Positions 1-64,000 of a DNA stretch of 64,000 bases are shown one piece after another; positions within the stretch are counted from its first letter, which is position 1, and each line of letters starts with the position of its first letter. The stretch lies in assembly GCF_014196795.1 (NCBI RefSeq), contig NZ_JACIEJ010000003.1, forward strand, positions 248,001-312,000. Reading direction: 5' to 3'. This DNA comes from Sagittula marina (GTDB lineage Bacteria > Pseudomonadota > Alphaproteobacteria > Rhodobacterales > Rhodobacteraceae). The notes below the pieces were generated by a model. That model was not told where the DNA came from and did no database searches. It worked only from the letters and a program-made list of their open reading frames with translations. The translations under genes were made by a program, and so were the position numbers.

Positions 1-2
1 GC

Positions 3-791
3 GTCTCCGTTATCGCTGTGCGTCCGGCTTGGGTTCAGGTGTCTGACGAGAGCGGGACCGTCTTGCTGTCGCGCGTGATGAACGCGGGCGAAAGCTATTC
101 CGTGCCGCGTGATTCGAATGCGCCGCGCATTCAGGTGGGTGAATCCGGATCTGTGTATTTCAGCGTCGACGGCACGGTCTATGGCCCTGCCGGATCGCGT
201 GGGGCGGTGACAGAGAATGTCTCGCTCGCCGCGGCCGATCTGACGGAGCAATATGGCCCGGCGGATACATCGCGTGACGAGGATCTGATGACCACACTGG
301 TGGCGATGGATCTGCTTGGCGATTCGGCTGAACCCACGGTGCAGGTGGCCTCCGCTGTGCCAGAGCGTCAGCTGACAGCGCCGGTGGCGCGGCAGCCCCA
401 GACGCCGGATGCTACGCCGGTTTCCCCGCGTGTCACGGCTGACGCGCGTCCGGGGATCACCGTGGTGGCAACATCGGAAACTTGGGTTGAGGTGACGACG
501 ACCTCCGGCAAGAAGATCTTTGCCCAGACGTTGCAGGCGGGCCAGACCTACCAAGTGCCTCAGACCGACCAGCCGCCGACGATCTTTTCCGGCAATGCGG
601 GCGGTGTTTTCTTTGCGGTGAACGGTCAGACCTTTGGCCCCTATGGGCAATCCGGCCAATTCGGTCGCAACCTTGCCCTGTCCGCCGACGCCATCACGCA
701 GAAGTTGCAGGTGGCGGATCTGACACAGAACCAGACCCTTGCGCGGGTTGTTGCGGAGCTGCGGCTTCAAGACACCGGCCCGGGTCGCTGA
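3..791 (+). CDS. RodZ-like protein, C-terminal part (DUF4115 repeats), 5' truncated
   Basis: The frame is open from the window edge with no stop, so the gene begins upstream. Two copies of the same module are visible, one at the start (AVRPAWVQVSDESG) and one near residue 155 (TVVATSETWVEVTTTSG). Each has a Trp followed by 'G.SY.VP' or 'GQTYQVP' and ends in a 'FG/YGP.G' turn. This is the DUF4115 beta domain that follows the helix-turn-helix and membrane anchor in RodZ-type proteins. The linker between the copies is rich in Pro, Ala and Thr. The family organises the MreB cell-shape machinery at the inner membrane, with this domain in the periplasm. It lies 86 bp upstream of ispG, an arrangement I know from Rhodobacterales. 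The HTH and membrane segment are not in the window, so the RodZ assignment is inference. Confidence 0.72.
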   Translation, partial: VSVIAVRPAWVQVSDESGTVLLSRVMNAGESYSVPRDSNAPRIQVGESGSVYFSVDGTVYGPAGSRGAVTENVSLAAADLTEQYGPADTSRDEDLMTTLVAMDLLGDSAEPTVQVASAVPERQLTAPVARQPQTPDATPVSPRVTADARPGITVVATSETWVEVTTTSGKKIFAQTLQAGQTYQVPQTDQPPTIFSGNAGGVFFAVNGQTFGPYGQSGQFGRNLALSADAITQKLQVADLTQNQTLARVVAELRLQDTGPGR

Positions 792-877
792 TTGGCCGGG
801 GTGGCGGGGCGTTGCACTTTCGCTCTGTCCTCGGCCATCCTATATCCTGACAGGACAACCATAACAGGAGACTCGGC

Positions 878-2008
878 ATGAGCCTCAATCATGTTCGCCC
901 GTGGCGTAACATTTACCGCCGCACGTCCCGTCAAATCATGGTCGGCAACGTGCCGGTCGGAGGGGATGCGCCGATTTCCGTCCAGACGATGACGAACACG
1001 GCGACCACGGATATCAAAGGCACCATCGCGCAGATTCAGGCCGCTGCCGATGCGGGGGCCGATATTGTCCGCGTGTCTGTCCCGGACGAGGCGTCGTCAA
1101 AGGCGCTGAAGGAGATCGTGCGCGAAAGCCCGGTGCCCATCGTGGCGGATATCCACTTTCACTACAAACGCGGCATCGAAGCGGCGGAGGCCGGCGCGGC
1201 CTGTCTGCGGATCAACCCCGGCAACATCGGCTCCCCGGACCGGGTGCGGGAGGTCATTCAGGCCGCACGCGACCACAGCTGTTCGATCCGCATCGGCGTG
1301 AACGCGGGTAGTCTGGAACGGCATCTGCTGGAAAAATACGGTGAGCCCTGTCCCGACGCGATGGTCGAGAGCGGTCTGGATCACATCCGGATCTTGCAGG
1401 ACAACGATTTTCACGAGTTCAAGATCTCGGTGAAGGCCTCGGACGTGTTCATGGCCGCAGCCGCGTATCAGCAGTTGGCGGAAGCCACGGATGCCCCGAT
1501 CCACCTTGGCATCACCGAGGCGGGGGGACTTGTGTCCGGCACCGTCAAGAGCGCGATCGGCCTTGGCAACCTGCTTTGGATGGGGATTGGTGATACGATA
1601 CGCGTGTCGCTGTCCGCCGATCCGGTCGAAGAGGTGAAAATCGGGTTCGAAATCCTCAAGTCGCTTGGCCTGCGCCATCGCGGTGTGAACATCATCTCCT
1701 GTCCCAGCTGCGCGCGTCAGGGGTTCGACGTGATCAAGACGGTGGAGACACTGGAAAAGCGGCTGGAACACATAAAAACGCCCATGTCCCTGAGCATCAT
1801 CGGCTGCGTTGTGAACGGACCCGGTGAGGCGTTGATGACCGATGTCGGCTTTACCGGCGGCGGTGCCGGGTCCGGCATGGTCTATCTGGCGGGCAAGGCG
1901 AGCCACAAGATGAACAACGAACAGATGGTCGATCACATTGTCGAAGAAGTCGAAAAGCGCGCCGAAGCCATAGAGGCCGGGGCCGTGTCGACCGAAGCGG
2001 CCGAGTAA
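878..2008 (+). CDS. ispG: 4-hydroxy-3-methylbut-2-enyl diphosphate synthase (flavodoxin), MEP pathway
   Basis: 376 residues, normal for the bacterial form. IspG reductively converts ME-cPP to HMBPP in the non-mevalonate isoprenoid pathway, using a [4Fe-4S] cluster. The N-terminal TIM-barrel signature is visible ([15 protein letters not shown], then [10 protein letters not shown] and [13 protein letters not shown]). The C-terminal cluster ligands appear as [10 protein letters not shown] and [10 protein letters not shown]. An AGGAG ribosome site precedes the ATG by about 9 bases. The gene follows the RodZ-like gene and precedes a histidine kinase after a short gap. Confidence 0.97.
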
Positions 2009-2063
2009 CACACAAGGATTGGGAGACCCCGAACGCGGGGGGCATGAGCAGCGCAGGAGCGGT

Positions 2064-3410
2064 ATGAGAGGATTACCCGGGCTGGACACTATGTTTGTGT
2101 TGGACACGCACGTGATCCGTGCCCAACATATCTTGCGCCGCCGCGAATTGATCTTTCGCGGGTTCAGCCTTTTCATTGCGTGCCTGACGCTGTTCCTTGT
2201 CTTTGGGATGGGCGAAACGCTTATCTGGTTCGTGGGGCGCATGGTGATCTATCTGCCGTTCATGTGGGTCGCGGCGCGCTTGCCGGATCGGCTGACCGGG
2301 TGGCGCCTGATCGGTCTGGTGATCTGGATTCTGGTCGATACGCTGAGCTACACGTTGATGGCCGTCTGGCTTTGGTATCTCGACGATCGCGTGCTCGACC
2401 TGTTCGCGATGGCAATCATCGTGACCGCGATGCTGTCGGTCAGCTGGGTGCGCGCCGAATCCGCGCTGCTGTGGGTGTGTGACAGCATCTCCATCGCGGT
2501 GACGGTCATGCTGGTGCCGATCATCTACTACCTGCAAGGCGGTGGGTTGATCGAGACCATCATGGGCTTCGGGGTGTTTGCACTGGTGCTGGTCTATTTT
2601 GTCATGGCCAACTTTTCGGTCTGGCGGGCGCGGAAAGAGACGCGGCAGGCCCAGGGGCTGGAGGTGGCGCGGGCCAAGCGCGACGCGGTGGGCAAGCTGG
2701 CCGGTGGCATGGCGCATGATTTCAACAACCTTCTGACGGTGGTTCTGGGCAATCTGGAACTGGCGCGTTTGACGACGAAGCCGGGAGACCGTGCGGAATA
2801 CATCGCGGAGGCGGAACGGTCCGCCAAACGCGGCGCGGAGATGATCAAGCAATTGCTGGCGTTTTCGCGCAAGGCGCGGCTGGAGACGCGGACCGTCGAC
2901 GTGGCCGAGATCTTTGACGGGGTCACGCCGCTGATTTCCAACGTGCTGGGGCCACAACACCGGATGATCTGCGCGCCGGTGCCCAAAGGTCTGCCAAAGA
3001 TACGGGTGGACACGGGGAAGGTGCAGTCGGTGCTTCTGGAACTGTTCCTGAACGCCCGGGACGCCATGCCTCGCGGTGGCGATATCCGGTTGGAGGCGAT
3101 GGAAACCACGGCGCTGGACATACCGACCGTGAGCCTGTCGGTTCAGGACACCGGCGAGGGGATTGCGGCGGACCGCCTGAGCCTCGTGTGCGATCCGTTC
3201 TACAGCACGCGCAACAAGGCGACGGGCTTGGGCCTGTCCATGGTGCGCGGCATCGTGGAACAGTCCGGTGGCCGGCTGGACATCACGTCTGAACCGGGGC
3301 AGGGCACCTGCGTGACCCTGCATTTTGCGGCGGCCACGCAGGCGGTTGGCACGCTACCGAGCGAGGCGTCGAAACTCGGGCCGCACCGCGCGGCTCACCG
3401 GCTCAGGTAG
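2064..3410 (+). CDS. membrane sensor histidine kinase, no receiver domain
   Basis: About 448 residues. The first 185 or so form roughly six hydrophobic segments. A dimerisation/phosphoacceptor helix follows (GKLAGGMAHDFNNLL), with the His in the CckA-like 'AHDFNNLL' context, then an ATPase domain with the N box (ELFLNARDAMPRGG), a G1 box (DTGEGI) and a GLGLSMVRGIVEQSGG box. There is no receiver domain and no adjacent response regulator, so the partner is unknown. I chose the ATG at 2064, which has AGGAG four bases upstream. An in-frame TTG at 2019 and an ATG at 2091 are alternatives. The 3' end overlaps the convergent thioredoxin-like gene by 16 bases. Confidence 0.85.
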   Translation: MRGLPGLDTMFVLDTHVIRAQHILRRRELIFRGFSLFIACLTLFLVFGMGETLIWFVGRMVIYLPFMWVAARLPDRLTGWRLIGLVIWILVDTLSYTLMAVWLWYLDDRVLDLFAMAIIVTAMLSVSWVRAESALLWVCDSISIAVTVMLVPIIYYLQGGGLIETIMGFGVFALVLVYFVMANFSVWRARKETRQAQGLEVARAKRDAVGKLAGGMAHDFNNLLTVVLGNLELARLTTKPGDRAEYIAEAERSAKRGAEMIKQLLAFSRKARLETRTVDVAEIFDGVTPLISNVLGPQHRMICAPVPKGLPKIRVDTGKVQSVLLELFLNARDAMPRGGDIRLEAMETTALDIPTVSLSVQDTGEGIAADRLSLVCDPFYSTRNKATGLGLSMVRGIVEQSGGRLDITSEPGQGTCVTLHFAAATQAVGTLPSEASKLGPHRAAHRLR

Positions 3411-3838
3411 GTCCGGAGAACGAGGTCGGGCATATGCCCCTGGATAAGCCTGTCCGGCAGCACATAGGCGGGCAGCGCATCGAATTGCAGACGCTCGAAC
3501 ATGGCGCGATGCTCCGCGTTTTCGAGTGAGAACGATCGCCACGGCACGTCGAGGTCATTGGCCAGATCGGTCAGCTCGCGGCGTGCACGGTCGCAATCGT
3601 CGCAATCAGGGCCAACAAACAGGACAATCTCGGCAGGACGCGCGCCCTCGGTCAGAGGGGCGAACAAGGTCGGCGCGTCAGCGGCAATGCGGCTGCGGTC
3701 CGCGCTTTTTTCCGCCCCGTAGAGGTCGGTCGCCGGCGGCGCCGTAAGCGCGCGCAGACGTTCCTCTGCCGTGGGTTCGAACTGGGCGAACCCCGGCGCC
3801 GCGATCAGCAGCAGCGCCGGAAGGAGATACCGTATCAC
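3395..3838 (-). CDS. exported thioredoxin-like protein with CDDC motif
   Basis: 147 residues with a clear signal peptide (hydrophobic 4-15, then GFAQ). The fold is suggested by a beta strand leading to a CxxC pair (VGPDCDDC, Cys79 and Cys82) and a cis-Pro-like 'ALPAYVL' near residue 127. The acidic DD between the cysteines is unusual for DsbA or Trx enzymes. It overlaps the upstream DsbA-family gene by four bases, so the two are probably translationally coupled and work together in the periplasm. The C-terminus overlaps the convergent kinase gene by 16 bases. No named family is recognised; a role in periplasmic redox or protein folding is inferred. Confidence 0.75.
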   Translation of the reverse strand: MIRYLLPALLLIAAPGFAQFEPTAEERLRALTAPPATDLYGAEKSADRSRIAADAPTLFAPLTEGARPAEIVLFVGPDCDDCDRARRELTDLANDLDVPWRSFSLENAEHRAMFERLQFDALPAYVLPDRLIQGHMPDLVLRTYLSR

Positions 3839-4602
3839 TCGGAGGCGCGCGCCTGCGCCACGATCTGTTCCATCGCGGGCAGCGGTGCATAGCCACGCAC
3901 CATTTCATCGCCAAAGACGAAGGACGGCGTGCCGCTGATCTGCATGGCCTGCGCCAGCGCGCGGGTTTCAGAGATGCGGCGCATGACTTCGTCGCTGTTC
4001 ATTTCCGCAAGGATCGCCTCGCCGTCGAGGCCGAAGGTGTCTGCCAGACGGGTCAGCGCGCTTTCGCTGGGGTTGCCTTCGAGCGCGATCAGAGCGTCGT
4101 GGACCTGACCGTAGGCCTCATCCCCGGCGACGATCTGCGTGGCGATGGCGAATTTCGACGATTCCAGGGACGCTTCGCCCAGGATCGGGAATTCCTTGAC
4201 GATCAGGCGGATGTTGCCGTCGTTTTCCACCAGCTCGGTGACCTCAGGCGCGGCCTTGCGGCAGTAGCCGCAGCGGTAGTCCATGAATTCCACGATGGTG
4301 AAATCGCCGTCGGGGTTGCCGCCGACCCAGGAATAGCCGTCGTCGAGAAGCGCTTCGCGGTGGGTTTCCACCAGCGACTGATCCGCGACGATCTGTTGCT
4401 GCGCTTCCATTTCCTCGAGCTTGGACACGGCGTCCATGATGGTCTGCGGGTTTTCCAGCAGGTAGTCGCGGACCGCCTCACCAAAGGCCGCACGCTGCGT
4501 GTCCGTCATGTTGTCAATGTCAAAGGCGTCCTGCGCAGAGGCCGTGGTGGCGCCCAGAAGGCAGGCGGCGGTGACGCCGGCTTTGAGAAGTGTCTTGGAC
4601 AT
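3835..4602 (-). CDS. DsbA-family periplasmic thiol-disulfide oxidoreductase
   Basis: 255 residues: a signal peptide (1-23, ending ASA), an N-terminal helical extension rich in Glu and Gln (about 30-85), then a thioredoxin domain with VEFMDYRCGYC (CGYC at 111-114) and a cis-Pro loop (ISGTPSFVFGDEMVRGY). The N-terminal extension and the DsbA-like insertion resemble the ScsC/Com1 group, several of which oligomerise through that extension. It likely introduces or isomerises disulfides in exported proteins. It is the first gene of a two-gene unit with the CDDC protein. The M48 peptidase gene lies 33 bp upstream on the same strand, so all three may be co-transcribed. Confidence 0.9.
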   Translation of the reverse strand: MSKTLLKAGVTAACLLGATTASAQDAFDIDNMTDTQRAAFGEAVRDYLLENPQTIMDAVSKLEEMEAQQQIVADQSLVETHREALLDDGYSWVGGNPDGDFTIVEFMDYRCGYCRKAAPEVTELVENDGNIRLIVKEFPILGEASLESSKFAIATQIVAGDEAYGQVHDALIALEGNPSESALTRLADTFGLDGEAILAEMNSDEVMRRISETRALAQAMQISGTPSFVFGDEMVRGYAPLPAMEQIVAQARASE

Positions 4603-4635
4603 GGTGTCTCCGTGGTTGCGGTATTGGTGTAGTCT

Positions 4636-5979
4636 CTAGCGACGTTTTGCCTGTTTGGCAGCACTTAACACATCTTGGGCCCGCTGCCACGGGGCTGAAC
4701 CGCGCGGCAGTTGATCGGCGGCGCGCCCGGCATGCAGTTCCGCGTCCGTCAGGCGGCCGATCAGGGCGTAGCGTTCGGCGGTGGCCAGCGAGGCCATGCC
4801 GGTGTTGCCGAGCTTGGCATAGGCGACGGCGAGGTCGCGCAGCAGGCGGGGGTCGGAAAAGTCACGGCCCCGCGCGCCTTCGAGCGCCTGCAATGCGCCC
4901 TTGGCGTTGCCGGTGGCCAGACGCGCCCGGCCCAGACCGCCGAGGATCAGCGGTTCACGCGGGGCACGGTTGGCCGCGGCGCTGTAGACTTGTTCAGCGG
5001 CCTTGAACTGACGTGATTCCAGCAGGATCTGGCCCTTGAGCTCCAGCAGGTAGGGGTCCTTGGGGCGCATGGCGATGGCGGCGTCGATGGATTTCAGCGC
5101 CCGCCGCAGATCGGATTGCCTGTGGTAGGCCACGGCCTGCCGCATCAGGGCCACGTCCTTGTATGGATCGGACCCGGCGCGGCGCAGGGTCCAGCCGGGC
5201 GCGCGTTTGAAGGCGGTCAGCTTGCCCTTGGCGCGGGCGAACCAGTATTCGGCGGCGGCATTGGGCGCGGCCTTTGGCGCGCTGGCAACAAGCGCCTCCA
5301 GCGCGCGGAGGCGGTCGCGGGACAGCGGGTGGGTGACGGCGTAGGGATCGAGGCGGCTTTCGTTCAGGTTCAACTGCCCGGTGAAATGCTTTATCGTGTC
5401 CACGGCTCCTTGGGGGTCGATCCCGGCGCGTACCATGTAGCGGACGGACGCGATGTCAGCGGAGCTTTCCTCGGCGCGGGTGTGGCTGAAAAAGCGCCGC
5501 TGGCTGGCGCTTTGCGATCCCAGCGCAATGCCGAGGGCGACATTCGGATCGGCACCGGAGGCCCCGGCCACAGCCGCCAGCGCAAGGCCCAGACCGGCGG
5601 CGTTGCGGGCGGAGCGCATGTTGGCCAGACGGCGCGCGATGTGGCCGTTGGCGATATGCGCGGCCTCATGGGCGATCACCGATTGCAGGGAGGCGGCGCT
5701 GTCGAGCTTCATGATCAGGCCGGAGTGCAAGAAGATGTGACGCGCATCGGTGACAAAGGCGTTCAGCGAACTGTCGTCCAGCACGACGATCTGCACCTGG
5801 CTTGGCGTCAGCCCGGCGGCGGTCAGAACCGGGGCTGCCAGTTGTTTCAACGCGTATTCCATATCCGCATCGCGCAGGAATGTGGCGGCGCGCAGAGGGG
5901 CTGCGGCCAACAGGCTGAGAGCGAGGATCGCGGCGAGCAGGCGGGAGAGGGTCATTGACGGCACTGGGGTCTCGCTCAT
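4636..5979 (-). CDS. periplasmic M48 metalloprotease with C-terminal TPR repeats (BepA-like)
   Basis: About 447 residues from the ATG at 5979. The N-terminus carries a signal peptide (SRLLAAILALSLLAAAPLRA). The zinc motif HEAAH (about residue 104) is followed by 'IANGHIARR' and the third-ligand region EESSADIASVRYM. The C-terminal 200 residues are helical TPR-like repeats (for example YLLELKGQILLESRQFKAAE). This architecture matches BepA/YfgC, an outer-membrane-protein quality-control protease and chaperone. Neither 5979 nor 5955 has a good ribosome site. A start at 6036 would overlap the divergent aminotransferase, so I rejected it. It sits beside two periplasmic thiol-redox genes, which fits envelope quality control. 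Confidence 0.9.
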   Translation of the reverse strand: MSETPVPSMTLSRLLAAILALSLLAAAPLRAATFLRDADMEYALKQLAAPVLTAAGLTPSQVQIVVLDDSSLNAFVTDARHIFLHSGLIMKLDSAASLQSVIAHEAAHIANGHIARRLANMRSARNAAGLGLALAAVAGASGADPNVALGIALGSQSASQRRFFSHTRAEESSADIASVRYMVRAGIDPQGAVDTIKHFTGQLNLNESRLDPYAVTHPLSRDRLRALEALVASAPKAAPNAAAEYWFARAKGKLTAFKRAPGWTLRRAGSDPYKDVALMRQAVAYHRQSDLRRALKSIDAAIAMRPKDPYLLELKGQILLESRQFKAAEQVYSAAANRAPREPLILGGLGRARLATGNAKGALQALEGARGRDFSDPRLLRDLAVAYAKLGNTGMASLATAERYALIGRLTDAELHAGRAADQLPRGSAPWQRAQDVLSAAKQAKRR

Positions 5980-6023
5980 AAGCGTCGGGGCAGACAGGTT
6001 GCGCCCAGAGTAGAGAGACAGAC

Positions 6024-7181
6024 ATGAGAAGTTCAAGACGCGGGAACGTCGATCCCTTTATCGTGATGGATGTCATGGAAGCTGCGCGGGCCCGCGAGGC
6101 CGCCGGACATCGGGTGATCCATATGGAAGTGGGCCAGCCGGGCAGCGCCGCACCGGAGCCCGCGCGCACGGCACTGGCCGAGGCGCTGAGCCATGACCCC
6201 ATGGGCTATACCGTCGCCCTGGGCATCCCGGCATTGCGGGCGCGCATCGCGCAGCTTTATGGCGAATGGTACAACGTCGACCTTGACCCGGCCCGCGTGG
6301 TGGTGACGTCCGGGTCGTCGGGGGGCTTCGTCCTGGCGTTTTCGGCGCTGTTCGATGCCGGCGACCGGGTGGCCCTGGGGCGTCCGGGTTATCCGTCTTA
6401 TCGCCAGATCCTGAAGGCCATGGACCTTCAGCCGGTCGAGGTCGAGACCACGCTGGAAAACCGCTACCAGCCGGTGCCGGGGGATCTGGACGGGGTCGAT
6501 TACGAGGGGCTGCTGATCGCCTCGCCGGGCAATCCCACCGGCACGATGCTGGACAAGCCTGCCCTGAGCGCCCTGCACGATGCCGCCAGTGCGCGCGGTG
6601 CGGCGTTCCTGTCGGATGAGATCTACCACGGGATCGAATACGACAAGCCCGCCGTGACCGCGCTGGAAATCAGCGACGATGTCGTGGTGATCAATTCGTT
6701 TTCCAAGTATTTCTCCATGACGGGCTGGCGCGTGGGCTGGCTGGTGGTGCCGGATGAGCTGGTGCGGCAGGTGGAGCGGCTGGCGCAGAACATGTTCATC
6801 TGCGCGCCGCACGTGAGCCAGCTGGCCGCGCTTGCCGCGATCGACGCCAGAGAAGAGACGGAGGCCAACCTCGCGGTCTACAGCCGCAACCGTGACCTGA
6901 TGTGGGAGGGGCTGCGCACCGCGGGGTTTGATCGCATCGCGCCGCCGGACGGGGCGTTCTATTTTTACGCCGATGTCAGCCACATCACGCAGGACAGCGT
7001 CAGCTTTGCGCGCGAGATCCTCGAAGAGGCGGGCGTCGCGGTGACGCCGGGACTGGATTTCGACCCGGTGCGCGGGGGCGGCACGCTGCGGTTTTCCTAT
7101 GCGCGCGGAACCGATGACATCGAAGAAGGGCTTGCGCGGCTGCACGCCTTCATGAAGCGGCGGGGGCTTGCACAGGGGTGA
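6024..7181 (+). CDS. PLP-dependent aminotransferase, class I/II
   Basis: 385 residues. Fold-type I features are clear: GYTVALGIPALR near the substrate loop, the cofactor Asn in SPGNPTGT, the Asp/Tyr pair in FLSDEIYHGIEY, and the Schiff-base Lys in NSFSKYFSMTGWRVGW. The C-terminal Arg (RFSYA) would bind the substrate carboxylate. It most resembles aspartate- or aromatic-type aminotransferases of subgroup I-gamma. The precise amino donor cannot be read from sequence. It is divergent from the M48 gene with only 44 bp between the start codons, so both promoters must lie there or inside the genes. Confidence 0.9.
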   Translation: MRSSRRGNVDPFIVMDVMEAARAREAAGHRVIHMEVGQPGSAAPEPARTALAEALSHDPMGYTVALGIPALRARIAQLYGEWYNVDLDPARVVVTSGSSGGFVLAFSALFDAGDRVALGRPGYPSYRQILKAMDLQPVEVETTLENRYQPVPGDLDGVDYEGLLIASPGNPTGTMLDKPALSALHDAASARGAAFLSDEIYHGIEYDKPAVTALEISDDVVVINSFSKYFSMTGWRVGWLVVPDELVRQVERLAQNMFICAPHVSQLAALAAIDAREETEANLAVYSRNRDLMWEGLRTAGFDRIAPPDGAFYFYADVSHITQDSVSFAREILEEAGVAVTPGLDFDPVRGGGTLRFSYARGTDDIEEGLARLHAFMKRRGLAQG

Positions 7182-7252
7182 GGCCCCTCTGGGCGGGACA
7201 GGCGCGACCTGATAGCATACCGCAAAACAACCTCTGACCGGGGATACATCGG

Positions 7253-8467
7253 GTGATGAGCAGAATATTCGCGTTTCTTTTCATGCTGGTCTGGGCTGTG
7301 CCGGGCGTGGCGCAGGAGGCATCGGGCCTTGCGCGCTACGAGGACGGCGGGTTCAAGGACCGCCGGTTTGGTGGCGGCAGTGAGCTGCGGCTGACGCTGT
7401 CGCAGGGCGTGCCGTGGCGGGTGTTCACCGTGGCGGACCCGTATCGGCTGGTGGTGGATTTCCGCGAAGTCGACTGGACCGGGGTGACAGATCGGGAGCT
7501 GAACGCCAGCAAGCGCGTGCGCCAGGTGCAGATGGGCAGCTTTCGCCCCGGCTGGTCGCGGCTGGTGGCGGAACTGACTGGGCCGCTGCAGGTCTCCGAG
7601 GCGAGCCTGTCGGTCGCCACGGAGGGCGGCAGCGCGGAGCTGCTGCTGCGCTTGGAAGAGACCGACGATGTGAGCTTTCGCGCGCGGGCCGGTGTGCCCA
7701 GCGATCCGGATTGGAAACGACCCGAGGCAAAGGCGCGGGCGCCCGCACCGCGTGCCGCCGGCGCGCCGATCGTGGTGGTGCTGGACCCCGGCCATGGCGG
7801 CGTCGATCCCGGCGCACAGCGGGCGGGGGTCAACGAGGCCGACCTGATGCTGACCTTCGCGCGTGAATTGCGCGATGTGCTGCTGCGCTCTGGCAACTAC
7901 GATGTGGTGCTGACGCGCAATGAGGACAGCTTTGTCTCTCTGGAAAGGCGCGTGGCGCTGGCGCATGAGGCTGGCGCGGATATCTTCATCTCGCTGCATG
8001 CCGATGCGCTGGACAGTGGCGTAGCGCATGGCGCGTCGGTCTACACGCTGGCCGAAGACGCGTCTGATGCCGCCTCGGCGGCCCTGGCGGAGCGGCACGA
8101 TCGCGACGACCTGCTGGCGGGCGTGGATCTGAGCGGGTCGGACGACAAGGTGGCGTCGATTCTGCTGGATATGGCGCGGCTGGACAACACGCCGCGCAGT
8201 CAGGCGCTGTCGACGCACCTGGTGGACGGCATCCGAAGCGAATTGGGCTACGTGCATAAGGACCCGGAGCGGCAGGCGGCGTTTTCCGTGCTGAAATCGG
8301 CGGACATTCCCTCGGTGCTGATCGAGCTGGGGTTTCTGTCATCACAGGAAGATCTGCGCAGCCTGCAGGACCCTGCATGGCGCGGGGGCATGGCCGCTGG
8401 CATCCGCGACGGACTGGCCGCGTGGATCATCGAGGACAAGGCGCTGGCGCGGCTGCGTCGGCAGTAG
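7253..8467 (+). CDS. N-acetylmuramoyl-L-alanine amidase with AMIN domain (AmiC type)
   Basis: 404 residues. The protein has a signal peptide (to VAQEA), an AMIN beta domain (about 30-150; WRVFTVADPYRLVVDF) that targets peptidoglycan at the septum, then an Amidase_3 catalytic domain. Zinc and catalytic residues are visible in VLDPGHGGVDPGA (His), VNEADLML (Glu), ISLHADAL (His) and SVLIELGFLS (catalytic Glu). The enzyme cleaves the amide between muramic acid and the stem peptide during cell separation. GTG at 7253 and ATG at 7256 are adjacent; GGGGA eight bases upstream favours the GTG. PBP1A follows downstream after a terminator-like hairpin, so this is a peptidoglycan neighbourhood. Confidence 0.92.
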   Translation: MMSRIFAFLFMLVWAVPGVAQEASGLARYEDGGFKDRRFGGGSELRLTLSQGVPWRVFTVADPYRLVVDFREVDWTGVTDRELNASKRVRQVQMGSFRPGWSRLVAELTGPLQVSEASLSVATEGGSAELLLRLEETDDVSFRARAGVPSDPDWKRPEAKARAPAPRAAGAPIVVVLDPGHGGVDPGAQRAGVNEADLMLTFARELRDVLLRSGNYDVVLTRNEDSFVSLERRVALAHEAGADIFISLHADALDSGVAHGASVYTLAEDASDAASAALAERHDRDDLLAGVDLSGSDDKVASILLDMARLDNTPRSQALSTHLVDGIRSELGYVHKDPERQAAFSVLKSADIPSVLIELGFLSSQEDLRSLQDPAWRGGMAAGIRDGLAAWIIEDKALARLRRQ

Positions 8468-8516
8468 GCGAACGCGATGGACCGTGCCCGTCGCGCATCC
8501 GGATAGCAGATCGGCA

Positions 8517-8546
8517 AAGCCGCGCCGCTCTGGCGCGGTTGTGTTT
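8517..8546 (+). terminator. probable intrinsic terminator after the amidase gene
   Basis: A hairpin with arms CCGCGCC (8520-8526) and GGCGCGG (8532-8538) and a five-base loop is followed by TTGTGTTTT. It lies 50 bp after the amidase stop and 70 bp before the PBP1A start. Confidence 0.65.
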
Positions 8547-8616
8547 TGACCCATGCCTCGAAAACCGCTAAGCGAGGCGGAACAAGGCTTGAACTTCCCT
8601 AAAATGAGGGCTGTGC

Positions 8617-11160
8617 GTGACGCGGTTCATCTTCTCCTTCTTTGGCGGCATCTTTGCCGTGGTGACCATGGGTGCGATGATGATCGCGCTGACCATTGGT
8701 GCTGTGTTCTGGATGTATGGCCGCGATTTGCCCAGCCACGAACACCTTGCGCAATACACGCCGCCGACCATCAGCCGAATCTACAACGGCGAAGGTCGCG
8801 TGATCGACGAATTCGCGCAGGAACGGCGTCTGTTCACCCCGGCGAACGAGATCCCGGACATGGTGAAAAACGCGTTCATCTCTGCCGAGGACAAGAATTT
8901 CTACACCCATCAGGGCTATGACGTGCGCGGCATCGCGGCAGCGGCGGTTCAGGCGGTGGAATCCGGTGGTCGTGATGTGCGCGGCGCCTCGACCATCACG
9001 CAGCAGGTGATGAAGAACTTCCTGCTTTCGGGCGACCGTCGGGCAGAACGCAAGATCAAGGAGATCATCCTGGCCTCCCGCGTCGAAGAGGCGCTGGACA
9101 AGGACAAGATCCTGGAGCTGTACCTGAACGAGATTTTCCTCGGGCAGAACAGCTTTGGCGTGACCGCAGCGGCGCAGACCTATTTCAACAAATCGCTTGG
9201 CGAGCTGGAACCGCATGAGGCGGCGATGCTGGCCTCCATGCCGAAGGCGCCGTCGGATTATCACCCGGTGCGCCGCAAGGAGCGTCTGACCCAGCGCCGC
9301 GATTATGTGCTCTCAGAGATGCTGGACAACGGCTATATCGATCAGGCGACCTATGAACACGAAGTCGCGCAGCCGCTGCGGTCGGTGCAGAACGGCGACT
9401 TCGAGCCCTATTCCCGCGGTCTGCCGCCGCGCGATTACTTCACCGACGAGATTCGCCGTCAGCTGAGCCGCGACTTTGGCGAGGAGCAGTTCTTTTCCGG
9501 CGGGTATTCCGTGCGGGCGACGCTTGACCCGGAGATGCAGAACGAAGCGGCCCATGCGCTGCAAGGCGCGCTGGAGCGCTACGACCGTAGCCTTGGCCGC
9601 TGGCGGGGCACGGGCAAAAGCATCGACGCCGCAACCCTGGATGACGAGGCCGCCTGGCGCGCTGCCTTGTCCGATGTGCGTGCGGCGCGCGATGTGACCC
9701 TGGACGACATCTGGCGTGTGGCCGTGGTGCGGGAAGTGCGCGATCAGTCGCTGCTGATCGGGATCGAAGGTGTTCCGTTGGACGACCCCCGTGGGATGGA
9801 GATCCCGCGGTCGGACACCAGCTGGTTCTCCGGCAGCCTGTTCGACAACTTTGAGCCCGGCGACGTGATCCATGTGCGCCAGATGACCGAAGACGGGTCC
9901 GGTGACTTCATGCGCTGGACGCTGCGGCAGGTGCCGCAGGTGCAGGGCGGCTTCATGGCGATGGACGTGAACACCGGGCGTGTGATCGCCATGCAGGGCG
10001 GGTTCAGTTATCAGAACTCGGTCTTCAACCGCGCGACACAGGCAAAACGTCAGCCGGGGTCGAGCTTCAAACCGTTTGTTTATGCCTCGGCGCTGGACAG
10101 CGGCTATACCCCAGCGACCATCGTCGTGGACGCCCCGATCGAGATCAACACCCCACAGGGCGTCTGGCGTCCCAAAAACGCGTCGAACCAGTTCTACGGG
10201 CCGACGCCATTGCGCACGGGCATCGAACGCTCGCGGAACCTGATGACCATTCGTCTCGCCCAAGAGGTCGGTATGGATGTGGTCGCGAACTACGCCGAGA
10301 AATTCGGGGTCTACGACAACATGGGACGCGTTCTGGCCAACGCGCTGGGGGCGGATGAGACCACGCTGTTCCGGATGGTCGCAGCCTATGCCATGTTCGC
10401 CAATGGCGGTGAGCGGGTGGAGCCGACGCTGGTCGACCGCGTGCAGGACCGCTATGGCAACACGGTCTACAGCCACGATGCGGCGCAGGGCAACAAGCGG
10501 GTCTGTGTCGATTGCTTCGATCCCAACCTGCCCGAAGGGCGCAGCCCGCGCATCGTCAACGAGCGTGAGCGTGTCATGGACCCGATCACGGCCTATCAGC
10601 TGACATCCATGATGCGCGGCGTGGTGGAGCGTGGCACGGCCTCCAGAACCGTGAAGCTGTCCGTCCCCACGGCGGGCAAGACCGGCACCACGAACGACGC
10701 AAAGGACGTGTGGTTTGTGGGCTTCACCTCCAACATCGTGGCGGGCTGTTACATCGGCTTTGACAACCCGCGCTCGCTGGGGCGTGGCGCGTCAGGCGGC
10801 GGGTTCTGTGGTCCGGTGTTCACGCAGTTCATGCGCGAAGCGGTCAAGAAATACGGTGGCGGCGAATTCAAGACGCCGGAAAACTGTAATTTCGTCAACA
10901 TCGACCGCTTCAGCGGTGCGCGCCTTGGGGCAGGGGCATCGGGCGCGAACGTGGTGTCGGAATGCTTCCGCGAGGATGACCTGATGAACGGCATCTGGGG
11001 CGTTCAGCTGGACGGGGGCTTTGCGGTGTCCGGCAGCTTTGACCTGATCAACCCGGACAACGATTCCGTTGCGCGGGAGGTCACCACCTCCACCGGGCGC
11101 AAGGCGGTCGTGGGCCCGAAGGCGGGCTTTGGCACGCTGTCGTCGGGTGGTCTGTACTGA
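8617..11160 (+). CDS. mrcA: penicillin-binding protein 1A, bifunctional transglycosylase/transpeptidase
   Basis: 847 residues. An N-terminal membrane anchor (about 3-33) is followed by a GT51 glycosyltransferase domain with the catalytic Glu in FISAEDKNFYTHQG (about residue 87) and RKIKEIILASRVE. An OB-like insert comes next, then the transpeptidase domain with the nucleophile Ser in QPGSSFKPF (about 481), an SxN-type motif (ERSRNLMT) and the KTGTTND box. The enzyme polymerises and cross-links peptidoglycan at the periplasmic face. The start is GTG with GAGGG six bases upstream. Length and domain order are those of family 1A. Confidence 0.96.
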   Translation: MTRFIFSFFGGIFAVVTMGAMMIALTIGAVFWMYGRDLPSHEHLAQYTPPTISRIYNGEGRVIDEFAQERRLFTPANEIPDMVKNAFISAEDKNFYTHQGYDVRGIAAAAVQAVESGGRDVRGASTITQQVMKNFLLSGDRRAERKIKEIILASRVEEALDKDKILELYLNEIFLGQNSFGVTAAAQTYFNKSLGELEPHEAAMLASMPKAPSDYHPVRRKERLTQRRDYVLSEMLDNGYIDQATYEHEVAQPLRSVQNGDFEPYSRGLPPRDYFTDEIRRQLSRDFGEEQFFSGGYSVRATLDPEMQNEAAHALQGALERYDRSLGRWRGTGKSIDAATLDDEAAWRAALSDVRAARDVTLDDIWRVAVVREVRDQSLLIGIEGVPLDDPRGMEIPRSDTSWFSGSLFDNFEPGDVIHVRQMTEDGSGDFMRWTLRQVPQVQGGFMAMDVNTGRVIAMQGGFSYQNSVFNRATQAKRQPGSSFKPFVYASALDSGYTPATIVVDAPIEINTPQGVWRPKNASNQFYGPTPLRTGIERSRNLMTIRLAQEVGMDVVANYAEKFGVYDNMGRVLANALGADETTLFRMVAAYAMFANGGERVEPTLVDRVQDRYGNTVYSHDAAQGNKRVCVDCFDPNLPEGRSPRIVNERERVMDPITAYQLTSMMRGVVERGTASRTVKLSVPTAGKTGTTNDAKDVWFVGFTSNIVAGCYIGFDNPRSLGRGASGGGFCGPVFTQFMREAVKKYGGGEFKTPENCNFVNIDRFSGARLGAGASGANVVSECFREDDLMNGIWGVQLDGGFAVSGSFDLINPDNDSVAREVTTSTGRKAVVGPKAGFGTLSSGGLY

Positions 11161-11186
11161 GCACGCACTTTTCGAAGCAATTTGAG

Positions 11187-11216
11187 CGCGCGTCGGAGAG
11201 ATCCGGCGCGCGTTTT
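11187..11216 (+). terminator. intrinsic terminator after mrcA
   Basis: An 11-bp stem (11187-11197 with 11202-11212, one G-U pair) with loop GAGA is followed by TTTT. It lies 26 bp after the mrcA stop. The rest of the 266-bp gap before prfB holds no recognisable gene and must contain the prfB promoter. Confidence 0.85.
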
Positions 11217-11426
11217 CCGTTGCGGGTCTATCCGCGGCGGTAACGGCCCCGTGCCTTCGTCGCGCCGCCGGACATGCCAGAGGCGTGCCATAGGCTGTGG
11301 ATCACGCAGGTTGTGATCTTGCTGCGCCGTGGGCAACCGGTGTTGTCTCACTTGCCACCTTGCTCCTGTGGCTCCCCCTTGGTATCACGCGGGGCCACAG
11401 ACCCCAGCCAGTTTCAGGACACTATC

Positions 11427-12551
11427 ATGCGCGCCGAAGCCCAGAACAATGTTGAGAAGATCCAGAAATCGCTGGAGCTGCTCAAGCAGCGGCTGGGCTG
11501 GGAGACGGCGCAGCACCGGCTGGAAGAGTTTGACGCGCGCATGGAGGACCCCAACCTGTGGGACAATCCGGCCAACGCGCAGAAACTGACCAAGGACCGG
11601 CAGGCGCTGGTGTCTGCGCTGGACACCTACAATGCCCTCAAACAAGAGCTCGAAGATCAGGTTGAGCTGATCGAACTTGGCGAAATGGAAGAGGACGAAG
11701 AGGTCGTGGCAGAGGCCGAAACCGCGTTGAAGGCGCTGGTTGACGTGTCTGCCAAGAAGGAACTCGAGGCGCTGCTGGACGGCGAAACCGACGGCAATGA
11801 CGCGTTCCTGGAAATCAAGTCAGGCGCGGGCGGCACGGAAGCCTGCGACTGGGCCAACATGCTGGCGCGGATGTATGTCCGCTGGGCCGAAAAGCGCGGT
11901 TTCGAGGTCGATCTGCAGGAAGAAACGCCGGGCACCGAGGCCGGCATCAAATCCGCGACCTATCAGATCAAGGGCCCGAACGCTTACGGCTGGCTGAAGT
12001 CGGAGAGCGGCACCCACCGGCTTGTGCGGATCTCTCCCTTTGGCAAGGGCACGCGGGAGACATCCTTTGCCGCGATCGGCGCCTATCCGGTGATCGACGA
12101 CAACATCGAAATCGAAGTGAACCCGGCGGATATTCGTATCGACACCTATCGCTCGTCCGGTGCCGGTGGTCAGCACGTCAACACCACCGACTCGGCCGTG
12201 CGGATCACGCACCATCCCACGGGCATCGTGGTCACGTCCTCCGAGAAATCGCAGCACCAGAACCGCGACATCGCCATGAAGGCGCTGAAATCGCGGCTCT
12301 ATCAGATGGAACTGGACCGCCGCAACGCCGAGGTCAACGCGCTGCACGAGGCGAAGGGCGACGCGGGCTGGGGCAACCAGATCCGGTCTTACGTCTTGCA
12401 GCCCTACCAGATGGTCAAAGACCTGCGCACCAACCACGAAACGGCGGACACCTCCGGCGTGCTGGATGGTGATCTCGACCCGTTCATGGAAGCGACGCTG
12501 GCCATGCAGGTGTCGGGCAAGAGCCGTGCCGACGCTCGGTCAGACGACTGA
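11427..12551 (+). CDS. prfB: peptide chain release factor 2
   Basis: 374 residues. RF2 releases peptides at UGA and UAA. The UGA-reading SPF tripeptide (RISPFGKGTRETSF) and the catalytic GGQ loop (SGAGGQHVNTTDSAV) are both present. AGGAC lies six bases before the ATG at 11427. The reading frame is open through the N-terminal position where many bacteria have a programmed +1 frameshift at an in-frame UGA: KQRLGWETAQHRLEE aligns to the E. coli region RGYLDYDAKKERLEE without interruption. This copy is therefore not autoregulated by frameshifting. Confidence 0.97.
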   Translation: MRAEAQNNVEKIQKSLELLKQRLGWETAQHRLEEFDARMEDPNLWDNPANAQKLTKDRQALVSALDTYNALKQELEDQVELIELGEMEEDEEVVAEAETALKALVDVSAKKELEALLDGETDGNDAFLEIKSGAGGTEACDWANMLARMYVRWAEKRGFEVDLQEETPGTEAGIKSATYQIKGPNAYGWLKSESGTHRLVRISPFGKGTRETSFAAIGAYPVIDDNIEIEVNPADIRIDTYRSSGAGGQHVNTTDSAVRITHHPTGIVVTSSEKSQHQNRDIAMKALKSRLYQMELDRRNAEVNALHEAKGDAGWGNQIRSYVLQPYQMVKDLRTNHETADTSGVLDGDLDPFMEATLAMQVSGKSRADARSDD

Positions 12552-12585
12552 TCCTCTGATCTGAATGACCGTTTAAGTTGTAGGG

Positions 12586-12621
12586 AAGGCAGCCTGACAT
12601 CTATGTTGGACTGCCTTTTTT
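12586..12621 (+). terminator. intrinsic terminator after prfB
   Basis: Arms AAGGCAG (12586-12592) and CTGCCTT (12611-12617) are followed by a run of T to 12621. The arms enclose an imperfect inner stem. It lies 34 bp after the prfB stop and just before the convergent hypothetical gene. Confidence 0.75.
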
Positions 12622-12625
12622 CCGG

Positions 12626-12970
12626 TCAGGCCAACGAGTCGTAAAACCCCGTCCATGCCGGTGGTTCCGGGTATCGGTTGCGGAACGTTTGCCTTTCGTC
12701 CGGTGCAAGATCTTTGAACCACGTGACGAAATTCGTCATCAGGGTTTCGCCGCGCCGGACCTTCCACGTCAGACTATCTTTCGTAGATTCAGGGGCCAAG
12801 AGCCAAGGCGGCTCCCCCTTGTGATTGCGGTCCGGCAACGTCTCGCCAAGCTCTTCAAGCGCGATGCGCAACTGCGCGAAACCGTCCGGCGCCTGCATCA
12901 ATGTCGGCACGTCGATGTGGCGTATCCGCCCGTCGTCCCCGCGTCGTATCGGGTTGTGTTGATATGGCAT
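12626..12970 (-). CDS. hypothetical protein, 114 residues
   Basis: I do not recognise the family. The protein is soluble and mixed in charge, with Trp-rich segments (PPWLLAPES, LTWKVRRGE, NFVTWFKDL, PPAWTGFYDSLA), no signal peptide and no cysteines. The start is well supported: GGAGGGG ends about eight bases before the ATG. The codon pattern fits the neighbours and the gene ends against the prfB terminator. It is transcribed in the same direction as the pqq operon but lies downstream of it, after 113 bp. Confidence 0.65.
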   Translation of the reverse strand: MPYQHNPIRRGDDGRIRHIDVPTLMQAPDGFAQLRIALEELGETLPDRNHKGEPPWLLAPESTKDSLTWKVRRGETLMTNFVTWFKDLAPDERQTFRNRYPEPPAWTGFYDSLA

Positions 12971-13083
12971 AGGTCTCCCCTCCTACATCTTATGGTAGTA
13001 CGGTTGGGGAGCGGGGGTAAAGAAATCTATAATATAGCCCAGATACTTGGGAGATATTCGGCCTCATAGAGCCGAGTGCATAT

Positions 13084-14187
13084 CTATTGTGCAGGTTCTG
13101 CCACTTTTGGCGGCTGCGGACGGTACACGAGAGGCGCATCGCTGCGTGCGTGGGCGTCGGCGCGGGCTTGCAGGTCGATGTGATGCGGGGACTTCACACA
13201 AACCGGATCGGTCGCGTTCGGGTCCCCCAGCAGCGCCATGGCCTGACAGCGGCAGCCGCCAAAGTCCTTGAGCTTGCGGTCGCAAGAGGCGCAAGGCTCC
13301 GGCATCCAGTCCGTGCCACGATAGGCGTCGAAGGCCGCGCCTGCGTACCATATGTCCTTGAGCGCCTTGTCGCGCACATTGTCAAAGGTCAGATGCGGAA
13401 TGGATTGCGCCGCGTGACAGGGCAGCACCTCGCCGTCGGGGGCGACGTTCAGGCCGACCTGACCCCATCCGCCCATGCAGCGCTTTGGATAGTCGGAGTG
13501 GTAATCGGCGGGCACGTAGTCGATGACCAGCGTGCCCTTCAGCGCGGTGCGCGCCTCGGTCACGATGCGGGTGGCTTCGATGGCCTGTTCGCGGGTCGGC
13601 ATCAGCGCGTCACGGTTCTGCAACGCCCAGCCGTGGAATTGCACGGTGGCCACTTCGATCCGGCGGGCCCCCATCTCCTGCGCGATTTCCAAGGCGCGTG
13701 GCAGCTGGTGCAGGTTCTTGCGGTGCAGCACAGCATTCAGCGTGAGGGGAAAGCCGATCTCCTTGATCCAGCCCGCGACCATCATCTTGCGGTCGAAGCC
13801 GCCCTTGTAGCCGCCGATCTCGTCGGCCATTTCCGGCGTTGTGCCCTGCAGGCTGAGCTGGATGTGATCCAGCCCGGCGGCGTCCAGGGCATGCAGCCGC
13901 TTTTCCGTCAGGCCGATGCCCGAGGTGATGAGGTTGGTGTAAAGGCCCGCGTCGCGCGCCGCCCTGACCAGCTCCACCAGATCGCGGCGCGAGGCCGGTT
14001 CGCCCCCGGAGAGATGCAGTTGCAGAACGCCCAGCTCTGCCGCTTCGTTAAAAACGCGCGCCCATTCGTCCGTTTGCAACTCGGCGTCGACGCTGGCCAT
14101 CTGCGCCGGGTTGGAGCAATACGGGCAAGACAGCGGGCAGCGGTGCGTCAGCTCGGCCAGCATGGCGATGGGGGGCGGGGTGGTCAT
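13084..14187 (-). CDS. pqqE: PqqA peptide cyclase, radical SAM enzyme of PQQ biosynthesis
   Basis: 367 residues. The radical SAM cluster motif CPLSCPYC (residues 18-25, spacing CxxxCxxC) is near the N-terminus. SPASM-type auxiliary cluster cysteines are near the C-terminus (CMGG, ... CHAAQ, ... EPCASCDRKLKDFGGCRCQA, ... DPVC). PqqE, with PqqD as chaperone, forms the carbon-carbon bond between Glu and Tyr of PqqA. It is the last gene of the operon and overlaps pqqD by four bases. No pqqF or pqqG peptidase follows. Confidence 0.97.
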   Translation of the reverse strand: MTTPPPIAMLAELTHRCPLSCPYCSNPAQMASVDAELQTDEWARVFNEAAELGVLQLHLSGGEPASRRDLVELVRAARDAGLYTNLITSGIGLTEKRLHALDAAGLDHIQLSLQGTTPEMADEIGGYKGGFDRKMMVAGWIKEIGFPLTLNAVLHRKNLHQLPRALEIAQEMGARRIEVATVQFHGWALQNRDALMPTREQAIEATRIVTEARTALKGTLVIDYVPADYHSDYPKRCMGGWGQVGLNVAPDGEVLPCHAAQSIPHLTFDNVRDKALKDIWYAGAAFDAYRGTDWMPEPCASCDRKLKDFGGCRCQAMALLGDPNATDPVCVKSPHHIDLQARADAHARSDAPLVYRPQPPKVAEPAQ

Positions 14188-14471
14188 GCGACCTCCGTCA
14201 TCAGGTCAAGAAAGCGACGATCTGCCAGCGTGCGCAGAAAGGCCGCGCTGTCCTTGGCAATCTGGTCGCGGGGGGCCTGGTATTTTTCAGCCAGACCCGC
14301 GGTGATGTCGTCAAAGCTGCGGACACCGTCCACCTCGGACAGGATGGCATGGCCGATCATGTCCAGCGTCACGGTGCGTTCCGGCGCCAGCAGAACCCAT
14401 GTGTCGCGCACCTTGTCGAAGTGCAGGCGCACGCCACGCGGCAAGGTCGGGATGGCGGTTGCGTCGATCAT
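14184..14471 (-). CDS. pqqD: PqqD, PqqA-binding chaperone
   Basis: 95 residues from the ATG at 14471, whose ATGA overlaps the pqqC stop. The RiPP recognition fold is suggested by PRGVRLHFDKVRDTWVLLAPE and the helical C-terminus with DITAGLAEKY. PqqD binds PqqA and delivers it to PqqE. A longer frame to 14513 exists but would run 46 bases into pqqC. Four-base overlaps on both sides indicate tight translational coupling. Confidence 0.93.
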   Translation of the reverse strand: MIDATAIPTLPRGVRLHFDKVRDTWVLLAPERTVTLDMIGHAILSEVDGVRSFDDITAGLAEKYQAPRDQIAKDSAAFLRTLADRRFLDLMTEVA

Positions 14472-15220
14472 GATGCCTTTGCCAACAAAAGCCCGTCGCC
14501 CGGTTGCCAGCAACCCGGTGGGATGCGTCCCTCCACATAGCCGTTCCAGAGCGCGTCAAGCTGCGCCCAAAGCACGTCTGTTTTGAACTCCAGCGCAGCA
14601 GCGGCCATGTCCTGCTTTTCGGCAGTGTCAGCGTGGTCAAGCACCCATTGCAGGCCGAAGGCCACGTCTTTTGGCGCTTCTTTCAGGCGGTTCTGAAAAT
14701 AGGAGAGAGAGGAATCATCCGCAAATTCATAGTGTTGCAAGAGACCTTTGATGCGGTTCTCGTGGATGGCGGGGGCGAAGAGTTCGGTCAGAGAGGCGGC
14801 GACAGCCTCCAGCAGCGTCTTGTCGCGGACAAAGCGCACGTAGGCGTCCACGGCGAATTTGGTCGCGGGCATGATGCCTTGGCGTGACTGCACGTAGTCC
14901 GGGTCGAGACCGACGGCCTGGGCGAGGCGCAGCCAGCGCTTGATGCCCCCTTCGTTGGTGTCTGTGCCGTCATGATCCTCGATCCGGGAGCGCCAGATGC
15001 GCCGCAGGTCGGGATCTTCGACGCGCGACATGAAAGCGGCGTCCTTGATCGGGATGGAATGCTGGTAGTAGTAGCGGTTGATGACCCAGGCGCGGACCTC
15101 GTCCGGGGTGCAGTGTCCTCCGTGCAACCGGTCGTGAAACGGGTGTTTGTCGTGGTAGCGGTCGGCCCCGATCTGGCGCAGGCGATGCTCGAACTCTTGC
15201 GCCGAAGCTGCTGGGTTCAT
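14468..15220 (-). CDS. pqqC: pyrroloquinoline-quinone synthase
   Basis: 250 residues, standard for PqqC, the cofactorless oxidase that closes the ring and oxidises AHQQ to PQQ. Family hallmarks are visible: the N-terminal HDKHPFHDRLHGG, WVINRYYYQHSIPIKDAA with the Tyr-Tyr-Tyr-Gln run, and HYEFADDSSLSYFQNRL. It overlaps pqqB at one end and pqqD at the other by four bases each. Confidence 0.97.
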   Translation of the reverse strand: MNPAASAQEFEHRLRQIGADRYHDKHPFHDRLHGGHCTPDEVRAWVINRYYYQHSIPIKDAAFMSRVEDPDLRRIWRSRIEDHDGTDTNEGGIKRWLRLAQAVGLDPDYVQSRQGIMPATKFAVDAYVRFVRDKTLLEAVAASLTELFAPAIHENRIKGLLQHYEFADDSSLSYFQNRLKEAPKDVAFGLQWVLDHADTAEKQDMAAAALEFKTDVLWAQLDALWNGYVEGRIPPGCWQPGDGLLLAKAS

Positions 15221-16113
15221 GGTGTTATCTCCATTCCGTCCTGTCCGATGATCCAGCCGTGACCCTCTGCCGTGTCGCGCTGGTCAGAGCCGGGGCGCAG
15301 CACGGGATTGGTGTTGTTCATGTGGACATAGACACGTTGGCCGATGTTGAGATCGTCAAAGGCGCCGAGCGATCCATCGGGGCCGCTCATGGACATATGC
15401 CCCATCCGCGCGCCGGTCTTCTGGCCTAAGCCTTCGGTGATCATCTCGTCATCCGCCCACAGCGTGCCATCGAAGAACAGCAGGTCCGCGCCGCGGATGC
15501 GCGCCTTCAGGTCATCGGTCAGACAGGCGCAGCCGGGGATGTAGTAGACCCGCTTGCCGGCGGCGGTCAGCTCGACCCCGACGGTGTTTTCGCCCAAAAG
15601 CTGCGTCTCCACCGTCTCGCCCTCCATATACAGCGGCACCTTGCCGGGAACGGCGAACAGCGTCGCCCGTAGGCCGGGCGCGAGGTCGAAGGGCCGGTCC
15701 AGCGCGATCGGCGTGCGTTTCACGACCGAGGCATTGAGCGCGTCGAATATGGGGTTGTCCCGCAGCACGCCGTGGATGGTCTGCGTGGCAAACAGGGTAA
15801 AGGGCTGCATCTCGCGCAGCGTCAGGAGGCCCGCCACGTGGTCGATATCACCGTTGGTGATCAGCACGGACGACAGCGGCAGAACGCGCAGCCCCGTGGG
15901 GTGCAGCGGTTTGGCATCGGTCAATTGCTGGCGGATGTCGGGAGAGGCGTTCAAGATGGCCCAATGCACACCATCGCCGGTGACGGCGAGCGAGGATTGC
16001 GTCTGGGTCGGAATTTCGCCTTCGCGGGCAAGGGTGCAATTGGGGCACCCGCAGTTCCATTGGGGCAGACCACCACCGGCAGCGGCCCCAAGAATGTGCG
16101 TGCGAAACGCCAT
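15217..16113 (-). CDS. pqqB: PqqB, metallo-beta-lactamase-fold protein of PQQ biosynthesis
   Basis: 298 residues from the ATG at 16113; a GTG at 16128 would add five. The signature N-terminus LGAAAGGGLPQWNCGCPNC binds zinc through its cysteines. The MBL motif appears in degenerate form (ITNGDIDHVAGLL). The family is proposed to hydroxylate the PqqA-derived Tyr. It lies 24 bp after pqqA and overlaps pqqC by four bases. Confidence 0.96.
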   Translation of the reverse strand: MAFRTHILGAAAGGGLPQWNCGCPNCTLAREGEIPTQTQSSLAVTGDGVHWAILNASPDIRQQLTDAKPLHPTGLRVLPLSSVLITNGDIDHVAGLLTLREMQPFTLFATQTIHGVLRDNPIFDALNASVVKRTPIALDRPFDLAPGLRATLFAVPGKVPLYMEGETVETQLLGENTVGVELTAAGKRVYYIPGCACLTDDLKARIRGADLLFFDGTLWADDEMITEGLGQKTGARMGHMSMSGPDGSLGAFDDLNIGQRVYVHMNNTNPVLRPGSDQRDTAEGHGWIIGQDGMEITP

Positions 16114-16137
16114 AGTGCTATCCCGCACGCTGTCAGA

Positions 16138-16236
16138 TCAGAACAGAACTTCGCGCTCTTCGTCGTTCTCCGGGCCGTACATGTTGATTTCCATGCCGCA
16201 TTCGATCTCACGGATCTTCGGTGTGTTCCATGCCAT
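16138..16236 (-). CDS. pqqA: PQQ precursor peptide PqqA (32 residues)
   Basis: Read directly from the minus strand: ATG at 16236, TGA at 16138-16140. The peptide starts MAWNTPKIREIECGMEINMY and ends EDEEREVLF-like (GPENDEEREVLF). The Glu16-x-x-x-Tyr20 pair that is cross-linked to form PQQ is exactly in place. It is the first gene of the operon. The minus-strand upstream region (16237-16571) faces the DUF2189 gene and should hold the pqq promoter. Confidence 0.96.
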   Translation of the reverse strand: MAWNTPKIREIECGMEINMYGPENDEEREVLF

Positions 16237-16464
16237 CAGTCTATCCTCCAATTGACGTTTCAGCGTATGTGTGAGGATTGCGCAGGTCTGCCGACGACGC
16301 CAGTCTTATATTCTGTGAGCGGCATAGACGATGGTCGGAGTTCACAAAGGTCTGCTGGGGAGTGCTCCTTAAGTTCGGTCCGTAATGCTTTGTTCACGTG
16401 TGTTAATCCTACGGATTCGTGGAACGTCCGAAGCGCGCTCATCTTTTGTCACCAAGGGACGCCG

Positions 16465-16482
16465 CTTAGACAAAGGTCTAAG
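16465..16482. promoter_or_regulatory. perfect palindrome between pqqA and the DUF2189 gene, possible operator
   Basis: CTTAGAC (16465-16471) and GTCTAAG (16476-16482) are perfect inverted arms around AAAG. The site lies in the 335-bp divergent gap 16237-16571, which otherwise shows no gene. It has no T run on either side, so an operator is more likely than a terminator. The cognate regulator is unknown. Confidence 0.4.
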
Positions 16483-16571
16483 TCAGAGTCAGATTTTCCT
16501 TCGCTTGACCTTGATCCCGCCGATCCGATTAACTGCGGGCGGGCCGGATTGCGGCGGACGGGAGAGGCGGT

Positions 16572-17414
16572 ATGCCGGAGATGAGACAGGCAGAACCGAT
16601 CGACAGCACGCCGCCGCTCGGCCCGAGCGACCTCGGGCCGGTGACTGTGGCGATGTTTCGAGAGGCCCTGAGGCGGGCGCTCCGCGACATGCGGCGTGCA
16701 CCGGGGTTCGCGCTGGTCTTTGGTCTGCCGTGGGTCATGGGCGGATGGTTCATGATCTGGCTCACCTGGGTCACCGGGCAAAGCTATTGGCTGGTCTTTG
16801 CGGCCATCGGATTTCCGCTGATTGCCCCGTTTGCGGCTGTGGGCTTCTATGATGTCAGTCGGCGGCTCGAAGAAGGGCGGCCGCTGGACTGGAAGCAGAT
16901 CTTTTCGGTCATCGGTCGTCAGTCGAAACGTCAGTTGCCGTCGATCTGCGCAGTGATCCTTGTGGTGTTCCTGTTCTGGTTTTTTATCGCGCATATGATC
17001 TTTGCGCTGTTCCTTGGTCTGTCGACGATGACCAATGTGTCTTCCAGCTTTGATGTGTTTCTGACGCCAAACGGGTTGGCGATGCTGGCGGTGGGCACGA
17101 CGGTGGGCGCTGGATTCGCGGTGCTGCTCTATATGATCACGGTGCTGGCGCTGCCGATGTTGCTGGATCGGGAGATCGACTTTGTCACCGCAATGATCCA
17201 TTCATTTCAATATGTTCAGCGCGAACCGCTGCGCATGTTCGCTTGGGCCGCCTTTATCGGTGCGACGACATTTCTGGCCATGGTGCCGGGGTTCCTGGGG
17301 CTGCTGATCGTGCTGCCGCTGCTGGGACATGCCACATGGCATCTTTACGATATGCTGGCCTATGGGACCGGGCGCGGGGTGGCCTCACCGGAGGCGCCCG
17401 CGTCGTCTCGGTAG
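16572..17414 (+). CDS. DUF2189 domain integral membrane protein
   Basis: 280 residues with six predicted membrane segments: hydrophobic stretches at about 47-70, 76-93, 120-145, 168-192 and a pair near 225-258. The arrangement and the sequence GFYDVSRRLEEGRPLDW after the second segment are typical of DUF2189 proteins, whose function is unknown. The start has GGAGAGG a few bases upstream. The gene is divergent from the pqq operon and convergent with the XRE regulator, with only three bases between stops. Confidence 0.82.
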   Translation: MPEMRQAEPIDSTPPLGPSDLGPVTVAMFREALRRALRDMRRAPGFALVFGLPWVMGGWFMIWLTWVTGQSYWLVFAAIGFPLIAPFAAVGFYDVSRRLEEGRPLDWKQIFSVIGRQSKRQLPSICAVILVVFLFWFFIAHMIFALFLGLSTMTNVSSSFDVFLTPNGLAMLAVGTTVGAGFAVLLYMITVLALPMLLDREIDFVTAMIHSFQYVQREPLRMFAWAAFIGATTFLAMVPGFLGLLIVLPLLGHATWHLYDMLAYGTGRGVASPEAPASSR

Positions 17415-17417
17415 GCG

Positions 17418-18317
17418 TCAGGATTGAAACGGTTCACCAATGCGCAGCAGCGATCGGATGCACGGCATGAGGTCGTCAGGGTTGCACAAGCCCGCGAGGC
17501 GCGCGGCGGGCAGGGCGTCTTTGATCCGGGGGCCCAGAAACTCGTAGGTCTGCCGCTCAACACGTCGTGCCGTTTCCTGATCGCGGGCCGCGCGTGCGGT
17601 GTAGCCAAGCCAGAAATGACCCTCCGGCGCCGGGATCGGCGCGAGGTAGTTGAAATGGGTGGTGGCGGAGCCGCGCCGACTGACCAGTATGGCAAAGCCG
17701 TCGTCCTGCGCAATCACCGTGCCCCCGAATTCGCGTCGCTGCTGGGTGACTTCAAGCCCCTGGGCCAGAACCGCTTCCTTGGGATCGAAGCCTTTGATAA
17801 CCGTCAAATCGTTTTGACGTGAAATGGTGATGATGCCTTGGACGTAGACATCGTCCAGGACGAAACAGCGCCGCGTGAACCGGTAGAAACCAGAGGGCAA
17901 AAGGTCCTCGGACAGAGGGGATGCCGCGCGCCTGAGCAAATCTGAAAAGGCAGGGTTGAGCTCCGGGACGTGGGTTTTGAACAGAATGCTGTCCACAGGT
18001 TCCAGCAGGATGCGCGCATCCACGCCAAAGTGGGAACAGATGCGGTGCAACACGTCCGGCCGCGGGAAGCTTTCGCCGCCAAGGTAGCGGTTGTACTGCG
18101 TGCGGTTGATGCCCAATTCGCGGCACAGGGCAGAAATGGACTTCGCCTGGCGCGACAGCTGCCGCAGGTTGGCCCCCAACATGCTGCGCAACGCTGCGGG
18201 GCTGGGACTGCGTGCTTTCTGGGCCTTCGATTTCAAAGGCTTGGCGGCTTCACCCTTTTGTATTTTTCTATCACCGACCCGTGTCACTCTGGACGAATTG
18301 GAGGTGAACTCCGTCAT
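17418..18317 (-). CDS. XRE-family transcriptional regulator with C-terminal effector domain
   Basis: 299 residues from the ATG at 18317. A helix-turn-helix is near residues 45-100 (ANLRQLSRQ, SISALCRELGINRTQYNRYLGG, PRPDVLHRICSHFGVD). The C-terminal 180 residues hold a beta-rich domain (FYRFTRRCFVLDDVYVQGIITISR, HFNYLAPIPAPEGHFWLGY) that probably senses a ligand. The N-terminal 40 residues are basic and low complexity. An upstream TTG at 18362 is possible but less likely. No target is evident; the MBL hydrolase gene upstream is divergent and a candidate. Confidence 0.8.
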   Translation of the reverse strand: MTEFTSNSSRVTRVGDRKIQKGEAAKPLKSKAQKARSPSPAALRSMLGANLRQLSRQAKSISALCRELGINRTQYNRYLGGESFPRPDVLHRICSHFGVDARILLEPVDSILFKTHVPELNPAFSDLLRRAASPLSEDLLPSGFYRFTRRCFVLDDVYVQGIITISRQNDLTVIKGFDPKEAVLAQGLEVTQQRREFGGTVIAQDDGFAILVSRRGSATTHFNYLAPIPAPEGHFWLGYTARAARDQETARRVERQTYEFLGPRIKDALPAARLAGLCNPDDLMPCIRSLLRIGEPFQS

Positions 18318-18530
18318 GGACTGTTTCCGCCTAGCGTCACTTTTGATGAATTCAAGGGGCAATCATGTCGACTTTCGTCCCATAAATCAACCCGACGGGC
18401 TGGGCTTGCGGCAACGAGTACTCTGGAAAGGGGCTGACATAGGCGGCTTGATGCCGGTCGTGTCGCCAAGACACCTATGTGGCGCGATTGCGTTCGGCTC
18501 GGCCCGTGCGGCGCCCACGGCCCGTTTCCG

Positions 18531-18544
18531 GTTGAAGGGTCAAC
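18531..18544. promoter_or_regulatory. short inverted repeat in the XRE-MBL intergenic region
   Basis: GTTGA-AGGG-TCAAC lies in the 438-bp gap 18318-18755 between the divergent XRE regulator and the MBL hydrolase. I see no gene in that gap. The repeat could be an operator, but five-base arms may occur by chance. Confidence 0.2.
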
Positions 18545-18755
18545 AGTTCCGGCAGGGTATTTGAAAGTGACCGCGCCTCTGGAAGGAGAGCCGGCCTTTC
18601 CTCCGGAAGGTGGCCGGGATAAAGCTGATGCTGAAAGATCACCTACTGGCGCGGCGGAGCAAAGAATTGGTCACTATGAAAATGGATCACGGGCACCTGC
18701 TTGGCATGGCGGGCGCACAAGTCGTCACCGAAATGCATTTCGACGGGGTTGCCTG

Positions 18756-19532
18756 ATGCAGGGCGTGGATCGTTTTGACGCCGGTGGGGTCGAGGTCATT
18801 TGCCTCACCGATGGTGCAACCGTGTTTGACCCGTCGGTTTTCGAGACCTGTCCGGAGGAGATCCAGCAGGCTCGGCTGGCGCTGGTCGGGCTGAAGGAAA
18901 TCCAGTCCGAATTCAATGTCTACGTGCTGCGTCACGCGGGCGGCGTCGATCTGGTCGATACCGGCTGTGGCGCGCATTTCGGCGATAAGGCGGGACGTCT
19001 TGGCGCCTTGCTTGCCGAAATCGGCGTCTCCGCAGAGGACGTGGAGCGTGTGATTTTCACTCACCTGCATCGCGACCACGTGGGGGGCGCGATGGTGGAG
19101 GGCCGGCTGGCGTTCCCACGGGCGCGGGTTGTCGTGCACAAGGACGAGGCCGCCTTTTGGACCGGCAAAGAAGGGCCGGCGGATGATCTGCTCAAGGCGG
19201 TCACGCCTGAACTGGTCGCGCATGGCGCTGACCTCGGGCAGGGCATGACGCTGGAACACCTTCCCGGCCATACGCCCGGTCACAGCGGACTGCGCATCGG
19301 TGATCTGATGCTGGTGGCGGACATCGTGCATTCCGAGGCGTTGCAATTGCCCGATCCATTCCTGTCTCCGATTTATGACGTGGATGGGGCGCAGGCGGCG
19401 GACACGCGCCAGCTGACGCTGGCCCGGATTGCCGACAAGGACCTGATCTGGTCGGGCTCGCACATGCGTGGACCGTCTAAATTCGCGCGGTTGCGCGCCG
19501 TGGGCGATGGCTTTGAACGGGTGCCGCTGTGA
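18756..19532 (+). CDS. metallo-beta-lactamase-fold hydrolase
   Basis: 258 residues from the ATG at 18756. The zinc motif HxHxDH is present as FTHLHRDHVGG (about residue 99), with downstream ligands in LPGHTPGHSGL and LMLVADIVHSEA and a final His in WSGSHMRGP. This is the glyoxalase-II/lactonase-like MBL class; the substrate is not readable. A longer open frame reaches 18477 but its N-terminal 93 residues are low-quality, so I used the internal ATG. It overlaps the RsmB-like gene by four bases and probably shares its transcript. Confidence 0.87.
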   Translation: MQGVDRFDAGGVEVICLTDGATVFDPSVFETCPEEIQQARLALVGLKEIQSEFNVYVLRHAGGVDLVDTGCGAHFGDKAGRLGALLAEIGVSAEDVERVIFTHLHRDHVGGAMVEGRLAFPRARVVVHKDEAAFWTGKEGPADDLLKAVTPELVAHGADLGQGMTLEHLPGHTPGHSGLRIGDLMLVADIVHSEALQLPDPFLSPIYDVDGAQAADTRQLTLARIADKDLIWSGSHMRGPSKFARLRAVGDGFERVPL

Positions 19533-20686
19533 CCCCGGCGGCCCGTGTTCAGGCGGCCATCGAGATACTGGATCGCGTTCAGGCGGGTGAAGCGGCGGAG
19601 AAGGCCCTGACCTCATGGGGCCGCCGCGCGCGGTTTGCCGGGTCAAAGGACCGGGCCGCCATCCGTGACCATGTGTTCGACGTTCTGCGCATGTGGCGCT
19701 CGACAGCCGCGCTTGGCGGAGGGGAGACCGGCCGCGCCCGGATGATCGGGCTGTTTCGCGCGCACGGCCAGGATCCGGCAGAGCTGTTCACCGGCCAGGG
19801 TCATGCACCTATGGCTATGACCGACGTCGAAGTGGCCGCTGGTGATGCGCCGGACGGGGCCGCGGCGCTCGACTTGCCCGATTGGCTTGCCGCCCGGTTC
19901 GCCGAGGATCTCGGCGAGCGGACCCACGAGACGGCAGAGGCGCTGCGCACGCGCGCGCCGGTGTTTGTCCGTGCCAACTTGCTGAAAACGGACAGGGAAA
20001 AGGCTCGGGCGCGGCTTGCCGAAGAAGGGGTCGAGACGGTGCCGCACGCCTTGGCCGAGACCGCCTTGGAGGTCACCTCCGGCGCGCGTGGTCTGATCCG
20101 CACGGACAGTTTCACCGACGGCTGGATCGAGCTTCAGGATGCGGCCAGTCAGGCTGTGGTCGAGATGATCCCGCTCGGCGATGCGACACGCATTCTGGAT
20201 TATTGTGCAGGCGGGGGCGGGAAAAGTCTGGCGCTGGCGGCGCGTGTGCCAAAGGCAGAGCTGTTTGCACATGACGCTGATCCCGGCCGCATGTCCGACC
20301 TGCCGAAACGGGCGCTGCGCGCCGGGGCGACTGTCACCTGTGTCGCCAAGCCCAAAGGTGTTTATGACATCGTCATGGCTGACGTGCCGTGTTCCGGAAG
20401 CGGGGCGTGGCGCCGTGCGCCGGAAGGCAAATGGCGGCTGACGGAGGCACGGTTGGCGGAGCTCACGGACATTCAGGCGCATATTCTGACCACCTGCGCG
20501 AAGCTCGTCCGTCCCGGCGGCGCGCTGGTCTATGCCACATGTTCGCTGTTGCGGGCAGAGAATGAGGCACAGATTGATGCCTTCCTCGCCAGCCACAGCG
20601 ATTGGCGCATTGGTCCCAACCGAAGGTTCCTGCCGTCCGACGGCGGCGACGGGTTTTACGCCGCGTGCCTGATTGCGCCTGATTGA
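19529..20686 (+). CDS. RsmB/NOP-family RNA (cytosine-5) methyltransferase
   Basis: 385 residues with a GTG start in a GTGA overlap. The C-terminal Rossmann domain has the SAM loop RILDYCAGGGGKSLALA, the proline-cysteine motif MADVPCSGSGAWRR and the second catalytic cysteine VYATCSLLRAENE. The N-terminal domain is helical and NusB-like in position. The family methylates C5 of cytosine in rRNA; the RsmB target is C967 of 16S rRNA in E. coli. RsmB itself is near 430 residues, so the exact target here is uncertain. Confidence 0.9.
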   Translation: MTPAARVQAAIEILDRVQAGEAAEKALTSWGRRARFAGSKDRAAIRDHVFDVLRMWRSTAALGGGETGRARMIGLFRAHGQDPAELFTGQGHAPMAMTDVEVAAGDAPDGAAALDLPDWLAARFAEDLGERTHETAEALRTRAPVFVRANLLKTDREKARARLAEEGVETVPHALAETALEVTSGARGLIRTDSFTDGWIELQDAASQAVVEMIPLGDATRILDYCAGGGGKSLALAARVPKAELFAHDADPGRMSDLPKRALRAGATVTCVAKPKGVYDIVMADVPCSGSGAWRRAPEGKWRLTEARLAELTDIQAHILTTCAKLVRPGGALVYATCSLLRAENEAQIDAFLASHSDWRIGPNRRFLPSDGGDGFYAACLIAPD

Positions 20687-20801
20687 CGGGGACAACGTCC
20701 GACCCCAGTCATCGCGCTCAATCACCTGTTGAGGTGCGACGTTAACGCAACCTTAACCCTGACTGGCTTGGATGGTGCCAGGATTCGAATGTGAGGTTGG
20801 A

Positions 20802-23096
20802 GTGTCAAATATCGCAGGTGAGATGGACAGACCGCAATCCTTGACCCCGGTGTTCGGGGCCGCATTGCTCATCGTTCTTGCGGCTGGGGCGCTCTGGCTG
20901 TCGCAAAGCGCAACGACGCAACAGGTGCAGATTGCGGCCTTGGCGGCCACCGGCGCGCTCAGTGCGGTGGCGCTGTTGTGGCTCTTGGCGGATGTTGTCT
21001 TGGCGAAGCGACGGTCGCATCAGGTGAAACAACTCGCCGATCTCGTCGAAACGGAACCGGGGTTTTGTTTCATCTGCGATGGGGGCGGCATCACGTTGCA
21101 GGCCAATGCCGCAGCCCGCGCCAGATTTCAGCCCTCGCACCAGGAGCCGCTGGCCGATGTGCTGCGTGATATCTTTGCCTCGACCGAGGGGATCTTGTAC
21201 CGGCTTCAGGACAGGGCGCTGAAAGAGGGCACCGCCTTGGAAGAGGTGACAAGCCATTCGGAAGGCTTCAGAATTTACGTTCGAGCCTTTTCGCCGGACG
21301 TGATCCTGTGGCGCTTTGAAACAGAGGCCCATCGCGGTGCCACGCCGGCGCGCGCCGATCAACCTGTGATGTCGGTCGGTCGCAATGGGGCGATCCTTTA
21401 CATGAATCCCTGCGCGCGCGCCTTGGTTGGTGGCCGGGTAAAACGGCTTCAGGATGTGTTCAGCGATCTGCCTTTACGCTCCGGTGGTGTGCATCACATA
21501 CAAGCCGCGGACGGTGACCAGCGCGCCCTGGTACAGACCAATGACATCGGCGCGGGGCGGATTGAACTGGTGATCTCTCCCATCGCTGAAGAGGTCGAAC
21601 AGGCCGACACAGCCGGGACGTTCGACGGACTTCCTGTGCCTTTGCTGAAGGTCACGCCGGAGGGGCGCATTCTGCGCGCCAATCCGGAGGCGCGGCGCAT
21701 GTTGAACCTCGAGAGTGGTGAGCCGGGTCATATTGCCGAGCATATGGAAGGGCTTGGCCGCGCTTTGAAAGACTGGCTGCAAGAGGCCGTTGATGGTCGC
21801 GGCCTCCATCGGTCTGAGTTCCTGCGCCTGACACGCGCCGACCGCGAAGTCTTTGTGCAGGTTACGTTGAACCGCGTTGTGGAAGACGGCGAAAAATGTC
21901 TGATCGCCGTGTTGAACGACGCGACCGAATTGAAAACGCTCGAAGCGCAATTCGTGCAAAGCCAGAAGATGCAAGCCATCGGTCAGCTTGCCGGCGGTGT
22001 CGCGCATGATTTCAACAATCTTTTGACTGCAATTTCAGGGCATTGCGACCTTTTGTTGATGCGTCACGATCAGGGCGATCCGGAATACGGTGACCTTGTT
22101 CAGATCAACCAGAACGCCAATCGTGCGGCGGCTTTGGTGGGGCAGTTGCTGGCCTTCTCGCGCAAACAGACCATGCAGCCGGAGGTGCTGGACCTGCGGG
22201 ACACGCTGTCCGATCTGGCACATTTGCTGAACCGTCTGGTGGGGGAGCGGGTGCGACTGACACTGCGCCATGACCCGGTTCTGCCGCCTGTTCGTGGTGA
22301 TCGTCGTCAGCTTGAACAGGTGATGATGAACCTCGTGGTCAACGCCCGCGACGCCATGCCGGACGGCGGGGAAATCGTAGTGGAGACAGAGCGTCGCGAG
22401 CTGCGCGAGCCACTCAAACGCGATCGCGCGGTGGTGGCGCCCGGCACCTACGTGTCCGTCCGCGTGATCGACGAAGGCATGGGCATTCCGCCGGACAAGT
22501 TGCAGAAGGTGTTCGAGCCGTTCTTTACAACCAAACGTCCCGGCGAAGGGACGGGGCTTGGGCTCTCGACCGTCTATGGGATCGTCAAGCAGACGGGAGG
22601 GTTTATCTTTGTCGACAGCGTGGTCGGCCAAGGCACCTGCTTCACGCTGCTTTTGCCCTCGAACGAGATAGACGCGAAAGCTGCAACTGCGGTTGTCGAG
22701 GAAAAGACCGTCGCCAAGCTTCCCGAAAAAGGGTCCGGCGTCGTGCTTCTGGTCGAGGACGAAGCCCCGGTCCGTGCCTTTGCTGCGCGCGCACTGCGGC
22801 TGCGCGGCTACACGGTGATCGAAGCGGAGACGGCGGAGGATGCGCTCGCCACGCTGGAGGACGAGGCCCTGGGCGTGGACATCTTTGTCACCGACGTGGT
22901 GATGCCCGGAATGGATGGGCCGACCTGGGTGCGCAAGGCGCGCGTGAATCGACCCGACACGCGGGTGGTCTTTGTCTCCGGGTATGCCGAGGATGCCTTT
23001 GGCGAAGGATCGGAAGCCATTCCGAACTCCGTCTTTCTGCCCAAGCCGTTCTCATTGTCGGAATTGACCGAGACGGTTCACCAACAGCTCCACTAG
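20802..23096 (+). CDS. cckA: hybrid sensor histidine kinase CckA, cell-cycle regulator
   Basis: 764 residues from GTG 20802, which has GAGG five bases upstream; starts at 20772 and 20823 are possible. Two membrane segments lie within the first 70 residues, PAS-like domains follow (about 75-370), then HisKA with GQLAGGVAHDFNNLL (His about 402), a HATPase domain (NLVVNARDAMPDGG, DEGMGIP, GTGLGLSTVYGIV) and a receiver with DVVMPGMDG (phospho-acceptor Asp about 698) and VSGYAEDAFGEG. Domain order and these signatures are those of CckA, which phosphorylates or dephosphorylates CtrA and CpdR through ChpT. In Rhodobacterales this pathway governs motility and gene-transfer-agent functions. Confidence 0.93.
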   Translation: MSNIAGEMDRPQSLTPVFGAALLIVLAAGALWLSQSATTQQVQIAALAATGALSAVALLWLLADVVLAKRRSHQVKQLADLVETEPGFCFICDGGGITLQANAAARARFQPSHQEPLADVLRDIFASTEGILYRLQDRALKEGTALEEVTSHSEGFRIYVRAFSPDVILWRFETEAHRGATPARADQPVMSVGRNGAILYMNPCARALVGGRVKRLQDVFSDLPLRSGGVHHIQAADGDQRALVQTNDIGAGRIELVISPIAEEVEQADTAGTFDGLPVPLLKVTPEGRILRANPEARRMLNLESGEPGHIAEHMEGLGRALKDWLQEAVDGRGLHRSEFLRLTRADREVFVQVTLNRVVEDGEKCLIAVLNDATELKTLEAQFVQSQKMQAIGQLAGGVAHDFNNLLTAISGHCDLLLMRHDQGDPEYGDLVQINQNANRAAALVGQLLAFSRKQTMQPEVLDLRDTLSDLAHLLNRLVGERVRLTLRHDPVLPPVRGDRRQLEQVMMNLVVNARDAMPDGGEIVVETERRELREPLKRDRAVVAPGTYVSVRVIDEGMGIPPDKLQKVFEPFFTTKRPGEGTGLGLSTVYGIVKQTGGFIFVDSVVGQGTCFTLLLPSNEIDAKAATAVVEEKTVAKLPEKGSGVVLLVEDEAPVRAFAARALRLRGYTVIEAETAEDALATLEDEALGVDIFVTDVVMPGMDGPTWVRKARVNRPDTRVVFVSGYAEDAFGEGSEAIPNSVFLPKPFSLSELTETVHQQLH

Positions 23097-23097
23097 C

Positions 23098-23691
23098 TCA
23101 CAAGGCGCTGTCCCAGATGGCAAAATCATCGGCACATTTGCGGCGCAATTTGGCTTCGGTCTCTGTCGTTAATTCAGTGTCCCGCATGGGCGACACATTT
23201 TCCCGGGGCAGGTCGATGGTCGTGTTCAGCCGCGTTTCCAGGAAATCAATCAGACCGGATTGATTCTCGTATTTGAACAGATGCGTGACGGAGATCCCGT
23301 TGGGGCGCGGCTCGACGAATTTCGCCTGACTGCCCACGTTGGCAAACGGCGGTCGGTCGCCGGTGGCATAGGCCTGGCAGAAATCGTCGAAGCTCATCCC
23401 GCGTGTCGACGTCGGACGGCCCTCAAGAAACCCGCGTTGACGATAGCGATACCATGAGCCGAGCCAGGAAATCGGTTCACGGATCACCGCGAGCAGCTCC
23501 ATGTCATCGCCGCCAACCTTTTCCAGCATGGGTCGGAAGAACCGGTTATAGCGATAGACCGGCGCATGTTTCAGCTCCGGCGGGTCATTCACGACCATTG
23601 ACGCGAGGGGACCCAAAGCGCGGGCATAGGCCGATGTTCCAGTCTTGGGCACAGCGAGCATCACCAGCCGAGGCTTCCAGAATATCAGCAT
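23098..23691 (-). CDS. sulfotransferase-family protein
   Basis: 197 residues from the ATG at 23691 (GAGAGA just upstream); an upstream start at 23736 is possible. The PAPS 5'-phosphosulfate loop is visible as MLAVPKTGTSAYARAL near the N-terminus and the 3'-phosphate region as LLAVIREPISWLGSWYR. This resembles short sulfotransferase-like proteins common in marine alphaproteobacteria. The acceptor is unknown. It converges with cckA with one base between stops. Confidence 0.82.
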   Translation of the reverse strand: MLIFWKPRLVMLAVPKTGTSAYARALGPLASMVVNDPPELKHAPVYRYNRFFRPMLEKVGGDDMELLAVIREPISWLGSWYRYRQRGFLEGRPTSTRGMSFDDFCQAYATGDRPPFANVGSQAKFVEPRPNGISVTHLFKYENQSGLIDFLETRLNTTIDLPRENVSPMRDTELTTETEAKLRRKCADDFAIWDSAL

Positions 23692-23765
23692 TTCTCTCAA
23701 GCCCCTCACATTCCTCAATGTTCTTTTAACCAACAAGTGTCAGCCTGAAAAAGGCAAGATTTAAC

Positions 23766-23794
23766 TTGATATGTTCTCACTTTGTGCTCATATC
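23766..23794 (+). promoter_or_regulatory. probable recA promoter
   Basis: A -35-like TTGATA (23766-23771) and a -10-like CATATC (23789-23794) are separated by 17 bp. Transcription would start near 23801, inside the SOS box, which suits repression by LexA. Confidence 0.5.
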
Positions 23795-23800
23795 TGATGA

Positions 23801-23815
23801 GAACAAGCCGCGAAC
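23801..23815 (+). promoter_or_regulatory. alphaproteobacterial SOS box (LexA site) of recA
   Basis: GAAC-AAGCCGC-GAAC is a perfect match to the direct-repeat LexA site of alphaproteobacteria (GTTC-N7-GTTC read on the other strand). A degenerate copy, GTTC-N7-GTGC at 23773-23787, lies in the promoter spacer. The two positions would overlap the -35/-10 spacer and the transcription start. Confidence 0.82.
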
Positions 23816-23866
23816 AAAAGCGACATTGCCGCGTTACGGCGCGTGTGAAATAAGGAGCCAACCCCA

Positions 23867-24940
23867 ATGGCAACGGCAGATCTTCTGAGCATGGACAACA
23901 AGAAAAGCGCAGACAAGCAAAAGGCGCTCGACAGCGCCCTGGCCCAGATCGAACGGCAGTTCGGCAAAGGGTCCATCATGAAACTGGGCGGCGACAACGT
24001 CCTGCACGATATCGAGGCGACGTCGACCGGGTCTCTCGGTCTTGATATCGCGCTCGGGATCGGCGGTCTGCCCAAGGGGCGGATCATCGAGATCTATGGC
24101 CCGGAATCGTCGGGCAAGACCACGCTGACCCTGCATGTGGTGGCCGAGGAACAAAAGAAGGGCGGGGTCTGCGCCTTTGTTGACGCCGAACACGCGCTGG
24201 ACCCACAGTATGCGAAAAAACTGGGCGTCGATCTGGACGAGCTGCTGATTTCGCAGCCTGACACCGGCGAACAGGCGTTGGAGATCGTCGATACACTGGT
24301 GCGGTCGGGCGCGGTCAGCCTTGTGGTTGTCGACTCGGTGGCGGCATTGACGCCGAAGTCCGAGCTCGAAGGGGACATGGGCGACAGCAGCGTCGGCGTT
24401 CACGCTCGCCTGATGAGCCAGGCAATGCGCAAGCTGACCGGGTCGATCAGCCGATCGAAGTGCATGGTGGTTTTCATCAACCAGATTCGGATGAAAATCG
24501 GCGTCATGTTCGGCTCGCCCGAAACAACCACCGGCGGCAACGCGCTGAAGTTCTACAGCTCCGTGCGTCTCGACATTCGTCGCATCGGCGCGATCAAGGA
24601 CCGCGACGAAGTTGTGGGCAACCAGACCCGCGTGAAGGTGGTGAAGAACAAGGTCGCGCCGCCGTTCAAGCAGGTGGAATTCGACATCATGTATGGCGAA
24701 GGCATTTCCAAGATGGGCGAAATGCTTGATCTCGGGGTGAAGGCCGGCGTCGTGGACAAATCCGGCGCGTGGTATTCCTACGGCGATGAACGCATCGGGC
24801 AGGGCCGCGAAAACGCCAAGACATACCTCAAGGAAAACAAGCGTGTGGCGCTGGAGATCGAAGACAAGATCCGCGCCGCGCACGGCCTGGAATTCGACAT
24901 GCCGCCGGACGATCCGGACCTTGTGGACGACGACGCATAA
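23867..24940 (+). CDS. recA: recombinase RecA
   Basis: 357 residues. The Walker A motif is GPESSGKTT, Walker B is [14 protein letters not shown], and loop 2 follows [28 protein letters not shown]. RecA forms filaments on single-stranded DNA for recombination and triggers LexA self-cleavage. The acidic C-terminal tail ([12 protein letters not shown]) is present. Control by LexA is supported by the upstream SOS box. Confidence 0.99.
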
Positions 24941-24957
24941 GGCGAACTGACATACGA

Positions 24958-24983
24958 ACGGGCGCTCATCTGGGCGCCCGTTT
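24958..24983 (+). terminator. intrinsic terminator after recA
   Basis: Arms ACGGGCGC (24958-24965) and GCGCCCGT (24974-24981) with an eight-base loop, followed by TTT. It sits between the convergent recA and slyX genes and may serve both strands. Confidence 0.75.
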
Positions 24984-25001
24984 CCGTTAAATCATCACGG
25001 T

Positions 25002-25208
25002 TCAGTAATGCGGGGGCCGTTCGTCGCCAAAGATGGCGGCGCCGGGGGCTTCGGATTGCCGGTCGGCTTCGCGGCGGATCAGCAGGTCGACCCTTTGGGT
25101 GAGGGCGCGCAGCTCCATATCCTGCTTGGCGATCACGTCAGACAGCTCCTCGACGGTTTTGTGCAGGTAAGCGACCTGTTCTTCCATCTCTTGCGTGCGG
25201 TCTGACAT
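25002..25208 (-). CDS. slyX: SlyX family protein
   Basis: 68 residues. The sequence is a coiled coil (EEQVAYLHKTVEELSDVI, then QDMELRALTQRVDLLIRR) ending in the characteristic proline-rich ERPPHY tail. The SlyX family is widespread and of unclear function. The ATG is at 25208. The 132-bp gap to the divergent hisS must hold both promoters. Confidence 0.88.
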   Translation of the reverse strand: MSDRTQEMEEQVAYLHKTVEELSDVIAKQDMELRALTQRVDLLIRREADRQSEAPGAAIFGDERPPHY

Positions 25209-25340
25209 GGCGGGCGGTCCTCTTTGGTGTTTCGTCTTCCCTAAGGGCGGCTGCGTCACATCGCAAGAGCGGCGCTTGCTTGCCCCCTCGGGCCGGAGCC
25301 GATAGAGGAAGCGCGACGGACAAACAGCCGGACGGTTCCT

Positions 25341-26813
25341 ATGGCCAAAGTGAAGAAATCTCCCCGCCCCAAGGCGCAGACGCCCAAGGGCTTTCGCGAC
25401 TATTTCGGCACCGAGGTGACGGAGCGCAGCGAGATGCTGCGCGCCATCGCCGGGGTCTATCATCGCTACGGCTTTGAAGCGCTGGAAAGTTCCGGCGTCG
25501 AAACGGTCGAGGCGCTGGGAAAGTTCCTGCCCGACGTCGACCGCCCGAACGAGGGTGTCTTTGCCTGGCAGGACGAAGACGAAAACTGGATGGCGCTGCG
25601 CTATGACCTGACCGCGCCGCTGGCCCGCGTCTATGCCGAGCACCGCAACGACCTGCCGCTGCCGTATCGGCGTTTTGCCATGGGGCCTGTCTGGCGCAAC
25701 GAAAAGCCGGGACCGGGGCGCTATCGTCAGTTCTACCAGTGCGACGCGGACACGGTCGGCGCGGCAAGCGTCGCGGCGGATGCAGAGATCTGCGCCATGC
25801 TGTCCGACTGCCTTGAGGTGCTCGGCATCCCGCGCGGCGACTACGTGGTTCGGGTGAACAATCGCAAGGTTTTGAATGGCGTGCTGGAGGCGATGGGCGT
25901 GTCCGACGATGCGCAATCCGCCGACGTGCTGCGCACCATCGACAAGTTCGACAAGGTCGGCGAAGCAGGCGTGCGCGAGCTGCTGGGCAAGGGGCGTCTG
26001 GATGCGTCGGGCGCCTATATCGACGGTGTCGGTCTGGCCCCGGAACAGGCGGAACCGGTGGTGGCCTTCCTGACCTCCAAGCGCGACAGCAACGAGGCAA
26101 CGCTTGACGCGCTTCGCGACGCTGTCGGCGAAAGCCAGATCGGCGCCGAGGGTGTGGATGAGTTGGCGGAGATGGCATCGCTGCTTGCTGCTCAAGGTTA
26201 TGGCCCGGACCGTATCATCATCGACCCATCCGTGGTGCGTGGCCTTGGCTATTACACCGGTCCGGTGTTCGAAGCAGAGCTGACCTTTGAAATCCTTGAC
26301 GAAAAGGGCCGCAAGCGGCAGTTCGGATCGGTCGCGGGCGGCGGGCGCTACGATGACCTCGTGAAGCGTTTTACCGGCCAGGTTGTGCCTGCGACGGGTG
26401 TCTCCATCGGTGTGGACCGTCTGCTGGCGGCGCTGCGCGAGAAAGGCCGCATTGGCGGAACGGAGCAGGGTCCGGTGGTCGTCACCGTCATGGATAAGGC
26501 GCGCATGGCCGATTATCAGGCGATGGTTGCCGAGCTGCGCCAAGCTGGCATCCGGGCCGAGGTCTACCTCGGCAACCCCAAGAACTTTGGCAACCAGTTG
26601 AAATATGCCGACAAACGCCTGTCGCCCGTGGCCGTCATCGAAGGCGGTGACGAGAAGGAGCGCGGCGTCGTGCAGATCAAGGACCTGATCCTTGGCGCCA
26701 AGCTGGCGGAGAACGCGACACTGGACGAATGGAAAGACCGCCCCAGCCAATACGAAGTGCCGCGCGGCGACCTGGTTAAGAAAGTGCAAGAGATTCTGGA
26801 CCTTTACGCATGA
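25341..26813 (+). CDS. hisS: histidyl-tRNA synthetase
   Basis: 490 residues. Class II motifs are present: TPKGFRDYF at the N-terminus, the motif 2 arginine region [23 protein letters not shown], and the histidine-binding peptide [11 protein letters not shown] followed by [12 protein letters not shown]. The C-terminal anticodon-binding domain is visible ([38 protein letters not shown]). It is the first of three histidine-linked genes, with a four-base overlap to hisZ. Confidence 0.97.
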
Positions 26814-27898
26814 CAACCGCAGAGAACAGAGCGAAAGCCGCCTCGCTGAAGGCGCGCTTCGAGGCCGCGGGCGCGGCTCCGGTCGATTGTGCCGTGCTGC
26901 AACCGGCAGAGGTGCTGCTGGATCTGTATGGCGAGGACGTGCGCACGCGCGCCTTTGTCACCAGTGATCCGGTGCGGGGTGAGGTGATGCTGCGCCCCGA
27001 TTTTACCGTGCCGGTGGTGCAGATGCATATGGCGGAGGGTGCGGAGCCCGCGCGCTACACCTACGCAGGCGAAGTGTTTCGGCGCCAGGAAGACCATCCG
27101 GAACGCGCGGCTGAGTATTTCCAGGTCGGGTACGAGGTGTTTGACCGCGAAAGCCCGGCCGCGGCGGACGCAGAGGTCTTTGCGTTGTTTTTTGAGACCT
27201 TGAAGGACTATCACCTGAGTCCCGTCACCGGCGATATTGGTATTCTGACGGCGGCGGTCCAAGGGTTGCAAACGTCGGAGCCACGGCGCGCGGCCTTGAT
27301 GCGCCACATCTGGCGGCCTCGGCGGTTTCGGGCTCTGCTCGACCGATATGCGGGCAGGGTGCCGATGCCGGCCTCACGCGCGGCGCTATTGTCAGCTGAC
27401 AATCCGCTGGACGGCGCTGGCCCGATGATTGGTTTGCGCGGCGAGGACGAAATCCGTCAGCGTGTCGACGCGCTGCGCAAGGACGCGGACACGCCGGCTT
27501 TGCCGTCCGAACAGGTGAGCCTGATCGAGGCGCTGTTGAAGGTCTCCGAGGCCTGTCCCTTTGCGTTGGAGCATCTGCGCGATCTGGCGGTGGATATGCC
27601 GGCGATTTCCGTTGCTGTGGAACAGTTTGGTGCGCGGTGCGACGCCATGGCAGAGCGCGGCGTCGACGTCGATACGCTGGCCTTCGATGCGGGCTACGGT
27701 CGGTCCTCAATGGAATATTACGATGGCTTCGTTTTTGGCTTTCTCAACCGTCAACAGCCCAACTGGCCGGCGGTGGCCACAGGCGGACGCTATGACGCGC
27801 TGACCCGTCAATTGGGGCAGGGCAAGGAAATCCCGGCAGTGGGTGCGGTGATCCGCGCCGGCCTGCTGGTCGATATGGACGCGGGAGCGGGCGCATGA
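26810..27898 (+). CDS. hisZ: ATP phosphoribosyltransferase regulatory subunit
   Basis: 362 residues. HisZ is a catalytically inactive HisRS paralogue required by the short form of HisG. HisRS-like segments are visible ([26 protein letters not shown], a degenerate motif at [11 protein letters not shown], and ATGGRYDAL). It overlaps hisS and hisG by four bases each, which fits obligatory co-expression with HisG. Confidence 0.95.
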
Positions 27899-28590
27899 CG
27901 ATCAAGCTGGGGGTGCCGTCCAAGGGACGGTTGATGGAAAAGACCTTTGACTGGTTTGGCGCGCGGGGAGTCTCGTTGCGGCGCACCGGGTCAGAGCGCG
28001 AGTATTCCGGCGAGGTCGACGGCGTCGAGGGTGTCGAGCTGGTGCTGCTGTCGGCGGGCGAGATCCCGCGCGAACTTGCGGCCGGGCGCATCCACCTCGG
28101 CGTGACGGGCACCGATCTGGTGCAGGACAAGCTGGTACAATGGGAACAGAAGGTCGATCCTCTGGCAGAGCTTGGCTTTGGCCACGCGGATCTGATCGTG
28201 GCTGTGCCAAGCTGCTGGGTCGACGTGGATACGCTGGACGATCTGGACGCGGCGGCCTCGGCCTTTCGGGCGAAGCACGGTTTCCGGATGCGGATCGCCA
28301 CCAAGTATCACCGGCTGGTGCGCGCCTACCTGCACGCGGGCGGTGTGGCCGATTATCAGTTGGTGGACAGTCAGGGTGCGACCGAGGGCACGGTCAAGAA
28401 CATGACCGCCGAAGCCATCGCCGATATCACCTCATCTGGTGAAACTTTGCGTGCCAACCATCTGAAAATACTCGCGGAAGAGCCGGTGTTGCGTTCCCAG
28501 GCAACGCTGTTCCGGTCGCGTGTGGCAAAGCTGGATAACCCAGAGCGCAGCGCATTGCGGGCCCTGTGCGCGCAGCTCAGTCTGGAATGA
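27895..28590 (+). CDS. hisG: ATP phosphoribosyltransferase catalytic subunit, short form
   Basis: 231 residues, the length of the HisZ-dependent short form lacking the C-terminal regulatory domain. Signature segments are LGVPSKGRLMEKT, GVTGTDLVQD and the PRPP loop at DSQGATEGTVKNMTAEAIADI. It catalyses the first step of histidine synthesis. The 3' end overlaps the convergent ABC1-kinase gene by 14 bases. Confidence 0.96.
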   Translation: MTIKLGVPSKGRLMEKTFDWFGARGVSLRRTGSEREYSGEVDGVEGVELVLLSAGEIPRELAAGRIHLGVTGTDLVQDKLVQWEQKVDPLAELGFGHADLIVAVPSCWVDVDTLDDLDAAASAFRAKHGFRMRIATKYHRLVRAYLHAGGVADYQLVDSQGATEGTVKNMTAEAIADITSSGETLRANHLKILAEEPVLRSQATLFRSRVAKLDNPERSALRALCAQLSLE

Positions 28591-29884
28591 GATAGGGACG
28601 GACCAGCGCGCCGAGGGGAGCTTTGGCGCGCAGGGTTGTCGCCATCAACACCAGCCCGGCCAGCTTGCGTTGCAAAAACAGCGCCTCCACCGGCGGGACC
28701 TTGGTGTAGTTTTCCTGCAAGGCCAGACGCTGGCCGAGCAGCCGGGCTTGGTCCAGTGTGCTTGTGTTGGCAAAGTCAAAGGGGCCGTCGCTGGTCAGCG
28801 GTGAGCGGACCAACGCGGCGATTTCGGTCAGTGTGTGCCATTGCGCGTCGCTCGTCGCGTCATCGGTGTAGCCGTTGAGGTCCATGGCCGCGCGGAACCC
28901 GTCACCCGTGGCCGTGGCGCGCAGAAGCTGGCGCAGATCCTGCACCGTGTCGGGGCTGTAATGCCGCAGCGCGCCGTAATCGAGCAGCACGATGCGATCG
29001 CCGTCGAGACGGTAGTTGGCAAGGTTTGGGTCGGTTTGCACGGCGCGCCAGTCAAAGACCTCTCGGAGGAACAGCGCGAAAAGCCGCGTGACAAACCGGT
29101 CGCGGGTGGCCTGATCCGTGTCGGCCAAAGTGTCCAGCGGCTGTGAGGGCATGAAGTCCATGGCGAGGATGCGTGGTGTGCTGAGGTCGTCATGCGGTGT
29201 GGGCAGGGCAAAGCCGGTATCGTCGCCCAAGAGCTGCGCGGCCTCGCGGAGGTTTGCGGCCTCTCGGGCGTAGTCGGCCTCTTCGTGCAGTTGATGGCGG
29301 GCCTCCTCGAGCAGGGCGGGCAGATCTACGTCACGCGGCAGCAGGCCGGAAAGCCGGATCAGCGTGCCGAGGTTGGCAATATCGGCGTCGATGGCGCGGG
29401 CGATGCCGGGATACTGGATCTTCAACGCGAGGGGCCGACCGTCGAGCGCCTCTGCCCGGTGAACCTGCCCGATGGAGGCGGCGGCGATGGGGCGCGGGTC
29501 GAAGCGTTTGAAACGGCGTTGGAAATTGGCTCCGTAGTCCTCTGTCATCAGGCGTTTGAGCTGTGCGGGCGGCATCGGCTTTGCGTCTGCGCGCAGGCGG
29601 GCCATGATCTGCGCCAGGTCCGGCGGCAGCAGATCGTGGGTCTCCATCGAGATCAATTGACCGAGCTTCATGGCCGCGCCACGCATACGCGACAGCTCTT
29701 CGGTCAGGCGGGTGATGTTGGCGGGGGTAAGCATCAGGCCGCGCGCAGAGGGGCGCAGACCTCGGGCCAGTTGACCGGCTGCGCCAAAGGCCGCGCCCGC
29801 CAAGGTGCGGCTGGTCAGGCGGCCCAAGCCGGCGGCGCGGGCAAACCGGGATTGGGGAACGGGGTGGCTGCTGTCATCGCTCAT
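28577..29884 (-). CDS. ABC1/AarF (UbiB)-family atypical kinase
   Basis: 435 residues. The ABC1 fold is recognised by the KxGQ loop (GAAMKLGQLISMETHDLLPP), the lysine strand RPLALKIQYPG, and the catalytic region VFDWRAVQTDPNLANYRL followed by IVLLDYGALRHY (metal-binding DYG). The usual HxDPHPGN is QTDPNLAN here, so the first His and the second His are replaced. Members support ubiquinone synthesis or lipid-linked processes; which applies is not clear. No membrane segment is visible at the C-terminus. Confidence 0.85.
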   Translation of the reverse strand: MSDDSSHPVPQSRFARAAGLGRLTSRTLAGAAFGAAGQLARGLRPSARGLMLTPANITRLTEELSRMRGAAMKLGQLISMETHDLLPPDLAQIMARLRADAKPMPPAQLKRLMTEDYGANFQRRFKRFDPRPIAAASIGQVHRAEALDGRPLALKIQYPGIARAIDADIANLGTLIRLSGLLPRDVDLPALLEEARHQLHEEADYAREAANLREAAQLLGDDTGFALPTPHDDLSTPRILAMDFMPSQPLDTLADTDQATRDRFVTRLFALFLREVFDWRAVQTDPNLANYRLDGDRIVLLDYGALRHYSPDTVQDLRQLLRATATGDGFRAAMDLNGYTDDATSDAQWHTLTEIAALVRSPLTSDGPFDFANTSTLDQARLLGQRLALQENYTKVPPVEALFLQRKLAGLVLMATTLRAKAPLGALVRPYLIPD

Positions 29885-29954
29885 ATGCGGTGAGGTAGGC
29901 GGGTCACGCCGCAGGGGAAGGCGGGGCGCACCCCGCCCTCCATTATGTCGCGCC

Positions 29955-30791
29955 TCAGGCGTTCAGCACGGCGTCAATGTCCGCGGCAGAGTGGCGGTTT
30001 TCGACGAATCCTTCGCCGGTGCGGTTGATGATCTTGCCGCGTTTCACCGGCGTGCGTGCGCTGATCTCATCCGCCCAGCGGATCACGTTCTTGTAGCTGG
30101 CCACGTCGAGGAATTCGCCGGCGTCGTAGCTTTCGCCATGCACGGTGCGCCCGTACCATGGCCAGATCGCCATGTCCGCGATGGTGTAGTGATCGCCGAC
30201 CATGAATTGGTTCTCCGCCAGATGCCGGTCGAGCACGTCGAGCTGGCGCTTGACCTCCATCGTGAAACGGTTGATCGGATATTCAAACTTTTCAGGTGCA
30301 TAGGCATAGAAGTGACCAAAGCCCCCACCGAGGTAAGGCGCGCTGCCCATCTGCCAGAACAGCCAGGAGAGCATCTCGGCCCGGTTGTCGCGCGGGCCGA
30401 GGAAGGCATCGAATTTTTCCGCCAGATGCATCAGGATCGCGGCGGATTCGAACAGGCGCACGGGGGTGGCGCCGGAGTGGTCCATCAGCGCCGGGATCTT
30501 GGAATTCGGGTTGGCCTCGACAAAGCCGGAGCCGAATTGATCGCCATCGCCGATCTTGATCAGCCAGGCGTCGTACTCGGCGGCGTGGCCTGCGGCGAGC
30601 AGTTCCTCGAAGAGGATCGTGACCTTCTGGCCGTTGGGGGTGCCCATGGAGTAAAGCTGGAACGGATGGTCGCCGACGGGCAGGGGCTTGTCATGGGTGG
30701 CGCCCGCGATGGGGCGGTTGAGATTGGCCCAGGTGCCGCCGGATGGCGCGTCCCAGGTCCAGACTTTGGGCGGTGTGTAGGTATCGGTCAT
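29955..30791 (-). CDS. yghU: glutathione-dependent disulfide-bond oxidoreductase (YghU type)
   Basis: 278 residues from the ATG at 30791. The N-terminal extension YTPPKVWTWDAP with NRPIAGATHDKPLP is diagnostic of the YghU/YfcG (Nu-class) glutathione transferases. It is followed by a thioredoxin-like domain (LYSMGTPNGQKVTILFEELL, PNSKIPALMDHSG, LFESAAILMHLAEKF) and an all-helical GST C-domain. These enzymes bind two glutathiones and reduce disulfides. The gene is divergent from the YdcF-like gene with only 34 bp between starts. Confidence 0.92.
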   Translation of the reverse strand: MTDTYTPPKVWTWDAPSGGTWANLNRPIAGATHDKPLPVGDHPFQLYSMGTPNGQKVTILFEELLAAGHAAEYDAWLIKIGDGDQFGSGFVEANPNSKIPALMDHSGATPVRLFESAAILMHLAEKFDAFLGPRDNRAEMLSWLFWQMGSAPYLGGGFGHFYAYAPEKFEYPINRFTMEVKRQLDVLDRHLAENQFMVGDHYTIADMAIWPWYGRTVHGESYDAGEFLDVASYKNVIRWADEISARTPVKRGKIINRTGEGFVENRHSAADIDAVLNA

Positions 30792-30825
30792 GTGATCTCC
30801 TGTCGCTTTGGGCGCAGGGTAACGG

Positions 30826-31356
30826 ATGGAGCGCGGAGTGGAAGGGCAGATACGAGAGCGTGATCGTGCGGTGGCTTTGGTGCTTGGCGCGATGGTGCTG
30901 GAAGGCGGACTGGCCTCGCCCGCGCTGCGGCGGCGGGCGGTGCACGCCGTCAGGCTGTGGCAGGCGGGCGAGATCGACGCGATGGTGCTGTCGGGCGCAG
31001 AGCGGTGGCATGCGCCGTCGGAGGCGGCGGTCATGGCTGTGATCTGCCGGGCGGGCGGCGTGCCGGAGCAGGCGTTGATGTTGGAGGAGGCGGCGCGCGA
31101 CACGGCGGAAAACCTGGCGCTGTCGCGTGTCCTTCTGGAGCAACGCGGGGAAGCCGGACGCGTGATTGTGGTCACGGATGCGTTCCACGGGCCACGGGTG
31201 CGGATGATCGCGCGCCGTCTGGGGATGCAGGTGGAGGTGTCGAGCCCTCCGGAGCCGCATATATCATTGCGCGGAGCCACACGGCAGTACGGTCGGGAAG
31301 GCGGTGCGATCCTTCGGGAATGGTGGCGCAGCCTGCGCGCGGCGCGCCATATCTGA
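30826..31356 (+). CDS. YdcF/ElyC-family (DUF218) protein
   Basis: 176 residues. The DUF218 fold is recognised from an N-terminal 'VLGAMV' strand, RAVHAVRLWQAGEIDAMVLSG, the acidic EEAARDTAENL segment and VIVVTDAFHGPRVRMIARRLG. The family includes SanA and ElyC, linked to envelope integrity, but its activity is poorly defined. There is no signal peptide or membrane segment, so this is a soluble member. Confidence 0.8.
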   Translation: MERGVEGQIRERDRAVALVLGAMVLEGGLASPALRRRAVHAVRLWQAGEIDAMVLSGAERWHAPSEAAVMAVICRAGGVPEQALMLEEAARDTAENLALSRVLLEQRGEAGRVIVVTDAFHGPRVRMIARRLGMQVEVSSPPEPHISLRGATRQYGREGGAILREWWRSLRAARHI

Positions 31357-31429
31357 GGCGGCCCGCGGTGGGGTGGGGCAAACTGCCCCCGCTTGACGCG
31401 CGCGTGATTTCCGGGGGCTGCCATGTCAC

Positions 31430-31458
31430 TTGATACTGAACGACCGTGTGAGTGATAG
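31430..31458 (+). promoter_or_regulatory. possible promoter of the polyol dehydrogenase gene
   Basis: TTGATA (31430-31435) and TGATAG (31453-31458) are spaced by 17 bp, 109 bp before the ATG at 31567. The rest of the 210-bp gap 31357-31566 has nothing else I can name. Confidence 0.35.
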
Positions 31459-31566
31459 AAATTTTGCCAGCTGGAAGAGTTGCCGTGCCTTTGCGCAACA
31501 TTCCGGTTTAGATTTGACCTTTATGGTCGGAAATGGCTATCGAGATGCCAAATTGGGAGGTTTCCT

Positions 31567-32610
31567 ATGGTCAAAGCATTGGTGCTTGAGAAAAAGGGCG
31601 AACTGTCGCTGCGGGATTTTCCGCTGGAGCAGACACTCGGTCCGGCTGATGTTCGTATTGATATCCGTACCGTCGGCGTGTGCGGGTCCGACGTGCATTA
31701 CTACACCCACGGCAAGATCGGCCCCTTCGTGGTCAATGAGCCCATGATCCTTGGACATGAGGCGGCGGGCGTAGTGGTCGAGGTCGGTGCAGATGTGCGC
31801 CACCTTTCCGTCGGCGACCGTGTCTGCATGGAGCCGGGGATTCCCGACCAGACGTCGCGCGCGTCGAAGCTGGGCATCTACAACGTCGATCCTTCGGTGC
31901 AGTTCTGGGCAACGCCCCCGGTGCATGGCTGCCTGACCCCGCAAGTGGTGCATCCGGCGGCCTTTACCTACAAGCTGCCCGATAACGTGAGCTTTGCCGA
32001 AGGGGCAATGGTCGAACCCTTTGCCATCGGCATGCAAAGTGCCCTGCGCGCGCGCATCCAGCCCGGCGATATCGCCGTGGTCACGGGCGCCGGGCCGATC
32101 GGGATGATGACGGCGCTGGCGGCCTTGGCCGGTGGTTGTGCGAAGGTGTTTGTTGCCGATCTGGCGCAGCCGAAGCTGGACATCATCGGGGCCTATGACG
32201 GCATCGAGACCATCAACATCCGCAATAAGCCCGTGGCTGAGGCGATTGCCGAGGCCACCGACGGTTGGGGTGCGGATGTGGTGTTTGAATGTTCCGGGGC
32301 GGCGCCTGCCATCCTGGGGGTGCCGGCGCTTGCCCGTCCCGGTGGGACGGTTGTCCTGGTCGGTATGCCGGTCGATCCGGTGCCGATGGACGTGGTCGGG
32401 CTACAGGCCAAGGAACTGCGTATCGAGACCGTGTTCCGCTACGCCAATATCTATGATCGGGCGATTGCCTTGATCGGGGCGGGCAAGGTGGATTTGACGC
32501 CTCTGATTTCCGCGACGCTGCCATTCGAGGACAGCATCGCGGCCTTTGACCGTGCAGTTGAGGCGCGGGAAACGGATGTGAAGATCCAGATCGAGCTGCC
32601 CGCTTCCTGA
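31567..32610 (+). CDS. NAD-dependent zinc polyol dehydrogenase (xylitol/sorbitol dehydrogenase type)
   Basis: 347 residues from the ATG at 31567 with GGGAGG upstream. It is a medium-chain dehydrogenase: catalytic zinc ligands in [10 protein letters not shown] (Cys) and ILGHEAAG (His/Glu), and the NAD loop [11 protein letters not shown]. The four-cysteine structural-zinc lobe is absent: the region after MEPGIP reads [20 protein letters not shown] with no cysteine. That is typical of the alphaproteobacterial D-xylulose reductase (xylitol dehydrogenase) group. It likely oxidises a pentitol or hexitol at C2. It lies upstream of the ribitol cluster, separated by a terminator and the AraC gene. Confidence 0.85.
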
Positions 32611-32638
32611 GGCGGGGCTTTTAGACGAAGATATGAGG

Positions 32639-32666
32639 TGCGCTGGCCGCGAGGCTGGCGCATTTT
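32639..32666 (+). terminator. intrinsic terminator after the polyol dehydrogenase gene
   Basis: A 10-bp stem with G-U pairs (32639-32648 with 32653-32662) and loop GCGA is followed by TTTT. The remaining gap to 33085 holds no gene I can support. It should contain the AraC promoter. A short AACGTT-centred palindrome lies at 32776-32786. Confidence 0.75.
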
Positions 32667-33085
32667 CTGTTTCTGATCACGGCGTAAGGGTTACGGAAAG
32701 CATGATCTGCGCCTGACCTGATACGAAATCAGCACTCTCATCTGCAGAATAGTACGTGGCCTGCGGGTGCGGTCTGAAACGTTTTCGTTGAAAATTAATG
32801 TGCGTTATCAAGTGCTGGATCGCTAAAATACCGCGCAAGGTCGGCTCTCAGCACCGCTGTTGCTGCGTTGCAGCGCGATCTGGCGCGTTCGTTGCGGCCT
32901 GAATCATGGCATCGGATTTAAGCCTATTCGCCTTCAAGGTTAACTGCCGGTCAAAAAAGTATCAGAAATCGGGTGCTGATGTCGTGGCTCGGTGCCCTCT
33001 GGAATGATACAAACAGAATCAACGCTGACCGGAGGGTCGATGCCACGACATCAAGGCGCGACTTCGGCGGGGCTGGGAGGATGTA

Positions 33086-33970
33086 ATGCAACTCGACCTT
33101 GAATTGGTCCATATCAGAGACGGAGAGTCCTTTGCTGCCTGGCGGCATGGGTATCCGTTTCGCACGGTGCGCTGGCATTATCATCCGGAATACGAAATTC
33201 ACCTGGTCGTTGCCACGGACGGCAAGTTTTACATTGGCGACCATGTGGGGGAATTCTCCCCCGGTCAGCTGATTATGACCGGCCCGAACCTGCCACAGAA
33301 CTGGATCAGCAACATCGGGGATGCGGAGACCGTGCCGCACCGCACCGAGGTGATCCAGTTTCCGCAAAGCTTCGTGGATAAGGTGCTGGACGCTTTTCCC
33401 GAGGCAGACGGCGCGCGTGCGCTGTTCGAGCGCAGCCACCGCGGCATTCTGTTCGACTACGCCACCGGTGAGGCCATCCGCCCGTTGATGGCGCGCTTGA
33501 TCGGCGCGCGTGGGACGCTGCGGTTGGCGCTGTTCTTCGAAATCCTCGATATCTTGTTGCAGGCCAAGAAGACCCAGACCCTGTCGAGCCTGAGCTTCAT
33601 GCTGGACATGGCCAAGGCCGAGGAGTCGGACATGAACCGCGTGATCGCCCATTTGCGCGATCACCTGACCGAACCGGTCAGCGAAAGCGAGCTGGCAGAG
33701 ATGACCGGCCAAAGCCAAAGCGCCTTTTCGCGGTCGTTCAAACGCCATACAGGCACCACGCTGGTGCGGTTCCGCAATCAGATCCGCATTGATCTGGCCT
33801 GCCAGATGCTGGTTTCCGACCCCGACGCACGGGTGTCTGACATTTGTTTCGACGTTGGATTTCTGAACCTGTCCAACTTCAATCGACATTTTCTGCGACT
33901 GAAAGGCATGTCGCCGTCTGAATTTCGACAGACCTTCGCAGAGAACAAGGCGGTGCCCATGCCCGTCTGA
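33086..33970 (+). CDS. AraC-family transcriptional regulator
   Basis: 294 residues, GGGAGG five bases before the ATG. The N-terminal cupin sensor is visible (RWHYHPEYEIHLVVATDGKFYIGDHVGEFSPGQL in outline, with paired His). The C-terminal double helix-turn-helix begins near residue 185 (HLRDHLTEPVSESELAEM; SFSR-like SAFSRSFKRHTGTT; VSDICFDVGFLNLSNFNRHF). It probably activates the adjacent transporter and pentitol genes in response to the sugar alcohol. The C-terminal helix reads LKGMSPSEFR, as in the AraC/XylS consensus. Confidence 0.92.
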   Translation: MQLDLELVHIRDGESFAAWRHGYPFRTVRWHYHPEYEIHLVVATDGKFYIGDHVGEFSPGQLIMTGPNLPQNWISNIGDAETVPHRTEVIQFPQSFVDKVLDAFPEADGARALFERSHRGILFDYATGEAIRPLMARLIGARGTLRLALFFEILDILLQAKKTQTLSSLSFMLDMAKAEESDMNRVIAHLRDHLTEPVSESELAEMTGQSQSAFSRSFKRHTGTTLVRFRNQIRIDLACQMLVSDPDARVSDICFDVGFLNLSNFNRHFLRLKGMSPSEFRQTFAENKAVPMPV

Positions 33971-33999
33971 CCATCGCCAATCTTCACTCCGATCCATAA

Positions 34000-34022
34000 T
34001 CCGCAGGCGTGCTGCCTGCGGA
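34000..34022 (+). terminator. hairpin between araC-like gene and ABC operon
   Basis: Perfect nine-base arms TCCGCAGGC and GCCTGCGGA enclose GTGCT. TTTTT follows after eight bases. It may terminate the AraC transcript or act in the leader of the transporter operon, whose first start codon is 38 bp downstream. Confidence 0.55.
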
Positions 34023-34060
34023 CGGGGAAGATTTTTGTCTACTATCCAAGGGAGGATACA

Positions 34061-34978
34061 ATGAAGACCTTTTTGAAAACCGTTTCCGCTGCGGCGCTGG
34101 CCGTCACTGCCACGACGGGCATCGCGCAGGCTCAGGACGATCAGCTCAAGATCGGCATGACCTTTCAGGAAATGAACAACCCCTACTTTGTCAGCATGCG
34201 TGAAGCGCTTGAAGACGCGGCAGCAAGCCTCGGGGCTGAGGTTGTGGTGACCGATGCGGGGCACGATGTGGCCAAGCAGATCTCTGACGTCGAGGACATG
34301 CTGCAACAGGACATCGACATCCTGCTGCTCAACCCCACGGACAGCGCCGGGATTGAAACAGCCGTGCGCATGGCCAAGGACGCTGGCGTGATCGTGGTCG
34401 CCGTGGACGCGAATGCCAACGGTCCGGTGGACACGTTCGTCGGCTCCAAGAACCGCGACGCCGGTTACATGTCCTGCCAGTACCTGGCAGAGGCCATGGG
34501 CGGCGAGGGCGAAGTGGCCATTCTTGACGGTATCCCGGTCATCCCGATCCTCGAGCGCGTCGAAGGCTGCAAGGCCGCGCTGGAAGAGGCCCCCGGTATC
34601 ACGCTGGTGGACACGCAAAACGGTCGTCAGGACCGCTCCGTCGCACTGGGTGTGGTCGAGAACATGATCCAGGCGAACCCGAACCTTGGCGGCATCTTTT
34701 CGGTCAACGACGGTGGGGCCATGGGCGCGCTGGCCGCGATCCAGGGGTCCGGCAAGGATATCCTGCTGACATCCGTGGACGGCGCACCGGAGGCCATCGA
34801 CGCCATCGCGCGCGGCACACCGTTCATCGAAACCACGGCGCAGTTCCCGCGCGATCAGGTGCGTGTCGGCCTTGGCATGGCGCTGGCGCAGTATTGGGGC
34901 GCACGCGTTGTTCCGTCCGAGGTTCCGATCGACGTTCGCGTCGTGGATGCGGACAGCGCTGAAGGCTTCGCCTGGTAA
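34061..34978 (+). CDS. ribose-type ABC transporter periplasmic substrate-binding protein
   Basis: 305 residues with a signal peptide (1-24, ending IAQAQ). It is a type I periplasmic binding protein of the RbsB group: KIGMTFQEMNNPYFVSMREAL, then QISDVEDMLQQDIDILLLNPTDS, VVAVDANANGPVDTFVGS and ILLTSVDGAPEAIDAI. GGGAGG precedes the ATG. Followed by its ATPase and permease, it forms a complete importer. The downstream ribitol enzymes suggest a pentitol or related sugar as ligand. Confidence 0.94.
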   Translation: MKTFLKTVSAAALAVTATTGIAQAQDDQLKIGMTFQEMNNPYFVSMREALEDAAASLGAEVVVTDAGHDVAKQISDVEDMLQQDIDILLLNPTDSAGIETAVRMAKDAGVIVVAVDANANGPVDTFVGSKNRDAGYMSCQYLAEAMGGEGEVAILDGIPVIPILERVEGCKAALEEAPGITLVDTQNGRQDRSVALGVVENMIQANPNLGGIFSVNDGGAMGALAAIQGSGKDILLTSVDGAPEAIDAIARGTPFIETTAQFPRDQVRVGLGMALAQYWGARVVPSEVPIDVRVVDADSAEGFAW

Positions 34979-35038
34979 GCCATGACACCTCTCCACGCCC
35001 GGAAATGTCCGGGCGTGGATCACGTTGGGAGGCAAGAC

Positions 35039-36541
35039 ATGCTACAAATGAAGGGCATCCGGAAGGCCTTTGGCCCTGTGCAGGTGCTTCACGGTGTGAA
35101 CCTTGAGGTTCAGGCCGGAGAGGTCCACGCGCTTCTGGGCGAAAACGGTGCCGGCAAATCCACCATGATGAAAATCCTTTGCGGGATCATCGGAGCGGAT
35201 GACGGCGTGATCGAGATCGACGGCAAGGCGCGGCACTTTGCGCATTACGACGAGGCGATTGCGGCGGGTGTGGGCATCGTCTTTCAGGAATTCAGCCTCA
35301 TTCCCTACCTGACGGCGGTGGAAAACATCTTTCTGGCCCGCGAGAAAAAGACCCGTTTCGGGTTGCTCGACCGCAAGGCCATGCGCGCCCGTGCCAAGGA
35401 AGTGCTGGACAAGCTGGGTGTCGAGGTTTCGCTCGACAAGCCTGTGGCAGAGCTGAGCGTGGCCGAGCAACAGTTCGTCGAGATCGCGAAGGCGTTGTCG
35501 CTGGATGCGCGCATTCTGGTGCTGGACGAGCCGACCGCCACCTTGACGCCCAGCGAAGTCGAATACCTGTTCAAGGTGATGCGCGAGCTGCGCAGCCAAG
35601 GCGTGGCCATTGTCTTTATCTCGCATCACCTCGAAGAGATTTTCGAGATTTGCGACCGGATCACCGTGCTGCGCGACGGCGAGTACGTCGGCACGCGCAG
35701 GGTGGGTGATATCGACACCAATGAGCTGGTGGAGATGATGGTCGGCCGCCGGATCGAAAGCAACTTTCCCCCAAAACCGGAGGCGCGTCCTCAGGCCCGT
35801 GTGGTCATTGATGCGCAGACAATCCAACTGCACAAGGCAGGTCCCTTCAGCAGCTTTCAATTGCGCCAGGGCGAGATCCTGGGCTTTGCCGGGCTGGTCG
35901 GGTCGGGGCGCACGGAGACGGCGCTGTCGATCATGGGCGCCTATCCGGCGGTGCGCGTGAACGTCGAGATCAACGGCGACGCCACGACACCACGCAATCC
36001 AAGCGAGGCGCTGGCCCGCGGCATTGGCTTGCTGCCCGAAAGCCGCAAAGAACAAGGGTTGATCACGTCATTTTCGATCATGCAGAACGTGTCGGTGAAC
36101 AACTACGGCAAGTACCGCAAGATGGGCGCGTTCCTCGACCTCGCCGCAGAGCGCAAGCACACGGTCAAGGCCATCAATGACGTCCGGGTCAAAGCGCCGG
36201 GGCCGGATGCGCCCTGCGATACGCTGTCGGGGGGCAACCAGCAAAAGGTGGTTATCGCACGCTGGCTGAACCACCACACGCCGATCCTGATCTTTGACGA
36301 GCCAACCCGCGGCATCGACGTCGGGGCCAAGGCCGAGATCTATCAATTGATGCGCGAACTGACCGAGGAAGGCTATTCGATCATCATGATCTCCTCGGAA
36401 TTGCCGGAAATCACCGGGCTTGCGGATCGGGTTTGCGTGTTCCGGAGCGGTGCCGTCGTGGCGACGCTCGAAGGGGCCGCCATCAACTCGGAAGAAATCA
36501 TGAAACACGCCACAACGGGGAAGCTCAACTATGTCGCATGA
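35039..36541 (+). CDS. ribose-type ABC transporter ATP-binding protein (two nucleotide-binding domains)
   Basis: 500 residues from the ATG at 35039 (GGGAGG upstream). Two fused ATPase domains as in RbsA: the first has Walker [10 protein letters not shown], signature LSVAEQQ and Walker [13 protein letters not shown]. The second has a degenerate Walker A (GLVGSGRTE), signature LSGGNQQK and [14 protein letters not shown]. It energises sugar uptake at the inner membrane. The 3' end overlaps the permease gene by 11 bases. Confidence 0.95.
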
Positions 36542-37508
36542 CGCCACCACCCAATCGTCGTCATCGGCCTTGCAGGCGGTGACGGCGCGTCTGAAGCACT
36601 CGCCTTTGCTGTTGCCCCTGGCTGGTCTGATCGTCGTCTCCATCGCCATGGCCTTTGCCAGCGACAACTTCTTCAGCCTGGACAACATCGTCAACGTGTT
36701 GCGGCAGCAATCCATCATTGGCATCCTTGCGATCGGCATGACCTTCGTGATCCTGACGGGCGGGATCGACCTGTCCGTGGGCGCGGTCATGGCGCTGTGT
36801 GGCACGCTTGGCACCGGTGTGATGGTCAATATGGGCATGCCCGGCGGCATCGGCCTGTTGGCGATGATTGTCGTGGGCATTCTGTTTGGCCTGTTCAACG
36901 GGCTGCTGGTGGCCTGGGGCAAGATGCCGGCGATCATCGTGACACTGGCCACAATGCTGATCGCGCGGGGCCTTGGCCTGGTTTATTCCGGCGGCTATCC
37001 CATCAGCGGCTTGCCCGGCTGGGTGTCCTGGTTTGGCATCGGCCGCGTCGCAGGTGTTCCGGTGCCGATCATCATCATGGTCGTGCTTTATGCGATGGCG
37101 TGGGTCTTGTTGCAGCGCACCGCCTTCGGCCGTCACGTCTATGCCATCGGCGGCAACGAGACCGCGACCACGTTGTCCGGTGTGAACACCAAGCGGATCA
37201 AGCTGATCGTGTTCATGATCTCCGGCTTCACCTCTGCCATGGCGGCGATTGTCTTCACCGGGCGTCTGATGAGCGGTCAGCCGGGGGCTGGCGTGGCGTT
37301 TGAACTGGACGCGATTGCCATGGTGGTTCTGGGTGGCACGGCGATTGCCGGGGGCCGGGGTCTGATCCTTGGCACGCTGATCGGCGCGGTGCTGCTGGGC
37401 ATCATCAACAACGGTCTGAACCTGGTCGGCATCAACCCTTACCTCCAGGACGTCATCAAGGGTCTCATCATCCTTCTGGCCATCTACATTGGCCGTGAAT
37501 GGCGGTGA
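36531..37508 (+). CDS. ribose-type ABC transporter permease
   Basis: 325 residues, eight or more hydrophobic helices. RbsC-family signatures are visible: [43 protein letters not shown] and, near the C-terminus, [26 protein letters not shown]. It pairs with the upstream ATPase and binding protein. Only one permease gene is present, so it likely works as a homodimer. Confidence 0.94.
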
Positions 37509-37521
37509 ACTGAACCTGCGG

Positions 37522-37553
37522 CCCCGGGACAATTCTCCTCCTAAAGCCCGGGG
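37522..37553 (+). other. intercistronic hairpin between permease and kinase genes
   Basis: CCCCGGG (37522-37528) pairs with CCCGGGG (37547-37553). The loop holds TTCTCCTCC, which resembles an anti-Shine-Dalgarno stretch. No T run follows. It could adjust expression of the kinase relative to the transporter by stabilising the upstream mRNA. Confidence 0.35.
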
Positions 37554-37592
37554 TCGACAGGCGCAGGAATGCCTCACGAACAGGAAAAGACT

Positions 37593-39215
37593 ATGACGGA
37601 TCACTTTATCGGCGTGGATGTCGGCACAGGATCAGCGCGGGCCGGCGTGTTCGACGCACAAGGCACTTTGCTGGCGACCGCCAAACATGACATTGCCATG
37701 CACCGCGCGCCCGGTGGCATCGCAGAGCAATCCAGCGCGCAGGTCTGGCAGGCTGTCTGTGACGCCACGCGCGCCGCCGTGACACAGGCAGGTGTGTCGG
37801 CGGAGAGCGTGCGCGGCATCGGCTTTGACGCGACCTGCTCGATGGTGGTGCGCGGCCCGGACGGGGCGGCATTGCCGGTGGGCGATCCGGATCACCCCGA
37901 ACGCGACATCATCGTCTGGATGGACCATCGCGCGATTGCGCAGGCTGCCCGGATCAATGCCGAAGATCATGACGTCTTGAAGTACGTTGGCGGGGCGATT
38001 TCTCCGGAAATGCAAACGCCCAAGCTGCTGTGGCTCAAGGAAAACCGACCCGAGACCTACGCGGCGGCAGGACATTTCTTTGACCTGACCGATTTTCTGG
38101 GATGGATGGCGACGGGCAGCCTTGCGCGGTCGTCATGCACCGTGACCTGCAAGTGGACTTATCTGGCCCATGAGGGCCGTTGGGACCCGGCGTATTTCCG
38201 GGCGATTGGACTGGGCGATCTGGCGGAGGGTGATTTCGTCCGGATCGGGCAAGAGATCGTTGCACCGGGCACATCGCTTGGGTCCGGGCTGACGGAAGGC
38301 GCGGCCGAGCAGCTTGGGCTTTTGCCCGGAACCGCCGTGGCCGCGGGTTTGATCGACGCCCATGCGGGTGGCGTTGGCACCGTCGGTGCGGGCGGGTCGG
38401 AAACGGTGACCGATTGCCTTGGATATGTCTTTGGTACCTCGTCGTGCACGATGACCACGACCCAAGAGCCGACCTTTGTGCCGGGGGTCTGGGGGCCATA
38501 TTACGCGGCGATGGTGCCGGGGGCATGGCTCAACGAGGGCGGGCAGTCCGCAGCGGGCGCGGCCATAGACCAGCTGGTGTCCCTGCACCCAAGCCACGGC
38601 GCCGCCTTGGCACAGGCGCATGGCACGCCGCTGCCGGCGTGGCTGGCCGACCAGGCGCTGGCCGCCGCTGAGACGCCCTCTGGTGCCGTGGCATTGGCGC
38701 GGGATCTGCATGTGGTGCCCGAGTTCCTCGGCAACCGCGCGCCCTTTGCCGATCCGCATGCGCGGTCGGTCATCGTGGGGCAGGGGATGGAGCAGGATCT
38801 TGCGTCATTGGTGGCGCTCTACGTCGCGGGGATCTGTGGTCTGGGCTATGGCCTGCGCCAGATCATCGAAACCCAAGGCCAGCACGGTGCGCCTGTCTCC
38901 ACGATCGCGGTCAGCGGCGGTGCGGGGCAGCATCCCCTGATCCGCCAAATTCTGGCGGACGCGACGGGGTTGCCGGTTGCAACCACTGTTTGCCCGGAAC
39001 CGGTCTTGCTTGGGTCGGCGATCCTGGGGGCCGTGGCGTCCGGCGTTTTGCCAGACATTTCAACGGCCATGCCGCGCATGTCGCATATCGCCGAGGTGAT
39101 AGAGCCGACCGGCGGGGCCATCGGGCAGATCCACGATCACCGCTACGACGCCTTTCTCAGGTTTCAAAATCTCGCCCGCGATGTTCGGGCCGAAACCGCA
39201 CGGACCGTGGCGTAA
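37593..39215 (+). CDS. FGGY-family pentulose kinase, probable D-ribulokinase
   Basis: 540 residues from the ATG at 37593 (AGGAAAAG upstream). The FGGY fold is shown by FIGVDVGTGSARAGVFDAQG (phosphate 1 loop), DIIVWMDHRA, LIDAHAGGVGTVG and AVSGGAGQHPLIRQILAD. The segment GFDATCSMVV (Thr81) is close to the TCSLV motif associated with D-ribulokinases. Length fits the FGGY/YDR109C subfamily. With the downstream ribitol dehydrogenase it would convert ribitol-derived D-ribulose to D-ribulose 5-phosphate. L-ribulose or another pentulose remains possible. Confidence 0.87.
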   Translation: MTDHFIGVDVGTGSARAGVFDAQGTLLATAKHDIAMHRAPGGIAEQSSAQVWQAVCDATRAAVTQAGVSAESVRGIGFDATCSMVVRGPDGAALPVGDPDHPERDIIVWMDHRAIAQAARINAEDHDVLKYVGGAISPEMQTPKLLWLKENRPETYAAAGHFFDLTDFLGWMATGSLARSSCTVTCKWTYLAHEGRWDPAYFRAIGLGDLAEGDFVRIGQEIVAPGTSLGSGLTEGAAEQLGLLPGTAVAAGLIDAHAGGVGTVGAGGSETVTDCLGYVFGTSSCTMTTTQEPTFVPGVWGPYYAAMVPGAWLNEGGQSAAGAAIDQLVSLHPSHGAALAQAHGTPLPAWLADQALAAAETPSGAVALARDLHVVPEFLGNRAPFADPHARSVIVGQGMEQDLASLVALYVAGICGLGYGLRQIIETQGQHGAPVSTIAVSGGAGQHPLIRQILADATGLPVATTVCPEPVLLGSAILGAVASGVLPDISTAMPRMSHIAEVIEPTGGAIGQIHDHRYDAFLRFQNLARDVRAETARTVA

Positions 39216-39269
39216 TCGAAACGCACCTTCAGACGACATCCCGCTATGCCAACTTTGGAAAGGCAGCCT

Positions 39270-39995
39270 ATGCAATTCTCAGGAAAATCCATCATCATCA
39301 CCGGCGCGGGCAAGGGCATTGGTCGCGCGACCGCAGAGCTGCTGGCGGCACGGGGTGCGGAGATCATCGCGATCAGCCGCACGCAGTCCGACCTTGATAG
39401 CCTGCGCGCCGATATCGGAGGTCGGAGCATTGCAGCGGATCTGGCCAGCGCAGAGGGCGCGCGGCAGGCAATGGCCGAGGCCGGGACCTGCGATATGCTG
39501 ATCAACTGCGCCGGAACCAACGTGCTTGAAAGCGTTCTGGACATGACCGAGGAGGGGTACGAGACCGTCATGGGCATCAACCTCCGGACCGCCCTGATCT
39601 GTGCGCAGGAGTTTGCGCGGGCCCGCATCGCGGCTGGTGGTGAGGGCGCGATTGTCAACGTGACCTCCATCGCCGGGCATCGCGGGTTTCAGGACCACGT
39701 GTGCTACGCCGCGTCAAAGGCCGGTCTGGAGGGGGCGACGCGCGTCATGGCAAAGGAATTGGGTCCGCATGGCATTCGGGTCGTGGCGTTGGCGCCGACG
39801 GTTACCATGACGGAACTGGCCGCCGAAGCCTGGAGCGATCCGGCCAAAAGCGCGCCGATGATGGCGCGGCACCCGGCTGGACGCTTTGCAGAGGCAGAGG
39901 ACGTGGCGCGCGCCATTGCGCTGCTGCTGTCAGACGACGCGGCGATGATCACGGGGGCGATGCTGCCGGTTGACGGCGGGTTCCTTTCAGTTTGA
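39270..39995 (+). CDS. short-chain dehydrogenase, L-xylulose/carbonyl-reductase-like
   Basis: 241 residues from the ATG at 39270 (GGAAAGG upstream). Classical SDR: TGAGKGIGRATAELLAARG (cofactor loop), INCAGTN, the catalytic Ser in VNVTSIAGH, and YAASKAG (Tyr and Lys). The Ser/Arg after strand 2 (AISRTQSDLDSL) suggests NADP(H). This pattern and length are close to dicarbonyl/L-xylulose reductases. In this cluster it probably interconverts a pentulose and a pentitol. Confidence 0.85.
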   Translation: MQFSGKSIIITGAGKGIGRATAELLAARGAEIIAISRTQSDLDSLRADIGGRSIAADLASAEGARQAMAEAGTCDMLINCAGTNVLESVLDMTEEGYETVMGINLRTALICAQEFARARIAAGGEGAIVNVTSIAGHRGFQDHVCYAASKAGLEGATRVMAKELGPHGIRVVALAPTVTMTELAAEAWSDPAKSAPMMARHPAGRFAEAEDVARAIALLLSDDAAMITGAMLPVDGGFLSV

Positions 39996-40093
39996 GCCGG
40001 TCGGTTTGATCGATGCGCCGCTGCGCGCGGCCCCATCACACACCACATGCAGCGGCTTGAGCGCTGCACATATTGGATAACAGGAGACAAGAC

Positions 40094-40822
40094 ATGGGAA
40101 TGCCATTGAAGGGCAAGGTCGCGGCGGTCACCGGCGCGGCCTCGGGGATCGGTTTGTCGATCACAAAGGCGCTGCTGGCGGACGGCGTGACAGTGGTCAT
40201 GGTCGATCGCGATGCAGAGGCGTTGACCGCGCTGACCGCCGATCTGGGAAATGCCGCCATTGCGCAGGTGACGGACCTTCTTGACCCGCAAAGCTGTAAC
40301 GCGATGGTGCCGGAGATCCTGTCCAAGGTGGATCACATCGACATCATGCTGTGCAACGCAGGCAGCTACATCGGCGGCGACCTGGTGGACACCACGCCCG
40401 AGGCCATCGACCGCATGATGAACCTCAACGTCAACGCTGTCATGAAAAACGTGCACGCGGTGGCCCCCCATATGACAGAGCGCGGCAGCGGCGATATCAT
40501 CGTCACCTGCTCCATCGCGGGACATACGGCCATCCATGTGGAACCTGTCTATTCCGCGTCCAAGTGGGCGATCACCAGCTTTGTGCAGACCATGCGCCGT
40601 CAGCTGATGCAAAGCGGTGTTCGCGTGGCGCAGGTGTCGCCCGGTCCGGTGATTTCCGCCTTGCTGTCGGACTGGGAGCCGGAACGGTTGCAGCGGATGA
40701 AGGATGCAGGCGCGCTGATGGAAACCCAGGAAGTCGCGGATGCCATGATGTACATGCTGACGCGTCCCCGGAACGTGACCATTCGGGACATGGTCGTTCT
40801 GCCGTCGAACTTCGACATCTAA
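40094..40822 (+). CDS. ribitol 2-dehydrogenase
   Basis: 242 residues, AGGAG seven bases before the ATG at 40094. It resembles enterobacterial ribitol dehydrogenase along its length: LKGKVAAVTGAASGIGLSI, an Asp at the end of strand 2 (MVDRDAEAL, NAD preference), CNAGSYIGGDLVD, CSIAGHTAIHVEPVYSASKWA (catalytic Ser, Tyr, Lys), VSPGPVISALLSDW and the C-terminal TRPRNVTIRDMVVLPSN. It oxidises ribitol to D-ribulose. It is the last gene of the cluster. The 104 bp after it show no strong terminator. Confidence 0.9.
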   Translation: MGMPLKGKVAAVTGAASGIGLSITKALLADGVTVVMVDRDAEALTALTADLGNAAIAQVTDLLDPQSCNAMVPEILSKVDHIDIMLCNAGSYIGGDLVDTTPEAIDRMMNLNVNAVMKNVHAVAPHMTERGSGDIIVTCSIAGHTAIHVEPVYSASKWAITSFVQTMRRQLMQSGVRVAQVSPGPVISALLSDWEPERLQRMKDAGALMETQEVADAMMYMLTRPRNVTIRDMVVLPSNFDI

Positions 40823-40926
40823 GCGATTGAACTATATATCGGAAAGAAGGCTGGCTCCGAGTGTGACGCTCGGGTCCGGCCTGAGACGGCAAGCCGCGCT
40901 GCGCGGTCAGGACACCCGGTCCGGCC

Positions 40927-42051
40927 CTAGCCGATCACCGGGAATGTCATCTCTACCATCAGGCCGGTTTCACCGGACACATTGAGATGACCGAGGTTGC
41001 TGGACACGGTGGCACGGATCATCCGCCAGCCAAGCGATCCTGACCGTTCTGGCTGTTGGCCCGGCGCAAGACCGATGCCATCGTCGCTGAAGCGATAGGT
41101 GATGGTTTCTCCTTCGGTGGACATGGAGATGGCGATACGCCCTTCGGACCGATCCGCGAAGGCGTGTTTGAAGGCGTTGGTGATCAGCTCCCCCGTGATC
41201 AGCCCAAGGTCCAGCGCAAGCCGTGCCGGTATCGGCGCGTCATCGGCATTCACATCGACGTGCACAATCAGATCGGAGCGGTTGAAGCTTTCGGCCAAGG
41301 CGGAGATCTGTTGCAGGTAGGCCAAGGGGCGCACGCTTTCGGTGTCGCCGCTTTGCAGCAGCTTGTGGGTGCGGGCCATGGATTCGATGCGTATGCCAAG
41401 CGAGGAAAGGACGCCTTTGGCTTCGTCGGTCTGTGCGCGGCGCTGCTCCATCCGGACCAGAGACCCGATCATCGTCAGGTTATTGGCGGTGCGGTGATGT
41501 ACCTCTCCGATGGTCAGGTCCCGCGCGGTAAGGTCGCTTTCCAATTGGCGGATCCGGCGGTCGGCATTGCCTTCGCGCATCAGGATTTCATCGCAGCGAT
41601 TGCCTGCGGCCTCGGCGCATTGAGCGATGTCGGCGCTGTCGATCGGCGCCGCAAAATCCGCCTTGATCAGGGTGCCGGTGTTGCCGGTTTCGATCTGGAA
41701 GTTGTCCGCCATGCGCCGCGCGCCTGCCAGCCCAAGCCCCATGCCTTCGCCGTGGGCGTAGGGCTCACGACCGGCCATCGCCGCATCCAGATCGTCAATC
41801 CCCGAGCCCTGATCCGCAAAGGCCAGGCGCAACACCACGGCGCCGCCGCGCGGCTCATGCAGGCTAAGCCGAGCATGTCCACCTTGACCATGCTCGATCA
41901 CGTTGCGCGCCAACTCCATCGCGCAGGTGGTCAGCCGTGTCGCATGGAACGGTTTGAACCCGAGGCTGGCGGTGACGGCCTTGGCAATCTTTTGCAGGAT
42001 CTTGATGTCGTCCGCCACGGTCAGCGAAAGCGAAGTGATTGTCTGGGCCAT
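40927..42051 (-). CDS. dual-ATPase sensor kinase: N-terminal RsbT/RsbW-like domain fused to a HisKA_2/HWE-type histidine kinase
   Basis: 374 residues from the ATG at 42051 (GGAG upstream). Residues about 1-135 form one GHKL ATPase like RsbT/RsbW: TTCAMELARNVIEHGQGG (N box), FADQGSGIDDLDAAM, EGMGLGLAGARRMAD. A second kinase follows: the phosphoacceptor helix is LTIGEVHHRTANNLTMIGSL, the HisKA_2 form of the H box, then its own ATPase (LGLITGELITNAFKHAF, FSDDGIGL, SLGWRMIRATVSSNLG). The first four genes of the same operon are RsbR, RsbS, RsbT and an RsbX-like phosphatase. HWE/HisKA_2 kinases feed the PhyR general stress response in alphaproteobacteria, so this may be the output. No response regulator is adjacent. 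Confidence 0.88.
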   Translation of the reverse strand: MAQTITSLSLTVADDIKILQKIAKAVTASLGFKPFHATRLTTCAMELARNVIEHGQGGHARLSLHEPRGGAVVLRLAFADQGSGIDDLDAAMAGREPYAHGEGMGLGLAGARRMADNFQIETGNTGTLIKADFAAPIDSADIAQCAEAAGNRCDEILMREGNADRRIRQLESDLTARDLTIGEVHHRTANNLTMIGSLVRMEQRRAQTDEAKGVLSSLGIRIESMARTHKLLQSGDTESVRPLAYLQQISALAESFNRSDLIVHVDVNADDAPIPARLALDLGLITGELITNAFKHAFADRSEGRIAISMSTEGETITYRFSDDGIGLAPGQQPERSGSLGWRMIRATVSSNLGHLNVSGETGLMVEMTFPVIG

Positions 42052-42085
42052 CGTCCTCTCCGGATAGGCTAAGGGAAGGGTCGCG

Positions 42086-43084
42086 TCAGTCGTCAGAACG
42101 AACCCAGTGGGCCACTGCGACGCTGATGTCATCGCGGCGGTATAAATCGCGATTGGCCATCAATAGCGCCGCTGTCATCAGGGCGCTTTGCCCGAACAGG
42201 GGTCTTGTGTCCTCCGGTCCTACAGTGCGCAAGCCATCGCTGTGCAGCACGAAGGTATCACCGGGCTCAAGGTCGATGCGTTCTTCCATCGGACGTGCGG
42301 CGGGGCTTCCGATGTAGCCGTCGCGTGTGGCCAAACGCTTTTGGTCGCCACGGCGCAGATAGAAGGCGCTGATATTGCCAAGGTTGCCGTAGTCGACGCG
42401 CAGGGCGCCTGGCTGCAGATCGAGAAGCGACATGACACCGCCTCGGGTACGTTTCAGATCGTCGGCGATCTGCAACAGGCGCTGCTTTGGCGGATGCATG
42501 GGGCGGTGCAGCGCGCCGTCCACCATGGCCTGACCGGCCTCGGCGGCGGAATCGCCGTGTCCCATGCCATCTGCCAGCACAAGCCGCACCCCGCCGCGAT
42601 GCTCTGTCGTGCCCCAAACGTCACCGCACACAGTCTCGGTGGGATGGGACAGACGCAGACCGGCGATGTCCAGCCCATGCGGGCGCGTCACATCTGCCGT
42701 GTCAAAACGGCAGGCCCAAACTGTGCCCGTCGGTCCGGTGACGATCTCTGCGCGGTCGGACAGACGCTCGATCGCGCCGATGCCGATGCCAGCGCTGTCT
42801 CCTTCGCTGATGCGATCCTGGCGCATTCGGTCCAGATCGTCGATGCCGGGCCCGTCGTCAAAGGCAATCAGGGCGAGGGAAACTCCCATCGGCTGGGGCA
42901 TGACCTGCGCCAGAAAGCACCCTGTGCCGGCATATTTCAGGATATTGGTGGTCAGTTCGGTGGCTACGATGGCGATGTCCTCGGCCCGCGTCGGGCTGAG
43001 CCCCGCTTGCACGGCTTCGGCGCGCGCTTGTTGACGTGCGGCAGCCACGTCGGCGCGCGTGGTGATGTGGAGACATTCCAGCAT
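42086..43084 (-). CDS. RsbX/SpoIIE-type PP2C phosphatase with N-terminal RsbT/RsbW-like ATPase domain
   Basis: 332 residues. Residues about 1-135 are a GHKL ATPase: IAIVATELTTNILKYAG (N box), AFDDGPGIDDLDRMRQD, SAGIGIGAIERLSDRAE. Residues about 140-332 are a PP2C/SpoIIE phosphatase with the metal Asp motif VRLVLADGMGHGDSAAEAG, a central GNLGNISAFYLR and the C-terminal FVLHSDGLRTV and RRDDISVAVAHW. In Firmicutes RsbX is the phosphatase domain alone (about 200 residues) and resets RsbR and RsbS. It lies 30 bp after rsbT and 34 bp before the kinase gene. Confidence 0.9.
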   Translation of the reverse strand: MLECLHITTRADVAAARQQARAEAVQAGLSPTRAEDIAIVATELTTNILKYAGTGCFLAQVMPQPMGVSLALIAFDDGPGIDDLDRMRQDRISEGDSAGIGIGAIERLSDRAEIVTGPTGTVWACRFDTADVTRPHGLDIAGLRLSHPTETVCGDVWGTTEHRGGVRLVLADGMGHGDSAAEAGQAMVDGALHRPMHPPKQRLLQIADDLKRTRGGVMSLLDLQPGALRVDYGNLGNISAFYLRRGDQKRLATRDGYIGSPAARPMEERIDLEPGDTFVLHSDGLRTVGPEDTRPLFGQSALMTAALLMANRDLYRRDDISVAVAHWVRSDD

Positions 43085-43114
43085 AAGGCACCTTTCCCTT
43101 CTGCGTTGGCGGCG

Positions 43115-43531
43115 TTACGCGCGCCCGGCCAATCTGACCTGCGTGCCGATCCCCGGTTCGGAGAGGACTTCGAAAGCGTCTGCCAGACGCTTCGCGCCAC
43201 CCAAACCGCGCCCCAAGCCGCTCCCGGAGGTATAGCCGTCGCTCAGGGCGAGCGCCATATCCTCGATCCCCGGGCCGTCGTCGCAACAGTCTATCCAGAC
43301 AGTGCGCGTGGCATTGTGGCAATGGATCAGGACCAGGGCACCGCCGCCGTAAATCAGCCCGTTGCGAAATATCTCACTGACTGCTGTCACCAGCCGGGTC
43401 TTGCGGATGACCTTGGCGCCGAGGGCGTCCATGGCACGTCCTACGGACTGACGGGCACGAAAGATATCTTGTTCGGTACGGATTTCATAGCTTTCGAAAA
43501 GTGTTCCCGGCAAAGGCGGGAGCCGTCTCAC
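43115..43531 (-). CDS. rsbT: stressosome switch kinase RsbT
   Basis: 138 residues, GTG start in a GTGA overlap with rsbS. The GHKL ATPase is compact: KTRLVTAVSEIFRNGLIYGGG (N box with Glu and Asn), CCDDGPGIEDMALAL and SGSGLGRGLGGAKRLAD. RsbT phosphorylates RsbS and RsbR in the stressosome, is released, and activates a downstream partner. That partner is RsbU in Bacillus and is not encoded here. Confidence 0.92.
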   Translation of the reverse strand: MRRLPPLPGTLFESYEIRTEQDIFRARQSVGRAMDALGAKVIRKTRLVTAVSEIFRNGLIYGGGALVLIHCHNATRTVWIDCCDDGPGIEDMALALSDGYTSGSGLGRGLGGAKRLADAFEVLSEPGIGTQVRLAGRA

Positions 43532-43884
43532 CGACTGGCCCTGAGCCGCGTCACCGCGTGTTGCAGATTGCGCGCGGTTTTCACCGCAGGCAGGGTCATG
43601 CCCAGTTCCACCAAAGTCATCGCCACCGCTGGCCGCATCCCGACAAGGTAGGTCGGCGCATCCATGAGCACGCCAATCCCCGCCAACTGCGCGATGATCC
43701 GTCCGACAAAGGTGTCGACGATTTCCAGCGCGCTGATGTCTATGACGATCCCTTGAGCGTTGTTGGCATGAACCTCCTCGGCCAGCCGGTCCTGAAGCGC
43801 CACGATGTCGCTGTCGTTGATGTTTTCGTCAATCGCGACCAGCATGATCTCGTCGACCATGAAAAGTCCTGCAGCCTGGCTCAT
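43528..43884 (-). CDS. rsbS: stressosome STAS protein RsbS
   Basis: 118 residues from the ATG at 43884 (GGAG eight bases upstream). A single STAS domain: GLFMVDEIMLVAIDENIND, GIVIDISALEIVDTFVGRII, YLVGMRPAVAMTLVELGMTL. The conserved phosphorylation site (Ser59 of B. subtilis RsbS) is Thr58 here, in VDTFVGR. RsbS with RsbR forms the stressosome core that holds RsbT. The gene overlaps rsbT by four bases. Confidence 0.93.
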   Translation of the reverse strand: MSQAAGLFMVDEIMLVAIDENINDSDIVALQDRLAEEVHANNAQGIVIDISALEIVDTFVGRIIAQLAGIGVLMDAPTYLVGMRPAVAMTLVELGMTLPAVKTARNLQHAVTRLRASR

Positions 43885-43900
43885 ATCGACGGCTCCGCGC

Positions 43901-44770
43901 TCATTTCGCAATGCGAGAGATGACGTCAGTGTCCAACTGACGGAACGCATCGGCCAGCGCCATGCGCAGCGAACTGCGGGTGCGGATCTCGCCGGTGTCC
44001 ACGCCGAGCTGCACCATGGTCTGCGCGATGCGCGGGCTGATGCCGCTGATGATCGCTTCTGCGCCCATCAGGCGGACGGCGGCGGCGGTGCGGATCAGGT
44101 GCTGGGCCACCTGTGTATCGACGGTCAGAACGCCGGTGATGTCGATGATGACAATGTCGGCCTTCTTGTCGACGATGGCGGACAGCGTGTTTTCCATCAC
44201 CTCCTGGGCGCGCATGGAATCAAGCGTGCCGACCAATGGCACCGCGACGATGCGATCCCAAAGCTCCACCACGGGAGAGGCCAGTTCCATCATTTCTTCT
44301 TGTTGACGTCTGATGGTCTTGTCGCGTTCGGAGATGCAGAGCTCGGTGGTGTACAGCGACACCGAGTCGATCAGGCGGGTGAACTGGTTCACTGCGTCAA
44401 TCAGCACCTTGCCGTTGGAATCGTCCACCGTTGTGCGCAGACGCTCGAACAGCGGATATTTCAGCGCCAGAACAAAAGCTGCCATTTCGGCGGTTGAAAC
44501 ACCGCGCTTTGTGCGCTCGCGCGTGACATCTGCCAAAGCCGCGCGCATGTCGTCCCAGCACTCGGCGTCGGGGTCCAGAAGGTCGGTTTCGACGCTGGCC
44601 TTCACGCCCTTCGATAGCGCATCATACAGCATCTCGGTCTGGGTGCGCGCCTCGCGCTCGGTGAACAAGTCCCGGCGGATCAAGCCTTCTTCGGCTTGCG
44701 TGGAGCCCCATGCCTTCAACAACAGCTCGCGTTCGTTGTCCAGGATCACATGAATATAGCGCACAGGCAT
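43901..44770 (-). CDS. rsbR: stressosome sensor RsbR
   Basis: 289 residues. The N-terminal 150 residues are helical (RELLLKAWGSTQAEEGL, LLDPDAECWDDMRAALADV) and resemble the RsbRD-type sensory domain. The C-terminal STAS domain (about 165-285) keeps both phospho-threonines of RsbRA: Thr219 in TVDTQVAQH and Thr251 in ISPRIAQTMVQLG. RsbR subunits sense stress and, with RsbS, sequester RsbT. Only one RsbR gene is present. A sigma-70-like promoter lies about 45 bp upstream. Confidence 0.92.
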   Translation of the reverse strand: MPVRYIHVILDNERELLLKAWGSTQAEEGLIRRDLFTEREARTQTEMLYDALSKGVKASVETDLLDPDAECWDDMRAALADVTRERTKRGVSTAEMAAFVLALKYPLFERLRTTVDDSNGKVLIDAVNQFTRLIDSVSLYTTELCISERDKTIRRQQEEMMELASPVVELWDRIVAVPLVGTLDSMRAQEVMENTLSAIVDKKADIVIIDITGVLTVDTQVAQHLIRTAAAVRLMGAEAIISGISPRIAQTMVQLGVDTGEIRTRSSLRMALADAFRQLDTDVISRIAK

Positions 44771-44813
44771 AGGGAAGGTCCTTGGATCGGATAAGTTGAG
44801 TTGTTGAACGTAG

Positions 44814-44841
44814 TTTATATGCTCGACCGAGGGAGTTGCAA
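44814..44841 (-). promoter_or_regulatory. probable promoter of the stressosome operon
   Basis: On the minus strand, TTGCAA (44841-44836) and TATAAA (44819-44814) are separated by 16 bp. The predicted leader would be about 36 bases. No EcfG-type GGAAC-N16/17-CGTT element was found in this gap. Confidence 0.45.
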
Positions 44842-45346
44842 GCAGCCGAAAGGAGCAGTTGCGAGGCGGTACATTTTGCGAGGTGAAATCGTCGAGCAGG
44901 CAACTGGCGGGCCGATCTGGCTTTGCCAGAATGACGTTACAGCGCAATGGTTTGGCCAAGACGCAGGAACGTGCAGCTTCGTGGATATTTCGTCGCGGCA
45001 TCCATTGAGCCGCAGGCACGGTATGCCAAAAAGACGAGGCATACATTGAACTTAGTGATGCACGAGACGAGATATACCCGGCCTCTTGTCGCGTTGAGAA
45101 TCTGAATTGACGGTTTGGGCGAGCGGGCCGGGTTTCCTCGATGGATTTGGCGCGTTGGGGGCTGTCTTCCAGACCCCGCGTTCCACGCCGCCGATCTTAT
45201 CCGTCAGCGCTGGTTCATTGTCCGTCGTTCCAAAGCAGCGTTTTATCGCTCGCTGCATTGCAAGCGATAGCGCAACCTGAAGTGGAATTTGACCTAAGGC
45301 GCATCGCTCTGCGCAATCGTGTCAGTTGTCACCCGGCGCAGGAAAG
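44842..45346. other. gene-free stretch upstream of the stressosome promoter
   Basis: About 500 bp between the stressosome promoter and the ilvN terminator. Short open frames occur on both strands but lack ribosome sites and recognisable protein sequence. I see no RNA gene or mobile-element remnant. Confidence 0.5.
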
Positions 45347-45376
45347 AAACGCCTCCCGTTCGGACGGGAGGCGTTT
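45347..45376 (-). terminator. strong intrinsic terminator of the ilv operon
   Basis: A perfect 13-bp stem (45347-45359 with 45364-45376) with a four-base loop. On the minus strand it is followed by C then TTT. It lies 128 bp downstream of the ilvN stop, beyond the tandem repeats, and its symmetric ends could stop transcription from both sides. Confidence 0.85.
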
Positions 45377-45425
45377 GCGTTTGCATCTTTGACGCCACGG
45401 GACGTTTTGCCCGTCAGCACGCACG

Positions 45426-45527
45426 GCGAGCAAGCTCGACAGGTTTTATGCGCCGCGAGCCAGCTCGACAGGTTTTATGCGCCGCGAGCCAGCGCGGCAG
45501 GTTTTATGCGCCGCGAGCCAGCGCGGC
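45426..45527. repeat. 29-bp tandem repeat that copies the 3' end of ilvN
   Basis: Units at 45426-45454, 45455-45483 and 45484-45512, with a 15-base partial unit at 45513-45527. On the minus strand each full unit reads into GCGGCGCATAA, the last codons (R-G-A) and TAA stop of ilvN. The true stop lies in the third unit (45504-45506), so the other two full copies lie downstream of the gene. Units 1 and 2 differ from unit 3 by a few bases, and all can form a short hairpin. Confidence 0.93.
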
Positions 45528-46064
45528 GACGCCCGTGCGGGCCACTTCGATCAGGCCCAAGGGACGCATAAGGTCCGCGAATGCGTCAATCTTGTCCGGT
45601 GTGCCCGTAAGCTGAAAAACGAAGCTCTCCAGCGTCGAATCCACGACTTGAGCGCGGAAAATGTCGGCCAGACGCAGGGCTTCCACACGTTTTTCGCCGG
45701 AGCCTTCCACCTTGAACAGCGCCAGTTCCCGCTCGACTGAGGGGCCCTCGACCGTCAGGTCGTTGACCTTGCGCACCGGGACAATGCGGCCAAGCTGCGC
45801 CTTTATCTGTTCGATCACCTGGGGCGTGCCTTTGGTGACGATCGTGATGCGCGACAGGTGGCCCTGGTGATCGACCTCCGCCACCGTGAGGCTTTCGATG
45901 TTGTAGCCCCGGCCCGAAAACAAGCCGATGACCCGTGCCAGGACACCGGGTTCGTTTTCCACCAGAACCGCGATGGTGTGGGTTTCAGTCACGTCGGAAA
46001 AATTCGGACGCAGGTTGTAGGCAGAATGCTTCGATGAGCCTTTTTTGATCTTTAGAGCGGACAT
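45504..46064 (-). CDS. ilvN: acetolactate synthase small (regulatory) subunit
   Basis: 186 residues, typical of IlvN/IlvH. An ACT domain is at the N-terminus after a basic lead (THTIAVLVENEPGVLARVIGLFSGRGYNIESLTV), followed by the second regulatory domain (KVNDLTVEGPSVERELALFKV). It binds valine and stimulates and feedback-regulates the large subunit. It is separated from the large-subunit gene by an acyltransferase gene, which is not the usual arrangement. The C-terminus (ALARGA) is encoded inside a tandem repeat. Confidence 0.97.
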   Translation of the reverse strand: MSALKIKKGSSKHSAYNLRPNFSDVTETHTIAVLVENEPGVLARVIGLFSGRGYNIESLTVAEVDHQGHLSRITIVTKGTPQVIEQIKAQLGRIVPVRKVNDLTVEGPSVERELALFKVEGSGEKRVEALRLADIFRAQVVDSTLESFVFQLTGTPDKIDAFADLMRPLGLIEVARTGVAALARGA

Positions 46065-46093
46065 GGCGTGCTCCCTGAGCGTTGACGTGTTTG

Positions 46094-47146
46094 TTAAAAA
46101 CCGATGAGACGGGGCGGCATGATGCGCCGCGTGAGGTGGTAGAGCGCGATCGGCCCGGCAAGGCCGAATGCGGTGCCGACAAGAAGATGCGGCAGTGTGG
46201 CGTCGGTCACACGGGACAGGCCGATGCGCGTGGCGGCAGTGAACAACGTGTGCGCCAGGAAAATAGGCATGGACAGACGTCCAAGCTCATCAAGCCAGCT
46301 TGTGATGCGACCACTCGGCAGGGCGTTCATCAAAACGACAAACGCAATGGACAGACAGGCGGCCACGGCAATCCGCACGATGATCACGGGCGGCAGTGCC
46401 AGCGTTGCGGCGTCGAGCAGGATGAACACGGCAGCGGCTGTGACCACATACCAACCCGTGGCAGGCAGGGCAGACATGCGTGCCAAGGCGATGCCAACAA
46501 GAAAGATGGGCAGGTGAAGCGCGGCGCCCACCGTGAGTGGCCCGAGTGGCAAACCCGGAATTGACACCAAAAGCGCCGTCACGGCTGCAAGCGCTATCCA
46601 GGCGCCGCGGGGCAGGGCGATGAGACGGACCAAAGGCCATACGATCAGCTGCACCAGAAACAGCGCCCACAGAAACCAGAAGTGGTCGACCGGTGGCAGC
46701 GGCAGGCTGATGACCGTGTTGAGCCCGCCCGGCGTGTTGGCGGCATCACCAGCGAGAAAACGGGCCCCCGCAAAGATATAATGCCACAAAAACAACGGCC
46801 AGAGCAGCCGGAGACATCTGTCCTTGATCGCCTCCGATGGGGTGCGTCGCGCCGCCCAGCGTTCAAACGTGTAGCCGGACAGCAGGAAGAACAACGGCAT
46901 GTGAAAGCTGTAGATCAGCCGTTCCACCGTATGTATGACCCCGGCATCGGTCAGGATGCCGGCGGAGGCCAGTCCCAGCCAGCAATGACCAAACACCACC
47001 AGAAAGATGCCTGCCCCCTTGGAGCGATCGAGCCATTCGATACGACCGCGTCCTTTGGTTGCCGGTGCAGTTATTGCTGCAGCCGGAGGCGGAGCGCCCG
47101 CTGCTGCGGGCCCTCCACCGGCATCTTCCGTGGCGTTTCTGGTCAC
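46094..47146 (-). CDS. membrane acyltransferase family protein (fucose 4-O-acetylase-like)
   Basis: 350 residues, ten or so hydrophobic segments. The Acyltransferase_3 pattern is visible: RIEWLDRSKGAGIFLVVFGHCW (family His), SFHMPLFFLLSGYTF and DHFWFLWALFLVQL. Such proteins acetylate or otherwise acylate envelope glycans or lipids. The first 32 residues are Ala/Pro/Gly-rich. The start is GTG in a GTGA overlap with the ilv large-subunit stop, and ilvN starts 29 bp after its end. It is thus embedded in the ilv operon, with no evident metabolic link. Confidence 0.85.
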   Translation of the reverse strand: MTRNATEDAGGGPAAAGAPPPAAAITAPATKGRGRIEWLDRSKGAGIFLVVFGHCWLGLASAGILTDAGVIHTVERLIYSFHMPLFFLLSGYTFERWAARRTPSEAIKDRCLRLLWPLFLWHYIFAGARFLAGDAANTPGGLNTVISLPLPPVDHFWFLWALFLVQLIVWPLVRLIALPRGAWIALAAVTALLVSIPGLPLGPLTVGAALHLPIFLVGIALARMSALPATGWYVVTAAAVFILLDAATLALPPVIIVRIAVAACLSIAFVVLMNALPSGRITSWLDELGRLSMPIFLAHTLFTAATRIGLSRVTDATLPHLLVGTAFGLAGPIALYHLTRRIMPPRLIGF

Positions 47147-48897
47147 ACCAGCACCGCGCCCTTGCCGGCAATGGCGTTGGTGGCGTTGTCATCGCCCAGC
47201 AGCATCTTGTTGTGCGGCGCACCCGACGGGATCATCGGGAAGCAGTTTTCGTGCTTTTCCACCATACAGTCGAAGACGACAGGTCCGTCATACTTGATCA
47301 TGTCCATGATCGCGTCGTCCAGATCCGCCGGATCGCTGATGCTGATCCCCTTGCAGCCAAAGGCCTCGGCCAGCTTGACGAAATCAGGCAGGCTTTCGGA
47401 CCAGGACTGCGAGTAGCGTTCACCGTGCAAAAGCTGCTGCCACTGGCGCACCATGCCGAGACGTTCGTTGTTCAGGATGAACTGCTTCACGGGCAGGTTG
47501 AACTGCGTGGCCGTGCCCAGCTCTTGCATGTTCATCAGCCAGGACGCTTCGCCAGCCACGTTGATGACCAGCGCGTCCTTATGCGCCTGCTGCACCCCGA
47601 TGGAGGCGGGGAAGCCGTACCCCATGGTGCCGAGGCCCCCGGAGGTCATCCAGCGGTTCGGGTCCTCGAACCCAAGGTACTGCGCCGCCCACATCTGGTG
47701 CTGGCCGACTTCGGTGGTGATGTAGCGGTCCATGCCTTTCGTCAGCTCTTCGAGCCGCTGAAGCGCATACTGCGGTTTGATGACAGTGTCGGAGCCTTTG
47801 TACGACAGGCAATCGACTGTCTTCCACTCTTCGATCTGTTTCCACCACTTGGAGATTGCCTCGCGGTTGATCTTGCGACCGCGGGATTTCCAAAGCGCCA
47901 GCACGTCTTCCAGAACATGGGCAATGTCGCCCACGATCGGGATGTCCGTCTTCACCACCTTGTTGATGGAGGATGGGTCGATGTCCACGTGTGCCTTGCG
48001 GCTGTCCGGCGAAAACGCGTCGATGCGGCCGGTGATCCGGTCGTCAAAGCGCGCGCCGAGGTTGATCATCACGTCGCAGCCGTGCATCGCGAGATTGGCC
48101 TCGTAAAGACCGTGCATCCCCAGCATCCCGAGCCAGTTCTTGCCCGACGCGGGATATGCACCCAGACCCATGAGAGTCGAGGTGATCGGAAAGCCCGTGG
48201 CCTCCACCAGTTCGCGCAGCAGCTGAGAGGCCGCCGGACCGGAGTTGATGACGCCGCCACCGGTATAGAAGATCGGCTTCTTGGCGGTCTCGATGGCCTC
48301 GACGAGGTCCTCGATCATCTCCATGTCGCCTTTTACCTGCGGCTGGTAATGCCGGGTGTTGGCGGATGGCTTGGGCTGATAATCGGCGGAGGCGAACTGC
48401 ACATCCTTGGGGATGTCCACCAACACTGGACCGGGACGGCCCGCGGTCGCGACGTGAAACGCCTCGTGGATGGTTTTCGACAGCTTCTCGGTCTCTTTCA
48501 CCAGCCAGTTGTGCTTGGTGCAGGGGCGGGTGATGCCGACGGTGTCCGCTTCCTGAAAGGCGTCAGAGCCGATCATGAAGGTTGGCACCTGGCCGGTGAG
48601 CACAACCAGCGGGATCGAGTCCATCAACGCATCTGTCAGGCCCGTCACGGCGTTCGTCGCGCCGGGGCCGGAGGTCACAAGCACGACACCCGGCTTGCCG
48701 GTGGAGCGGGCGTAGCCCTCTGCCATGTGAACGGCGCCCTGTTCGTGGCGCACAAGAATGTGCTGAATGTCGTTTTGCTGAAAGATCTCGTCATAAATCG
48801 GTAGTACGGCACCGCCCGGGTAGCCAAATACCGTGTCCACACCCTGATCCCGCAGGGCTTGAACCACCATTTTCGCTCCGGTCATCTGACGTGTCAT
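47143..48897 (-). CDS. ilvB: acetolactate synthase large (catalytic) subunit
   Basis: 584 residues from the ATG at 48897 (GGAG six bases upstream); a start at 48918 is possible. Typical elements are FGYPGGAVLPIYDEI, the catalytic Glu in RHEQGAVHMAEGYAR, the FAD-domain NLGARFDDRITGR and the ThDP site VINVAGEASWLMNMQELGTA with NNERLGMVRQWQ. The usual GDG/GDA of the ThDP motif is GEA here. The enzyme makes acetolactate or acetohydroxybutyrate for Val, Leu and Ile synthesis. It is expressed from an attenuated leader. Confidence 0.97.
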   Translation of the reverse strand: MTRQMTGAKMVVQALRDQGVDTVFGYPGGAVLPIYDEIFQQNDIQHILVRHEQGAVHMAEGYARSTGKPGVVLVTSGPGATNAVTGLTDALMDSIPLVVLTGQVPTFMIGSDAFQEADTVGITRPCTKHNWLVKETEKLSKTIHEAFHVATAGRPGPVLVDIPKDVQFASADYQPKPSANTRHYQPQVKGDMEMIEDLVEAIETAKKPIFYTGGGVINSGPAASQLLRELVEATGFPITSTLMGLGAYPASGKNWLGMLGMHGLYEANLAMHGCDVMINLGARFDDRITGRIDAFSPDSRKAHVDIDPSSINKVVKTDIPIVGDIAHVLEDVLALWKSRGRKINREAISKWWKQIEEWKTVDCLSYKGSDTVIKPQYALQRLEELTKGMDRYITTEVGQHQMWAAQYLGFEDPNRWMTSGGLGTMGYGFPASIGVQQAHKDALVINVAGEASWLMNMQELGTATQFNLPVKQFILNNERLGMVRQWQQLLHGERYSQSWSESLPDFVKLAEAFGCKGISISDPADLDDAIMDMIKYDGPVVFDCMVEKHENCFPMIPSGAPHNKMLLGDDNATNAIAGKGAVLV

Positions 48898-48953
48898 AAC
48901 TGTCTCCGATCTTGACACTTGGGGCGGGCGATCCCGCCTTGGCTGTTGCGCAT

Positions 48954-48982
48954 AAAAAAGCCCCCGATCAGGTGACGGGGGC
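48954..48982 (-). terminator. attenuator terminator of the ilv operon leader
   Basis: On the minus strand, GCCCCCG (48982-48976) and CGGGGGC (48966-48960) form the stem, followed by TTTTTT (48959-48954). It ends 57 bp before the ilvB start and 27 bp after the leader-peptide stop. The preceding CCCATGCGC (48989-48981) can instead pair with GCGCATGGG inside the leader-peptide codons (49024-49016), overlapping the terminator stem by two bases. Confidence 0.88.
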
Positions 48983-49008
48983 GCATGGGGTCCTGTTCAG
49001 GGAAACCG

Positions 49009-49056
49009 TTACCGGCCCATGCGCTGTTCCTGTACTACGACGACTAGAATGGTCAT
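49009..49056 (-). CDS. ilv operon leader peptide (15 residues, ILVVVV run)
   Basis: Read from the minus strand: ATG at 49056 to TAA at 49009-49011, encoding MTILVVVVQEQRMGR. Six consecutive branched-chain codons (Ile, Leu, four Val) are at positions 3-8, as expected for ilv attenuation control. AAGGAG lies eight bases upstream. Codons 11-14 contain one arm of the antiterminator-like hairpin, so a ribosome stalled on the Val codons would leave it free while a ribosome at the stop would cover it. Confidence 0.88.
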   Translation of the reverse strand: MTILVVVVQEQRMGR

Positions 49057-49082
49057 CCGAAAAGCTCCTTGATGCGCGGGCG

Positions 49083-49111
49083 ACATTAGGTCGGACAAAG
49101 AGAAGGGTCAA
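49083..49111 (-). promoter_or_regulatory. sigma-70-like promoter of the ilv operon
   Basis: On the minus strand, TTGACC (49111-49106) and TAATGT (49088-49083) are spaced by exactly 17 bp. The transcript would start near 49076, about 20 bases before the leader peptide. Confidence 0.7.
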
Positions 49112-49464
49112 CACGGGAATCCGCCTGTGAAGGCGATTAATTTTGCATTTGTTGCGTCAGCGGGTGGGGAAATGGAATTTTGCACCGGCGATTTCGCGCC
49201 GATTGGTGCGCAGGCGCGCGGCGGGTTTCTGCGCAGAGGTTGTGTGCAAATTTGGTGAGTTGGTGTCCGCAATTTCTGACGCGATGCAATCTTTGCGTGA
49301 ATTCAGCGACTTGGCGATGACCCAAGGTAAGCAGACCGTCGCGCGTGCCGATATTGCAACAATTGCGCTCAATTTAGTGAATTGATCGCGAAACTCTTTT
49401 GGGCAACTGTGTCGCCAAGCGGCGGACAAACCCGTCGTGGAATTGGTTCCAAGGAGGACGCGAC
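49112..49464. other. gene-free divergent gap between ilv leader and small-peptide gene
   Basis: About 350 bp, AT-richer than its surroundings. Overlapping open frames of 80-90 codons exist on both strands but have no ribosome site or recognisable sequence. It should contain the promoter of the small gene at 49465. Confidence 0.45.
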
Positions 49465-49674
49465 ATGGTCCGCAACATCTTTTACCGTGACTTCAGCCTG
49501 TGCAAGGCGGCAGCCCTCGTTGGTCTGATTGGCGCGGCGATGATGTTGGGCAGTGTTCCCAAGGCTGAGCCTGACATCGCGGAAGAGATGGATGCATCTC
49601 TGCGCATGCTTCCAGTCGCGTTGCACATCCCTCACTCCGACTGTGCCGAGGCGCAGAGCGGGATCGATATTTAA
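49465..49674 (+). CDS. small hypothetical membrane or exported protein (69 residues)
   Basis: Not recognised. AAGGAGG lies seven bases before the ATG and a perfect terminator follows the stop, so the gene is well delimited. Residues 12-32 are hydrophobic (LCKAAALVGLIGAAMMLGSV), then an acidic stretch (AEPDIAEEMDAS) and a short tail with one Cys. It could be a single-span inner-membrane peptide or a secreted one. Gene-size and spacing argue for a real product. Confidence 0.65.
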   Translation: MVRNIFYRDFSLCKAAALVGLIGAAMMLGSVPKAEPDIAEEMDASLRMLPVALHIPHSDCAEAQSGIDI

Positions 49675-49707
49675 TATCTTCAGATATCCAAGGCGCACGA
49701 ACCTCAG

Positions 49708-49737
49708 GCGGCTCCCTCCAACGGGAGCCGCTTTTTT
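49708..49737 (+). terminator. intrinsic terminator after the small-peptide gene
   Basis: Perfect nine-base arms GCGGCTCCC (49708-49716) and GGGAGCCGC (49723-49731) with a six-base loop, followed by TTTTTT. It ends six bases before the convergent response-regulator stop. Confidence 0.93.
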
Positions 49738-49742
49738 CCGGC

Positions 49743-50381
49743 TCAGACGTTGGCGCCGGTGCCTTGCAGCACGCCGTGTTCCATGGCGTAGCGCGTCAGG
49801 CCGGCGGTGGTGGAGATATCGAGCTTGCGCTTGATGTTCTTGCGGTGGGTCTCGACGGTCCGGACCGAGATGTTGAGCGCCAGAGCCACTTCCTTGTTGG
49901 ACTTGCCTTGCGCCAATTGCAGCAAAACTGTCTGTTCGCGGGTGGTCAGCGGATCACGGCCCCCGGCATTGATCGGCGTGAGCGCACCGGTGGCCCCGGT
50001 GCACAAGTACCGCTCGCCGCGCATCACCGCGTCAATGGCTTCCTTGATCTCGTCCGTCGGCACGTCCTTGAGGACATAGCCGCGCGCCCCGTGTGAAAGT
50101 GCGGTGGAGACATATTCAGGCGTGTCATGCATCGACAGAACCAGGATCCGGGTCTCTGGCGCGCGTTCAAGGATCATTTCCGTGGCGGACAACCCGCCCA
50201 ATCCCGGCATGTTGAGGTCCATCAGGATCACGTCCGGATCCAGGTCGGACAGCCGGTCAATCATGGTCTGCCCGTCGCCCAACGTGGCCGCGACTTCGAT
50301 GTCGTCGTAGCTTTCGAGCAATGCCTCGATGCCTTCGGCCACGAGGGGGTGATCGTCTACGATCACGACGCGGATGCGCAT
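49743..50381 (-). CDS. NarL/LuxR-family response regulator
   Basis: 212 residues. The receiver domain has VVIVDDHPLVAEG, the phospho-acceptor in VILMDLNMPGLGG (about Asp54), the Ser in ILVLSMHD and the Lys in GYVLKDVP. The output is a LuxR-type HTH (PLTTREQTVLLQLAQGKSNKEVALALNISVRTVETHRKNIKRKL). It lies 29 bp after its partner sensor kinase on the same strand, and next to a LysR regulator and TRAP transporter that may be under its control. Confidence 0.94.
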   Translation of the reverse strand: MRIRVVIVDDHPLVAEGIEALLESYDDIEVAATLGDGQTMIDRLSDLDPDVILMDLNMPGLGGLSATEMILERAPETRILVLSMHDTPEYVSTALSHGARGYVLKDVPTDEIKEAIDAVMRGERYLCTGATGALTPINAGGRDPLTTREQTVLLQLAQGKSNKEVALALNISVRTVETHRKNIKRKLDISTTAGLTRYAMEHGVLQGTGANV

Positions 50382-50410
50382 GCCGGATGCCTCTTTTTGC
50401 TGGGGGTCTC

Positions 50411-51793
50411 TTACTCGGGGGGCAACAGTTGGGTCAAGGGAACCTGAGCTTCTACCACGGTTCCCGTCCTTGTGGAATGCACACGCAGCGTGCCGCCGAG
50501 TTGATCAATACGTTCCTGCATGTTTCGCAGGCCAATTCCCTTGAGCGGACGCGCGCGGTCATCAAGGCCGCATCCGTTGTCGGCGATCCACATGGTCGCG
50601 CCGCTGCGATGGCCGCGCAGGTCAAGGCGGACCTCCGTGGCACCGGCATGCCGTTCCACATTGGTCAGCGCTTCTTGCGCGATGCGGTAAAGCGCGATTT
50701 TCGCCTCCTGGCTCAGGCGGTTGCTGAAGACGACCGTCTCGAACTGCGTGTCGATGCCCGTGCGTGTGCGAAAGTCGTCGGTCAGCGCCTTCAATGCGGG
50801 CCCAAGGCCAAGGTCGTCCAGGATGCCGGGCCGCAAATCGCGCGAGATGCGACGGACCTCCTGAATGGCGGTCGCAAGATTGGTGACCCCGGATTCCAGC
50901 GTATCCTGGGCCCTGGGATCGCCGCTTGCCAGCCTCCGCCGGGCGATGTCGAGGGCGTATTTTATTCCGACGAGCAATTGACTGATGCCGTCGTGGAGCT
51001 CGCGGGCAACGCGCCCGCGTTCTTCTTCCTGGGCGTCCAGCACACGCTGAGTCAGCTCTTTCAGCTTGGCATCTGCCAGCCGTCGTTCTCGGATATTGAT
51101 GACAAGACCAGACAGGAACACCAGCAGCAGCGAACCCAGGGCAATTGCGCCGATCCACAAGAAAGTGCGGCGCACGCGGGTTTCTGTCTCGGCCCGGGTG
51201 GCGGCGACAGTGCGCAGCACATCATCGATGAAGACCCCGGTGCCGACGGCCCATCGCCACGAAGGGAATGAGGTCACATAGGTGATCATCCGGGCCTCTT
51301 CGCCGGTGGTGGGTTTGGGCCAGAGATGTTCGACGTAGCCCGCACCCTCGCGCGCGGTGGCGATGAAATCCTGGACGACGCGCGTCCCCTCGCTGTCCGT
51401 GCGGTCCCACTGATTGGTGTTGATAAGTTCGGTCTGCCGAGGAGAGACGAGGTTCAAACCGTCATAATCATACACAAAGAAGAACCCGTCTTCGCCATAG
51501 ATCATCGCTGACAGGATCTGCATGACCCGCTCTTTGGCGGCCTCGTCGTCCGGCGCGGCGGAGCCGTAGATGAAATAAAACCCGTTGCGCGCCTGCGTGA
51601 CGTAATTTCGCAGCTCTCGTTTCTTGGCCTCGATCAATTGCGTTTCCAACCCGCGGATTTCCCGTTCCGCCAAACTGCGGGCCTGAAAGGCCACGAGCAA
51701 CGCAATGGCCGTCACTGCCAGGATCAGCGGCAGCGAGGCGAGCAGGAACATTTTCTGGCCGTAGGTGAGCCACAGGCGGTGAAAGCGCGACAT
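50411..51793 (-). CDS. Cache-domain sensor histidine kinase, NarX/DegS class
   Basis: 460 residues. A first membrane helix (about 15-35) is followed by a periplasmic single-Cache domain (about 40-200; MIYGEDGFFFVYDYDGLNLV, YVEHLWPKP, TSFPSWRWAVGTGVFIDDV), then a second helix (about 210-232). The HisKA_3 phosphoacceptor is EERGRVARELHDGISQLLVG and the ATPase has ALTNVERHAGA and DNGCGLDD and GIGLRNMQERIDQLGG. Cache sensors of this type usually bind small organic acids. It pairs with the NarL-type regulator downstream. Confidence 0.93.
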   Translation of the reverse strand: MSRFHRLWLTYGQKMFLLASLPLILAVTAIALLVAFQARSLAEREIRGLETQLIEAKKRELRNYVTQARNGFYFIYGSAAPDDEAAKERVMQILSAMIYGEDGFFFVYDYDGLNLVSPRQTELINTNQWDRTDSEGTRVVQDFIATAREGAGYVEHLWPKPTTGEEARMITYVTSFPSWRWAVGTGVFIDDVLRTVAATRAETETRVRRTFLWIGAIALGSLLLVFLSGLVINIRERRLADAKLKELTQRVLDAQEEERGRVARELHDGISQLLVGIKYALDIARRRLASGDPRAQDTLESGVTNLATAIQEVRRISRDLRPGILDDLGLGPALKALTDDFRTRTGIDTQFETVVFSNRLSQEAKIALYRIAQEALTNVERHAGATEVRLDLRGHRSGATMWIADNGCGLDDRARPLKGIGLRNMQERIDQLGGTLRVHSTRTGTVVEAQVPLTQLLPPE

Positions 51794-51971
51794 CGGGACA
51801 TCAAATCAGGTTGCTGGCCGAGGCGAAAGAGGGTGTTTGCACTGTTAAAAATGCGCGACCCAGCCAGTAGCTGTGCTATCGTCTTGGGAATACCGTGTTG
51901 ATGTTGCTGCATGAACGCCATCTGCTGTAGCCTGTAGCAAGGACCATGACGCTTTTTTGCGAGAACGCCCG

Positions 51972-52856
51972 ATGCTGACCGGACTGGAACATCTGCCACT
52001 AAACGGCCTGCGCGCATTTGAGGCGGCAGGGCGTCTGGGCAGTTTTCGGGCGGCCGCCGAAGAGATCGGTGTATCTCAGGGGGCCGTCGGGCAACACGTG
52101 CGCGGGTTGGAGGAAAAGCTCCGTACGGAACTGTTCGAGCGCCATCCACGCGGCGTGCGGCTGACCCGCTCGGGATGGCGGATGCATGCGCGGATGCAGC
52201 GTGCCTTTGAACACATGGAAGATGCGGTGGCGTCTTTGCATGAAGAGGACCGGCCGGTGCGGCTGGCGATACCCGGCGACCTTGCGGTGGGGTGGCTGGA
52301 CCCGCGCCGCGACCTGCTGCTGGCGGCGCTGCCGGGTCTGACCCTCGAAGTCACAACGCTTGAGGACGCGGAGGCGGATCTGGTGCTGATCGCCGGAGAG
52401 CCGCCGACAGGCATGGTGCCGATAGGCGCGGCGCTGTTCCCGTCAGAGATCGTCGCCGTAGCCAAACCCGGCGTTCTGGCAGAGGGGCGCGGTTTTGCGG
52501 GAGTGCATCTGTTGCACGATCATCGTGATCTTTGGCCTGCTTTTATCGAAGGCGTGCTGAAGCTGGGACGTCCGGCGCAGCTTGGCGGTTTGCGGCTGGG
52601 CGATCCCGAAGCGGCGCTGACCGGCGCGCTGACCGGGCAGGGCGTCGCCCTGGCCGAAATGCGGTCCGTCCGACATATGATAGAGACAGGACAGTTGGAA
52701 CGGGTCGAACCGGGGGCGCTGCGCAGTGGTGAAAACTATCGCCTGTGCGGTCCGGCTCAGACACTGGCACGCCCCGAGGTCCGGTCGTTGTTGGATTGGG
52801 TCACAGCAGAAATGGCGCAGGACAGCATGGCTGCACGCCTGAAGAAGAGTTCCTAG
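51972..52856 (+). CDS. LysR-family transcriptional regulator (GcvA-like)
   Basis: 294 residues from the ATG at 51972; a TTG at 51957 is in frame. The winged HTH is LNGLRAFEAAGRLGSFRAAAEEIGVSQGAVGQHVRGLEEKL in outline. The C-terminal effector domain follows (VRLAIPGDLAVGWL, GLRLGDPEAALTGALTGQGVALAEM). It resembles the GcvA/TrpI group. It is divergent from the sensor-kinase operon and lies 175 bp upstream of the TRAP binding-protein gene, so it may regulate either. Confidence 0.9.
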   Translation: MLTGLEHLPLNGLRAFEAAGRLGSFRAAAEEIGVSQGAVGQHVRGLEEKLRTELFERHPRGVRLTRSGWRMHARMQRAFEHMEDAVASLHEEDRPVRLAIPGDLAVGWLDPRRDLLLAALPGLTLEVTTLEDAEADLVLIAGEPPTGMVPIGAALFPSEIVAVAKPGVLAEGRGFAGVHLLHDHRDLWPAFIEGVLKLGRPAQLGGLRLGDPEAALTGALTGQGVALAEMRSVRHMIETGQLERVEPGALRSGENYRLCGPAQTLARPEVRSLLDWVTAEMAQDSMAARLKKSS

Positions 52857-53031
52857 GGCGGAATACACGCTCAAAGCATTTTTTCACCTATAATTCGGTC
52901 AAAAAAGCGCTCTGTCTCCGTAGCAGTGGGTATTCCCATGGTCGGACACGTTTTCTACGGTTCCCGGACTTTCAAGGAACCGCGCAAGGTGGGGAGCTTT
53001 GCGCAAGTTAACGAATCTGGGAGGATTCCAT

Positions 53032-54117
53032 ATGGATCGTCGTGCTTTCCTGCGCGCCTCGACTGTTGGCGCGGGTGCTGCTGCTGCCTCCACTCTGGCG
53101 GCGCCCGCCTACGCGCAGGGCAAACGTACTTTGACCATGGTCACCTCGTGGCCGCGCGGCTTTGCCGTTCTCGATGACGCCGCGACCTATCTGGAGCAGA
53201 TGGTGTCCGAGATGTCCGATGGCAATCTGACCATCGATAAAAAAGCCCCGGGCGAGCTGGTGGGCGCGCTGGAAGTCTTTGACGCCGTGTCCTCTGGCCA
53301 AGCTGACATGTACCATTCCGCCGACTACTATTTCGTTGGTCAGCATCCTGGTTATGCGTTCTTTACGGCCGTTCCGTTCGGCGGCACCGCGCAGGAAGTG
53401 ACAAACTGGTACTACCACGGTGGCGGCGAAGAGCTGCATGACGAACTGGGCATGATTTTCAACATGAAGGGCCTGAATGCGGGCAACTCCGGCTCGCAGT
53501 CCGGGGGGTGGTTCCGCAACGAGATCAAGTCCGCTGATGACTTCAACGGCCTGAAATTCCGGATGCCGGGCCTTGGCGGTCAGGTTCTGGGCAAGCTGGG
53601 CGCGTCGGTTCAGAACATCCCCGGCGGCGAGCTGTATCAGGCGCTGTCCTCGGGCGCCTTGGACGGTCTGGAATGGGTTGGCCCGATGGCCGATGAACGC
53701 GCGGGCTTTCAGGAAGTGGCGAAGATCTATTACACCGCCGGTTTCCACGAGCCGGGCTCTGCGCTGTCCGCGAACGTCAACCTTGATGTCTGGAACGACC
53801 TGACGCCGCAGCAGCAGGCGATCATGCGCTACGCCTCCATGGCGACCACCCACTACCAGCTGGCCGAAACGCTGGCCAACAACGGTGCCGCGCTGGCCCG
53901 CCTGCAAAGCCAGGGCGTCAAGACGCTGCAGTTCTCCGACGATGTGTGGGACGCGTTCGGCGCGGCCTCCAAGGAGGTCATGGACGAGAACATGAATGAC
54001 GAGCTGTTCGCCAAGATCCGCACCTCCTTTGAGGAGTCTCTGGCGAATTCCGCCGCGTGGATCAACAAGTCGGACAATTTCTACGTTCAGCAGCGCGTCC
54101 GCGTTCTGGGTCAGTAA
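53032..54117 (+). CDS. TRAP transporter substrate-binding protein (DctP family, TakP-like)
   Basis: 361 residues from the ATG at 53032 (GGGAGG upstream). A Tat-type signal peptide is visible (MDRRAFLRAS, then a hydrophobic Ala-rich stretch to AYAQ). DctP features include TMVTSWPRGF, APGELVGALEVFDAVSSGQ, a conserved Arg in GLKFRMPGLGGQVLGKLG and ELYQALSSGALDGLEW. Similarity in these blocks is to TakP, which binds 2-oxo acids as a dimer. The ligand cannot be fixed by eye. A terminator separates it from the permease genes, giving surplus binding protein. Confidence 0.92.
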   Translation: MDRRAFLRASTVGAGAAAASTLAAPAYAQGKRTLTMVTSWPRGFAVLDDAATYLEQMVSEMSDGNLTIDKKAPGELVGALEVFDAVSSGQADMYHSADYYFVGQHPGYAFFTAVPFGGTAQEVTNWYYHGGGEELHDELGMIFNMKGLNAGNSGSQSGGWFRNEIKSADDFNGLKFRMPGLGGQVLGKLGASVQNIPGGELYQALSSGALDGLEWVGPMADERAGFQEVAKIYYTAGFHEPGSALSANVNLDVWNDLTPQQQAIMRYASMATTHYQLAETLANNGAALARLQSQGVKTLQFSDDVWDAFGAASKEVMDENMNDELFAKIRTSFEESLANSAAWINKSDNFYVQQRVRVLGQ

Positions 54118-54136
54118 TCGTGACCTAAACATATGG

Positions 54137-54162
54137 AAGGCCCCCAAGGTGGGGGCCTTTTC
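54137..54162 (+). terminator. terminator between TRAP binding protein and permease genes
   Basis: Arms AAGGCCCCC (54137-54145) and GGGGGCCTT (54151-54159) with a five-base loop, followed by TT and a C. It likely attenuates transcription so that the binding protein is made in excess. Confidence 0.85.
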
Positions 54163-54254
54163 GCCGTGAGGTGAGCCTTGGCGACCTTTGGGGGCAGGGC
54201 AAGCACTCACCACGAACAATGCGAACGGGTCAACCGGCATAAGCGGGGGAAAAC

Positions 54255-55250
54255 ATGGACGAGACAGGCTCGCAGAACCTGATCGTGTGGATCGCGACCG
54301 AGATGGTCATGGCGATCGTACACATCCTGCAGGGGATCTGGATGGCCCTTGTCGGGCTGTTCACAGCCGTTACGGGCTGGCAGCCCACCTTGGCCGAGGG
54401 CGAGACGCCCATGATCAACGCGTTTCAGTGGATCGCCTGGGACGGCTCCGCCGAGGCGAAGCAATCGCTGATGACTTTCATCTATTATGGAGCGTCGTCC
54501 GAGTTCTTCTTCATCTGCTTTACCGCGTTTCTTGTCATCTTCCTGATCGGGATCTGGTCGAACCAGTTCCTGTGGGGGGTCGTTGTGGGGTTGGAATTCG
54601 TCGGCAACACCATCGGGCGCTTCTTTGCCTGGGCCGGGTTGCTGATGGTGGTGCAGCAGGTGATCATCGTCTTCATGCAGCGGATCTTTACCCGGCCGGA
54701 TATCGTGTTCGGATTTGGTCTGCCGTTGCAGTTCGACATCTCGTGGTATGCCGAAGAGCTGAAGCTTTTCAATGCCATGGTGGTGACGCTCTGCCTGACC
54801 TACACCTTTATCCAAGGCGGGCATGTGCGGGTCGATCTGGTGTATTCCGCCATCTCGTTCCGTGCCAAGCGGGTGATCGACATGATTGGCGCGATGATAT
54901 TCATGGTGCCAGTGGCGGTGCTGCTGTGGATGTACACGTGGTTCTTTATGTGGCGGTCGCTGATCGTGCCGAACCCGTCCGCCTCCGAAGAGCTCGACCG
55001 TCTGGTGATGAAGGCGCGCGCCCTGCGCTGGAACGTCGAGACCATCGGTTTCTCGCCCAACGGCTTTAACGGCTACTTCCTGTTCAAGATGCTCATGGTG
55101 CTCATGATTGCCCTGATCTTCATTCAGGCCTGGGCGTTCTTCTACCGCTCGTTCCTTGAATGGAAAGAAGGGCCTTCGAGCGAGGGAAAGTACCTCGACC
55201 AAGACGTGCTGGAACAGGGCGAAGAGCCCTACGACCACGCAGAATTCTGA
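54255..55250 (+). CDS. TRAP transporter small permease (DctQ type, extended)
   Basis: 331 residues, longer than the usual 160-200. Hydrophobic segments are at about 11-40, 78-100, 105-140, 170-190, 215-240 and 280-298. The DctQ core is recognised near residue 170 onwards (NAMVVTLCLTYTFIQGGHVRVDLVY, FRAKRVIDMIGAMIFMVPV, WMYTWFFMWRSL). The extra N-terminal hydrophobic region is characteristic of the TakQ-like subfamily. GGGGGA precedes the ATG. It is followed 13 bp later by the large permease. Confidence 0.88.
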   Translation: MDETGSQNLIVWIATEMVMAIVHILQGIWMALVGLFTAVTGWQPTLAEGETPMINAFQWIAWDGSAEAKQSLMTFIYYGASSEFFFICFTAFLVIFLIGIWSNQFLWGVVVGLEFVGNTIGRFFAWAGLLMVVQQVIIVFMQRIFTRPDIVFGFGLPLQFDISWYAEELKLFNAMVVTLCLTYTFIQGGHVRVDLVYSAISFRAKRVIDMIGAMIFMVPVAVLLWMYTWFFMWRSLIVPNPSASEELDRLVMKARALRWNVETIGFSPNGFNGYFLFKMLMVLMIALIFIQAWAFFYRSFLEWKEGPSSEGKYLDQDVLEQGEEPYDHAEF

Positions 55251-55263
55251 AAGGCTGACACAG

Positions 55264-57618
55264 ATGTTGTTTGGACTTGATGGCGTCGAGATCGGCCTGA
55301 TTATCGTCTTTCTCACGCTTTTTTCCGCGATCCTTTCCGGTTTTCCTGTGGCGTTTGCCATTGGTGGCGCCGGGATCATTTCCTTTGGCATCATTGCCGC
55401 GCTCGACAGCGCGGGGTTGCTGATCCATCAGGCCATCGACCAATCGTCGGATGCCTACAGCGCGTTGATCGCCGGCGGCGTTCCGGAAAAGGCCATTTCG
55501 GTCTTTCGCTACCCGGACCTGCCGCGCCTTGATCAGGCGCTTTTCCCGCGTGGCTGGGAATACGCCATGGACCGCAACCTGTCGTTCATCGTGAATCGCA
55601 TCAACGAGCGCGTCATTGCAGGCCAAAGCATCGAGACGCTGCTGGCGGTTCTGATGTTCGTCTTGATGGGGATCGTGCTGGAACGCTCAAAGATCGCGAA
55701 CGATCTGCTGACCACGATGGCCCGGGTCTTTGGCCCGCTGCCCGGCGGCCTGGCCGTGTCCATCGTTGTGGTCGGTGCTTTCCTTGCTGCTTCGACCGGG
55801 ATCGTGGGCGCGACCGTGGTGACAATGGGTCTGTTGGCTTTGCCCACGATGCTGCGCAACAACTATTCGCCGGAACTGGCCACAGGTGTGATTGCGGCGT
55901 CCGGAACCTTGGGGCAGATCATTCCGCCGTCCATCGTGATCGTCCTGCTGGGCACCTTGGCGGGGGATTTGTATTCCGCAGCTCAGGAAGAGCGTGCTGT
56001 GCTGGCGGGTTGCACAGATGCGCTGACCTACCTGGGCAAACCGGCGGTGGTCTCTGTCGGGACGTTGTTCCAGGCGGCGCTGGTGCCGGGCATCCTGTTG
56101 GCGGGGCTTTATGCGGCCTACGCGTTTGGCTACGCGATGCTGAACCCTGAAAAAGCACCAGCCGTGGAATTGGGCACCTCGACAAGCGAGCCTGTAACGC
56201 GGGGCGAAGCGTTTACATGGTTGCTCGGTGTTCCGGTCGCGCTGATCGTGGGTGCGGTCCTGCTGGGCCAGATTGGTCTGGTGGGCACTCAGTCCACGGA
56301 CGTTTCCAGCTTTTCTGATCAAAGCGAGTCTGCCTCATTACGCACTCAGGTCTCGCCGCAGTGTCAGGAGTCGATGATCGAGCTCCACGGGCAAACCGCG
56401 TGGGATGCCGCCGTTGCAGAGCAGGCGGCGATCGAAGCGTCCGGCGGCGTACAGCAAAGCGTTGCGCGCAGCGCCGAGCAGATCGAAGAACTCCGCACCG
56501 CAAAAATCTCCGACGCTGCGCCGATTGGTCTGGGAATTGCCACGTTGACGGTGATCTTTGGCCTGATCCTGGCCTTTGCACGGGGTGTGTCACCGTCGGC
56601 CAATCCGCGTCGGTTGCAGATCGGTGCCGCTGGTCTGGTGCTCGGGCTGCTGGTTGACTGGCTGTTCATTGCGCCGACCACGTCCTCCGGGGCAACCGTG
56701 ATCGCGATGCTGATTCCATGGGCGATCACGCTCTATGGCGTCATCTTTGCCATGGGCATCCTGTCTAGGAACGAACTGTTGCGCGTCGTCTTCCCGCCGC
56801 TGATCCTGATTGTTGCTGTGCTTGGCTCCATCCTTGGCGGCATCACCAATCCGACGCCTGCTGCGGCGCTGGGTGCGGCGGGGGCGATCATGCTGGCGGC
56901 GTATCGTAGATTGGCCGAAGAGGACCGCTCGCCCAAGGTGATCTTGTGGTCCACGTTGGCTGTGGTGCTGCTGATCCTGGTGGGCGTGAACTTTGACCTG
57001 CGCATCAATACAGAGAGCGTCAGCGCCGAAAGCTGGATTGCCTTCTTCTTTGCCAATGCCCTGTGGCTTTATGCGCTGTTTGGGTTGCTGTTCAGCTGCT
57101 GGGTCTTGTTCAAGGCCGGTGTTCTGACACCAGCGGTGCGGGAAACGGCCAAGGTGACCTCGATGGTGTTCACCATCCTGATCGCCTCGCAGCTGTTGAA
57201 CCTGGTGGTGATTTCGTTTGGGGGGGAGCACTACATTCAGGACTTCCTGCGCAGCTTTGACAATGTCTGGACGGTGTTCATCATCGTGATGATCGTGCTG
57301 TTTGTTCTGGGTTTCGTGCTGGATTTCCTTGAGATCATCTACATCGTGGTGCCCATCGTCGGGCCGGTGATCTACGGGGCGCATTTTGACCCGAAGTGGG
57401 TGACGATCATGATCGCGGTGAACCTGCAAACGTCTTTCCTGACACCGCCCTTTGGTTTCGCGCTGTTCTACCTGCGCGGCGTTGCGCCCAAGGAGGTTAC
57501 CACTGGCCACATCTATCGCGGCGTGATCCCGTTTGTGTTGATTCAGGTGTTCGGGCTGCTGTTGCTGGCGCTGTTCCCAGGAATTGTAACCATCGTGCCG
57601 AATCTTCTTGGCGGCTGA
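55264..57618 (+). CDS. TRAP transporter large permease (DctM type, oversized)
   Basis: 784 residues; the usual DctM is about 425. Core blocks are recognisable: FSAILSGFPVAFAIGG at the N-terminus, VLMFVLMGIVLERSKIANDLL, GGLAVSIVVVGAFLAASTGIVGATVVTMG, GTLGQIIPPSIVIVLLG and, near the C-terminus, LGFVLDFLEIIYIVVPIVGPV and LQTSFLTPPFGFALFYLRG. Two insertions stand out: about residues 55-120 (soluble, SDAYSALIAGGVPEKAISVF) and about 340-420 (soluble, Gln/Glu/Ala-rich with CQESMIELHGQTAWDAAV), with extra membrane helices after the second. Large forms like this occur with TakP-like binding proteins. The upstream start near 55156 was rejected as overlapping dctQ. Confidence 0.9.
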   Translation: MLFGLDGVEIGLIIVFLTLFSAILSGFPVAFAIGGAGIISFGIIAALDSAGLLIHQAIDQSSDAYSALIAGGVPEKAISVFRYPDLPRLDQALFPRGWEYAMDRNLSFIVNRINERVIAGQSIETLLAVLMFVLMGIVLERSKIANDLLTTMARVFGPLPGGLAVSIVVVGAFLAASTGIVGATVVTMGLLALPTMLRNNYSPELATGVIAASGTLGQIIPPSIVIVLLGTLAGDLYSAAQEERAVLAGCTDALTYLGKPAVVSVGTLFQAALVPGILLAGLYAAYAFGYAMLNPEKAPAVELGTSTSEPVTRGEAFTWLLGVPVALIVGAVLLGQIGLVGTQSTDVSSFSDQSESASLRTQVSPQCQESMIELHGQTAWDAAVAEQAAIEASGGVQQSVARSAEQIEELRTAKISDAAPIGLGIATLTVIFGLILAFARGVSPSANPRRLQIGAAGLVLGLLVDWLFIAPTTSSGATVIAMLIPWAITLYGVIFAMGILSRNELLRVVFPPLILIVAVLGSILGGITNPTPAAALGAAGAIMLAAYRRLAEEDRSPKVILWSTLAVVLLILVGVNFDLRINTESVSAESWIAFFFANALWLYALFGLLFSCWVLFKAGVLTPAVRETAKVTSMVFTILIASQLLNLVVISFGGEHYIQDFLRSFDNVWTVFIIVMIVLFVLGFVLDFLEIIYIVVPIVGPVIYGAHFDPKWVTIMIAVNLQTSFLTPPFGFALFYLRGVAPKEVTTGHIYRGVIPFVLIQVFGLLLLALFPGIVTIVPNLLGG

Positions 57619-57642
57619 GACAAGGCGCAGTTTCGGATGAGG

Positions 57643-57669
57643 AGGGCGTGCCGTAGGGCGCGCCCTTTT
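57643..57669 (+). terminator. intrinsic terminator after the TRAP operon
   Basis: Ten-base arms AGGGCGTGCC (57643-57652) and GGCGCGCCCT (57657-57666), one G-U pair, loop GTAG, then TTT. Confidence 0.8.
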
Positions 57670-58095
57670 CGCATCAGGGCCACTGGTATGGCGGGCGTTC
57701 CTATGCGTTTGGGGAAAGCCGTTTAGCCCGGCGCGACTATGACCGGGACAGCGCCGCCGCAACTTGTCCTGAACTTGGGTGTCCGCGCCCTCTGAACGCA
57801 GGCAAGCGGTTAGCTTCTTGGAGGAGACGGGCAAACCTCGCTGGAAGGGTACGATTTTAGCGAGCCACTTAGCGAGCCACGTTGAAGTGTTCGCTGGAGG
57901 ATGAAGGCCCCCTGACTGCGCATAGCTCAACGGACGGTTTGGCACGGTCCCGAACTGCGGTCAGCGGCTCATCGAGGAAGGTTGATGACAACCGCCACTA
58001 ACACCTATCTGCGAATGAGTTGCGCGGTCCGCAGTGTCGTTTTCCGAATGGCGGCAGTTGCTACTTCATCGGGAAAAAGCGCCGTTTGCCAAATG
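57670..58095. other. gene-free stretch downstream of the TRAP operon, with a 12-bp tandem duplication
   Basis: About 425 bp between convergent genes. TTAGCGAGCCAC occurs twice in direct tandem at 57857-57868 and 57869-57880. I see no RNA gene, and the open frame on the plus strand is antisense to the arginyltransferase. Confidence 0.45.
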
Positions 58096-58908
58096 TCAGC
58101 TGCGACTGTTGGGGATGGAGATATTGGCAACCTGTTCGGCAATGGGCGCAGTGGACAGAGGGTGCGTGTCTTCCTCGAAATCTTCGGGTTTGTTCAGCGC
58201 CTGCCATTGACCGCGATGATAGATTTCCAGCCCGGAGAACTGCGCCTTGTATCCCATCTTTTCCGATCCCGGCACCCAGTAACCAAGGTAAACATAGGGC
58301 AAGCCGGTTTCCTGCGCGATGGCTATGTGGTCAAGGATCATCCAGGTGCCCAGAGAGTTTTTCTGATGTTCAGGATCGTAGAACGAATACACCATCGACA
58401 GCCCGTCATCGAGCATGTCCGTCAGGCAGGTGGCGATCAGCGCGCCGCTTTCACGGTCGAGATACTCGACGACGCGGGACCGGATCGGCGTTTCTTCGAC
58501 CATGGCCGCGAATTCGAACACATCCATATCCGCCATGCCGCCATCTGCATGGCGGGTGTCCAGATAGCGGCGGAAAAGGTTGTACTGCTCTTCTGTCGCC
58601 CAGGGAGAGGTCGCGCGCCGTTCCAGATGGGTGTTTTTCTTCAGCGTGCGTTTTTGCGAGCGGGTGGCCACGAATTTGGACACGTCGATGCGCGCCGACA
58701 TGCAGGCAGAGCACTCCGCGCACGACGGGCGGTAAAGCACGTTCTGTGACCGGCGAAACCCCTGTTTGGAGAGGGAATCGTTCAGTTTCTGCGCGGTATC
58801 GCCTTGCAGAGCGGTGAACAATTTCCGCTCCATCCGGCCATCCAAGTAGGGGCAGGGCTGAGGAGCTGTGACATAGAACTGCGGAGCGAGGGGCAGCGAA
58901 TGGCGCAT
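58096..58908 (-). CDS. bpt: arginyl/leucyl-tRNA-protein transferase (Bpt/Ate family)
   Basis: 270 residues. The family begins with [22 protein letters not shown], then the Cys-rich [18 protein letters not shown], the central GIFRRY-like [17 protein letters not shown] and the GNAT-like end [36 protein letters not shown]. It transfers Leu from tRNA to N-terminal acidic residues in the N-degron pathway. The first Cys motif (PCPYL) and CAECSACMS are intact. Start at 58908 is supported by length. Confidence 0.95.
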
Positions 58909-58984
58909 GGTCTTGGCTTATCCGAACCTGTTTAACGAAACGGTAACAACGAAGCGGTGCGCCGCCAACCCCTCTGAACGCCAG

Positions 58985-59009
58985 AAGGCCCCGTGATGGG
59001 GGCCTTTCT
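58985..59009. terminator. hairpin between the RDD gene and bpt
   Basis: Arms AAGGCCCC (58985-58992) and GGGGCCTT (58999-59006) with a six-base loop. The T-rich side faces the plus strand although the flanking genes are on the minus strand, so its role as terminator of the RDD gene is uncertain. Confidence 0.45.
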
Positions 59010-59066
59010 GTACATAGAGTTAACGGCTGCCGGACCAACGCAGCGGTTTTTAGAGAGTTCCAAAGC

Positions 59067-59510
59067 TCAGGCGCGACGATTCAGCATGACGGTGCCCAGC
59101 ACCATATCGGTCAGCCCGCGGCCACGCTCATCGACGAACATCAAGATCACCGATCCGATCTGAACGATCACCATGGACATGGCGACCATATAACCGAGGA
59201 CGTGCAGCATGGCCTGAACCGGGCTGAGCCGCATCCCTTCAGCGTCGCGCAGCTCAATCGCCATCAGGCGCATCCCCCACGTGGCAGACCCACCAGAGAT
59301 CGTCATCCAGCGATAGAGAAAACCAACCACCAGCCAGATAACGGGAATGAAAAACAACCCGACGATCGTAACGGTGCTGATGACGGCGGTCACAATGCCG
59401 ATGAGAATGATATCGGCCACCCATGCGACGCCGCGCTTTGCGGTGACGCCTTCGTAGAACCCGGCCTGTCGCTCTGGGTCGGGCAAATGGCTGGTGGGTT
59501 CGTAGTACAT
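59067..59510 (-). CDS. RDD family membrane protein
   Basis: 147 residues from the ATG at 59510 (GAGGG nine bases upstream). RDD domain: GFYEGVTAKRGVAWVADIILI (Arg and Asp of the first helix), two further helices (about 45-75 and 105-130) and the SATWGMRLMAIELRD motif. The family is made of small integral membrane proteins, some proposed as ion or solute carriers; function here unknown. It lies 63 bp downstream of the DUF2852 gene and may be co-transcribed. Confidence 0.88.
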   Translation of the reverse strand: MYYEPTSHLPDPERQAGFYEGVTAKRGVAWVADIILIGIVTAVISTVTIVGLFFIPVIWLVVGFLYRWMTISGGSATWGMRLMAIELRDAEGMRLSPVQAMLHVLGYMVAMSMVIVQIGSVILMFVDERGRGLTDMVLGTVMLNRRA

Positions 59511-59573
59511 GATTATGTCCCTCGGATCAGGCGTGGGGGCAGGGCCGTCATCGGCCCCACCCGTCAAGTCAAT

Positions 59574-60008
59574 TTAGGCAGCTTCTGTGTCTTTTGCCAT
59601 CTCGGCGGCGCGCTTTTCGCGATCCTCCATGAACTGGTCGAATTCGGTTTTGTCCTTGGCTTCGCGCAGACGCTCGAGGAAGGCTTCAAAGGCTTCCTGC
59701 TCGTTTTGCAGGCGCTGCAGCGTGTCGGCCTTGTAAGCGTCAAAGGCGCTGTTGCCAGAAGGTTTCATCGCCGACCAAGCGGTGTGACGACTGGTGGTGC
59801 GTGCGGTGCGATTGCAGCCTTTGCCAAACATGCGTTTACTCCAGATCATATATGCCAGAAGGGCAGCGCCCACGGGCCAGAAAATAATGAACCCAAGTAC
59901 CATGGCCGCGATCCAGGCAGCTTTGCCCTTGTGATCCAGCCAAGCCTCGGTCCGGGTGAGCCAGCCGGCGTTGGCGGGCAGAGTGGACTGATATGCGGCG
60001 GTGGTCAT
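59574..60008 (-). CDS. DUF2852 domain protein
   Basis: 144 residues from the ATG at 60008 (GGAGACAC just upstream). One strongly hydrophobic helix (about 29-55: GKAAWIAAMVLGFIIFWPVG) is followed by a basic Arg-rich linker and an amphipathic, Glu/Lys-rich helix (LQRLQNEQEAFEAFLERLREAKDKTEF) that looks like a coiled coil. DUF2852 is known from alphaproteobacteria and has no assigned function. The promoter has a sigma-32-like form flanked by two copies of a palindromic operator. Confidence 0.82.
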   Translation of the reverse strand: MTTAAYQSTLPANAGWLTRTEAWLDHKGKAAWIAAMVLGFIIFWPVGAALLAYMIWSKRMFGKGCNRTARTTSRHTAWSAMKPSGNSAFDAYKADTLQRLQNEQEAFEAFLERLREAKDKTEFDQFMEDREKRAAEMAKDTEAA

Positions 60009-60030
60009 GTGTGTCTCCGTTTGTGTTTCA

Positions 60031-60049
60031 ATGTGAATGCGTTTCACAT
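60031..60049. promoter_or_regulatory. operator copy 1 upstream of the DUF2852 gene
   Basis: ATGTGAA-TGCGT-TTCACAT, a perfect 7-bp inverted repeat with a 5-bp centre, lies at the predicted transcription start. The spacing (N7 between TGTGA and TCACA) does not fit CRP (N6). Confidence 0.55.
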
Positions 60050-60055
60050 CATAGG

Positions 60056-60084
60056 AGATCGGGATTGTCCGGCGGTCTTTCAAG
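60056..60084 (-). promoter_or_regulatory. sigma-32 (RpoH)-like promoter of the DUF2852 gene
   Basis: On the minus strand, CTTGAAA (60084-60078) is followed after 14 bp by CCCGATCT (60063-60056). This is close to the heat-shock pattern CTTGAAA-N(11-16)-CCCCATNT. The start would lie near 60049. Confidence 0.5.
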
Positions 60085-60089
60085 TGATG

Positions 60090-60108
60090 ATGTGAATGTT
60101 TTTTACAT
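60090..60108. promoter_or_regulatory. operator copy 2 upstream of the DUF2852 gene
   Basis: ATGTGAA-TGTTT-TTTACAT matches copy 1 at 16 of 19 positions. It lies just upstream of the -35 element, with the two centres 59 bp apart. Confidence 0.5.
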
Positions 60109-60214
60109 TAAGCGTCGATTGAAGTTGAAAAGCATTTAGGAACAATGGGTAAGCCTGTATATTAAGGCTTCGAAAACTGATGATTTATATGAAAACCAAC
60201 AGGAAAATTGCGCC

Positions 60215-60712
60215 TCAGCACGTGGGCGGAGGCGAATTGGCGCTCTCTTCCGTGAAATCGGCAGTCTCCGCACCGGTCAAAGTCATCAGCACTGTCGGAG
60301 GCACGTCGAACAGGTGGCGCGGTGTGCCTGCGGCGGCCCAAACTACGTCGAAGTCCAGCAAGCGCGGGTCGAGCCACGCGCGGATCGGGTTCAGGTGGCC
60401 CAATGGCGAGACACCGCCGATGGCAAACCCCGTTTGTGCCCGGATCAGCGCCGCGTCGGCCTTGCCCAGCGGTTCACCGGCCACCAGCGTAGCCTTTTCG
60501 GCACTGACCCGATTGCCGCCAGCGGTCAGGAACAGCACCGCCTCGCCCGATGTTTCCGCGCGAAAGATGATGGATTTGGCGATTTGATCAAGGTGACACC
60601 CGACGGTGTCGGCGGCCTCCTGGGCGGTGCGGGCCTTGTCGACTTCGCGGATATCAGAGGCCAGGCTGGCGGCCTCGATAGCGGCGCGGACACGTTTGAG
60701 ACTTTTGGACAT
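60215..60712 (-). CDS. YbaK/EbsC-family aminoacyl-tRNA deacylase
   Basis: 165 residues. YbaK domain: CHLDQIAKSIIFRAETSGEAVLFLTAGGNRVS (conserved Lys), GFAIGGVSPLGHL (the GxxxP loop) and the C-terminal FDVVWAAAGTPRHLFDV. The family hydrolyses mischarged tRNAs such as Cys-tRNA(Pro) or acts on free aminoacyl-tRNAs; the exact substrate here is not known. It is divergent from glnE with 94 bp between starts. Confidence 0.92.
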   Translation of the reverse strand: MSKSLKRVRAAIEAASLASDIREVDKARTAQEAADTVGCHLDQIAKSIIFRAETSGEAVLFLTAGGNRVSAEKATLVAGEPLGKADAALIRAQTGFAIGGVSPLGHLNPIRAWLDPRLLDFDVVWAAAGTPRHLFDVPPTVLMTLTGAETADFTEESANSPPPTC

Positions 60713-60806
60713 GGCTTACCTTTTGCAGACACTTCTATGCGGCAGATGGGTTGTCGCAGGGCAGCCGGGGCTTGCCAAGGGCGGGCGGGCATGTCCATTT
60801 GCCGCT

Positions 60807-63572
60807 ATGGATTTAAGCAAACGCATCACCCGCCTGCCGCGTGCCTTTGACCCCGATCGCGGGGCCGAGGCACTGTCCACCACGCCATGGGCCAGCGGTG
60901 CGCTGGCCGATCTGATTAAGGGCACCGGTGGCTCCAGCCCCTATCTGAACGGGTTGATCCAACGCGAAGCCGACTGGCTCGAAGCGGCGGTCCCCGACCC
61001 GGAAAAAGCGTTCTCCACGCTGTTGAACACCTTGCCGGAGGTCGCGGCGGATCAATTGCCATCGGCCTTGCGTCAGGCCAAGAGGCGTGTCGCGCTGCTG
61101 ACGGCGCTGTGTGATCTGTCCGGCGCATGGCCGTTGGAGCAGGTGACGGAGGCGCTGACGGCGCTGGCTGATCTGGCGACCACGCTGGCCATGCGCGCCA
61201 CGGTTGGCCATGAGATCAAGCGCGGCAAGCTGCCCGGCATGACCGAGGATGACGTGCAGGAGTGCGCTGGCATGGTGGCGCTGGCCATGGGCAAGATGGG
61301 GGCGGGGGAGCTGAATTATTCCTCTGACATCGATATCATCATGCTGTTCGATGAGACGCGCTACGATCCTGAAGATTATCACGAGGTCCGCTCCGCGCTG
61401 GTTCGGGCAACGCGCAAGGCGTCGGCGATGCTCAACGATCTGACCGGCGAAGGCTACGTATTCCGCACGGACCTGCGGTTGCGGCCCGACCCGTCGGTCA
61501 CGCCGGTCTGCATCGCCATGGAGGCGGCAGAGCGCTATTATGAAAGCTTTGGGCGCACGTGGGAGCGCGCGGCCTTCATCAAGGCACGGGCGTCTTCCGG
61601 CGATGTGGCCGCGGGCGAGCGCTTTCTCGAGGCGATCACACCCTTTGTCTGGCGCAAACATCTGGATTTTGCCGCCATTCAGGATGCCCACGACATGCGC
61701 CTGCGCATCCGCGAGCATAAGGGCTTTCACGGCGCGATCACGCTTCCGGGGCATAACATGAAGCTCGGGCGTGGTGGCATCCGTGAGATCGAGTTCTTCA
61801 CCCAGACGCGTCAGTTGATTGCGGGCGGGCGCGATCCGGACCTGCGGGTGCGCGGCACGGTGCCGGGGCTGGCTGCTTTGGCCGACAAGGGGTGGATACC
61901 GCCTGACGTGGCGCGCACGCTAACAGACCATTACCGGGCGCACCGCGAAGTGGAACACCGTGTGCAGATGGTGGGGGATGCGCAGACCCACGACTTGCCG
62001 AATTCATCCGAGGGGATGGAGCGGCTGGCCTGCCTCATGGGCGTCGCGCGCGATGACATGGAGGCGGACCTGATTGAACGCCTGTCCGAGGTGCATGACC
62101 TGACCGAGGGGTTTTTCGCGCCAGGATCTGGAACGCCCTGTGAGGTGCCGGACCACTTCGAGGACAATCCAGTGGTCAGCCGATGGACCACATATCCTTG
62201 CATGCGGTCCGACAGGGCGCGGGCCTTATGGAAACGTTTGCGCCCGGAAATCCTGCGGCGGCTGGCAGAAACCGCGCGCCCGGATGAGGCGTTGCTGGCA
62301 TTCGACGGGTTTCTCAAGGGGTTGCCGGCCGGGGTGCAATTGTTTTCCCTGTTCGAGGCCAATCCTCAGTTGATGGATTTGCTGGTGGACATCGTGGGCA
62401 CCTCGCCCGATCTGGCGCGACATCTGGCGCGCAATTCCAGCGTTTTCGATGCCGTGATCGGCGGCGATTTCTTCAGCCCGTGGCCGGGTCGCGCGGCGTT
62501 GAGCGGCGAGCTGGCCGAAACGTTGTCCCGCGAGGCAGATTACGAGGCGCGGTTGGATCGGTCGCGGCGGTGGGCCAAGGAGTGGCACTTCTGTATTGGC
62601 GTGCAGCTGCTGCGCGGCATGATGGGACCGCAGGAGGCGGGAAAGGCCTATGCCGATCTGGCGGAGGCGGTGCTGGCGGCCCTTTGGCCCGAGGTGCAGG
62701 CGGAATTTGCGCGCAAACATGGGACACCGCCGGGACGCGGTGCGGTGGTTGTGGGCATGGGATCGCTGGGAGCGCAGCGGCTGCACGCGCGGTCCGACCT
62801 CGATATCATCGTGATCTACGATCCGCTTGATGTGGAGAACTCGGACGGGCGGCGGCCGTTGCCCGCGCGCACGTATTACGCGCGGCTCACGCAAGCCTTG
62901 GTTACAGCGATGAGCGCGCCCATGGCCGAGGGGCGCCTGTACGAGGTGGATATGCGTCTGCGGCCCTCCGGCAAACAGGGGCCGGTGGCGACGTCGCTCA
63001 CCGCGTTCAAACGCTATCAGCGCGAAGAAGCATGGACCTGGGAGCACCTCGCTTTGACGCGGGCGCGCGTTGTTGCGGGTCCGGGCGACCTGGCAGAGGA
63101 TGTCGAGGCGTTCCGCCGCGAAATCCTGTCGGCACCGCGCGACAAGGAAGAGGTTCTCACGGCCGTGGCCGAGATGCTCAGCCGTATTCGTGCGGCCAAG
63201 GGAACGGGTGGCCCGTGGAGTGCCAAGATCGGGCCGGGAAAAATGCAGGAGATTGACCTGATGGCGCAGGCCGCGTCGCTTTTGTCGGGCAAGGCCGTGC
63301 GGCAGACGCCGCGTGCTTTGCACGGTTGCGATTGGCTGGACAGTGCGGCTTTGGTGGCGGCGTATGAGCTGGCCTGGGCGCTACAGATCGGCGCACAGTT
63401 GGTGAGCGAGAAGCCTCTGGAGCCCGAGGATCTTGGCGGCGGCGGGTGTTCCTTTTTGTTGCGCCTGTTGGGACAAGAGGACATGGACCAGATGCGTGAC
63501 GCATTGGAGGAGCACGCGGGCGCCGCTGCGGCGAGCATTGACGCGGCCTTGCCGGAAGGAAAACAGACATGA
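60807..63572 (+). CDS. glnE: bifunctional glutamine synthetase adenylyltransferase/deadenylyltransferase
   Basis: 921 residues from the ATG at 60807. The two nucleotidyltransferase domains are in order: the N-terminal deadenylylase with ALGKMGAGELNYSSDIDIIMLFD-type motif (GELNYSSDIDIIMLF, about 170) and the C-terminal adenylylase with GMGSLGAQRLHARSDLDIIVIYD-type motif (about 655). Paired Asp residues in SDIDI and SDLDI are the metal ligands. It controls glutamine synthetase in response to PII state. Upstream in-frame starts overlap the divergent ybaK-like gene, so they were rejected. It overlaps the next small gene by four bases. Confidence 0.95.
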   Translation: MDLSKRITRLPRAFDPDRGAEALSTTPWASGALADLIKGTGGSSPYLNGLIQREADWLEAAVPDPEKAFSTLLNTLPEVAADQLPSALRQAKRRVALLTALCDLSGAWPLEQVTEALTALADLATTLAMRATVGHEIKRGKLPGMTEDDVQECAGMVALAMGKMGAGELNYSSDIDIIMLFDETRYDPEDYHEVRSALVRATRKASAMLNDLTGEGYVFRTDLRLRPDPSVTPVCIAMEAAERYYESFGRTWERAAFIKARASSGDVAAGERFLEAITPFVWRKHLDFAAIQDAHDMRLRIREHKGFHGAITLPGHNMKLGRGGIREIEFFTQTRQLIAGGRDPDLRVRGTVPGLAALADKGWIPPDVARTLTDHYRAHREVEHRVQMVGDAQTHDLPNSSEGMERLACLMGVARDDMEADLIERLSEVHDLTEGFFAPGSGTPCEVPDHFEDNPVVSRWTTYPCMRSDRARALWKRLRPEILRRLAETARPDEALLAFDGFLKGLPAGVQLFSLFEANPQLMDLLVDIVGTSPDLARHLARNSSVFDAVIGGDFFSPWPGRAALSGELAETLSREADYEARLDRSRRWAKEWHFCIGVQLLRGMMGPQEAGKAYADLAEAVLAALWPEVQAEFARKHGTPPGRGAVVVGMGSLGAQRLHARSDLDIIVIYDPLDVENSDGRRPLPARTYYARLTQALVTAMSAPMAEGRLYEVDMRLRPSGKQGPVATSLTAFKRYQREEAWTWEHLALTRARVVAGPGDLAEDVEAFRREILSAPRDKEEVLTAVAEMLSRIRAAKGTGGPWSAKIGPGKMQEIDLMAQAASLLSGKAVRQTPRALHGCDWLDSAALVAAYELAWALQIGAQLVSEKPLEPEDLGGGGCSFLLRLLGQEDMDQMRDALEEHAGAAAASIDAALPEGKQT

Positions 63573-63826
63573 GCGACGCAGACCCCAAGGGGCTGGTTCG
63601 GGAATCCTACCGTATTGATGGTATCACGCTGGGCGAATGCCGGTCCATTTTTCTGGACTGGGCGCTGTCGGTGCCGGTGGATGCAGACACCAAGGTCCTG
63701 ATCGAAGTGCTTTTGGAGCGTTACGGCGACGAAGGACATCCCATGACGCAGGTGCTGCGCGAAGGTCTCGAAGGCATGACGAAGCCAAAGCGGCGTGGCG
63801 GTTGGCGGTCGCGTCCCAGGGACTGA
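63569..63826 (+). CDS. small conserved-looking protein downstream of glnE
   Basis: 85 residues. Not recognised. It is soluble, acidic in the first half (ESYRIDGITLGECRSIFLDWALSVPVD; VLIEVLLERYGDEGHPM) and basic at the end (KPKRRGGWRSRPRD). The ATG overlaps the glnE stop by four bases, so it is translationally coupled to glnE. A clear terminator follows 28 bp after the stop, which supports it as the last gene of that unit. Confidence 0.72.
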   Translation: MSDADPKGLVRESYRIDGITLGECRSIFLDWALSVPVDADTKVLIEVLLERYGDEGHPMTQVLREGLEGMTKPKRRGGWRSRPRD

Positions 63827-63854
63827 TCTTTTGAAAAGTCGGGGTATAACCGGG

Positions 63855-63883
63855 AAACGCGCGCCGATTTTGGGCGCGCGTTT
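63855..63883. terminator. bidirectional intrinsic terminator
   Basis: An 11-bp stem (63855-63865 with 63873-63883) with a seven-base loop. T runs occur on both strands in symmetric ends (AAAC... and ...GTTT). It separates the convergent glnE unit and the KDPG aldolase gene. Confidence 0.85.
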
Positions 63884-63904
63884 GGTCGTTGGTGCGATGA
63901 TATA

Positions 63905-64000
63905 TCAGGTGCGGGGCAGCGCGGCGGCTTCGCTAGCCAGTGCCTCGATCCCGGCCCAGTCGCCTTTGGCCACCATGTCCTTCGGCGCGACCCAGGAGCC
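63905..64000 (-). CDS. eda: KHG/KDPG aldolase, C-terminal fragment (5' end beyond window)
   Basis: The minus strand reads GSWVAPKDMVAKGDWAGIEA from the window edge to a TGA at 63905-63907. The sequence GGSWV(A/V)P...(A/G)DW..I..LA is the C-terminus of 2-keto-3-deoxy-6-phosphogluconate aldolase of the Entner-Doudoroff pathway. Only 31 residues are visible, so the assignment rests on that terminal motif. Confidence 0.75.
   Translation of the reverse strand, partial: GSWVAPKDMVAKGDWAGIEALASEAAALPRT

Follow-up and report, generated by a model that had tools for sequence, protein, structure and literature searches.

A conserved stressosome operon with RsbT-type domains on its phosphatase and its histidine kinase

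The window (the whole 64-kb stretch of Sagittula marina DNA analysed here) contains a five-gene stressosome operon, R-S-T-X-K, that encodes three RsbT-type (SpoIIAB-fold) domains: the free switch kinase RsbT (T), one domain on the phosphatase (X) and one on a terminal histidine kinase (K). K is very likely the main output of this stressosome, and probably docks on it through its own RsbT-type domain, a reading well supported by its anatomy. The operon is best read as a self-contained cassette with a patchy distribution. For the signal output of Gram-negative stressosomes without sigma-B, the cassette may offer a physical answer, namely an RsbT domain on the output kinase.

All five genes were found on the minus strand at the place given in the initial annotation, and the overlaps and 16-34 bp gaps reported there match the spacings from the adopted gene starts (R-S, 16 bp gap; S-T, 4 bp overlap; T-X, 30 bp gap; X-K, 34 bp gap). 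The features are as follows.

40927-44770, minus strand: R-S-T-X-K stressosome operon, five genes
43901..44770, minus: RsbR (R), RsbRD_N sensor plus STAS (Pfam RsbRD_N E 4e-17, STAS 4e-14)
44114-44116, minus: codon of RsbR Thr219, at the place of B. subtilis T171, matched by motif
44018-44020, minus: codon of RsbR Thr251, at the place of B. subtilis T205, matched by motif
43528..43884, minus: RsbS (S), single STAS protein (Pfam STAS 1e-7; alignment)
43711-43713, minus: codon of the RsbS Thr at the place of RsbS phospho-Ser59, matched by motif
43115..43531, minus: RsbT, free switch kinase (HATPase_c 4e-8, HATPase_c_2 2.5e-7; alignment)
42086..43084, minus: X, RsbT-type domain fused to an RsbX/SpoIIE-type PP2C phosphatase (HATPase_c_2 1.7e-10, SpoIIE/PP2C 5.5e-12)
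42695..43084, minus: RsbT-type domain of X (XN), residues 1-130 (hhalign to RsbT, tree)
42101..42652, minus: PP2C phosphatase domain of X, about residues 145-328 (CGD, DGMGHG, HSDG and RDD motifs)
40927..42051, minus: K, RsbT-type domain plus HisKA_2 DHp plus HATPase (Pfam HisKA_2 2.9e-15, HWE_HK 1.5e-7)
41638..42033, minus: RsbT-type domain of K (KN), residues 34-165 (hhalign to RsbT, SpoIIAB fold)
41302..41505, minus: HisKA_2/HWE dimerisation-phosphoacceptor (DHp) domain of K (Pfam)
40936..41277, minus: C-terminal ATP-binding (CA) domain of K (Pfam; N-box Glu typical of HWE/HisKA2)

The open frame of RsbR extends back to 45046. That of K begins at 42132; the ATG at 42051 was adopted because most homologues start there and GGAGAGG precedes it. 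No RsbU or sigma-B gene was found in the 64-kb window. The reported absence of RsbV and RsbW holds for the window only, since the genome elsewhere has an RsbV/RsbW-like pair (C2:378.5-379.4 kb).

Domain architecture of the five proteins

As expected of a stressosome RST module, a sensor-plus-STAS R, a single-STAS S and a single-GHKL T adjoin in order, and both R and S have phosphorylatable residues. RsbRD_N was detected in all 11 R proteins scanned with Pfam. At the places of the RsbR phosphosites T171 and T205, which are named in PMC6614362, Thr in motif context was present in 43/43 and 42/43 R proteins (one Ala), respectively, and the phosphosite Thr was present in 39 of 43 RsbS proteins, the search pattern being unmatched in the other four. 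The best PDB matches of RsbT were SpoIIAB. The PP2C domain of X is akin to the RsbX feedback phosphatase, with PDB matches to 3zt9 (SpoIIE-type, E 1.2e-18) and 3w40 (RsbX, E 4.8e-18), and its CGD, DGMGHG, HSDG and RDD motifs were found in 43, 43, 42 and 43, respectively, of 44 X proteins. The initial annotation was correct in taking the first four genes as a stressosome core with its reset phosphatase, but not in taking 'RsbX' as a bare phosphatase: HATPase_c_2 and SpoIIE were both found in 11 of 11 X proteins scanned with Pfam, which rules out a single-domain RsbX.

Its assignment of the fifth gene as a HisKA_2/HWE kinase also stands, but K is not a plain kinase, the N-terminal RsbT-type domain having been overlooked. 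Pfam found two HATPase stretches in K. The DHp domain (46/46 K) and a CA domain with the N-box Glu, both features of HWE/HisKA2 kinases, are present; E315 and N319 are invariant, and the key residues of HisKA_2 and CA are as invariant as those of KN. The HRxxN motif, common to most HisKA_2 kinases, was found in 45/45 K proteins, and lies here within HHRTANN (histidine 213, codon 41494-41496, minus strand). In a 19-residue hydropathy scan 44 of 45 K proteins stayed below 1.6, the exception (L087) reaching 1.61. RsbU_N was absent from 46/46 K at E 0.001 (Pfam). The best structural match of whole K was EL346, and its kinase part was nearest to PhyK (78 bits) and LOV kinases (64 bits), both far below the model cut-offs. 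As a PhyK equivalog (NF051872) K was rejected, the score covering the kinase part only and the curated cut-off being 750 bits.

Three RsbT-type domains in one operon

By sequence, T, XN and KN are sister domains. They matched each other in hhalign with E-values of 7.2e-27 (T-KN), 6.9e-28 (T-XN) and 1.6e-22 (XN-KN), as against 2e-7 (T), 1e-10 (XN) and 4.5e-9 (KN) when compared with K's own CA domain; in the tree, T, XN and KN fell on one side of a branch and the CA domains on the other (support 100/100). KN alone was modelled by AF2 at pLDDT 90.6, and its best folds were SpoIIAB (Z 16.8) and RsbW (Z 14.8), the first histidine-kinase CA domains appearing at Z 10. With the sequence profile alone, searched against the PDB set, histidine-kinase CA (4e-6) scored slightly better than SpoIIAB (0.0055).

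Residues were compared across 131 aligned domains (43 T, 44 XN and 44 KN), in which the catalytic Glu, the Mg-binding Asn and the G1 Asp were invariant. In K these are Glu73, Asn77 and Asp107, unchanged in 44/44 complete KN domains along with the glycine boxes; KN has both the fold and the catalytic Glu/Asn/Asp of an RsbT/SpoIIAB switch kinase. At the SpoIIAB Arg20 place, exactly 26 residues ahead of the Glu, Arg was found in 43/43 T, 44/44 XN and 40/44 KN; the window's own K has Gln47 there. In SpoIIAB, Arg20 is described as lying near the STAS partner, and is named together with Glu46 and Asn50, but also as contacting the sigma factor (PMC10345196), and an Arg20-type Arg is therefore no proof of STAS binding. 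The N-domains of K and X thus resemble RsbT, RsbW and SpoIIAB in fold, catalytic residues and Arg20-type Arg, and differ in being fused to a histidine kinase or a PP2C phosphatase, respectively.

Conservation and comparison with known stressosome loci

Among 292 genomes of the order, 14 have RsbS and 11 carry K, and the R-S-T-X-K order was found in all 11 of the latter. Of 44 named loci, 42 show this order and the remaining two are truncated at contig ends, which places the operon beyond chance. The initial annotation named loss of the link between the fifth gene and the first four in related genomes as refuting its proposal; that link is kept, and core, RsbX-type phosphatase and HisKA_2 kinase form a conserved unit. 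A conserved response regulator nearby, for which a search was also suggested there, was not found: no response regulator gene adjoins the operon in the window, REC genes occurred anywhere in the examined flanks of 7/44 loci with none conserved, and no linked neighbour family was present in more than 8 of the 44 loci. In the marine Phaeobacter inhibens DSM 17395, all five genes, confirmed by profile, lie on plasmid pPGA1_262 (PGA1_RS18475-RS18495). Such co-travel in other marine bacteria suggests a direct wire between two stress-sensing machines. The P. inhibens genes are annotated merely as STAS and ATP-binding proteins.

Compared with the Bacillus/Listeria stressosome (rsbRSTUVW-sigB-rsbX), the operon shares RsbR, RsbS and RsbT, phosphosite residues included, and a phosphatase of RsbX type; it differs in that the window lacks RsbU and sigma-B genes, a histidine kinase would be the output, RsbS has Thr rather than Ser at its site, and RsbX bears an RsbT-type domain. 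Stressosome genes with a two-component kinase after them have already been described for Vibrio and Ruegeria (RSTX-TCS; Heinz 2022, PMC9237108), likewise with R-S-T-X before a histidine kinase and no sigma-B branch. The set surveyed there is that of globin-type RsbR, with RsbU_N in some members only. This RSTX, kinase and REC layout was found in 3 of the 14 RsbS-bearing genomes, with a protoglobin R, an X that lacks an RsbT-type domain (209-254 aa in open-frame length), a HisKA kinase with RsbU_N (3/3) and then a REC gene. R-S-T-X-K, in contrast, has RsbRD_N on R, RsbT-type domains on X and K, a HisKA_2/HWE kinase and no linked REC gene; with RsbRD_N in place of globin, RsbU_N absent and no REC gene in the locus, it was not assigned to the Heinz 2022 type.

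Signal output and alternative explanations

In the preferred reading, R and S would form the STAS core, T would be the switch kinase acting on the conserved threonines of both proteins, and X the reset phosphatase stripping S~P and R~P, while X and K, through their own RsbT domain copies, would dock on the STAS sites that T uses or compete with it for them. At rest K would be held at the core. When R senses stress, T (perhaps also K's RsbT-type domain) would phosphorylate S and R, changing the set of bound RsbT-type domains so that K is freed or re-oriented; its HisKA_2 part would then autophosphorylate and pass the phosphate to a regulator encoded elsewhere. The likeliest acceptor would be PhyR, directly or via an SdrG-type single-domain regulator, and activated PhyR would titrate NepR and free EcfG. 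The chain as a whole, with a stressosome-docked K that is switched on stress and hands phosphate to a regulator encoded in trans, PhyR/SdrG being the likeliest, falls just short of an even chance. Somewhat more tentatively, the core may be the gating platform of a dual kinase, a Ser/Thr switch kinase joined to a histidine kinase, that splices the stressosome directly to PhyR-NepR-EcfG, with T, X and K competing for STAS docking sites by means of the domain they have in common. If so, two textbook stress circuits would be fused, and, with kinase, phosphatase and output each bearing a sister domain, a simple competition model would suggest itself.

PhyR/SdrG as the target of K is evenly balanced, and K feeding PhyR is plausible but indirect; the lack of an EcfG-type promoter upstream of the 43 operons examined counts against it. 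The host genome encodes PhyR, NepR and EcfG, so the pathway invoked in the initial annotation is present. K resembles Paks, PhyK and LOV-HK in being soluble with no clear membrane span, in having HRxxN, described as a trait of PhyR-activating kinases (PMC5898713), and in lacking a linked partner regulator; its input, however, is an RsbT-type domain, not PAS, LOV, GAF or a periplasmic sensor. NepR was found in 11/11 K genomes against 194/292 overall (P 0.01), but by genus in 7/7 with K against 77/112 (P 0.066, not significant), and all 35 genomes with any K-like kinase match were NepR-positive, NepR tracking such kinases generally. Two of the 44 genomes, each from Pacificimonas, gave no match to the NepR profile, but both have PhyR- and EcfG-type matches and an ORF resembling NepR by eye.

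Somewhat doubtful, yet to be taken seriously, is that K is the stressosome output but serves a private or different response regulator, the general stress response being uninvolved. This would fit the failure to find an EcfG-type promoter upstream of any of the 43 operons examined, the 64 REC matches in the host genome, the REC-bearing kinases that five Limimaricola loci have some 5 kb downstream, and a single-domain REC gene upstream of R, a possible private partner, in two loci (adjacent in L073, with a hybrid kinase in between in L070). Against it, PhyK and LOV kinases are the closest matches of the kinase part, and a private partner could only be a scattered one, since no REC gene is conserved across the loci, of which 7/44 have any. 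The binding of K by RsbT, as initially proposed, is not the likeliest route, because K carries its own RsbT-type domain. In its fuller form, free RsbT would leave the core and pair with KN (GHKL hetero-dimer) or phosphorylate K, turning the kinase on, and K would never be on the core. In the standard model RsbT is released (PMC6614362), RsbT-dependent phosphorylation of an RsbU_N-less downstream kinase has been proposed for Vibrio (PMC9237108), and a separate T gene is kept in all 42 intact loci. PMC9237108 also reports that contact of the Vibrio kinase VvD1, without RsbU_N, with RsbT could not be demonstrated. We regard this route as unlikely: the Arg20-type Arg in 40/44 K and all the catalytic residues would be superfluous in a pure RsbT receptor, and X has the same domain, where an S/R phosphatase would presumably gain by docking on the core.

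Two further explanations are very improbable. One sees an ordinary RSTX module with a histidine kinase whose extra domain is just an ATPase-like linker, in keeping with the RSTX loci followed by two-component genes already described, Ruegeria included (PMC9237108); but KN is a full RsbT sister domain, not a linker, and the known layout in the same bacterial family has another sensor, phosphatase, kinase docking domain and kinase class, and differs also in its REC gene. The other reverses the flow, KN acting mainly as an enzyme on STAS proteins, among them the RsbV-like protein from outside the operon, and HisKA_2 regulating it, so that two-component input would reach partner switching. The invariance of KN's catalytic Glu, Asn and Asp (44/44) and the RsbV/RsbW-like pair at C2 are compatible with this; the equal invariance of the HisKA_2 and CA key residues and the lack of an input regulator linked to the operon speak against it, and the pair was examined in the host genome only. 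The RsbW-like protein of the host genome was unlike the RsbT-type domains (hhalign 0.006 to 0.14) and matched K's CA domain at 2e-7.

The five-gene operon and its proteins

The stressosome operon that the initial annotation had placed on the minus strand of the window (40927-44770) was borne out in its five gene positions, encoding RsbR, RsbS, RsbT, an RsbX-type phosphatase and a histidine kinase (hereafter R, S, T, X and K). With the starts favoured by homologues (R 44770, S 43884, K 42051), the spacing agreed with the annotation, the gaps being 16 bp (R-S), 30 bp (T-X) and 34 bp (X-K), with a 4-bp overlap between S and T. The first three genes are:

R, starting at 44770, minus strand: RsbRD_N plus STAS
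S, starting at 43884, minus strand: STAS protein, nothing else
T, between S and X, minus strand: lone GHKL ATPase

In X, an HATPase_c_2 domain lies N-terminal to the SpoIIE/PP2C domain (11 of 11 X proteins scanned), the PP2C part being RsbX-like (PDB matches 3zt9 and 3w40). Two HATPase stretches flank the HisKA_2/HWE domain of K, and both HATPase families together with HisKA_2 were matched in all 46 K homologues. The R-S-T-X-K operon is real and conserved; the initial annotation was right in outline and incomplete in its anatomy, having missed the RsbT-type N-terminal domains of K and X (KN and XN). New in Gram-negative stressosomes are one putative docking domain on three proteins and, as putative stressosome output, a histidine kinase that also carries a predicted Ser/Thr-kinase domain. 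No RsbT-type/histidine-kinase fusion was found in the titles and abstract openings of the stressosome papers listed, an earlier mention being possible.

Conservation and spread of the unit

Full-length K was found in 11 of the 292 genomes of the order sample (Sagittula marina counted), and the fifth gene is kept with the first four, as R-S-T-X-K, in all 11; a further 24 genomes matched the kinase part of K only. Searched in reverse with an RsbS profile, the same sample yielded RsbS in 14 genomes, namely the 11 with K and three with another layout. A non-exhaustive scan of GTDB, which started from a pair of K peptide patterns and is blind to R-S-T sets without K, gave at least 44 loci, named as Rhodobacteraceae-type genera, Sphingomonadales and Roseibium, and the whole set stood in order at 42 of these 44, the remaining two being cut by contig ends. 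Outside the five genes (up to 4.5 kb), no neighbour family occurred in more than 8 of the 44 loci, and the larger families were mostly confined to one genus. Occurrence was patchy: another genome of the genus (G158) had no match to K or RsbS, and K-like genes were present on 60 plasmid records, 58 of them from Phaeobacter, with all five genes (PGA1_RS18475-RS18495) confirmed by profile on plasmid pPGA1_262 of Phaeobacter inhibens DSM 17395. From this co-conservation, together with the variable neighbours and the patchy and plasmid-borne occurrence, K is therefore part of the five-gene unit, which appears to move as one. No publication joining P. inhibens with a stressosome was found in the literature searched.

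One assembly of Alloyangia pacifica carried two five-gene cassettes on separate contigs (L063 and L069), with proteins 91-99% identical.

RsbT-type domains of T, X and K

Profile comparison linked T to KN (E = 7.2e-27), T to XN (6.9e-28) and XN to KN (1.6e-22), versus 4.5e-9, 1.2e-10 and 2.1e-7 for KN, XN and T, respectively, against the C-terminal ATP-binding (CA) domain of K itself. As judged from sequence, KN, XN and free RsbT are one family. The RsbW-like protein of this genome matched the CA domain at 2.1e-7 and the RsbT-type domains at just 0.006 to 0.14. In a tree of 73 domains, sampled from the window and 17 of the 44 loci, plus the RsbW-like protein, a branch with support of 100/100 parted T, XN and KN from the CA domains, with a long-branch warning and an unsure placing of the RsbW-like row; on the RsbT-type side, T and XN each formed one side of a branch, and KN was less clear.

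AlphaFold2 modelled whole K with a mean pLDDT of 79.6, the best PDB matches being EL346 of Erythrobacter litoralis, and KN alone with a mean pLDDT of 90.6. SpoIIAB ranked top for the KN model in Foldseek; in VIA-align, SpoIIAB (Z 16.8) was followed by RsbW (14.8), further anti-sigma kinases (Z between 12.9 and 13.9), and then SiaB at 11.9 and LvrC of Leptospira at 11.7, histidine-kinase CA domains appearing only from Z 10.0 down. Contrary to this structural ranking, the KN sequence profile placed CA domains slightly ahead of SpoIIAB in the PDB set.

Across 131 aligned RsbT-type domains (those of 100 residues or fewer, one T and one KN, being left out), the ATP-site Glu, Asn and Asp were invariant, the first two being Glu73 and Asn77 in the K of the window. 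In SpoIIAB, Glu46 is reported as the catalytic base and Asn50 as binding Mg, and Arg20 is placed near the anti-anti-sigma partner, a sigma-factor contact also being described (PMC10345196). In K, the Glu follows position 47 by exactly 26 residues, gap-free in every row, which equals the Glu46-Arg20 spacing of SpoIIAB. Arg occupies this place in all 43 T domains, all 44 XN domains and 40 of the 44 KN domains, and Gln in the K of the window and three near relatives. By motif, RsbR has Thr at both phosphosite places (43 of 43 and 42 of 43) and RsbS at the corresponding place (39 of 43, the pattern being unmatched in four).

Three genomes of the same family of bacteria (L158, L159 and L160) carry a stressosome of the protoglobin type, in the order protoglobin RsbR, RsbS, RsbT, PP2C, kinase and REC gene, with an RsbU_N + HisKA + HATPase kinase and a PP2C protein without RsbT-type domain (Pfam checks covered RsbR and kinase in all three genomes but the phosphatase and the REC gene in a single one, local profiles serving for what remained). 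Modules of this protoglobin/RsbU_N kind are among those reported for Gram-negative stressosomes, including Ruegeria (PMC9237108, section 10). RsbU_N can let the kinase of that type read RsbT, whereas in R-S-T-X-K the RsbT domain is on the kinase itself, and it is mainly this difference that argues for the docking model, in which K would sit on the stressosome core via its own RsbT-type domain.

PhyR-NepR-EcfG and response regulators

The initial annotation had suggested coupling of the operon to PhyR-NepR-EcfG, a pathway whose usual input is described as HWE/HisKA2 kinases (PMC12148442). The kinase part of K scored highest with PhyK and LOV-kinase models, both far under the cut-off. HRxxN was present in 45 of 45 K, and soluble Paks with HRxxN are reported to phosphorylate SdrG and PhyR in Sphingomonas melonis (PMC5898713). 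In this genome PhyR, NepR and EcfG lie side by side, a HisKA_2 protein (L048:6060-7790) adjoining EcfG and a GAF-HWE kinase adjoining PhyR. The former, without a Pfam ATPase match, might at a guess be a PhyT-type phosphotransferase, a guess only, because the GAF-HWE kinase likewise has no such match.

NepR was present in 11 of 11 K genomes versus 194 of 292 overall (P = 0.01), and by genus in 7 of 7 with K versus 77 of 112 (P = 0.066). This co-occurrence was rejected as proof of coupling, being non-significant by genus and true of every one of the 35 genomes in which a K-like kinase of any kind was matched. In a second set, NepR was found in 42 of 44 genomes, a count not independent of the first, as the set (the genomes of 42 named loci together with G004 and G183, without L085 and without L069, which shares its assembly with L063) overlaps the K genomes of the 292 (for example, L050 is G159). 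The two genomes without NepR, both Pacificimonas, had PhyR- and EcfG-type matches. An ORF in one (L132:6854-7036, minus strand) and a similar one in the other (L133) looked NepR-like by eye, the profile search having missed both.

An EcfG promoter pattern was absent before R from all 43 operons scanned (window and 42 loci) in both its strict and its looser form (0.32 and 0.76 matches expected, respectively). In this genome the pattern matched ahead of phyR (L048:8677) and at two more places in that 18-kb stretch, and it had no match in the two Pacificimonas stretches. Because the NepR link is non-significant by genus and no EcfG-type promoter was found in the 43 operons, PhyR as the target of K is a fair bet, plausible and short of a result.

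A conserved response regulator linked to the cassette, the check proposed with the initial annotation, was not found: REC domains, searched with a profile built from 29 of the 64 receivers of this genome, occurred in 7 of the 44 loci, several with short flanks, and none was conserved. In the window, a NarL-type regulator that adjoins its own Cache kinase, about 5 kb upstream of R, was not taken as the partner of K:

49743-50381, minus strand: NarL-type response regulator
50411-51793, minus strand: Cache-domain HisKA_3 kinase, adjacent to the NarL-type regulator

A scan of the loci for FAT-GUY, the motif of SdrG-type single-domain regulators, returned nothing but out-of-context and Limimaricola hybrid-kinase matches. 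Related single-domain response regulators lie upstream of RsbR at two loci (L070:2634-3002, where a hybrid kinase separates it from RsbR, and L073:4681-5058); they are possible partners of K.

Elsewhere in this genome (contig C2, 378626-379389; L131:6480-7417), two genes overlapping head to tail encode a STAS protein similar to RsbV and a kinase similar to RsbW, a pair resembling rbaV-rbaW as described for Rhodobacter capsulatus (PMC3999984).
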